DNA of 28,909 bases from a virus: the IMG/VR virus record IMGVR_UViG_3300034121_001222, positions 1 to 28,909 of that record; one strand, given 5' to 3'. Below the pieces are notes generated by a model. That model ran no database searches, was not told where the DNA came from, and saw only the letters and a program-made list of their open reading frames with translations. Shown in pieces: positions 1 through 28,909 of the stretch (position 1 is the first letter of the stretch; each line of letters starts with the position of its first letter). The position numbers and the translations under genes are program-made.

Positions 1-351
1 AAGGGATTAGTCATCACCAGGCAGTTTGCAGAATTTGTAGCAGCAAGATTTGATAGCCTAAAAGCATTCAAGGAAGCAAACAAAATATGTGTTGATGCTG
101 TTGACAGTTGCTTTGTTTTGGTAAAAACATTTGAGCAGCTTGATATTCTGCAGGAGCGAAAGATAGCCGGGCAGGCGGAAGAGATAGCTATGCTTAATGA
201 TTTTGTCGATAGCTACAAAAGGCAGGAAGTAATAACCAAGGACATCCAAAAGCAGTATAAAAAAGAAAAACGGAAGCGTAAATTTTGGCAGCTTGTTGGT
301 TTTGGTACCGGTGCCGGATTGATAACTACTATTTTACTATTGGCGATATGA
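1..351 (+). CDS. C-terminal-anchored small membrane protein, 5' end outside window
   Basis: The frame is open from base 1 with no stop, so the true start lies upstream; the TTG at 118 is only an internal candidate. The visible 116 residues are mostly charged and helical, with a probable coiled coil rich in E, K and Q, followed by a basic cluster (KKEKRKRK). One hydrophobic helix (about 22 residues, GFGTGAGLITTILLLAI at the end) closes the protein. The layout fits a tail-anchored membrane protein with its body in the cytoplasm. It overlaps the next gene by ATGA (348-351), so the two are probably translationally coupled. A lysis or spanin-like role is possible from the shape alone, but nothing identifies the family. 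Confidence 0.75.
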   Translation, partial: KGLVITRQFAEFVAARFDSLKAFKEANKICVDAVDSCFVLVKTFEQLDILQERKIAGQAEEIAMLNDFVDSYKRQEVITKDIQKQYKKEKRKRKFWQLVGFGTGAGLITTILLLAI

Positions 352-584
352 GAAACAAATTTGACAGCGTGCCATTAGATGATAGGGAAGAAATATTAAA
401 GCTTAAAACATGGCTTTTGTCGCTTAAGATGGGCTTACCCCGAGGTGATGACAGAACACGTTACCTATTTGAAATCTACAATGAATATTTTGGCGGCAAT
501 GTGCTGATGGAAGAAAGTTGTGCTGCCTGTTTAGGTAAAGTTTTAAGAAAAACAAATGAATTTATACAGTCTTATGAACATTAA
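348..584 (+). CDS. small hypothetical phage protein
   Basis: A 78-residue soluble protein. The ATG at 348 was chosen because it gives an ATGA overlap with the preceding stop; a longer reading from 285 would run through the upstream gene in another frame. The sequence is helical and mixed-charge, with a Cys pair in 'ESCAACLGKVLRKT'. No catalytic motif or membrane segment is visible. It is the middle gene of a three-gene run that ends at a terminator. I do not recognise the family. Confidence 0.7.
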   Translation: MRNKFDSVPLDDREEILKLKTWLLSLKMGLPRGDDRTRYLFEIYNEYFGGNVLMEESCAACLGKVLRKTNEFIQSYEH

Positions 585-843
585 AAAAGAATTTGCAAAG
601 AGGTTAGCTGAAAAGATTGAGCTAATGGAAATCATTACTTCCGAAACACTGGCAGAAATGCTGATTGATTCAGGCATTTTGTCTACACGTAGGACAGCAC
701 AGTTCTGTGCGATGTGCGAATTTTATGATTTGCATCCCGATAAGTCAAAGACGCAAACAATTAAAGAACTTAGTTTGAAATATGATGTTTCAGAAAGGTT
801 ATTGATCCAGCTTACTGGTAAAGAAAAAAGATTTATAGTTTAA
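574..843 (+). CDS. small helical protein, possibly HTH-like
   Basis: An 89-residue protein from ATG 574; an in-frame ATG at 556 would add six residues and is the alternative start. The 574 start overlaps the previous stop by 11 nt. The C-terminal half contains 'IKELSLKYDVSERLLIQLTGKE', which reads like a helix-turn-helix with a 'DVSERLL' turn and recognition helix, though this is by eye only. It is the last gene before the terminator at 866-895. A DNA-binding role is a guess; otherwise unrecognised. Confidence 0.7.
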   Translation: MNIKKEFAKRLAEKIELMEIITSETLAEMLIDSGILSTRRTAQFCAMCEFYDLHPDKSKTQTIKELSLKYDVSERLLIQLTGKEKRFIV

Positions 844-865
844 TTTCCGTCAGCTTGCAAATAAG

Positions 866-895
866 AAAAGCCCCGGCACGTCGCTGGGGCTTTTT
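866..895. terminator. bidirectional intrinsic terminator
   Basis: Perfect 9-bp stem AAAAGCCCC / GGGGCTTTT with an 11-nt loop and T tracts on both strands. It lies between the convergent operons ending at 843 (+) and 931 (-) and should serve both. Confidence 0.9.
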
Positions 896-930
896 GGTTG
901 TAAAAAACTTTTTTATTAGATAAAATTTGT

Positions 931-1227
931 TCAGGGTTTTTTCCATCGATAATCTGGTGTTTTATATTCTACCGTAGTAAATTTTATAACACCTCTTGTT
1001 TCATAATCAATAAAATCATATACAAAACATTTTTTTTTATATTTTATTACAAAATCGGAGGCGTGTTCTATGGCTTTTTTCTTTGTTCCAGTTACTGTAA
1101 CCTTAATTTCACCTCCTGTGTGCTTTGTAGCTCCAATAATAATTTTTGCATCTCTTCTTAAACTTTGATCTGTATTATACAAGTGTTCTGCTAATAATTG
1201 ATACTCTTCTAAATCTGTCATAATCAT
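931..1227 (-). CDS. hypothetical protein at end of lysis-type operon
   Basis: A 98-residue soluble protein beginning MIMTDLEEYQLLAEHLYNTD, rich in beta-type segments and Lys (KYKKKCFVYDFIDYETRG). The start at 1227 overlaps the stop of the 36-residue membrane ORF (ATGA, 1224-1227), so it belongs to the operon transcribed from near 3050. It is the last gene before the terminator at 866-895. No signal peptide or membrane segment. Family unrecognised. Confidence 0.7.
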   Translation of the reverse strand: MIMTDLEEYQLLAEHLYNTDQSLRRDAKIIIGATKHTGGEIKVTVTGTKKKAIEHASDFVIKYKKKCFVYDFIDYETRGVIKFTTVEYKTPDYRWKKP

Positions 1228-1334
1228 TCGTTTTTTGGTTCCTTAAATCTGTTCATGTTTTTTCGTCTCCGCTTTTCGGGAACTGCCAACAATAAGCCAA
1301 TGCCGATGCAGAAAAATGCTATAAAGTAAATCAT
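1224..1334 (-). CDS. 36-residue single-pass membrane peptide
   Basis: Small ORF reading MIYFIAFFCIGIGLLLAVPE followed by a very basic tail (KRRRKNMNRFKEPKNE). The first 18 residues form one hydrophobic helix and the tail would stay cytoplasmic by the positive-inside rule. Both ends are locked to neighbours by ATGA overlaps: its ATG (1334) overlaps the stop of the gene above and its stop (1224) overlaps the ATG of the gene below. That tiling supports it as a real translated gene. In a lysis-type operon a pinholin-like or holin-modulating role is possible but unproven. Confidence 0.75.
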   Translation of the reverse strand: MIYFIAFFCIGIGLLLAVPEKRRRKNMNRFKEPKNE

Positions 1335-1573
1335 AGTGTTGTAATTATTGCCCCAACAGCATAACCAAACGCATAAACAGAAGCAAGTATTAGCCGCTCT
1401 TTTGTTGTCTTTGCGTCAATTTGGTAAGCTAAGAAGGGCAGGTTAATGAATGGCCCGATAAAGGCAAAAAAAACTATTCCTATCAGCTCCCGATTTGAAA
1501 CGGAAATAATATAGTAGGTGCTGCAAAATTCTATAAGTACAGCGGATAGGAATAGTACTAAGTATTTTTTCAT
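1331..1573 (-). CDS. small multi-pass membrane protein, holin candidate
   Basis: 80 residues with about three hydrophobic helices: residues 3-25 (LVLFLSAVLIEFCSTYYIIS), about 29-50 (IGIVFFAFIGPFINLPFLAY) and about 61-80 (LILASVYAFGYAVGAIITTL), joined by a short loop with KTTKER. Size and topology fit a phage holin or other inner-membrane protein. It lies two genes downstream of a secreted cell-wall hydrolase in the same operon and overlaps both neighbours by ATGA. Holin function is inferred from size, topology and position; no family motif was recognised. Confidence 0.75.
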   Translation of the reverse strand: MKKYLVLFLSAVLIEFCSTYYIISVSNRELIGIVFFAFIGPFINLPFLAYQIDAKTTKERLILASVYAFGYAVGAIITTL

Positions 1574-1770
1574 GTTAGCATCAAATTAGTAACTTCAATT
1601 TCAACGTCATAACACGAATTGCAAAGGTATTCAATCCAAGTGCATGGGTTTAAAGTTGCGGTATGTTTCCAACCATCGGATAGAAGTGATTCAGCTTGCG
1701 CTTTTGCATCTTCAAGATTTAACGCTTTTACTTTACCATCTTTTGCATAAATAAAAATAGTGTTTTCCAT
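1570..1770 (-). CDS. small hypothetical protein
   Basis: A 66-residue soluble protein: 'IYAKDGKVKALNLEDAKAQAESLLSDGWKHTATLNPCTWIEYLCN'. It reads as a small beta-alpha-beta fold, with three Cys in the second half (CTW, CNSC). The start at 1770 follows the GH73 stop by 10 nt, and the 3' end overlaps the next gene by ATGA. Similar 'sequence-in-context' small proteins accompany lysis genes in Bacteroidetes phages, but I cannot name a family or function. Confidence 0.7.
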   Translation of the reverse strand: MENTIFIYAKDGKVKALNLEDAKAQAESLLSDGWKHTATLNPCTWIEYLCNSCYDVEIEVTNLMLT

Positions 1771-1780
1771 GGCTATTATT

Positions 1781-2323
1781 TCAATAGTTTAAAAATCTAA
1801 CATCATATACCCAAAGGCCATACCGTTCAATTATAGCTATCAGCGCCTCTGCATACTTTGGGTTCGTCGCATAGCCTGCTTTCTTCAAACCTTTTGCCCA
1901 TTTGCGGTATTCCATCCGGTCAAGTTTTAAAAGGTGCTTGTAGCGGTCACAGGTAAGTAGTTCAGAATGCGCCCGGTAACTTCGCCAGGCTGATTTGAAT
2001 ACTTGAAAACGGTCTTTTGGGCTGTCATCTTTGTACACCGCATACTTCCCTTTACCTTTCCACTTCATGCCAAAGTGATTATTGTGTTTGCGGCTTAGTT
2101 CTGATCTACCTGCATTACTTTCTATAATGCCCTGAGCAAGCGTTATGCTCACAGGTATATTGTATTTGTCGGCCTCAGCTTTTGCAGTGCTTAAAAAGCG
2201 GTTTATGTAACTGCTAACGTGTTTCGGTATCTTTACCTTGCCTTTGACATTTGCAGGTGTTGCCAATGGTCGGGATGCGCTGATAAGGAATAGCGCAAAG
2301 AATAGGATTAGGATGTTTTTCAT
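1781..2323 (-). CDS. secreted GH73-type glucosaminidase (endolysin)
   Basis: A 180-residue peptidoglycan hydrolase of the FlgJ/GH73 N-acetylglucosaminidase type, which cuts the glycan strand. An N-terminal signal peptide (about residues 1-22, MKNILILFFALFLISAS) suggests Sec export instead of passage through a holin pore. The family signature 'SITLAQGIIESNAGRSELS' (59-77) places the catalytic acid at Glu68; the 'NNHFGMKWKG' motif (81-90) and the C-terminal 'YATNPKYAEALIAIIERYG' also fit the family. Start ATG 2323 overlaps the upstream stop (ATGA). A host-type autolysin is the alternative, but the phage operon context favours lysis. Confidence 0.9.
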   Translation of the reverse strand: MKNILILFFALFLISASRPLATPANVKGKVKIPKHVSSYINRFLSTAKAEADKYNIPVSITLAQGIIESNAGRSELSRKHNNHFGMKWKGKGKYAVYKDDSPKDRFQVFKSAWRSYRAHSELLTCDRYKHLLKLDRMEYRKWAKGLKKAGYATNPKYAEALIAIIERYGLWVYDVRFLNY

Positions 2324-2514
2324 TCTGTTTGGTTTTTATAATATTCAATTAGCGTATCGGCAATATCCTTTACTTCATAATTTTCCAAATCAATGTATGC
2401 AAAATTGCCATCTTGCTCAATCTGAATTTGAATGCCATGTTTGTCAATTACAATTTTGAACATTCTTAAAGCAAGCCTATCATAATCGGCAACCAATAAT
2501 TTTTCTATTGTCAT
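2320..2514 (-). CDS. small hypothetical protein
   Basis: A 64-residue acidic soluble protein (MTIEKLLVADYDRLALRMFK..., 'YIDLENYEVKDIADTLIEYYKNQTE'). Probable small alpha-beta fold with no recognisable motif. Overlaps both neighbours by ATGA, lying between the SPOR-like exported protein and the GH73 hydrolase, so it is co-translated with them. Function unknown. Confidence 0.7.
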   Translation of the reverse strand: MTIEKLLVADYDRLALRMFKIVIDKHGIQIQIEQDGNFAYIDLENYEVKDIADTLIEYYKNQTE

Positions 2515-2807
2515 ATCTCGCTAAACAATTTAGTAAGTTTCAAAATCTGTTCATCGGTACGCTTTACAATAATTGCCCCGCTCCATTGTTTTAACCAGCT
2601 TGTGTGATAGATCATGGCATCCTCATAGCTTTCATACACAAACAGGATCCTAAACCATTCTCCCGACTGCTCAACCATTGCTGTGTCGGGGAGGATAGAA
2701 ATCATTTCGGGTTTAAGTAGTTCCGGATTGCGAGTTGCGCAAACCTGCACACAGTATTTCTGTGCGCATAGTTGCAAGGATAGGAGAAGGAATAGGATAG
2801 TTTTCAT
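2511..2807 (-). CDS. exported SPOR-like protein
   Basis: 98 residues with a signal peptide (MKTILFLLLSLQLCAQ, probable cleavage after the Ala-Gln region; the lipobox is not canonical). The mature part begins 'KYCVQVCATRNPELL', continues with 'EQSGEWFRILFVYESYEDAM' and ends with a buried strand before 'KRTDEQ'. That order (aromatic-x-VQV strand, G-x-aromatic-R-I strand, E-D-A helix) resembles the SPOR fold, which binds denuded peptidoglycan glycans. It sits two genes upstream of the GH73 hydrolase in the same operon, so it may recruit or regulate wall-cutting activity in the periplasm. The SPOR assignment is by pattern only. Confidence 0.7.
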   Translation of the reverse strand: MKTILFLLLSLQLCAQKYCVQVCATRNPELLKPEMISILPDTAMVEQSGEWFRILFVYESYEDAMIYHTSWLKQWSGAIIVKRTDEQILKLTKLFSEI

Positions 2808-2809
2808 AG

Positions 2810-3001
2810 TTAAATAGATGGTTCGATAAGTGTTAAAAAATCTTCAGATACCCAAATTCCGTTCCCATCAGCTAAGAGGTAAAGAAAGTTGTATTTGTAA
2901 CCTAATTTAATGTCTACGATTGTGCGAGGTTCGTCTGATAATTGTGTTGTGACAATGTCACCAATTTCAAACTTAGATGTGAACGTGAATGTGAAGGTCA
3001 T
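2810..3001 (-). CDS. small SH3/KOW-like hypothetical protein, first gene of lysis-type operon
   Basis: A 63-residue protein. 'FEIGDIVTTQLSDEPRTIVDIKLGYKYNFLYLLADGNGIWVSEDFLTLI' has the pattern of a small beta barrel (IGDIV...I..I......Y.L...G..W..E..L). The N-terminus carries an alternating TFTFTFT run. It is the first gene after the promoter at about 3050, with a leader of about 40 nt. Function unknown; such small barrels often occur as accessory phage proteins. Confidence 0.7.
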   Translation of the reverse strand: MTFTFTFTSKFEIGDIVTTQLSDEPRTIVDIKLGYKYNFLYLLADGNGIWVSEDFLTLIEPSI

Positions 3002-3030
3002 GGTAGTAATTTTTTGATGTTTAAGATATC

Positions 3031-3057
3031 GTTCCGTTTAATTGTTGTACAAATGTA
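3031..3057 (-). promoter_or_regulatory. promoter and leader box of lysis-type operon (TACATTTG-N12-ACGGAAC)
   Basis: On the minus strand a perfect -7 box TACATTTG (3057-3050) is followed 12 nt later by ACGGAAC (3037-3031). The same arrangement recurs at 12227-12201 and, with one -7 mismatch, at 18022-17996. A weak TATG lies 19 nt upstream in place of TTTG. Transcription would start near 3044 and feed the gene beginning at 3001. Confidence 0.75.
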
Positions 3058-3075
3058 TAACAGTTTTCTGTTATA
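3056..3075. promoter_or_regulatory. operator O1, TATAACA-N6-TGTTATA
   Basis: Perfect inverted repeat TATAACAG / CTGTTATA with TTTT between the arms. It overlaps the 5' edge of the minus-strand -7 box, so a bound protein would block the lysis-type promoter. The same operator, with the same spacer except one base, lies at 14319-14346. A degenerate third copy with the identical right side (TTTTCTGTTATA, 3118-3129) lies just before the head operon. Confidence 0.8.
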
Positions 3076-3117
3076 TCATAATATTATGAACATTATTTTG
3101 CACTATTTGAATAAATA

Positions 3118-3133
3118 TTTTCTGTTATAATTG
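3118..3133 (+). promoter_or_regulatory. half operator plus weak -7 box before the head operon
   Basis: TTTTCTGTTATA (3118-3129) is identical to the right side of O1 and O2; its left arm is degenerate. TATAATTG (3126-3133) matches TAnnTTTG with one mismatch and lies 18 nt before the protease ATG at 3152. This is a plausible start point for head-gene transcription, but weaker than the other promoters. Confidence 0.45.
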
Positions 3134-3151
3134 TACAAATTCAAATTTGAT

Positions 3152-4300
3152 ATGTACCAATTTAAAGCTGAAGCGGCTGAAATGCTGATTGATGGTGAAA
3201 TAGATTCTTTTTGGGGCCAAAATCTGAAGTATCTTGATCTTGATTTGCAAGGTGCTAAAGATGTAAAAATATTATTGAATAGCTCCGGCGGTCAAGTAAC
3301 AGAAGGCAATGCAATTGCAGACCGTTTACGCTATCATGGTCAAAATAATAATGTTGAAATCGTTGTTTGTGGCCTTTGTGCGTCAATAGCAACAATGATT
3401 CATGCAGCAGGAAGCAAAGGTAGCCGTAAAATGACTGCTAATTCTTTCTACATGATACATAATACAGCGGTTGTTGCCATGGGTGGTTCTTCAGAACTTC
3501 GCAACCTTGCCGATACCCTAGACACAATGACCAATGTGATAGCTGAAAACTATGTTGATGTTATAGAAAGCAATTCAAAGCTAATAAACGGAAGCAGAGA
3601 AGAAACAAAAACAATGATTCTTGCCTACATGGCCAAAGAAACTTGGTTTTCTGCCCAGCAAGCTTTGGAAATTGGGCTGATAGATGCAATAGAAGACTTT
3701 AAGGCATACATCACACCGGAGAGTGCACCGGTTATAAAAAATCAAATTCGTAATTGTACAAACGTACCTTCAGAACTTATGAATGAACTAAACAACAATA
3801 TCACAGCAGAAGAAAAAACGCTGTTTCAAAAGTTTTTGGCATTTTGCGGCTTTGCACCAAAATCGGAATATCATACCGAAGAAAAAAAGCCTGATCAACA
3901 AATTGATAATTTAGAAAATCCTGAAAAAATGACTGATGAACAAATGATTGAAGCTCTTAAGGCTGCTGGATATAAAGTAGAAATCGAAGCGCCGGAAGAA
4001 GAAGAAGTTGTTACTGAAGAAACGGTAATGACTGAAGAAGAAATGATGGCAGCACTGGAAGCCAAAGGTATGAAAGTTAAAAAACCTGAAACTGAAGCAG
4101 TTACAAACGAAATCAAACAACTTCGTGAAGAAATTGCCCGCATCAAACAAGGTGAAAGAAAAACACAGGTAGTTGCAAAAACTGAAACTACTGAAAATCT
4201 TACACGCAGAGAAAGAGCATTGAAAGAATTTACTGCTAAGAATGCAAAGATGCTTGATAATGCTGCAAAATCTATTAAGGTAAAACTTAACGGAGAATAA
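3152..4300 (+). CDS. ClpP-like prohead protease with scaffold-like C-terminal region
   Basis: A 382-residue protein from ATG 3152; an upstream TTG reading at 3131 falls in the promoter and is unlikely. Residues about 10-190 are an S14/ClpP-type serine protease: 'LNSSGGQVTEGNAIADRLR' (oxyanion strand), nucleophile Ser78 in 'GLCASIATMI', and catalytic His103 in 'YMIHNTAV'. Such proteases mature HK97-type proheads and cleave scaffold. From about residue 210 the protein becomes acidic and helical, with two copies of a 17-residue unit (260-276 and 293-309) and a coiled coil near 'EIKQLREEIARIKQGE', which suggests a fused scaffold. Internal ATGs at 3779 or 3929 could give separate scaffold, as lambda C/Nu3 does. 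The major capsid gene follows one gene later. Confidence 0.9.
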   Translation: MYQFKAEAAEMLIDGEIDSFWGQNLKYLDLDLQGAKDVKILLNSSGGQVTEGNAIADRLRYHGQNNNVEIVVCGLCASIATMIHAAGSKGSRKMTANSFYMIHNTAVVAMGGSSELRNLADTLDTMTNVIAENYVDVIESNSKLINGSREETKTMILAYMAKETWFSAQQALEIGLIDAIEDFKAYITPESAPVIKNQIRNCTNVPSELMNELNNNITAEEKTLFQKFLAFCGFAPKSEYHTEEKKPDQQIDNLENPEKMTDEQMIEALKAAGYKVEIEAPEEEEVVTEETVMTEEEMMAALEAKGMKVKKPETEAVTNEIKQLREEIARIKQGERKTQVVAKTETTENLTRRERALKEFTAKNAKMLDNAAKSIKVKLNGE

Positions 4301-4332
4301 AAACAATTTTCAAACAAACAAATATTATAATC

Positions 4333-5034
4333 ATGTCTATACAATTCTTTAAAAAAGCGGCCGTAAATCCTTTTGTTAAGGCTAACAGCGGTGGTATTGT
4401 TTTAAGAGGTGCAAAAGTAGGTTATAGCACTGAAGCTCCAACATTCAATGTTGTTATTGCTGCTGCCGGTAACTCTGCAACTTTTACTCTGAACTCTGCT
4501 AACCAAGCACAGTTTGAATTTATTCGTTACAACATCACAGATTCAGCTGGTAATGGCAATGGTGCTGTTTATGTAACTGGTACTGAAACTTTGAACATCA
4601 CAACTGTTTCTAAGGCTTACAACGGTCCAGGTCCCGACGCAAGTATTGAAATTGTTTACAAGTTGGTAGGTCAGGAGCAAGTTCTTTCTTACAGCATCAA
4701 TTTGGATTCAGCTTCTTTGGTTGCAGGTATCACAGTGAACACACTGAACGCTCTTGATAGCGACAACAGAGGTGCTTACTTAGAAGTTGCTGCTGTCTAT
4801 GACTCACCTAACACAGAAACTGATGTTATCATAACTGGTGCAATCGGTCTTGTAGGTTTCACTATTGAAGCTAAGGTAAATGGTGTTACTAATACTGGTG
4901 TTGTTGGTACTGATGGTGAAGTTACTATTGTAGTAAATGGTTCACTTTCTGCTGGTACTTATGTTGTAACTGCAAGAGTAACCAATGCAGGTTCTGAGTA
5001 CGGTAGTTTCCAAACAGTATCTTTAACTGTATAA
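4333..5034 (+). CDS. beta-rich virion protein, decoration or Ig-like
   Basis: A 233-residue Ser/Thr/Val/Asn-rich protein with few charges and almost no Cys. The sequence is all-beta in character; the C-terminal 80 residues ('VIITGAIGLVGFTIEAKVNG...GEVTIVVNGSLSAGTYVVTARVTNAG') look like an Ig-like or bacterial Big-type domain. It lies between the protease and the major capsid gene, where capsid decoration proteins often sit (gpD position). It may be a head decoration or surface-adhesion protein. Function is inferred from position and composition only. Its base composition is somewhat richer in highly used codons, in line with strong expression. Confidence 0.75.
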   Translation: MSIQFFKKAAVNPFVKANSGGIVLRGAKVGYSTEAPTFNVVIAAAGNSATFTLNSANQAQFEFIRYNITDSAGNGNGAVYVTGTETLNITTVSKAYNGPGPDASIEIVYKLVGQEQVLSYSINLDSASLVAGITVNTLNALDSDNRGAYLEVAAVYDSPNTETDVIITGAIGLVGFTIEAKVNGVTNTGVVGTDGEVTIVVNGSLSAGTYVVTARVTNAGSEYGSFQTVSLTV

Positions 5035-5063
5035 TTTTTTAACTCAAAATTTTTTATTAGAAA

Positions 5064-6059
5064 ATGGAATCACTAAATATAAAGTTAAATTCACAGCAGG
5101 CTATTGACATCATGTTCGAGCCTGTATTCGTGGACAAAGATATGATGGCAGACTTTGCTATTATAAAAAATCTGTATGCAGGTGAATACAGAATTGGTTT
5201 GCTTTCTGCGCTGAAAAACGTAGTTGGTAAATTGCAGCCATGCAGCCCGAAATACAAGGGCAAAAGCACAATGTCTGAGCGCTCACTTGTTGCTCAGTAT
5301 GTTGAGGCAGGCACAAAAATGTGTTATGAGGAGTTCATTAACACTTACTATGACTTGCTTGCACCGCTTTACACAACTGCAAACGGCAATCCTGACCTTA
5401 GCACTTTGTTGAATTTGCTTACACTGCAACTTGGCCAAGGTATCAAGCGTGACGTAAACCGTGCTGCATGGTTCGGTGATGTTGCAAGTGCTGATGAAAA
5501 TTTGAACTGGGCTGATGGTGTATTCAAAAACCTTGACGCAGCAGTAACACTTGGTACAATTGGTGCTTACACTAACTCAAACCAAGGCACACAGCTTACC
5601 AATCAGCAAAGCTATGAGCTTTTGCAAGATGTTGTAAATGCTGCACCTGCTGCACTGAAGACAATGCCGGCTACTGAAAAAATCATTCACATGAGCGGTT
5701 TGCTTTGGGATCAGGTAATTACCTTCCTTGAAGATTCAGCGGTGACCAATGGTTTCATCAGAGTTTTTGAAGAAGACAGAGGTGGAATTTCGGGAACATA
5801 CAGAGGCATCAAAATTAAAGCACATTACGAATGGGATGAAATCTCTCAGGAGTACTTTGGCACTGTTGACCAAAACAAAATTGTTTACACTGCGGTGGGC
5901 AATATGGTTATTGGTACAGATTTGCGCGCTGATGCATCCGGTGGAGCTTCATTCTTTAAGGTTTACCAAAACCCTGAGACAGATGAAATCACCCTTCGTG
6001 CAAAGTTTGTTTTCAACACAAATATCGTTTGGCCGGAACTGTTCTCAGTAGGCCTTTAG
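5064..6059 (+). CDS. major capsid protein, HK97-fold type
   Basis: A 331-residue protein at the expected place after the prohead protease and before the portal. Length and layout fit a HK97-fold capsid subunit: a long N-terminal helix region, a central 'AAWFGDVASADENLNWADGV' segment, the helical 'QSYELLQDVVNAAPAALKTM' spine-like region, and beta strands in 'GTYRGIKIKAHYEWDEI' and the C-terminus 'LRAKFVFNTNIVWPELFSVGL', typical of Bacteroidetes phage capsids. No long N-terminal delta domain is visible, consistent with scaffold being supplied by the fused region of the upstream protease. A hairpin follows the stop at 6068. The assignment rests on position and overall pattern. Confidence 0.85.
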   Translation: MESLNIKLNSQQAIDIMFEPVFVDKDMMADFAIIKNLYAGEYRIGLLSALKNVVGKLQPCSPKYKGKSTMSERSLVAQYVEAGTKMCYEEFINTYYDLLAPLYTTANGNPDLSTLLNLLTLQLGQGIKRDVNRAAWFGDVASADENLNWADGVFKNLDAAVTLGTIGAYTNSNQGTQLTNQQSYELLQDVVNAAPAALKTMPATEKIIHMSGLLWDQVITFLEDSAVTNGFIRVFEEDRGGISGTYRGIKIKAHYEWDEISQEYFGTVDQNKIVYTAVGNMVIGTDLRADASGGASFFKVYQNPETDEITLRAKFVFNTNIVWPELFSVGL

Positions 6060-6067
6060 TCATAAAG

Positions 6068-6097
6068 TGGGGAGTTTAAACGCTCCCCATTATTTTA
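6068..6097 (+). terminator. possible terminator or mRNA-stabilising hairpin after capsid gene
   Basis: Stem TGGGGAG / CTCCCCA with an 8-nt loop, followed by ATTATTTT. The U tract is weak, so partial termination or 3'-end protection of the capsid mRNA is likelier than a full stop. Confidence 0.6.
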
Positions 6098-6121
6098 AAA
6101 CAAATACATTCTTATAATAAT

Positions 6122-6661
6122 ATGGCAATTACAGCAGGTTTAACAACATCGTGCAATAAATCATGTGCAGGTGGTGTAAAAAGATTATGGATAGCTAACT
6201 TCGACGATATTGCATCTATCACTTTTGATGGTACTGACCAAATCACTGGTATCACTATGGTAGCTACAAAGGTATTTTACGAAGTGCAGTTGAAGCGTAA
6301 CAGCAAATCTTTCACAGAGCAATTTAATGTTTCAGATGATGGATGTAACAATTCATTGACTCAGACATTTACAGGAAACGGCCAATGCCGTGACCAAGAT
6401 ACAAGACAATTCTTGCTTGAGGCCGCAAAGCAATCTTGCTGCGGTATCATAGTTTTACATGAAGAAAACAACGGTCAAGTTGTAGGTTGGGGATTCTTTG
6501 ATGACCTTAACGCTCGCCTTGGTGGTGGTACTCAAATCACTACCGGTACCAACTTAACGGATCCTTCACAAATAACCCTTGAACTTATTTGTGATACAGT
6601 TGTAGATGGTGCTGCTACTGTCTTCACTCCTGGCGTTGCAGGCATCTTAGCGCTTGTTTAA
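6122..6661 (+). CDS. tube-like virion protein, Cys-rich
   Basis: A 179-residue beta-rich protein beginning MAITAGLTTSCNKSCAGGVK. The pattern 'GGVKRLWIANFDDI...ITMVATKVFYEVQLKRNSKSFTEQFN...QTFTGNG' and the late 'GWGFFDDLNARLGGGTQITTGTNLTDPSQITLELICD' resembles major tail tube proteins of Bacteroidetes phages. It carries seven Cys (SCNKSC, DGC, GQC, SCC, IC), unusual for a tube subunit. It sits between the capsid and portal genes, away from the tail module, so a neck or head-surface role is an alternative. It is flanked by hairpins on both sides, suggesting a separately balanced transcript level. Confidence 0.65.
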   Translation: MAITAGLTTSCNKSCAGGVKRLWIANFDDIASITFDGTDQITGITMVATKVFYEVQLKRNSKSFTEQFNVSDDGCNNSLTQTFTGNGQCRDQDTRQFLLEAAKQSCCGIIVLHEENNGQVVGWGFFDDLNARLGGGTQITTGTNLTDPSQITLELICDTVVDGAATVFTPGVAGILALV

Positions 6662-6695
6662 TTTTTGTAAAATACTGGAGGTATTTCAATCTAAG

Positions 6696-6720
6696 GGCAG
6701 GTATCACTACCTGCCTTTTT
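6696..6720 (+). terminator. intrinsic terminator after tube-like gene
   Basis: Stem GGCAGGTA / TACCTGCC with a TCAC loop, followed by five T. A smaller hairpin (AATAC / GTATT) precedes it at 6671-6685. No strong promoter is visible before the next gene, so read-through must feed the portal genes. Confidence 0.8.
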
Positions 6721-6733
6721 AAAATTTATTACT

Positions 6734-6967
6734 ATGATAAAGGTAAAAGAAAAATATAAAGGTTACAATGTACCATACAAAGACAAAACTTTAGGTACTT
6801 TGCAGGGTGATGACCTTAAAAAATATATTAAAGCGTTCCTTTACAGCAAAAAGCCAAATGACATTTTGATATATTTTGATAACACTATTGAAGAGTTAAC
6901 AGAATTTGCAGAAAGTGCACCAAAAAAGGCTATCAAGAAACCTGTAACACCTGAAATCAAAGAATAA
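6734..6967 (+). CDS. small head-module protein
   Basis: A 77-residue basic protein (MIKVKEKYKGYNVPYKDKTL...), with a Pro/Lys/Ala-rich tail 'ESAPKKAIKKPVTPEIKE' that is probably flexible. Its stop overlaps the portal start by one base (TAATG at 6965-6969), so the two are coupled. Position between capsid/tube-like genes and the portal suggests a minor head or assembly protein. Not recognised as a named family. Confidence 0.75.
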   Translation: MIKVKEKYKGYNVPYKDKTLGTLQGDDLKKYIKAFLYSKKPNDILIYFDNTIEELTEFAESAPKKAIKKPVTPEIKE

Positions 6968-8448
6968 TGAACAACAAGCCAAAGCCAAAAAATAACTTTT
7001 CTATGCAGATAGGGGGAAGAGCCGACGAGGTTGTTCTTCCAAAAGATTTATATTTTGAGAATAGTGACCCAACAAGGGCTTTGTTTGGCTTGTTTGATTA
7101 TTTACCTTTTGTTCGTGAGGGTGAACTTGAGCAATTGATAGCACTTATAAATAATAGCCCGACAGCAAAAGCAATTTGCAATAAAGTTGCTTACTATACT
7201 GTTGGTGAAGGCTTTTTTGTAAGAAAAGAAAAATCTGTATTGGGTGAAAAGTCTGCACAAATACTATCAGCAGAACAAAAAAACATTCTTTGGGCAGTTC
7301 TTAGCCGGCAGAATAGTGATGGCGATACAATACTTGATGTGTGCAAAAAATCTGCTTATGACTACCAAGCAATTGGCAATTCATTCACCAGGTTAGATGT
7401 TGTTTCAGGCTTCGTTTTCGCTTCACATCAAAACTTAAACTTTGTTAGGCCTTTCAGATCAACTGATTTAAAAACAAGGTTCTATGGCGTATCGGCCGAT
7501 TGGTCAATAATTCCATATACTGGGCGCAGTAGAGGGTATGAAAGTTACTCACAACTGGATATTCCTGCAACGATAAAAGATGTGGCAGCATACCCAATAT
7601 TTACTGATGAACTTGATGAACTTGAAGAGAGTGAGTTTGGCCAAGGTGCTAACCTTGCCGATCTGTACGGCTATGATAAGTCTTCAATGCTTCAGTTAAA
7701 GCAGTATAGTCCTTTGATGTATCAATGGGGTATTCCTAACTGGATAGGTGCAAAGCATTTTGTTGAACTTGAATACAGGATTGCAAAGTTTAATGTTTCA
7801 AGGTTTCGCAATGGCCTAACATCATCAGGACTATTGCAGCTTTTTGGCGATTTATCACCTCAGGAGCAGGCCGATTACCAAGAAGCGTTTATGGAAAAGA
7901 TGACCAATACCGGAAACGATTTTAAGGTAATATTCCAAATACTTGAAAACCCTGAATTAAAAGCTAACTGGGTACCGTTTGAGCAAACATATAACGGTTA
8001 CTTCATGGAATTATCTGAGATTAGCAAAGATAGGATTGCAACAGGCTTTGAAATACCTTTGAGTTTAATTCAGGCAACACCCGGGCAGCTTGGTGGAAAT
8101 CAGCAGATCCGCTCTGAATTTGAAATCCTTTACAGAACTAAAATTTATGATATTCAACAAACAATTCTAAGAGGCATTGTAAAACCTTATCTTGATACGA
8201 TAGCAGAAACTGAAGGGCATGAATTTTTGAGAACTGTTGAGCTTGATTTTATAAATATTGTTCCGGTTTCTTTTGCTGGTGATATCAAAATTGATAGCAT
8301 ACTTACACAAACTGAAGCAAGAGAAATCTTAGGCTATGCCCCAACAGCTGAAACGGTAATTACAGAAGAACAAGCTGATGTAAAAGCCGAACAACCAACA
8401 TCTATTATAGCAAAAATTAAAAACATATTAAGATGGGGCAATTCATAA
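6967..8448 (+). CDS. portal protein
   Basis: A 493-residue portal, the dodecameric ring at one capsid vertex through which DNA enters and leaves. Features that fit are the 'PTAKAICNKVAYYTVGEGFFV' N-terminal crown region, 'YRIAKFNVSRFRNGLTSSGLL', 'QEQADYQEAFMEKMTNTGNDFKVIF' and the conserved 'GYFMELSEISKDRIATGFEIPLSLIQ' stem region, followed by a helical stretch 'SEFEILYRTKIYDIQQTILRGI'. The length is usual for PBSX/SPP1-like portals. It overlaps the downstream connector gene by 16 nt. It lies more than 14 kb from the terminase genes, whereas most phages keep terminase and portal adjacent. Confidence 0.88.
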   Translation: MNNKPKPKNNFSMQIGGRADEVVLPKDLYFENSDPTRALFGLFDYLPFVREGELEQLIALINNSPTAKAICNKVAYYTVGEGFFVRKEKSVLGEKSAQILSAEQKNILWAVLSRQNSDGDTILDVCKKSAYDYQAIGNSFTRLDVVSGFVFASHQNLNFVRPFRSTDLKTRFYGVSADWSIIPYTGRSRGYESYSQLDIPATIKDVAAYPIFTDELDELEESEFGQGANLADLYGYDKSSMLQLKQYSPLMYQWGIPNWIGAKHFVELEYRIAKFNVSRFRNGLTSSGLLQLFGDLSPQEQADYQEAFMEKMTNTGNDFKVIFQILENPELKANWVPFEQTYNGYFMELSEISKDRIATGFEIPLSLIQATPGQLGGNQQIRSEFEILYRTKIYDIQQTILRGIVKPYLDTIAETEGHEFLRTVELDFINIVPVSFAGDIKIDSILTQTEAREILGYAPTAETVITEEQADVKAEQPTSIIAKIKNILRWGNS

Positions 8449-8999
8449 AGGCATTAGAAGTTGTGAGAGGTGGCTACATTCGCATAAGTCCAACAGATAC
8501 GCAGTTTGACCCTAATCTATTGGCACCATATTGCGATAATGCAGAACGTAGATATATACGTGATGTAATTGGTGCAGCGTTTTTTGATGAGCTAAAAGCA
8601 AATAGAACTCCCAACATCATAAATTACAATTCTACCTTTGGAGCAATACAACCAGCTTTTGCTGATGCTGATTTGGAAAACTTGTTTTTGAATGGTAAGT
8701 TGTTTGATTTGATAGGGTATGCAGTTGTTGAAGAATCTTTAAGCTTTGCCCATTTTAAGATAACAAGTGCCGGGGTGCAGATAACGCAAGCTAATTTTGC
8801 AACAGCAGCAACTGGCAATGATATGAGATACTTGAAAGATACAATGAAAGACAAAATACAATTCTTGCAAAAGGAAGTTATTGATTTTCTTTGTGACAAT
8901 TCTGCTTTGTATACACCTTTTGATTTTGACCCTAATTTATATTGCAAGACTTGCAAACCAAAAAATAAAAATATTTCTACACTTCCAATAATTTACTAA
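8433..8999 (+). CDS. head-tail connector-like protein
   Basis: A 188-residue, largely helical protein (CDNAERRYIRDVIGAAFFDEL..., 'FLNGKLFDLIGYAVVEESLSFAHFKI', 'MRYLKDTMKDKIQFLQKEVIDFL'). It starts inside the end of the portal gene (16-nt overlap), the usual place for the first neck or adaptor protein that docks onto the portal ring. The C-terminus carries a Cys-x2-Cys (CKTC). Similar proteins follow the portal in many Bacteroidetes phages. Connector role is inferred from position and helical pattern. Confidence 0.7.
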   Translation: MGQFIKALEVVRGGYIRISPTDTQFDPNLLAPYCDNAERRYIRDVIGAAFFDELKANRTPNIINYNSTFGAIQPAFADADLENLFLNGKLFDLIGYAVVEESLSFAHFKITSAGVQITQANFATAATGNDMRYLKDTMKDKIQFLQKEVIDFLCDNSALYTPFDFDPNLYCKTCKPKNKNISTLPIIY

Positions 9000-9001
9000 A
9001 A

Positions 9002-10762
9002 ATGAATAAGCAATTTGCAGAATTAAAAGTTTTTGAACTTGGCGGTATAGCTTTTTGTGAAGCAACAGAAACACTACCTTTTTTGGTTTTACCAAAAGGC
9101 CAAGCAACCATCAAGCCATGGGGCCCATCGGGTTTTGTTTTTGAAAACATTATCACAGGTGATGTAGTTGCCTTTGTTTCTGAATATGATGACATTTTAG
9201 ACAGTGCCGGTTCCGCTTATGGCGCTACACAATTAGATGTAATTACTGCTTTAGCTGCTTTTTTTTTTGAATTAGGCGGTGGAGCTGCTGGTGATCTTGC
9301 AAGTGTTTTAATTGCTGGCAATGCATCAGGTGCTAATGATATTAACTTTGATATAAATCAAGGTATTTATTTTGCCAATACTTCAAGGCTTAGAGAAGGA
9401 AAGATTGACGCAGGATTAGGCGGTGCTAAAGGTATTGCTCAAATCTGTGCTGTTGGCTACGAATTGAAATGGGAAGCTGGTCGGTTGTATGTGATGGATG
9501 GGACTGGTGATAAAATTAGATGGTCTTTGTACAATTTTGATATTGCTCCTGATGTAAATGATGATTCTACAAAAGGCTATTATGTTGGAAGTAGATGGAC
9601 TTTAGACGATGGTACTGTTTATGTTTGCTCTGATGTTACAACAGGGGCTGCTGTTTGGGCGATTCAGAAATATAATTTTATAGGTTTTGACACAGCCGCA
9701 GCGCATACAGTTACTGAAGGCGAACTTGCGTGGAATGATGCAGACGGCACTTTGGACTTAGGCCTAAAGGGTGGAAATGTAACGCTACAAATCGGGCAAG
9801 AGCAGATTGTGAGAGTAGTTAATAAAACAGCTACAAACGTAAACTTGTTAGAAGCTAACTATCAGGCAGTGCGAATAACAGGCGCACAAGGGCAGAGGCT
9901 TAAAGTAGATTTAGCACTTGCAACAACTGACGTTCTAAGTGCTGAAACGATTGGCTTAGTTACTGAAACAATAAATAATAATCAACAAGGCTTTGTTACT
10001 GTAAGCGGATTGGTGCGAGGTATAAACACAACAGGTTCTTTGCAGACAGAAACATGGGCGGATGGTGATATTCTTTATCTCAGCCCAACAACAGCGGGTA
10101 ATATTACAAATGTAAAACCAATTGCACCAAATCATTTAATCGTTATTGGTTATGTTGTTTCTGCTCATATTACACAAGGTTCAATTTACGTCAAAGTTGA
10201 TAACGGCTATGAGCTTGATGAATTGCATAATGTAACCATTGCAACGCCTGCAAACAATGATGCATTGATTTATGAAACATCAACAGCACTTTGGAAAAAT
10301 AAGACCATCGGCGGCTGGAATTACATTGAAAAAACTGCAAATCATGATGTTACAAATACTATTATACCACAAGATGACCCTGAATTGCAGTTTTCGGTGG
10401 TTGCAAATGGTAGTTATATGGTTGAATTTGATTTTTGTTGGAGTGGAAATAACGCAACAGGAGATTACCAAGGCAATTTTGCTATAACAGCAGGTACTAT
10501 GTCAGGCTATGGATTAGTTATTAGTTCAACATCAACTACGCCTATTTTATTACCTGCAAACAATGCAGTAAGCGCAGGTTTAACAAATTTTAACCTTGCT
10601 TCAACAAATATTACTTTTTTAATGACATGTAAAGTTCAATTTAATTTCACATGTACACAAAATGCAACTTTTAAATATCAATTAAGAAATGTTGCGGCAT
10701 CAGTTGGAGCTACTTCTCGCACTTGGAAAGGTGCAATTCTAAAATATAAAAAGATAAACTAA
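9002..10762 (+). CDS. virion fibre or receptor-binding protein
   Basis: A 586-residue modular fibre. Residues 1-80 form an N-terminal anchor-like domain; about 95-270 contain repeated beta segments ('GYYVGSRWTLDDGTVYVCSDVTTGAAVWA', a carbohydrate-binding-like module). Residues about 270-410 match the common fibre segment 'GLVTETINNNQQGFVTVSGLVRG...WADGDILYLSPTTAGNIT', and the C-terminal 150 residues are a beta-rich, probably receptor-binding, jelly-roll-like domain. The gene lies in the head module, so it could be a neck or head fibre instead of a tail fibre. A T10 run at 9259-9268 (codons 86-88) could switch it off by slippage. Confidence 0.75.
   Translation: MNKQFAELKVFELGGIAFCEATETLPFLVLPKGQATIKPWGPSGFVFENIITGDVVAFVSEYDDILDSAGSAYGATQLDVITALAAFFFELGGGAAGDLASVLIAGNASGANDINFDINQGIYFANTSRLREGKIDAGLGGAKGIAQICAVGYELKWEAGRLYVMDGTGDKIRWSLYNFDIAPDVNDDSTKGYYVGSRWTLDDGTVYVCSDVTTGAAVWAIQKYNFIGFDTAAAHTVTEGELAWNDADGTLDLGLKGGNVTLQIGQEQIVRVVNKTATNVNLLEANYQAVRITGAQGQRLKVDLALATTDVLSAETIGLVTETINNNQQGFVTVSGLVRGINTTGSLQTETWADGDILYLSPTTAGNITNVKPIAPNHLIVIGYVVSAHITQGSIYVKVDNGYELDELHNVTIATPANNDALIYETSTALWKNKTIGGWNYIEKTANHDVTNTIIPQDDPELQFSVVANGSYMVEFDFCWSGNNATGDYQGNFAITAGTMSGYGLVISSTSTTPILLPANNAVSAGLTNFNLASTNITFLMTCKVQFNFTCTQNATFKYQLRNVAASVGATSRTWKGAILKYKKIN
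9259..9268 (+). repeat. T10 homopolymer in fibre gene
   Basis: Ten consecutive T (GCT TTT TTT TTT GAA) at about residues 86-88. Either shifted frame meets a stop within three codons, so gain or loss of one T would leave only the N-terminal anchor. This is the kind of tract used for phase variation. Confidence 0.7.
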
Positions 10763-10763
10763 A

Positions 10764-11066
10764 ATGGCACTACTACTCTCAAAAAACACAACACAAATAA
10801 ACGTACAAGGTACAGACATTGAGCTCAGCTCTGTCTATGTTCGTATTGTTTTCACTTGTCAGCTCGATGGTTCCCTTACTATCACGTACAAAACTTATTT
10901 AAACTTTGATCAGTTTTTGGCAGGCAAAGAAATTGCAACCGACATACAAAATATGACTTACAACTTTGTGATTTTGGAAACAGAAACACAGTCTTTGGAT
11001 ATTGCTTTGCTTTATATGCAGCAGGTATTTATTGAATTGGGGTATACTGCTGAAATCGTAGCATGA
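10764..11066 (+). CDS. small protein downstream of fibre, possible fibre accessory
   Basis: 100 residues, beta-strand-rich first half (LELSSVYVRIVFTCQLDGSLTITYKTYLNF) then a helical end (YMQQVFIELGYTAEIVA). It starts 1 nt after the fibre stop and overlaps the next gene by ATGA. Small genes directly after fibres are often fibre chaperones or accessory baseplate proteins; that is inference from position. No recognised motif. Confidence 0.75.
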   Translation: MALLLSKNTTQINVQGTDIELSSVYVRIVFTCQLDGSLTITYKTYLNFDQFLAGKEIATDIQNMTYNFVILETETQSLDIALLYMQQVFIELGYTAEIVA

Positions 11067-11590
11067 AAAAGGTAGGAATCTTAGACAATGATGAAAAAGA
11101 AGCACTGGAGGGGCAGCAATATGCCCCTAACAGATTCTTTACGCCTTTGCAGGATGCCGACAAAAACTATGTATTGCCTTTAAATCAAATAACAAACTGT
11201 AAAAATATAAAATTTTGGTGGGTAAAACATCTGCCTTTAATTGAATACAAACCTACTAAAATGGACAAAACTTTGATACCTGATGTTTTAGCATTAAGCG
11301 GCCTATTTCTTTTCACTGGCGCCGAGGTCGGAATAGAAAACACAATACTCGAAATCATTAGCAAATTCGGAGTGGTTGCTGTACTTTGGTATTGGCTGCA
11401 AAACATGAAGACACAGATAAAGGAGCAGATGACGCACTTTAGTGTAGAAACAGAAATGCTGAGGAAGGAACACAAAGAAACGCTAACAGACTTTCACGAG
11501 ATACACAAGGAGCACAAAGACCTGATGAAACAACAAATCGAAGTAAAAGACCAAATCATAAGAGATCTGCAAAGCAAAATCAAAGGATAA
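11063..11590 (+). CDS. membrane protein with coiled coil, holin-like; possible fusion
   Basis: 175 residues in two parts. Residues 1-65 ('NRFFTPLQDADKNYVLPLNQITNCKNIKFWWVKHLPLIEYKP') look like a separate small soluble domain. From Met67 (ATG at 11261) the protein has one or two hydrophobic helices (about 72-89, and 95-112 with 'IISKFGVVAVLWYWL'), followed by a charged coiled coil rich in K and E to the end. The second part resembles BhlA-type holins. Restart at 11261 could give a separate 109-residue holin-like form. It is the last gene of the head operon and is followed by a strong terminator. Confidence 0.7.
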   Translation: MKKVGILDNDEKEALEGQQYAPNRFFTPLQDADKNYVLPLNQITNCKNIKFWWVKHLPLIEYKPTKMDKTLIPDVLALSGLFLFTGAEVGIENTILEIISKFGVVAVLWYWLQNMKTQIKEQMTHFSVETEMLRKEHKETLTDFHEIHKEHKDLMKQQIEVKDQIIRDLQSKIKG

Positions 11591-11592
11591 AA

Positions 11593-11622
11593 AAAATGCC
11601 TCCCGGTTGTGGGAGGCATTTT
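11593..11622. terminator. strong bidirectional terminator
   Basis: Perfect 12-bp stem AAAATGCCTCCC / GGGAGGCATTTT with a 6-nt loop and A/T tracts at both ends. It separates the head operon (+) from the convergent minus-strand gene ending at 11625. Confidence 0.95.
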
Positions 11623-11624
11623 AG

Positions 11625-11858
11625 TTACAAGTGATACTTTTCATTCATATATTCCTCTGCGGTTTTTATATCCAGCTTAGAATTTAGGATGCCTTCAATA
11701 TAAGCCGTTCTAAGGGCTTCCTTTTCATCTGTCAAGCATTTAGACGCAAAGCGTAAAAAGTCACGGCCTGTGTCTGTATAAACATCAAATAAGCGAGGTT
11801 GGTGCTCTTCCAAATATCTGCACAGCTTTTGGATAGGTAATAAATTTTCGTTTTCCAT
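11625..11858 (-). CDS. small hypothetical protein
   Basis: A 77-residue helical soluble protein (MENENLLPIQKLCRYLEEHQ..., 'FLRFASKCLTDEKEALRTAYIEGILNS'). Last gene before the terminator at 11593-11622, 13 nt after the gene above it. No motif recognised; a small early phage protein of unknown role. Confidence 0.7.
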   Translation of the reverse strand: MENENLLPIQKLCRYLEEHQPRLFDVYTDTGRDFLRFASKCLTDEKEALRTAYIEGILNSKLDIKTAEEYMNEKYHL

Positions 11859-11871
11859 TTTGTTTTAGGGT

Positions 11872-12171
11872 TTACATTCGTGATTCATAGTATTCATCTA
11901 TTTGGTATTCTGCACGCTGCTCTTCAATCAGTTCTAAGCAAAGTTCGCCAATTTCGTACTCGTCGCTGCCAAGAAATTCCAACTGCTGTTCATGCTCTAA
12001 GCTATTGTTGAAATAATCGGTTGTCATTTCGTCGAAGTCTTCGACTAATCTGATGTTGTAAATCATATACTCTGCCGGTTCGTTTGGTTCTTCACGATTG
12101 CGTGAAGTGTAACCTGCATAATATTCGCCTTCAACTTCGATGTGCTTGCCGTTAATTGTGATAGTCATCAT
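11872..12171 (-). CDS. small acidic hypothetical protein
   Basis: A 99-residue, very acidic protein (MMTITINGKHIEVEGEYYAG...). The ATG at 12171 (or 12168) was chosen because a longer reading from TTG at 12222 would begin inside the -7 box TAGATTTG. Beta strands at the start and an acidic helical end ('GELCLELIEEQRAEYQIDEYYE') suggest a DNA mimic or protein-binding factor as one possibility; this is speculation from charge. It is the first gene after promoter P2, with an approximately 45-nt leader. Confidence 0.75.
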   Translation of the reverse strand: MMTITINGKHIEVEGEYYAGYTSRNREEPNEPAEYMIYNIRLVEDFDEMTTDYFNNSLEHEQQLEFLGSDEYEIGELCLELIEEQRAEYQIDEYYESRM

Positions 12172-12200
12172 GATAGATAGTTTTAAAATGTTTAGATGTT

Positions 12201-12227
12201 GTTCCGTTCTTTGTTGATACAAATCTA
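12201..12227 (-). promoter_or_regulatory. promoter P2 (TAGATTTG-N12-ACGGAAC)
   Basis: Minus-strand -7 box TAGATTTG (12227-12220) followed exactly 12 nt later by ACGGAAC (12207-12201), as at 3057-3031. The shared downstream text continues with ATCT and AAACAT. It drives the two small genes ending at 11625. Confidence 0.75.
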
Positions 12228-12252
12228 CGGCTAATATTTTATATAATCTAAC

Positions 12253-12276
12253 TTTATATAAAATATTTTATATAAA
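12253..12276. promoter_or_regulatory. 24-bp perfect palindrome upstream of P2
   Basis: Arms TTTATATAAAAT / ATTTTATATAAA with no spacer. A further ATTTTATATAA copy lies at about 12237-12247, making a cluster of three half-sites. It lies 26 nt upstream of the P2 -7 box, a position suited to an activator or repressor. The base composition is AT-rich, but 24 perfect bases are unlikely by chance. It differs from the TATAACA operator. Confidence 0.6.
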
Positions 12277-12292
12277 ATGTAAAATAAATTAG

Positions 12293-12320
12293 AAAGGCCA
12301 CAACCGAAGTCATGACCTTT
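12293..12320 (-). terminator. hairpin with UUCG tetraloop after exonuclease gene
   Basis: On the minus strand AAAGGTCATGAC - TTCG - GTTGTGGCCTTT forms a 12-bp stem with GU wobbles and a stable UUCG tetraloop, followed by CTAATTTATTTT. It lies just after the exonuclease stop at 12325, so it probably ends the RecT operon, though the U tract is loose. Confidence 0.75.
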
Positions 12321-12324
12321 ATTA

Positions 12325-13218
12325 CTAAACATTCCTAAACATCGACACTTTACCATCATTTACGTGCTCAACACGTTCTTCCAGGCTTTCGTAATATTCC
12401 TGCGCCAAGCCTACATAAATTCTAATCAGTTGCTCATGTTCCGGTAAACATTCAACCGGGTAGATTCTCATGCGGTCGGCTATATCCGGAAACTTAGCCT
12501 CAAAATCAAACATATCTTGCACTTCCTGCACAAATTCTGTTGGCATTGTATCGGCCCAGTCATTGCCATCATTGACAAACATTATTTTGGCCTGTTTGAG
12601 CACCTGTTCTTCGGTTGGGTTCATCAATACCCTAATTACTGCACCGCTTTCAATGTTGCCCCCTTCCAATTCGTTTATAAGCATCTTATACCCTCTTATC
12701 TGCCATTCGTACAAAGCCAATTCAGATTCTTCCTGCAGTAACTTTAAGCCAGTAGGATCCCAAACGTTTTTTTGGTCGAACACAAAGCGTTTTACCTTCC
12801 AATCGTAGCCCCTTGTTTTAAGGTAATCATTGCGCATAAACTTCTCAGGTGCCTTTGTGGCAAATTTATAGCCTAAGTACTGCCCAACTTCCCGGATGCT
12901 GCGCTGCTCTAACAAGTTACCCTTTTCAGTGTAGATGTTAGTGAAAGTTTTTTTGAAGCCAAAGCGATCTTTGATAAATTCGTCTTCAATAAATGTCTTA
13001 GCACCTTTGGAAAGCTGCGGAACTAAGATAGTATCACGCTTTGCAATCAGTTCTTGCATCGTTTGTTCTTGTTTGTCGGTGCGCTTGTCTTTGGTAAGCA
13101 GTGTTTCTAAGTCACGCTGCTGGGCTGCGGTCAATATTGCGGCACCCGGCAAAGCTGCCCCGGACATAATGCGTCCGAAGGATGAGCAGCTAAATCTTTT
13201 TACTTGTTCGTTTTTCAT
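12325..13218 (-). CDS. YqaJ-type PD-(D/E)XK exonuclease, RecT partner
   Basis: A 297-residue 5'-3' exonuclease-like protein. The N-terminal 'RFSCSSFGRIMSG' (8-20) is the usual opening of the family. 'EKGNLLEQRSIREVGQYLG' holds the helical acidic residue Glu104. The core reads 'GYDWKVKRFVFDQKNVWD': Asp139, then Asp148-Gln-Lys150, which aligns with the D...DxK metal site. 'YEWQIRGYKMLINELEGG' matches the family's Q-x2-Y/G helix. The third motif is DQK, not the ExK common elsewhere. With RecT in the same operon it forms a two-component exonuclease/annealase for single-strand annealing recombination. Its distance from RecT (one small gene between) is normal. Confidence 0.8.
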   Translation of the reverse strand: MKNEQVKRFSCSSFGRIMSGAALPGAAILTAAQQRDLETLLTKDKRTDKQEQTMQELIAKRDTILVPQLSKGAKTFIEDEFIKDRFGFKKTFTNIYTEKGNLLEQRSIREVGQYLGYKFATKAPEKFMRNDYLKTRGYDWKVKRFVFDQKNVWDPTGLKLLQEESELALYEWQIRGYKMLINELEGGNIESGAVIRVLMNPTEEQVLKQAKIMFVNDGNDWADTMPTEFVQEVQDMFDFEAKFPDIADRMRIYPVECLPEHEQLIRIYVGLAQEYYESLEERVEHVNDGKVSMFRNV

Positions 13219-13230
13219 GATGTTTAGTTT

Positions 13231-13449
13231 TTAATGAACTCTTAAATATCTTGCATACGTTTCAACAACTTCAATATCAATTTGCCTATATTTTTGCAGG
13301 TCGGGCTTTTTTTCTGCGAATGCGGCCCCGTACTTTTTTACCCATTCTCGGTATTCAATCATAAAATCACCAAAAGTCTTGGAATCCATTTGAATAGAAT
13401 AAGCATCAGGCATTATATCAATCCAAAAATCTAATATTTCCTTTATCAT
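13231..13449 (-). CDS. small protein between RecT and exonuclease
   Basis: 72 residues, mostly helical (MIKEILDFWIDIMPDAYSIQ..., 'MIEYREWVKKYGAAFAEKKPDLQKYRQID'). It starts 5 nt after the RecT stop and ends 12 nt before the exonuclease start, so it is in the same transcript. Role unknown; a recombination accessory protein is possible from position only. Confidence 0.7.
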   Translation of the reverse strand: MIKEILDFWIDIMPDAYSIQMDSKTFGDFMIEYREWVKKYGAAFAEKKPDLQKYRQIDIEVVETYARYLRVH

Positions 13450-13454
13450 AATTC

Positions 13455-14285
13455 TTAGTTTTTTAAGTAATCAATTTGCTCCGGGTACAAATCATAAAGT
13501 GCAGTAACATCTGCAAGTGTGCAATTGCCTGCACTGATTTCGTTCTTTGCCTCTTCAAGCTGCTGTTCTGTAATTAAAGGAAGTTCATCTACTGAGTCGG
13601 AATTGTCGACATACTGAACTGTTGTTCCTGTTTCATCTTTGATAACAGCAGAATCCGTTCTTACTGCCGTTTGCATTTCAATGCTAAGTATACCCCACTT
13701 AGATAGCATATTCTTTAGAACTGTCTTCATTGCCATAGCATCAAAATCAGTTTTCCATGGGCCATTGTTGAATGATTGGGAAAATCTTTTGCCATGGTCT
13801 TCTGCCTGCTTTTTTGTCCAGTAAACAGTTTTCTCATATCCGTTATGCAAACATAAATATGCAGCATAGCCTACAACTACGCCCTGCGGTTCAAGGCTAA
13901 AATCAGCGTTCAATTCCTCTGTAAGGTAATTAAAACCTTTGAATTGGTTCTCATACACTTTTGTCACATTGATGCGCTTATACTGCCCTGTACGCTGTGC
14001 AAGCTGTACGTAACCTTTCCAACCCATTTGGAATTGTGCAGCACCTTTATAAGGTACTATCCAGGCAAAGCCAAGATTTTGGTTGATTGGTAAGTCAAGT
14101 GTTGCGGCAATCATTGCAGCATTGTAAATTGTCATTGCATCGGCCTTAGCAAGCAAAGCATTGTTTGTGCTGATCTGCAGAACGGAAGTAATAAAACCCT
14201 GAGATTTTTTACCAAGCATCTGCTCAAATTTCTGTTTTACTGCATCCTTTTCAAAGATACTTTTTACTGTAAGTTGGTTTGACAT
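13455..14285 (-). CDS. recT: RecT-family single-strand annealing protein
   Basis: 276 residues. The ATG at 14285 (MSNQLTVKSIFEKDAVKQKF) was chosen; a longer TTG reading from 14330 falls within the operator/promoter. Family features: 'FITSVLQISTNNALLAKADAMTIYNAAMIAATLDLPINQNLGFAWIVPY' and 'QFQMGWKGYVQLAQRTGQYKRIN', then 'TKKQAEDHGKRFSQSFNNGPWKTDFDAMAMKTVLKNMLSKWG', all strong RecT signatures. The C-terminal ~50 residues are acidic and helical. It anneals ssDNA made by the downstream exonuclease. It is the first gene after the divergent O2 promoter, so is probably controlled with the HTH gene. Confidence 0.93.
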   Translation of the reverse strand: MSNQLTVKSIFEKDAVKQKFEQMLGKKSQGFITSVLQISTNNALLAKADAMTIYNAAMIAATLDLPINQNLGFAWIVPYKGAAQFQMGWKGYVQLAQRTGQYKRINVTKVYENQFKGFNYLTEELNADFSLEPQGVVVGYAAYLCLHNGYEKTVYWTKKQAEDHGKRFSQSFNNGPWKTDFDAMAMKTVLKNMLSKWGILSIEMQTAVRTDSAVIKDETGTTVQYVDNSDSVDELPLITEQQLEEAKNEISAGNCTLADVTALYDLYPEQIDYLKN

Positions 14286-14318
14286 AAATATTTTATTTAA
14301 AAGTGAATAAATGTTATG

Positions 14319-14346
14319 CAAATATAACACTTTTCTGTTATATTTG
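14319..14346. promoter_or_regulatory. divergent promoters with shared operator O2
   Basis: Perfect 11-bp arms CAAATATAACA / TGTTATATTTG with spacer CTTTTC. Each arm contains a -7 box TATATTTG, one on each strand (14339-14346 plus; 14326-14319 minus). One bound dimer would therefore cover both the HTH and RecT promoters. The plus promoter has TATG 20 nt upstream. The core TATAACA-N6-TGTTATA is the same as O1 at 3056-3075. Confidence 0.85.
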
Positions 14347-14382
14347 TACTATTATTGAAATTATTTATAAAAAAAATGTTAT

Positions 14383-14592
14383 ATGACAACTTATGAAATG
14401 ATTAAAGAACGTGCAAAGTTATCCGGGCTTAGCCTTGTGCAGCTATGTCTTAGGGTAGGCATAGCGCGCGAAACACTGGAGAACTGGAAGGAGAAGGAAC
14501 CCAAGACCCTGGTGATTCTTCAAAAAATAAATGATGTTTTGGCAAATGCAGAAGAGGAAAAGTTCAACCAAACAATCAAACGCAATGACTAA
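14383..14592 (+). CDS. XRE-like HTH regulator, candidate O1/O2 binder
   Basis: A 69-residue single-domain DNA-binding protein: 'MIKERAKLSGLSLVQLCLRVGIARETLENWKEKEPKTLVILQKINDVLANAEEEK' has the five-helix layout of Cro/XRE proteins (L-x2-G-L-S...L....G-I-A-R-x-T-L-x-N-W). Its small size is Cro-like. It is the first plus-strand gene after operator O2, so autoregulation plus control of RecT and, via O1, of the lysis operon is the simplest model. That it binds these operators is inference. It overlaps the HNH gene by 8 nt. Confidence 0.8.
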   Translation: MTTYEMIKERAKLSGLSLVQLCLRVGIARETLENWKEKEPKTLVILQKINDVLANAEEEKFNQTIKRND

Positions 14593-15193
14593 AAGAATTT
14601 GGACTGACAAAGAAGCTAAAAAATTGACAGCACTTTACCCGGTTACTTCACACCTGGAACTGATGAAAATCTTTAAACGATCTTCAGCATCAATTTATGG
14701 CAAAGCGGAATTGTTAGGCCTTAGTAAGGATCCGGAATACATGGCCGAACTTAAAAAAGTATTTGTTGCCAACCTTGTCGAAGGTGGTAAAAAAACAAGG
14801 TTTGGTAAAACTGAAAGTTGGAACAAGGGAACCAAGGGTATAATGAAAGCCAATTCAGGTACCTTTAAAAAAGGCCGACTGCCCCACAACACCCGGCAAC
14901 ATGGTGAAGAATCATTTGATAAGGACAATCATATTCTTGTTAAAATTGGTCACAATCACTGGGTAAAAAAACATTTTCTTCTTTGGGAATCGGTAAATGG
15001 AAAAGTTCCCAAAGGCATGGTGCTGCGGTTTAAAAATGGTAATCCGCACGATATTAGGATTGATAACTTGCAAGTTATAACCAAGGCAGAGAATATGCAA
15101 AAAAATGTTGTTCACCATTATCCTGCAGAACTAAAGCAAACAATCAAATTAGTAAACAAACTTAAAAAAACTATCAAAGATGTTAAAAAATAA
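14585..15193 (+). CDS. HNH-type protein with N-terminal DNA-binding domain
   Basis: 202 residues from ATG 14585; a longer reading from 14531 lies within the HTH gene. Residues 2-46 ('RIWTDKEAKKLTALYPVTSHLELMKIFKRSSASIYGKAELLGL') read as a Myb/SANT-like HTH. A basic Gly/Asn linker follows ('FKKGRLPHNTRQHGEES'). The C-terminal half is HNH-like: 'HWVKKHFLLWESVNGKVPKGMVLRFKNGNPHDIRIDNLQVITKAENM'. The usual middle His is replaced by Phe in 'LRFKNG', as in a Bacteroidetes subfamily, so cutting activity is uncertain. It may be a free-standing homing endonuclease or a phage DNA-processing enzyme. Confidence 0.8.
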   Translation: MTKRIWTDKEAKKLTALYPVTSHLELMKIFKRSSASIYGKAELLGLSKDPEYMAELKKVFVANLVEGGKKTRFGKTESWNKGTKGIMKANSGTFKKGRLPHNTRQHGEESFDKDNHILVKIGHNHWVKKHFLLWESVNGKVPKGMVLRFKNGNPHDIRIDNLQVITKAENMQKNVVHHYPAELKQTIKLVNKLKKTIKDVKK

Positions 15194-15407
15194 AATAGGT
15201 GATCTCAGAAACTTGCTGTTTGCTCAGCTTGAAAGACTATCTGATGACGATTGTGATATTGAAATGGAAACAACCAGGGCCAAAGCAATGGCACAAATAG
15301 CAGTTGTTATTGTGAACAGTGCAAAGGTCGAAATTGATTTTCTTAAAATGCACGGTAATGAAGGTGCCGGCACAGGGTTTATTCCAATTGAGGCGCCGAG
15401 GGATTAA
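15180..15407 (+). CDS. small hypothetical early protein
   Basis: 75 residues: 'FAQLERLSDDDCDIEMETTRAKAMAQIAVVIVNSAKVEIDFLKMHGNEGAGTGFIPIE'. Helical, with a conserved-looking 'AQIAVVIVNSAKVEIDFLK' core common next to HNH genes in Bacteroidetes phages. It overlaps the HNH gene by 14 nt. No function known. It ends the first early segment; the following 160 nt contain a promoter and structured leader. Confidence 0.75.
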   Translation: MLKNKIGDLRNLLFAQLERLSDDDCDIEMETTRAKAMAQIAVVIVNSAKVEIDFLKMHGNEGAGTGFIPIEAPRD

Positions 15408-15446
15408 AAATATTTAGAAAAGCTACCTACTTAATAAAATTGTTTT

Positions 15447-15569
15447 TATATTTGTGGTATAGTTTTGCAGATGGGTGGAAGCAACTTCAAAACCAATGAA
15501 AAAAATATATACACATAACCGTATTAATCAATGGCGTCTTCCACCGCCGGAGATTGGTACGGTTTTTTT
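15447..15569 (+). promoter_or_regulatory. promoter and pseudoknot-forming leader RNA (copy B)
   Basis: A -7 box TATATTTG (15447-15454; a second, TAGTTTTG, at 15460-15467) precedes GGTGGAAG (15474-15481), the exact complement of CTTCCACC in the loop of a downstream hairpin (15538-15545). The hairpin (15517-15564) is 7 bp (AACCGTA/TACGGTT), 6 bp with two GU, a 2x2 AA/GA internal loop, then 5 bp and an 8-nt loop. It ends in seven T directly before the ATG at 15570. Copy A at 18060-18159 has the same architecture and internal loop with different sequence. It could act as an attenuator or ligand/protein-sensing leader. Confidence 0.75.
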
Positions 15570-16370
15570 ATGCTTAAAGTTATGGAAAGAGATTTTAAAG
15601 GGGTTTGGATACCAAGAGAATTGTATCTGAATGAAGACCTAAGCTGGGCCGAAAAAATACTATTAGTTGAAGTCGATAGCTTAGACAAAGATGGTACTGG
15701 TTGTTTTGCCGGAAATGAATTTTTGGCTAAGTTTTTAATGATGTCTGAAGGTTCAGTTGCCAACATGATAGTTAAACTTATAAACAAAGGCTATATCATT
15801 AAAAAGGGTTTTGATGGTCGAAAACGATACATAAGTGTGAACTCTGAACTCACAAATTTATTAGTTCAGACATCACAAAAAAGTCAAAGCAGCTTTAATA
15901 AAAATATGAACTCTGAATCAACAAAAAAGTTAAAGCAGACTAAACAAAAATGTGAACATACTAATACAGTTAGTAAAACAACTAATAATACAATTAAAAA
16001 AGAGTATGTTGATTTAAAAAAATCAACAAGACACACACCCGAAAAAAAATCAAAAGTTGAAAAAATATTATACACTTTGCCGGATGATTTTTCAACTGAT
16101 CTGAAAGAAACTTTTGAAGCCTTCATGCTTTACAAAAAAGAAAGAAAGGAATCCTACAAAAGTGAACATTCGATAAACCTACTGATAAAAAAAATACAAA
16201 CTAACAGAGTGCATTTTTCGGATACCCTTATTATTGAAGTTATCAACATGAGCATGGAAAACAACTGGGCAGGAATATTTTTTGATAAGCTTCAAAAAAA
16301 TAAGGAAGATAAAAAACAAACGTCTATACAAAAACCATTTTTGAAACCAATAAAATTTGATGTTTTATGA
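15570..16370 (+). CDS. replication initiation protein with winged-helix N-terminus
   Basis: 266 residues from ATG 15570 (ATG 15582, MERDFKGVW, is an equally plausible start); a longer reading from 15531 runs through the leader hairpin. The first ~90 residues, 'GVWIPRELYLNEDLSWAEKILLVEVDSLDKDGTGCFAGNEFLAKFLMMSEGSVANMIVKLINKGYI', are a HTH_36-type winged helix. A Lys/Thr/Asn-rich linker (about 105-170) leads to a C-terminal 'LKETFEAFMLYKKERKESYKSEHSINLL...MSMENNWAGIFF' domain typical of phage replication proteins. It overlaps the helicase-loader gene by ATGA, as initiator/loader pairs do. The upstream leader may limit expression. Confidence 0.85.
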   Translation: MLKVMERDFKGVWIPRELYLNEDLSWAEKILLVEVDSLDKDGTGCFAGNEFLAKFLMMSEGSVANMIVKLINKGYIIKKGFDGRKRYISVNSELTNLLVQTSQKSQSSFNKNMNSESTKKLKQTKQKCEHTNTVSKTTNNTIKKEYVDLKKSTRHTPEKKSKVEKILYTLPDDFSTDLKETFEAFMLYKKERKESYKSEHSINLLIKKIQTNRVHFSDTLIIEVINMSMENNWAGIFFDKLQKNKEDKKQTSIQKPFLKPIKFDVL

Positions 16371-17212
16371 AAGATGAAACTGATTACTATAAAATGATTT
16401 ACGATAGATTTGTAAAGGAACAAAAAGAACTTGGAATTTGGATTGAACCTGAAAAAGCTTTTGATGAACAAAAAAAAGTACTAAAAAAGAACAAGCTTTT
16501 TGATAAAAAGAAAAAGCCAAAAAAAGAATTGTCTGAAGAGCAGCTCTTAAAAAATAAAGAATATGTAAAAAAAGTAAATTCAAACATACCTTTTCAAATT
16601 CCAAAGCCGATCTTTAATAAATTAGATTATGATCAGGCAAAATTGCAAGTTTATAACATCCTGTTCAATACTCTCAGTTATCAAATGAAAGAACTTGTTT
16701 TCACCGAACGTGATAAGATTGTTTACAGGGCATTAACCCAGTATTTTAACCGAGAATCTGAAGGGGAGAATAAGTTTCCAAAAGATTTATACAAGGGCAT
16801 CTGCTTGTTTGGTGGAGTTGGTACTGGAAAAACATTAACCATGCAAGTCTTTCATCAGTTTGCAAGGAACAACACTAATAAGTTTAAAATACATGACATG
16901 AAAACAATTGCTCGTGATGTCCAGAAAAATGGAATTGATGTTTTAGAAGAATACATGCGAGGCACTTGCTGTTATGAAGACGTTGGATTTGAAAACCCAG
17001 TGCAACATTATGGTTCAAAGTGGGATGTATTTGAGGAGATTGTAAATATCTGCTACGAAAAAGGTAAAACATTTCACTTTACAACAAACCTTTCATTCAA
17101 TGAAAACTTAGGCTATGGAACATTTGCTGATAGATATGACCGACGTGTTGTTGATAGGCTAAATGAAATGGTCAATGTAATTGGTTTAGATGGCGATTCA
17201 AAAAGAAAATAA
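16367..17212 (+). CDS. DnaC-like helicase loader ATPase
   Basis: 281 residues. An N-terminal Lys-rich helical region (1-80) precedes an AAA+ domain: Walker A 'GGVGTGKT' (149-156), Walker B-like 'CCYEDVGFE' (Asp205, with a Cys-Cys-Tyr strand in place of aliphatic residues), sensor I-like 'FHFTTNLS' and the arginine-bearing 'YGTFADRYDRRVVDRLNEM' typical of DnaC/IstB loaders. Such proteins load the replicative helicase onto the origin. The ATGA overlap with the initiator gene supports a joint role. The phage helicase itself is not in this window. Confidence 0.9.
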   Translation: MKDETDYYKMIYDRFVKEQKELGIWIEPEKAFDEQKKVLKKNKLFDKKKKPKKELSEEQLLKNKEYVKKVNSNIPFQIPKPIFNKLDYDQAKLQVYNILFNTLSYQMKELVFTERDKIVYRALTQYFNRESEGENKFPKDLYKGICLFGGVGTGKTLTMQVFHQFARNNTNKFKIHDMKTIARDVQKNGIDVLEEYMRGTCCYEDVGFENPVQHYGSKWDVFEEIVNICYEKGKTFHFTTNLSFNENLGYGTFADRYDRRVVDRLNEMVNVIGLDGDSKRK

Positions 17213-17214
17213 CT

Positions 17215-17361
17215 ATGATAGAATACATAAAAGGCCATTACTACAAATGCTTAGGTCTGCCCGGATTGGTCGAACTGGTGAACGTGGAAGGGGATAATGC
17301 GCAGGTTAGGTACCGGGGGAGGGTTGTAAAAATATCATTATCAAAGCTTACAAATTTATAA
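17215..17361 (+). CDS. 48-residue SH3/KOW-like small protein
   Basis: A 48-residue ORF, MIEYIKGHYYKCLGLPGLVE..., whose beta-type pattern 'GHYYKCLGLPGLVELVNVEGDNAQVRYRGRVVKISLSKL' resembles a small barrel (KG..Y.......V.V......V.Y.G....I....L). It is fitted tightly between the loader (stop 17212) and the RuvC-like gene (start 17365), with no room for another gene. Support is the snug tiling and plausible protein pattern. Function unknown. Confidence 0.75.
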   Translation: MIEYIKGHYYKCLGLPGLVELVNVEGDNAQVRYRGRVVKISLSKLTNL

Positions 17362-17364
17362 AAA

Positions 17365-17865
17365 ATGGATACCTTAAAACAATTCATTGGAATAGACCCA
17401 TCCTTCAGGGAAAAAGGTTTTGCAATCTGCATAATTGGAGGCGGTGAGGCTGATTTTAAAATATTTAAAGGCTTTATACAATTTGCTTGTTGGCTTAGGT
17501 TGATGAAGGAAGGAAATAAAATCTTTCCCGAAGTGCAGCTTGATTATAAATTTTGTATTGAAAACAGTAACTTGACAAATGCGACATTTGAGATGAGAGG
17601 CAATATAAATGTAATTGCTAAGGTTAGTAGGGATGCTGGGAAAAATCAAGCCATAAGCCAAATTACAACCGATTACTGCCGTTTGCTGTTCCCTGATGCA
17701 GTCACCGAAGTTTCACCGCTTCAGAAAGGCGCCAAGATTGATAATGATGTTATCTTTCGATCGATTGCTAAGGATGCCAAAATCACATTGACAAATTACA
17801 AAGGTCAGGTAGGTGAGCAGGATAAGCGTGATGCTTTCATGCTGGCTTTGAAAATTTACAAATAA
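17365..17865 (+). CDS. RuvC-like Holliday junction resolvase
   Basis: A 166-residue RNase H-fold nuclease. The acidic cluster of the family is visible: Asp11 in 'FIGIDPSFREKGFA', Glu66 in 'YKFCIENSNLT', and Asp153/Asp156 in 'GEQDKRDAFMLAL'. Length is close to bacterial RuvC. Phage enzymes of this type resolve branched DNA before packaging. It ends the replication run; a hairpin terminator follows at 17922. Confidence 0.85.
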   Translation: MDTLKQFIGIDPSFREKGFAICIIGGGEADFKIFKGFIQFACWLRLMKEGNKIFPEVQLDYKFCIENSNLTNATFEMRGNINVIAKVSRDAGKNQAISQITTDYCRLLFPDAVTEVSPLQKGAKIDNDVIFRSIAKDAKITLTNYKGQVGEQDKRDAFMLALKIYK

Positions 17866-17917
17866 ATTTTTTTTATTGAACTTTATATTCTAAATTTGTA
17901 CCAGGTTAATAAATGGT

Positions 17918-17974
17918 TCACAGCGCATTTTGGGGAGAATGCGCTTTTTCAAAATTCACTTGCAGTTTTTTCAT
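17918..17974 (-). CDS. possible 18-residue leader peptide (weak)
   Basis: Minus-strand ORF of 18 codons, MKKLQVNFEKAHSPQNAL, lying after P3 (leader ACGGAACATCTTAAAACT... then ATCA-ATG). It partly overlaps the plus-strand terminator. It is included only because the P3 leader so closely resembles the leaders of two real genes; no other support, and translation is doubtful. Confidence 0.25.
   Translation of the reverse strand: MKKLQVNFEKAHSPQNAL
17922..17950 (+). terminator. intrinsic terminator after RuvC-like gene
   Basis: Perfect 8-bp stem AGCGCATT / AATGCGCT with an 8-nt loop (TTGGGGAG) and a T5 tract. It ends the replication transcript. A -7-like TAAATTTG lies at 17891-17898, so a short (~50-nt) RNA could also end here. 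Confidence 0.85.
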
Positions 17975-17995
17975 TGATAGTTTTAGTTTTAAGAT

Positions 17996-18022
17996 GTTCC
18001 GTGCGCCTGTTGTCGAAAGATA
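17996..18022 (-). promoter_or_regulatory. third copy of the -7/N12/ACGGAAC arrangement (P3)
   Basis: On the minus strand TATCTTTC (18022-18015; one mismatch to TAnnTTTG) is followed exactly 12 nt later by ACGGAAC (18002-17996) and then ATCTTAAAACT. This matches the leaders at 3057 and 12227. It may be a decayed promoter, since the only ORF after it is an 18-codon one. The site overlaps the plus-strand terminator stem. Confidence 0.5.
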
Positions 18023-18034
18023 GCAGGCTTTTTT
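18005..18034 (+). terminator. terminator with GAAA tetraloop
   Basis: 10-bp stem GCCTGTTGTC / GATAGCAGGC (two GU wobbles) with a GAAA tetraloop and T6. It insulates the methyltransferase promoter just downstream. Confidence 0.85.
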
Positions 18035-18035
18035 A

Positions 18036-18067
18036 TTTGCATTTGTAAAGTAAGAATTGTATATTTG
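18036..18067 (+). promoter_or_regulatory. promoter of methyltransferase/nuclease pair
   Basis: TTTG (18036-18039), 20 nt spacing, TATATTTG (18060-18067), the best full match to the Bacteroidetes primary-sigma promoter in the window. Transcription should start about 18073, before leader copy A. The 15 nt from the -7 box (TATATTTGTRGTATA) are shared with the promoter at 15447. Confidence 0.85.
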
Positions 18068-18081
18068 TAGTATAATAGTTC

Positions 18082-18159
18082 GACTTCACAATAAGAACTT
18101 AAAGATTTAAAAGCCTTGCACAATGTTAGAAGTGAAGTCCTAACAGAGTGTGAGGCTTT
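18082..18159 (+). promoter_or_regulatory. pseudoknot-forming leader RNA (copy A)
   Basis: GACTTCAC (18082-18089) is the exact complement of GTGAAGTC (18132-18139) in the loop of a hairpin at 18110-18159. The hairpin is 7 bp (AAAGCCT/AGGCTTT), 5 bp starting with two GU, a 2x2 AA/GA internal loop, 6 bp (TGTTAG/CTAACA) and a 10-nt loop. Copy B at 15474-15564 has the same plan. Unlike B there is no long U tract after the stem; ATG 18168 or 18180 follows. Confidence 0.75.
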
Positions 18160-18179
18160 ACCTTTTAATGTATCTATGT

Positions 18180-19301
18180 ATGCAAGATTTAAAGATTAAA
18201 GAAGAATTTAAAAAGCTGATTCCACCACTCAGCAAAGAAGAATTTGCCCAGCTTGAAACTAACTGCCTTGATGAAGGGATACGTGAGGCCATTGTTACCT
18301 GGAACGGCTTTATTATTGATGGGCACAACCGGCACGAGATTGCCCAGCGTTGGGGCCTTGAATTTAAAACGGAACCTAAGCACTTTGAAAGTGAATCTGA
18401 TGTCAAGGTATGGATGATTAACAACCAGTTTGGTAGAAGGAACCTGAGTAACTATCAAAGAAGCGTTTTGGCTTTAGAACTTGAATCGGTGTTTAGCGAA
18501 AAGGCGAAGGAAAGGATGTTAAGAGGCAACCCTTGCCAAACATTTGACAAGGGTAGAGTTGATGAAAAAATTGGAGATATTGCTAAAGTATCACACGAAA
18601 CAATTAGAAAGGTTAAAAAAATTGAAGCAACCGCTACACCTGAGGTAAAAGAAAAGTTATCAACGGGTGAGCTTTCGATTAACCAAGTTTATCAGGATAT
18701 TAAGAAGGAAGAAAAGAAAGCGGAGCGCATTGAAGTAATTGAACAGCAAATTGAGGATATTGAAAAAGGATTATTACCAAAACTTGAAGGATTGTTTGAT
18801 GTTATTTCCGTCGACCCACCTTGGCCATACGAGGGTGAAAGTAAAAACATAACTTCCTTTGATGCCGTTGGAAGAAGAGTTGCAAATCCTTATCCTGAAA
18901 TGAGCATTGAACAAATCAAAAACATTAATCTTCCTTTGATGGAAAATGCTGTTGTCTTGTTATGGACTACTCACAAGTTTTTGCCTGATGCTTTTGAAAT
19001 ATTAAAAAAGTGGGGGCTTGATTATAAAGCTACTTTGGTGTGGAATAAAGAAAAGATTGGAATGGGGGCATGGTTTAGGATGCAATGTGAGTTTTGTTTA
19101 GTTGGAATTAAAGGGAAGCCATACTGGCAAAATACAAGTTATAGGGATATTTTAAACGAATCGAGACGGGAACATTCAAGGAAGCCTGATACATTCTTTG
19201 AAATGATTGAAAGCGTTACGCTTGGTAGAAGGCTTGAATACTTTAGCAGAGAAAAACGAAACGGATGGGAAGTTTTTGGTAATGATGTAAACAAATTCTG
19301 A
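18180..19301 (+). CDS. ParB-domain / MT-A70 adenine-N6 DNA methyltransferase
   Basis: 373 residues from ATG 18180 (ATG 18168 is an alternative; the GTG at 18150 lies in the leader hairpin). Residues 1-90 are a ParB/Sulfiredoxin-like domain with 'GFIIDGHNRHEIAQRW' (43-58). A HTH-like part follows ('VDEKIGDIAKVSHETIRKVKKIE', 127-149), then a coiled linker. The catalytic MT-A70 domain carries 'VISVDPPWPYEG' (DPPW at 212-215) and 'VVLLWTTHKFLPDAFEILKKWGL'. It probably methylates adenine at a specific DNA site. The nuclease gene follows with a TGATG overlap; self-protection of phage DNA is one role. Confidence 0.9.
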   Translation: MQDLKIKEEFKKLIPPLSKEEFAQLETNCLDEGIREAIVTWNGFIIDGHNRHEIAQRWGLEFKTEPKHFESESDVKVWMINNQFGRRNLSNYQRSVLALELESVFSEKAKERMLRGNPCQTFDKGRVDEKIGDIAKVSHETIRKVKKIEATATPEVKEKLSTGELSINQVYQDIKKEEKKAERIEVIEQQIEDIEKGLLPKLEGLFDVISVDPPWPYEGESKNITSFDAVGRRVANPYPEMSIEQIKNINLPLMENAVVLLWTTHKFLPDAFEILKKWGLDYKATLVWNKEKIGMGAWFRMQCEFCLVGIKGKPYWQNTSYRDILNESRREHSRKPDTFFEMIESVTLGRRLEYFSREKRNGWEVFGNDVNKF

Positions 19302-19768
19302 TGGGTAAATTTGAAACTTCCTTAAAGAAAGGGGAACTTGGTGAACAGATTATTCGCAAATACTTAGAACTAAAAGGATGGATTGTTTACTGCCCATTTA
19401 CAAAAGACAAAGCACATTACTTTGATATGCTTTGCACTTTCAATAAAGAAAAAGTACTTGCAATTGATGTCAAAACAAAAGCAAGGCTAAATAAATGGAA
19501 CGCTCAGGGGATAAACATTAAAAGCTATAACGAATATTTAAATTTTACTGCAACTACCAGCGTACCGTTTTATCTTATTTTTGTTGATGATAAAACAGGG
19601 CATGTTCATTTAGCCGATTTGAATAAGTTAAAAAATCATATTTACCCAAATCAAAATATAATTGCTTGGAATATTGATGATATGCAATTTCTTTTTAAAA
19701 TATCTGAAGAAGAAATAAAGCAGCTTTCAGAATACGACCAAAGGAATTACAATTTTAATCCATTATAA
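19301..19768 (+). CDS. PD-(D/E)XK nuclease-like protein paired with methyltransferase
   Basis: 155 residues. 'KGELGEQIIRKYLELKGWIVY' (helix with Glu12/Glu15), then Asp42 in 'AHYFDMLCTF', then 'KVLAIDVKTKARLNKW' with Asp56-Val-Lys58: the spacing of a PD-(D/E)XK metal site. The remainder 'GINIKSYNEYLNFTATTSVPFYLIFVDDKTGHVHLADL' is a pattern I recognise in phage nuclease-like proteins. Its start overlaps the methyltransferase stop (TGATG). This could be a restriction-type partner or a separate DNA-processing nuclease; specificity cannot be read. Confidence 0.75.
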   Translation: MGKFETSLKKGELGEQIIRKYLELKGWIVYCPFTKDKAHYFDMLCTFNKEKVLAIDVKTKARLNKWNAQGINIKSYNEYLNFTATTSVPFYLIFVDDKTGHVHLADLNKLKNHIYPNQNIIAWNIDDMQFLFKISEEEIKQLSEYDQRNYNFNPL

Positions 19769-19772
19769 AACT

Positions 19773-19803
19773 AAAAAGGCTACCCATACCGGATAGCCTT
19801 TTT
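19773..19803. terminator. bidirectional terminator
   Basis: 10-bp stem AAAAAGGCTA / TAGCCTTTTT with an 11-nt loop, between the convergent nuclease (+) and sigma-factor (-) genes, with A/T tracts on both sides. Confidence 0.9.
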
Positions 19804-19804
19804 T

Positions 19805-20569
19805 TTATATTGATTCTGCAATTAACACTTTTAATTTTTTCAATGCTATCATTTCAATTTGCCTTACACGCTCACTGCTTAATCCTACTTTTTCTGCAAC
19901 ATCTAATAAGCAAAAGTTATTGAAGAATCTCAGGTTTATTATTGATTGTTCACGGTTGGGCAGCTTCTGAATAGCCATATTGATGATGTTGCTTAAATCA
20001 TTCTGCATCGTTATTGAATCTGCATGCAGATCACCAGGCACATCAACATAAGTTTCACCTTCGGAATCTTCAGCACTAAAAGAAACTAACTTTTTCCTAT
20101 TGATATGATTATGCAGATTAACTTTGGTTATTCCTAAACGCTCGGCAGTTTCTGCCAATGTTTCAAATTCTTTCTGATTATTTTCGAGCTTCCAACTAAC
20201 CCTGTGCAATGCGTCGGGTATTCTTAGCGTATCGCATTTTGATTCAATGAATCTGATTATCTCAGCTTGAATTTTTGTGACGGCATAAGAAATAAAGCGA
20301 AAGCCAAAACTACTGTCGTAGCTTCGGGCAGCTTTGATAAGGCCAATGCGGCCTTCTTGTATTAGGTCTAAGATATCAACGTTTGAATGCTGGTACCTTT
20401 TTGCAACGGATATAACAAACAACAGATTGTGATTGATTAGCTGGTCAACTGTTGCGGTCGCTTCTTCTTCCTTGCTCAGTACCGGGTATTTTTTGGCAGT
20501 GCTGTAAAGCTGTGCCATTGCCCCGGTATATTCTGTCATTCGTTTTTCTTTGAATGTGATCTGTTTCAT
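19805..20569 (-). CDS. phage-encoded sigma-70 family factor
   Basis: 254 residues with sigma regions 2-4. Region 2 (about 44-110): 'LINHNLLFVISVAKRYQHSNVDILDLIQEGRIGLIKAARSYDSSFGFRFISYAVTKIQAEIIRFIES', with the classic D-L-I-Q-E-G-x-I-G-L core. Region 3 (about 118-165) follows. Region 4 HTH at about 221-243: 'LLDVAEKVGLSSERVRQIEMIALKKLK'. The melting/-10 segment differs from bacterial primary sigmas (AVTKIQAEI replaces AVWWIRQSI), suggesting other promoters. The ATGA overlap with the QLNLF protein and the zinc-ribbon gene upstream points to a shared transcription role. Confidence 0.92.
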   Translation of the reverse strand: MKQITFKEKRMTEYTGAMAQLYSTAKKYPVLSKEEEATATVDQLINHNLLFVISVAKRYQHSNVDILDLIQEGRIGLIKAARSYDSSFGFRFISYAVTKIQAEIIRFIESKCDTLRIPDALHRVSWKLENNQKEFETLAETAERLGITKVNLHNHINRKKLVSFSAEDSEGETYVDVPGDLHADSITMQNDLSNIINMAIQKLPNREQSIINLRFFNNFCLLDVAEKVGLSSERVRQIEMIALKKLKVLIAESI

Positions 20570-20829
20570 GATTGGCTAAATAGGTTTAATTGGTTCACGT
20601 TTTTTTTATCGCCTGCAAATCCTATGGTTTCGATTTGCGATATAAACATTTCTTTTGAATCTTTATCCAGGTGAAACATTCCTATGACGGTTTTGTCTGC
20701 AAATTTATCTGCTATCAGATCCGCTGCATATTCTTTAGCTTCTTGATAGGATGCAAAGATTTTACCATCATGTTGCTTTTCTTTGCTGTCAATTGCGAAA
20801 ATGATGTATCTAAGGTTTTCACTTTTCAT
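20566..20829 (-). CDS. small protein ending in a clamp-binding motif (QLNLF)
   Basis: An 87-residue protein: beta strand 'LRYIIFAIDS', then 'KIFASYQEAKEYAADLIADKF' (helix), then 'MFISQIETIGF'. The final residues 'NVNQLNLFSQS' carry QLNLF (80-84) in an exposed tail, matching the bacterial sliding-clamp-binding pentapeptide QLxLF. Directly upstream of sigma by ATGA overlap. A clamp-linked co-activator role, like T4 gp33, is a hypothesis; without a structure or search it remains unrecognised. Confidence 0.75.
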   Translation of the reverse strand: MKSENLRYIIFAIDSKEKQHDGKIFASYQEAKEYAADLIADKFADKTVIGMFHLDKDSKEMFISQIETIGFAGDKKNVNQLNLFSQS

Positions 20830-21053
20830 AGTTCTAAAGTTAGTTGGTTAGTTTGGATTTGCGGCCTAAAGTAATCCATTGTCAAAAAGTCATATTGAAA
20901 CCAATTATTAGAAAATTTCTTCCAAAAAGTATCTTGGTTTATTTCCATAATGTTACCGCCGCAATCATTACACTTTGTATGCTTTTTAGGGCAATTGTGA
21001 TAAACAGCTTCACATCCAGGATCCGGGCAAACTTTTATCAGTCCTAATTTCAT
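20826..21053 (-). CDS. zinc-ribbon-like protein ending in a clamp-binding hexapeptide (QLTLEL)
   Basis: A 75-residue protein. Cys9, Cys14, Cys21, Cys28 and Cys31 ('CPDPGCEAVYHNCPKKHTKC' then 'NDCGG') form a probable zinc-binding module, often seen in phage small transcription or DNA-binding proteins. An aromatic middle (DTFWKKFSNNWFQYDFL) follows, and the last six residues are QLTLEL (70-75), an exact match to the QLxLxL clamp-binding hexapeptide. ATGA overlaps on both sides place it in the sigma operon. Confidence 0.78.
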   Translation of the reverse strand: MKLGLIKVCPDPGCEAVYHNCPKKHTKCNDCGGNIMEINQDTFWKKFSNNWFQYDFLTMDYFRPQIQTNQLTLEL

Positions 21054-21517
21054 AAAGTTCTATATTTAGCAAGGTACTTCAATGTTGTTTGTTTCTCATC
21101 GCCATTTGGCCCACCTGCCCATTTGCGTGCAAGTTCTTCATAGGTTGGGTACATTCCATGCTTCTGATGGTGAAGGTGGCAGAAAATACCCATCATGGCC
21201 CAAAATACGGCCGTTGACATTTCGGGGTTGTTCATGTCTGCATGAGTGAAGCCAAGCAAAGATTTTAAACCAGTACCGGTCACGCAAACATCATAGATTC
21301 CGAACCTTCCCCGACCTTGGCCATTCTCGGCAACTGTGCTATCAATTCCACCTGTTTCAATTTGTGCAATTTTGCGGATAAACTCCGAATCACAGGTGTC
21401 CCGATAAACAATAACAGTTTCTTTATGAATCACGTGTGTAGGCTTTAAGCAAAGCAGACCGCCAAGAAGTGCAAAGGCACCTATCTGAATGCTTGTTATA
21501 ATTGTTTCTTTATTCAT
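21050..21517 (-). CDS. membrane-anchored lysozyme/transglycosylase-like protein
   Basis: 155 residues with one N-terminal membrane helix (about 6-25, 'IITSIQIGAFALLGGLLCL') followed by a wall-facing domain. 'FIRKIAQIETGGIDSTVAENGQGRGRFGIYDVCV' has the layout of a transglycosylase/lysozyme active site with Glu54 as the candidate acid and a following 'GRFGIYD' strand, and the late 'YEELARKWAGGPNGDEKQTTLKYLAKY' fits the same family. A signal-anchor (SAR-type) muralytic enzyme is likely. It is a second wall enzyme, separate from the GH73 operon; it could serve lysis or virion entry. Confidence 0.75.
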   Translation of the reverse strand: MNKETIITSIQIGAFALLGGLLCLKPTHVIHKETVIVYRDTCDSEFIRKIAQIETGGIDSTVAENGQGRGRFGIYDVCVTGTGLKSLLGFTHADMNNPEMSTAVFWAMMGIFCHLHHQKHGMYPTYEELARKWAGGPNGDEKQTTLKYLAKYRTL

Positions 21518-21695
21518 AGTCTTCTCTATTTAGCTTTTCTAAAATTGCAGCACAAACAAACCTGCTATATTTTATGCCTGCTGATTTGCAATAACGCTTT
21601 AACCTTTCCCAAAGCGCAGGCGGCCCGCTAAACTTTTCAGACGTGTTAGCATCTTCAAAACTTTGGTTGTCTGTAATATCAAAACGTTTTTTCAT
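21510..21695 (-). CDS. RHH-like small protein (paralogue 2)
   Basis: 61 residues from ATG 21695 (a longer reading from 21809 overlaps the upstream gene too far). 'FSGPPALWERLKRYCKSAGIKYSRFVCAAILEKLNRE' resembles the strand-helix-helix pattern of ribbon-helix-helix DNA-binding proteins and aligns with the next gene upstream ('ISGPSLVFDTLSAFCKKNGYKVSKFAVEAIKEKIKN'). Adjacent paralogues probably arose by duplication. The start lies 17 nt inside the upstream gene. It may regulate this operon. Confidence 0.7.
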   Translation of the reverse strand: MKKRFDITDNQSFEDANTSEKFSGPPALWERLKRYCKSAGIKYSRFVCAAILEKLNREDYE

Positions 21696-21903
21696 CGTTC
21701 TTAATTTTTTCTTTAATTGCCTCAACAGCAAATTTTGATACTTTGTAACCGTTCTTTTTACAAAATGCTGAAAGCGTATCAAAAACCAATGATGGCCCAG
21801 ATATTGCAATGATCTTGTTTTTGTTTTGGCCTACAATTTCAGTGTAAGTTTCCAATGCTAATTCATAATCAGCATCATTTGAATAAGAATCTCGTTTTAC
21901 CAT
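21679..21903 (-). CDS. RHH-like small protein (paralogue 1), first gene of sigma operon
   Basis: 74 residues. N-terminal charged region (MVKRDSYSNDADYELALETY) then the RHH-like C-terminal half 'IAISGPSLVFDTLSAFCKKNGYKVSKFAVEAIKEKIKN'. It shares the SGP...L...CK..G.K.S+F...AI.EK pattern with the following gene. As the first gene of the minus-strand operon it is a good candidate for a regulator of the divergent sigma and terminase promoters. Operator target unknown. Confidence 0.75.
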   Translation of the reverse strand: MVKRDSYSNDADYELALETYTEIVGQNKNKIIAISGPSLVFDTLSAFCKKNGYKVSKFAVEAIKEKIKNDEKTF

Positions 21904-21982
21904 TTTTAGTTTTATTTAAAGATTATTTAATAATGTAAAACTATATAAAACAAACTGAAACAAAAAACATTTATAGTATTCA

Positions 21983-22014
21983 TTTGTAAATTTGTGCAAA
22001 AAAATGTACTTTTG
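21983..22014 (+). promoter_or_regulatory. promoter of terminase/tail module
   Basis: TTTG (21983-21986), 20 nt spacing, TACTTTTG (22007-22014), with a second -7 match TAAATTTG at 21987-21994. The start ATG at 22032 leaves a very short leader. The opposite strand has only a weak candidate (TTTG-N17-TAGTTTTA) for the sigma operon. Confidence 0.75.
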
Positions 22015-22031
22015 ATAAAAATAAAACAGCT

Positions 22032-22457
22032 ATGCCATACTACGACTGGGTGAAAATGAAAGAAATGGCGATTGAAGCCACAGAAAAGCACAAACTTTTG
22101 TTTATGACAGAGGTTGTTTCTTATTTGCCATGTACCTATTCAGCGTTTTTTAATAACAAAATGAACGAAGATGAAGACATTTTGCAGACCTTGGCGGATA
22201 ATCGGGTAAAAACAAAAGTAAAAATCCGCAAACGCTGGGAAGATTCCGAAAATGTTACTGCTGAGCTTATGCTTTATAAGCTTACTGCCGATGAGGAAGA
22301 GCTTAGAAGGTTGAGCGTTACAAAATCTGAGGTAACGGGGGAAGCTGGTGGCCCAATCAAAACTGAGAACATGAACTTTTCAAAACTTAGCACTGATGAC
22401 CTCAAAAAACTTGAAGAACTTGCTAAACTTGCAGGAGATTCAGAAGGAACTGAATAG
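22032..22457 (+). CDS. terS: terminase small subunit
   Basis: 141 residues: helical N-terminus (MPYYDWVKMKEMAIEATEKH), a middle oligomerisation-like part ('RVKTKVKIRKRWEDSENVTAELMLYKLTADEEELRRLS'), and an acidic C-terminal end ('FSKLSTDDLKKLEELAKLAG') of the kind that contacts the large subunit. It is the first gene of the packaging/tail operon and overlaps the large subunit by 62 nt. The assignment rests largely on position and the tail motif. Confidence 0.8.
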   Translation: MPYYDWVKMKEMAIEATEKHKLLFMTEVVSYLPCTYSAFFNNKMNEDEDILQTLADNRVKTKVKIRKRWEDSENVTAELMLYKLTADEEELRRLSVTKSEVTGEAGGPIKTENMNFSKLSTDDLKKLEELAKLAGDSEGTE

Positions 22458-23835
22458 GAGGGATTTTGGAAGATTCGTGCAAGCAACAAAGCCTGATTAT
22501 ATTTTCAATTGGCACCATCAATTATTGGTTGATCACTTGCAACAATTTGCAGAAGGAAAGATTAGAAAGCTGATGGTTTTTATGCCTCCGCAGCATGGTA
22601 AATCTGAATTGACATCTCGCAGGTTGCCAGCTTATTTGCTTGGTCTTAATCCTAATTTGAAAATTGTTGGCTGTTCATATTCTGCTGATTTAAGCCGTTC
22701 TTTTAATCGTGACGTGCAAAGAATTATTGATGACAAACTTTACCATGACATCTTTCCGGATACCTACCTAAACGCTTCAAATGTTAAGACATCGGCAAAA
22801 GGTTCTTTTCTTAGAAATGCTGATGTGTTTGAAGTGGTAGGTGCAAAAGGTTTTTATAAATCTGTTGGTGTTGGTGGTTCGCTTACCGGTACGGCGGTAG
22901 ATATTGGAATAATAGATGACCCTGTAAAGGATGCAGTTGAAGCAAATAGTATAACATATAGAGCAAGGGTTTGGTCTTGGTACACACAGGTTTTTTTAAC
23001 TCGTATGCACAACAATAGCCAACAACTAATCACTCAAACACGATGGCATGAAGATGATTTGAGCGGTCGAATGATAAAGGAAATGAACAAAGATAAAAGT
23101 TGGTGTATTTTAACTTTGCCCGGTATATTGGAAAGCCCTGATAAACACAATCAAGACCCAAGAAAAATTGGGGAAGCACTTTGGTCAGAACGTCACAGTC
23201 TTGAAAAGTTAAATCAATTTAGGGGTGCAAATCCGCGAGCGTTTCAAGCCATGTACCAACAAGACCCGAGGCCATTTGAAGGTGGTTTGGTTTACCCGAG
23301 ATGGAATAATATTTTAGGTGCCGATTATAATGCTATAAAAATTGAACCGATCTATGGCCTTGACTTTGGTTACAGCACAAGCCCTGCTGCATTGGTTGAG
23401 GTGAAGATAAATGTTGAACTGAAACATATTTATGTAAGACAATTGATATATCAAAGGGGCATGGGCATTGATGCCTTAGGAGCGGAAATACAAAGAACAA
23501 TAGCATCACCAAAAGCGGAAATAATAGCAGATAGTGCTGACCCAATTTTGATAGACCACTTAAAGAACAAACATAAATTGAATGTTAAAAAAGCAACTAA
23601 GGGACCCGATTCTATTCAGTACGGCATTAGTGCGCTAAATGAATTTGAATTGTTTGTTGTTGAAGGTTCAAACGATATAGCAACGGAATTAAGCAACTAC
23701 CGGTATAAAGAAGACGCTGATGGCAGGCCACTAAGCGAACCAATAAAAGAATACGATCACTCACTTGATGCCATGAGATACGCTGCAATGTCAAAACTAT
23801 CAAAAGGATTATCAAACAAATTCACAATATTCTAA
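22396..23835 (+). CDS. terL: terminase large subunit
   Basis: A 479-residue packaging motor. ATPase domain: Walker A 'PPQHGKSELTSR' (64-75), Walker B 'DIGIIDDPVKD' (169-179). Nuclease domain: 'YGLDFGYSTSPAAL' (first acidic motif), 'AEIIADSADPILIDHL' (second) and 'EYDHSLDAMRYA' near the C-terminus (third). ATG 22396 gives the conserved N-terminal 'ELNRRDFGRFVQATKPDY' and a 62-nt overlap with the small subunit. It is directly followed by tail genes; the portal lies about 14 kb away. Confidence 0.95.
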   Translation: MTSKNLKNLLNLQEIQKELNRRDFGRFVQATKPDYIFNWHHQLLVDHLQQFAEGKIRKLMVFMPPQHGKSELTSRRLPAYLLGLNPNLKIVGCSYSADLSRSFNRDVQRIIDDKLYHDIFPDTYLNASNVKTSAKGSFLRNADVFEVVGAKGFYKSVGVGGSLTGTAVDIGIIDDPVKDAVEANSITYRARVWSWYTQVFLTRMHNNSQQLITQTRWHEDDLSGRMIKEMNKDKSWCILTLPGILESPDKHNQDPRKIGEALWSERHSLEKLNQFRGANPRAFQAMYQQDPRPFEGGLVYPRWNNILGADYNAIKIEPIYGLDFGYSTSPAALVEVKINVELKHIYVRQLIYQRGMGIDALGAEIQRTIASPKAEIIADSADPILIDHLKNKHKLNVKKATKGPDSIQYGISALNEFELFVVEGSNDIATELSNYRYKEDADGRPLSEPIKEYDHSLDAMRYAAMSKLSKGLSNKFTIF

Positions 23836-23836
23836 G

Positions 23837-24076
23837 ATGAACCCAACAAAAACCAAAGAGAAGCTTGAATCTCTTATTCAGGAGATTGAAGACAACACAG
23901 TAAAGTTTACCATGCAAACGAGGGCCTTACTTCGTGCGCTTGTTGCTGGCAGAAGAATCTGTGAGAAGATGCAAATTGATGAATCAATACTGAGCAAGCA
24001 GGGTAAAGAATATTTTGAAGCAACACTTCCTGCAGAAAAAAAACCTATCAAATTCAAAAAGATAAAAAATGATTGA
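23837..24076 (+). CDS. small basic protein after terminase
   Basis: A 79-residue helical, basic protein (MNPTKTKEKLESLIQEIEDN..., 'FTMQTRALLRALVAGRRICEKMQ'), ending in a Lys-rich tail. It starts 1 nt after the terminase stop and overlaps the chaperone gene by 8 nt. Bacteroidetes histone H1-like proteins have a loosely similar opening, but the match is too weak to name it. A packaging or tail-assembly accessory role is possible. Confidence 0.7.
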   Translation: MNPTKTKEKLESLIQEIEDNTVKFTMQTRALLRALVAGRRICEKMQIDESILSKQGKEYFEATLPAEKKPIKFKKIKND

Positions 24077-24701
24077 TATTAGAATTGGCGGTATCAAATA
24101 CCAGCTCCCCACATCCAAAGACATTACAATAAATAAAATTATTGAGTTTCTTGAATTTGCGCAAATAAAAGAACCGAAGCAGGACAACATTGATTTGGCT
24201 ACTTGGTTGGACTATTATGCCGAATCAATAACCTTTTGGACTGGGTGCCCATTGGAGTTTGTCCGCAAGTGTAAGGTTGAAGATATCTATGGTTCTTATA
24301 TGCTGCATCAAAAACATTTGATGCCTGAAGAAGATATTACATTTAATTGCTTTAATTTATTGGATGAAATATACTACCTTCCAAAGCGTTTGATGACTGA
24401 CAGCACAATTGAAGATTTTGCCGAGTCAAATGAGTATGAAAAGCAGATGCAAGAATATGTAAATGGCAACTATAAAGTATTGCCAAAGATAGCAGCAATA
24501 CTTTGCCGGAAGGAAGGGGAAACTTTTGACAGCTACGATATAGAAAAAAGGGCAGAACTGTTTGGCGAGAAAATGACAGCTTATGATGCGATGCAAGTAG
24601 GTTTTTTTTTGAACAGGTTAAGCGAGAAATCAGCGATAGATTTCCAAATCTTTACGACGAGCCAGACCCTCGCAGCATTAAAGCAGGAGTCAAAGAATTG
24701 A
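24069..24701 (+). CDS. tail assembly chaperone, short form (gpG-like)
   Basis: 210 residues ending at the in-frame stop at 24701. It is a mainly helical, acidic protein ('ITINKIIEFLEFAQIKEPKQ', 'PKIAAILCRKEGETFDSYDIEKRAELFGEKM'). Position ahead of the tail genes and the frameshifted extension below identify it as the lambda gpG-type chaperone, which coats the tape measure during tail assembly. The tape measure gene is not within the window, unlike in lambda where it follows directly. Confidence 0.75.
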   Translation: MIDIRIGGIKYQLPTSKDITINKIIEFLEFAQIKEPKQDNIDLATWLDYYAESITFWTGCPLEFVRKCKVEDIYGSYMLHQKHLMPEEDITFNCFNLLDEIYYLPKRLMTDSTIEDFAESNEYEKQMQEYVNGNYKVLPKIAAILCRKEGETFDSYDIEKRAELFGEKMTAYDAMQVGFFLNRLSEKSAIDFQIFTTSQTLAALKQESKN

Positions 24702-24862
24702 TTGAGCCATACGGATGGTTTAACACGTTTGTTACCCTTGCAGGTGGTGATGTTTTAAAACTTAAAGAAGCTGCAAAATTGCCCTTATATACTGCTTTTG
24801 CTTTTCTTAGTTTGCAGAGTGCCAAAAATGAATTTGAAAGTAATTTAATGAAAGAAAAATGA
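24069..24862 (+). CDS. tail assembly chaperone, -1 frameshift product (gpGT-like)
   Basis: A -1 shift at the T9 run joins the short form to an open -1 frame: about 180 residues, then 84 more ending in TGA at 24860-24862 (264 residues total). The extension has the sense 'EPYGWFNTFVTLAGGDVLKLKEAAKLPLYTAFAFL' and ends exactly in an ATGA overlap with the next gene, as a real coding end would. The -1 frame has no usable start codon of its own and is closed upstream at 24584, so only a shift can express it. Programmed frameshifting here is a conserved trait of long-tailed phages. Confidence 0.85.
24602..24610 (+). other. T9 slippery sequence
   Basis: Nine T (GGT TTT TTT TTG AAC in frame zero) inside the window where both frames are open (24587-24701). 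It allows tandem slippage T TTT TTT, and could also work by polymerase slippage. A sequencing indel here is the main alternative explanation. Confidence 0.85.
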
Positions 24863-25812
24863 CCATATCACAGCTCTCAAATCTATTCAACCTGATTGTC
24901 CAAAATGATGTAAATTTCAAATTTTATCATTACGGGTACCCTTCAGATATGAATATCAACATACAGAACAACTTTGACCATTTAGCAAGTACAGGGCGGA
25001 TGTTCCCTTATTTGCTATTGTTGCCTCCGACATTGAACAGCCGGGCAATGGAAAGCAGCACTCAGGCAATTTATGACACTTATAATGTTGAGTTTTTGCT
25101 AACTGATACATACGGCTATCAGTCAGGTCTTCTTGGTTATGAAACATCTACCACCATTGAAGTTGAAAAAAGAATGGAAAATTACAGCAAGATTATTATG
25201 CAGTACCTACTGCAATATAGTGAGGTATCAGATCCACCTTTCAATGTTGGAAATTACAAAATTGAGTTTGACCCTTACCGATTTACTGCCGATACTCGCA
25301 GTGTTAGGGTAATGTTTGATTTGGTTTTCCCTGCTGTATGCGATTATGAAAACCTTGATATATCTTTCTTGCCTGAATTGCTTAGTGATATTGGTAGTTT
25401 TGACTATGAAGCCAATCTAAACTATTGCCCTGTAATTGGCCTTAGTTCAAATGTTGTGGTTGGTACCGGAATAGCTGGTGGCCTTTGGGATGCCAACAGT
25501 GATCTAACTGATTTCATTGCTGAAATTTTAGCGAATCCCTTTTATGTCGGTGCCTTAATAATAAATATAAATAGTTTTGTTGATAGCAATAATGCACAGG
25601 TTGGTAGTAATACAACAATTGGCTATGCTCTGTATTGCAATAATATAGACCCAAGTTTGACAGAAATATTTTACAAAATGGAAGTTTATGCTGATTTCAA
25701 TACAGGTGGTGGTGTTCGTAAAATTTACTATACACTTAATATCCCGATAGCAAAGCCAACGCTTACAGATGACTATTCAACAAAACTTTATATTTGTAGT
25801 GACCAACAATAA
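24859..25812 (+). CDS. hypothetical tail/neck protein
   Basis: A 317-residue protein with mixed beta strands, many aromatic residues and Asn. 'TISQLSNLFNLIVQNDVNFKFYHYGY' at the start and 'TSTTIEVEKRMENYSKIIMQYLLQY' fit virion proteins of Bacteroidetes phages. It starts in the frameshift product's stop (ATGA) and overlaps the next gene by one base. Its place between chaperone and gp10-like gene suggests a tail terminator, neck or tube part. Not recognised further. Confidence 0.75.
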   Translation: MTISQLSNLFNLIVQNDVNFKFYHYGYPSDMNINIQNNFDHLASTGRMFPYLLLLPPTLNSRAMESSTQAIYDTYNVEFLLTDTYGYQSGLLGYETSTTIEVEKRMENYSKIIMQYLLQYSEVSDPPFNVGNYKIEFDPYRFTADTRSVRVMFDLVFPAVCDYENLDISFLPELLSDIGSFDYEANLNYCPVIGLSSNVVVGTGIAGGLWDANSDLTDFIAEILANPFYVGALIININSFVDSNNAQVGSNTTIGYALYCNNIDPSLTEIFYKMEVYADFNTGGGVRKIYYTLNIPIAKPTLTDDYSTKLYICSDQQ

Positions 25813-26312
25813 TGGAAAGCGCAAACATACTTTTAGAAAACTTAGCGGCCTTGTTAGTGCAGGAAATGCAACAGCAGATAAGAATTGCCAATCACGTGAT
25901 GACTGGTAGCCTGGAAGAAAGTGTTGAAAGTAGAATATTAAGTACCATTACAGGAAGGAAGATAGAAATTTGGCTTAACGATTACGGCATAGCATTAGAC
26001 CAAGGTGTTCCTCCCGAAAAAATACCCTTTACTGACCCATCAGGGCGAGGCGGTCGGAGTAAGTACATTGAAGGCTTACAAAGATTTGCACAGTTGAAGC
26101 TTGGCATTACTGACAACAGAAAAAGTTTAGGCATTGCTTTTGCCATCGCCAAAAAACATAAGAAGGTGGGTATGCCTGTTGCAGGGCCTACAAAATTTAT
26201 ACAAAAAACAATTGATGCAACGGATGCAGACATTGAACGCTTTGCCGAAGATTGGGCGCAAGCAATTTTTGAAGCACAAATAAACGCAATCATAGAAAAC
26301 ATAAGACCATGA
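25812..26312 (+). CDS. HK97 gp10-like head-tail joining protein
   Basis: 166 residues: 'LLENLAALLVQEMQQQIRIANHVMTGSLEESVESRIL' then 'IWLNDYGIALDQGVPPEKIPFTDPSGRGGRSKYIEGLQRFAQLKLG' and 'AFAIAKKHKKVGMPVAGPTKFIQKTIDATDADIERFAEDWAQ'. The 'MTGSL..S' and late 'P.FIQKTID...' patterns are those of gp10-type tail-completion proteins. It starts at the base of the previous stop. Function is inferred from pattern and position. Confidence 0.7.
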   Translation: MESANILLENLAALLVQEMQQQIRIANHVMTGSLEESVESRILSTITGRKIEIWLNDYGIALDQGVPPEKIPFTDPSGRGGRSKYIEGLQRFAQLKLGITDNRKSLGIAFAIAKKHKKVGMPVAGPTKFIQKTIDATDADIERFAEDWAQAIFEAQINAIIENIRP

Positions 26313-26596
26313 CAGAGAAAACTTTTAATTTGTTATTATTTAGCAGTGCTGATGCTGAACTATTACGCATTGAGTATCAAGCTGCAATTGACGCACAAGG
26401 CGGCACGCAGATAGGCAAAGCTTTGGCTGTTTCTGCTTATGTAGCCTTTATCATTCCGGCAAGTTTAAACACTGCCTACAACGCAGCAAACCAAGCTAAG
26501 AAAGAAGTGATGGCCAACATTTGCCAAGAAACATTTGCCAGTGCTCAGGACTTTGATACTTATTATGTAAACAGATACAACGAACTATATCCGTAA
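26309..26596 (+). CDS. small tail-module protein
   Basis: 95 residues: 'LLLFSSADAELLRIEYQAAIDAQGGTQIGKALAVSAYVAFIIPASLNTAYNAANQAKKEV'. Helical, Ala-rich; ATGA overlap upstream and single-base overlap downstream. A possible tail accessory protein. Family unrecognised. Confidence 0.75.
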   Translation: MTEKTFNLLLFSSADAELLRIEYQAAIDAQGGTQIGKALAVSAYVAFIIPASLNTAYNAANQAKKEVMANICQETFASAQDFDTYYVNRYNELYP

Positions 26597-27834
26597 TGGC
26601 CTTAATATCATCACCTACATACAATCCAACAACTGCATACAGGCCTATCGTGTGGCAGGTAATGCACACATCAGATGCTGCAAATCCAATAGTTTTCTGC
26701 TTTTTTGAAATTACTATTGGCAGCCAAGTTATTTATGGTAGGGTTGCACCTTATACTGTTGTTGCTTCTCTTACTCCTGGGTTTCTTGAATACTTCTTTT
26801 ATGTAGATGTTCAGCAGTACCTGCAAAGATATTTAACCAAACGCTCAAGGCGCTCAACCTTTGGAGATTTGAATGCAGATACCCGGGTTGAGAATACTGA
26901 TAGCTTTGTAGAATTTACTGTTACATTTAATTACGAATATAGAAGCAGTATTGACGGAAAAATTCTAACATATCCGCTAATTGACTATTCGGGTACCCAA
27001 TATGCCTGCATCACCACAAGACAGAACGGTGAGGACATGAGCCTTGATGAATTTTTGGGAGTGCCATACGTTACGCCATTGAAAAGATTCTTAACCAATA
27101 GTCCAAAGAGCAGATCAATAAGCACTACTGAAAATCTGTTTTTATCATTTTTGGGCCAATGGAATTTTTTAGAAGTTGTGACCTATGATAGTTCTGGTCT
27201 TGAACTTAGCAGAACTTACCCTCGCACGCTTTACCTTGCACCATTTGAAATGAATACTTTTGGTGTTGGAAAGATACAGCTTGATGCAATACCATTGGCT
27301 GAATATTTTGGCAGTGTTCCCCCTGATTGGGCAGGAGCCGCTTATTATACTATTCAGGGTGGTTTAGGTATTTTGTTTCTCGGCGGCATTTCCTTTGTTG
27401 CTAATTCTGAACTATTTACTTATACCTTTGAAGAGCAGTGTGGCAAGAAGTTAAGACTATACTGGACAAATGCTTTGGGCGGTGTTGATAATTATGATTT
27501 CCCTTATCAGGAATTGGGCATTGGGGTAACATCTGAATTATTTCAAAAGCCACTTGCATGGCCGCACAGCCAAGACGATTATGGCCGAGCGAGAACAAAC
27601 ATTCAGGCATCAAAAGCATATAAGTGCACCAAGCTGATGACAAATTCTGAAATGATTTGGTTGAAGGAATTGTTTTATTCTGTTGAGGTTTACCTTGTTA
27701 ATCCTGATGACAGCTCACAGTACTGGCGCTGTTGGATTTCTGATACTGACATTATTGAAAAGAAGAAAGTAGGATTGTTTGAAGTAGATTTTGTTCTTAA
27801 TTTTTCACAAGATATCATTACTCACAGAATATGA
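26596..27834 (+). CDS. distal tail/baseplate-type protein
   Basis: 412 residues, beta-rich and aromatic. Sequence elements 'EEQCGKKLRLYWTNALGGVDNYDFPYQELG' and the C-terminal 'NPDDSSQYWRCWISDTDIIEKKKVGLFEVDFVLNFSQDIITHR' match a pattern I associate with distal tail or baseplate proteins of Bacteroidetes phages. It overlaps both neighbours by ATG/stop sharing. Precise place in the tail tip is uncertain; a receptor-binding platform is a reasonable guess. Confidence 0.65.
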   Translation: MALISSPTYNPTTAYRPIVWQVMHTSDAANPIVFCFFEITIGSQVIYGRVAPYTVVASLTPGFLEYFFYVDVQQYLQRYLTKRSRRSTFGDLNADTRVENTDSFVEFTVTFNYEYRSSIDGKILTYPLIDYSGTQYACITTRQNGEDMSLDEFLGVPYVTPLKRFLTNSPKSRSISTTENLFLSFLGQWNFLEVVTYDSSGLELSRTYPRTLYLAPFEMNTFGVGKIQLDAIPLAEYFGSVPPDWAGAAYYTIQGGLGILFLGGISFVANSELFTYTFEEQCGKKLRLYWTNALGGVDNYDFPYQELGIGVTSELFQKPLAWPHSQDDYGRARTNIQASKAYKCTKLMTNSEMIWLKELFYSVEVYLVNPDDSSQYWRCWISDTDIIEKKKVGLFEVDFVLNFSQDIITHRI

Positions 27835-28160
27835 TTTTAGATTATGCAGGATATAGCACGCTTGCCAATACAGTCTATCCGGCAGATAGTGCAGTATTTT
27901 ACGCTAATGTTTTTACTATGCAATTCCCCGAAACGATAACTTTTGGTGATGTTACTGTATTTACAGGCTACAAACATATTGATGTAACTTATGAGATAAA
28001 CGGATCTATTCTGATTGGTTATTTGTACGTACCGGAAACACTTGAAACCAAATTTGTTTTTGGTAATTCTGAAAAGTTGAACGGTGACTTCGACTTATCT
28101 TTAGATGTTCTTAAAATTTATACAAAGGATTCAAATATTTATATTAAATATGTATCGTAG
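27831..28160 (+). CDS. small tail-module protein
   Basis: 109 residues, beta-rich ('FYANVFTMQFPETITFGDVTVFTGYKHIDVTYEINGSILIGYLYV'). Starts within the stop of the previous gene (ATGA) and overlaps the next start by 11 nt. Probably a tail-tip part; no family named. Confidence 0.75.
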   Translation: MILDYAGYSTLANTVYPADSAVFYANVFTMQFPETITFGDVTVFTGYKHIDVTYEINGSILIGYLYVPETLETKFVFGNSEKLNGDFDLSLDVLKIYTKDSNIYIKYVS

Positions 28161-28909
28161 ATTAACAATAGGTACAACGGTTGTGGATTTGCCCGAAAGC
28201 GGTTTAACCTATTCCCTTGTTTACGAAGTGAGTGATGAGGGTTTTGTATCGGGTGCCTATTCAAAGCGGTCCGTTGACCTGCCAAGCACTGGCACCAATG
28301 ACGCACTGTTTGAAGATTGGTATGCAGCAGGCACAGATAATACTCAAACGGCAGCGATACTAAAACCTTTTGTTTTTGAGGATGGCGGAATAAATATTTT
28401 GGCTGGTCAATGTGAACTGCAAAGCGGTGTATTGATGTCTGATAGGTACCGTTTCAAAGCTCGCACATACAAAGTTGATTTGTACGGCAACAATGCAGAT
28501 TGGACTATAAGACTAAAAGATGTTTTTTTGCGTGACCTTGCTTTTGCTGATGTCATCTATGATACTGCTGCCGTTCTTTCGGGATGGACAGCAACATATG
28601 ATAATGGCGATTATCATGGTTTTACTTTGATAAAGTGGAAGGAGTGGAATGTACCTGGTGAAGTTGGTATTGATGAATTTACCCCTTTTCTTTTTATCCG
28701 TTCTATTATTGACAAAGCTTTTGATTTGATAGGCTATACTATTGAATCAGTCTTTTTCGATACTGATGTTTTCAAGCGGTTGATATTGCCGATGCCAATG
28801 GTTGAAAGATACCCTGAGCAGTTTAGTGAGGACTATATGAATGTTCAATTAGAACAACCACCAATAAATGCAAATGTAAATGGTAATACTTATGTATTTC
28901 CAAATTACG
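28150..28909 (+). CDS. large tail-tip/baseplate protein, 3' end outside window
   Basis: Open frame from ATG 28150 to the end of the window, at least 253 residues, no stop. 'LTYSLVYEVSDEGFVSGAYSKRSVDLPSTGTNDALFEDW' resembles the N-terminus of Bacteroidetes phage tail-tip proteins, with later 'ILAGQCELQSGVLMSDRYRFKARTYKVDLYGNNADW' strands. The start lies 11 nt inside the previous gene. A baseplate hub or receptor-binding structural role is inferred from position and pattern; the rest of the gene would decide. Confidence 0.7.
   Translation, partial: MYRRLTIGTTVVDLPESGLTYSLVYEVSDEGFVSGAYSKRSVDLPSTGTNDALFEDWYAAGTDNTQTAAILKPFVFEDGGINILAGQCELQSGVLMSDRYRFKARTYKVDLYGNNADWTIRLKDVFLRDLAFADVIYDTAAVLSGWTATYDNGDYHGFTLIKWKEWNVPGEVGIDEFTPFLFIRSIIDKAFDLIGYTIESVFFDTDVFKRLILPMPMVERYPEQFSEDYMNVQLEQPPINANVNGNTYVFPNY

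Follow-up and report, generated by a model that had tools for sequence, protein, structure and literature searches.

Proteins that bind the bacterial sliding clamp carry a short motif, QPhi-x-[L/M]-[F/L] or QPhi-x-[L/M]-x-[F/L], and the two lengths bind alike; changing the LGL ending of Pol IV to LF is without effect (PMC11139829). Phage T4 has a small clamp-binding coactivator, gp33 (PMC2988020), phage Twort has a clamp inhibitor, Gp168, that uses another site on the clamp (PMC11139829), and the toxin SocB acts through a normal clamp motif (PMC9690074). Here we examine a phage locus in which the gene of a sigma-70 factor is overlapped with the genes of two small unnamed proteins, p87 and ZR, whose C-terminal peptides, QLNLF and QLTLEL, both fit the published definition of the motif. 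Judging from the sequences of the two proteins and their relatives, it is likely that the host clamp is their docking site, from which they act on replicating DNA.

Gene chain and protein families

The window, by which we mean the whole stretch of DNA analyzed, is 28,909 nt (28.9 kb) of IMG/VR record IMGVR_UViG_3300034121_001222, a virus fragment, and the host of this phage probably belongs to the Bacteroidota. On its minus strand lie the genes of a sigma-70 family sigma factor of 254 aa with regions 2 and 4 and a region 3-like HTH (19805-20569), of the 87-aa p87 (20566-20829) and of the 75-aa zinc-ribbon protein ZR (20826-21053). These three open reading frames with their 4-bp ATGA overlaps are just as the initial annotation had described them, and so are the two predicted clamp-binding motifs, QLNLF at p87 residues 80-84 (20578-20592, minus strand), with three residues beyond it to the C terminus, and QLTLEL as the last six residues of ZR (20829-20846, minus strand). 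The proposal that the genes form a three-gene unit holds for sigma, p87 and ZR but not in its extent, because a further minus-strand gene (21050-21517) is joined to ZR by the same ATGA overlap. The 155-aa product of this gene has an N-terminal membrane segment and is lysozyme-like by eye, it matched nothing in the databases searched, and a relative of it also adjoins ZR in L039 and L040. After the sigma gene, a terminator-like hairpin, AAAAGGCTACCC-ATACC-GGATAGCCTTTTTTTT (19774-19807), separates the chain from a convergent plus-strand gene (19301-19768).

Searches with p87 gave no match of weight in Pfam, NCBIfam or PHROGs and nothing among PDB sequences. Its relatives are IMG/VR proteins and, at 48% identity, a protein of the complete Microcystis phage Mea-Yong924-1. 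ZR is likewise not named by Pfam, NCBIfam or PHROGs, had zero matches in a search of reference phages and gave weak unrelated matches only against PDB sequences. We found no report of either family in the open-access literature. The structure model of p87 (pLDDT 75) has a predicted beta-beta-alpha-beta-beta core followed by a flexible C-terminal tail; its best VIA-align score, Z 7.0, is to photosystem I PsaD, a likeness that we set aside for function since the arrangement is a common one. The zinc ribbon of ZR (model pLDDT 80, best VIA-align Z 2.5) is apparent in alignments, where C9, C14, H19, C28 and C31 are invariant and NxWFQYD is conserved. Foldseek returned nothing at E <= 0.001 for either model.

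C-terminal motifs and their neighborhoods

Every distinct p87 relative that was read to its end has QxxLF near the C terminus, in the variants QLNLF, QLELF, QLQLF, QLSLF, QLRLF and QSKLF; one copy (L049) leaves its contig after QLSL, before the F position. The QSKLF form belongs to a single group (L020, L050, L052 and L053), and as its second residue is not aliphatic, binding may be weak there. Conservation also extends to KKNxNQ, immediately ahead of the p87 motif. In ZR the motif takes the form QL[TSKM]L(x)[LFI]; 13 of 21 distinct relatives have it, preceded by a linker that varies in sequence and length. It is missing in the other eight (L017, L018, L019, L035, L039, L040, L056 and L058), which indicates that part of the family can do without it. 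Most forms in ZR have six residues (QLTLEL, QLSLDL, QLSLDF, QLKLDL, QLTLNL, QLTLDI, QLTLEF and QLSLSF) and two have five (QLTLF in L034 and QLMLF in L036); given that the literature finds the five- and six-residue forms equivalent, this swap is the behavior due from a clamp-binding peptide. In both families the motif is kept in relatives while its flanks drift, and the codons of its Q and L residues differ synonymously. The motifs lie in exposed flexible segments of the models, and the low pLDDT of the tails (46 in p87, 52-64 in ZR) is as expected for a flexible docking peptide.

We also asked how often such tails arise by chance. Of the 745 distinct proteins of the fetched loci, 17 have a strict QLxLF or QLxLxL among their last 10 residues, a count that includes the selected p87 and ZR families, compared to 0.14 in shuffled proteins. 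Grouping 1,097 proteins by family, we saw C-terminal QLxLF in six families, a number that takes in the selected p87 and ZR relatives although four of the six are neither, and any other order of the same letters occurs in at most one. The motifs are thus beyond chance, in agreement with the initial annotation. The same forms are used by the Bacteroidota themselves: among bacterial genomes whose prophage regions contain ZR, QLKLEF is the end of DinB in a Flavobacteriaceae MAG and QISLF occurs in the DinB of Limnovirga, and MutS has QLSLF (a Sphingobacteriaceae MAG) or QLSIF (Limnovirga). A bacterial-type clamp gene (PF02768) was found in none of 35 phage records, the window being itself a fragment, which would leave the clamp of the host as the target. 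Conservation in homologues, the interchange of the two forms in ZR and the matching forms in DinB and MutS strongly support the clamp-binding part of the initial annotation, and the tails of p87 and ZR probably bind host DnaN. A further QLNLF stands near the end of a plus-strand ORF of the window (12935-13234) that is antisense to an exonuclease-like gene (12325-13218), where it is probably due to chance.

Tails of this type are not confined to p87 and ZR. Near ZR, an N6/N4 DNA methylase (L029, 6112-6762) has the tail QLSIF (QLSIFEI) and a Dam-type methylase (L017, 6628-7506) the tail QISLNI (QQISLNI); the presence of two unrelated methyltransferases with clamp-type tails suggests that methylation may be coupled to replication. 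A PAPS-reductase-like protein (PAPS_reduct, phrog_424; L028, 8758-9549) ends in QLKLF two genes before ZR, a KilA-N protein in L056 has a QLKLSL tail, and small unnamed proteins end in QLSLF (L036), QLKLF (L048), QMNLF (L051) and QSKLF (L057). The one in L048, a locus where p87 comes after a DnaC-like loader, has 70 aa and no relative outside its own contig. Summed over the extra clamp-tailed genes, the distance to p87 or ZR is 17 genes compared to 64 expected, a closeness not reached in any of 20,000 shuffles, in a test that rests on eight genes of which the L035 entry is doubtful. In nine reference phages (eight of Bacteroidota and the Microcystis phage) one of 520 proteins has a strict tail, apparently a spurious hydrophobic ORF, and in four phages of other hosts none of 266 does. 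We therefore rejected clamp tails as a general trait of Bacteroidota phages; the pattern is instead concentrated around the p87 and ZR families. Lysis-type genes also often adjoin p87 and ZR, namely a FlgJ-like glucosaminidase (cluster 22) and lysozyme-like proteins (clusters 37 and 71), and their presence beside p87 and ZR in several phages does not point to replication. Such neighbors were seen at 1781-2323 and 21050-21517 of the window and in L046, L047, L005 and L034.

These results are best explained by docking. The flexible C-terminal peptide of p87 or ZR would grip the sliding clamp of the host, DnaN, the clamp would carry both proteins to DNA under replication, and their folded parts, the zinc ribbon of ZR and the beta-beta-alpha-beta-beta domain of p87, would then act on that DNA; the timing of this action, and what the domains might do there, belong to the same conditional model. 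Their genes would belong to a loosely defined group of accessory genes with clamp tails, among them those of DNA methyltransferases, and Bacteroidota phages may exchange these genes and keep them close together.

The main rival to docking is inhibition, in which p87 and ZR would competitively fill the clamp pocket and so shut off or redirect host replication. Their small size, their tight pocket consensus and the fact that they are phage-encoded are in keeping with this, SocB is a precedent for a toxin with a normal motif, and Gp168 is one for a phage inhibitor, although at a different site. The phages, however, apparently rely on the host clamp themselves, and to block it would harm their own replication. 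Furthermore, methyltransferases in the same neighborhoods have the same tails, which fits recruitment better than inhibition, and among the PDB sequences searched p87 has no match and ZR only weak, unrelated ones. We consider inhibition unlikely.

The sigma factor and late transcription

The initial annotation went beyond clamp binding and proposed a convergent system like that of T4, in which p87 and/or ZR link RNA polymerase, under the direction of the phage sigma, to the host clamp, so that late genes are switched on only where DNA is replicating. The sigma factor itself is well supported (Pfam Sigma70_r2 9.7e-15 and Sigma70_r4 9.1e-16, above curated cut-offs; phrog_351 1.9e-40), and the adjacency of sigma, p87 and ZR with their ATGA overlaps, together with the gp33 precedent, speaks for such a device. 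When the source records of the loci were searched for Sigma70 regions 2 and 4, only G024, G026 and G027 had a sigma-70 besides near copies of the window (G032, G017 and G018), and most carriers of p87 or ZR have no sigma-70 match. Motif-bearing p87 or ZR occurs without such a match in four records of 32-39 kb (G016, G025, G029 and G030) and in a complete 40-kb phage that has p87 (W01). The presence of intact motifs in phages with no recognizable sigma-70 gene largely matches an outcome that the initial annotation had named as refuting its proposal. Where sigma is present the association is also incomplete: G024 has a sigma factor but a ZR lacking the motif and no p87, and ZR was not found in G026 or G027.

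A weak residual link comes from two relatives, G026 and G027, in which p87 is placed 0.85 kb upstream of a sigma gene of the same strand; in G026 the two are separated by a 71-aa gene and a glucosaminidase gene. The 34.6-kb contig G027 has p87 sequence at both ends (3-245 and 34513-34641), so that, though classed as linear, it is probably a complete circular genome with the p87/sigma order of G026. Also in favor of the T4-like proposal, an ECF-like sigma homologue is found elsewhere in G007 and G009; in G003 it is joined to a glycosyltransferase-like protein, and in G010 stops break its reading frame. The ECF-like match in G039 is a weak one. At 13947-15647 of L048 a protein of 566 aa is ECF-like in its N-terminal part, the rest being glycosyltransferase-like by eye.

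The sigma factor of the window has no clamp peptide at its C terminus, which is KKLKVLIAESI (relatives end in HDLLAQ, HDLLTQ or SALAL), and it differs in this from gp55. The promoter element of the Bacteroidota type is TAnnTTTG. An element of this type, TACTTTTG, is located within 21904-22032 of the window, just upstream of the terminase operon (22032 onward), and this operon therefore need not depend on a phage sigma. Another sequence, TTTTCTGTTATA, occurs in three exact copies, each just upstream of plus-strand genes (at 3131, and the HTH gene at 14383). The sites concerned are 3056-3075, where there is a perfect palindrome, TATAACAG-TTTT-CTGTTATA, 3118-3129 and 14331-14342. We rejected TTTTCTGTTATA as a promoter for the phage sigma because it forms a palindrome, adjoins an HTH gene and is shared by G010, a record that lacks an intact sigma gene; with the palindrome, it looks like a repressor operator.

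By sequence search across these phages, p87 and ZR neither require nor track the sigma factor of the window, and the sigma gene is best regarded as a lineage-specific companion and not as something that their function requires. Thus, of the convergent system proposed at first, the predicted clamp binding stands and the coupling to late transcription is left unsupported, the clamp-tailed neighbors elsewhere being non-transcription proteins. We regard the T4-like coupling as improbable and as the least favored of the three mechanisms, and even in the lineage of the window it is quite doubtful that sigma-70, p87 and ZR would make up a convergent counterpart of the T4 system, with late transcription tied to the host clamp by two clamp peptides of the bacterial type. 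That the motifs are due to chance or serve some other contact is very improbable, for although eight ZR relatives lack the motif and the conserved KKNxNQ could give the p87 tail another use, the letter-permutation control, the recurrence in independent families, the exchange in ZR of exactly the two known forms, the synonymous codon changes and the forms in DinB and MutS all argue against it.

Comparison with known systems

If docking on the host clamp is correct, two unnamed protein families gain a concrete candidate partner, DnaN. The occurrence of unrelated clamp-tailed genes near each other suggests that some Bacteroidota phages may gather replication-fork accessory proteins through a shared docking site of the host, in which case the tail pattern would be a way to find such proteins by sequence alone. 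The clamp-tailed methyltransferases, in turn, could serve to test for a link between replication and the modification of phage DNA.

The clamp inhibitors Gp168 of Twort and SocB of Caulobacter are, as p87 and ZR are predicted to be, small proteins that bind the bacterial clamp. No sequence relation between them and p87 or ZR was found among the PDB sequences searched, and Gp168 occupies the DNA channel of the clamp and not the motif pocket. Late transcription in T4 uses the gp33/gp55/gp45 system, and in systems of this type the coactivator also binds the beta flap of RNA polymerase. As at our locus, one phage there encodes both a sigma-family protein and a small protein that binds the clamp (by prediction here), and the clamp peptides are C-terminal; the T4 system differs in the peptide of gp55, in having a clamp of its own where the bacterial-type model found none in our records, and in that p87 and ZR mostly occur without sigma-70. 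The methyltransferases of L017 and L029 recall eukaryotic Dnmt1, which is recruited to new DNA by PCNA through a clamp peptide, although the phage enzymes have a bacterial-type motif and their recruitment is putative. Pol IV (DinB, with its C-terminal QLVLGL), Pol V (QLNLF), MutS and Hda, finally, present the same five- or six-residue consensus on a flexible tail. Unlike them, p87 and ZR are short proteins of unnamed families and have no polymerase or repair domain, yet the QLNLF of p87 is the motif of E. coli Pol V letter for letter. Members of a small cluster of phage genes with clamp tails, p87 and ZR are two new families carrying an already known docking motif.
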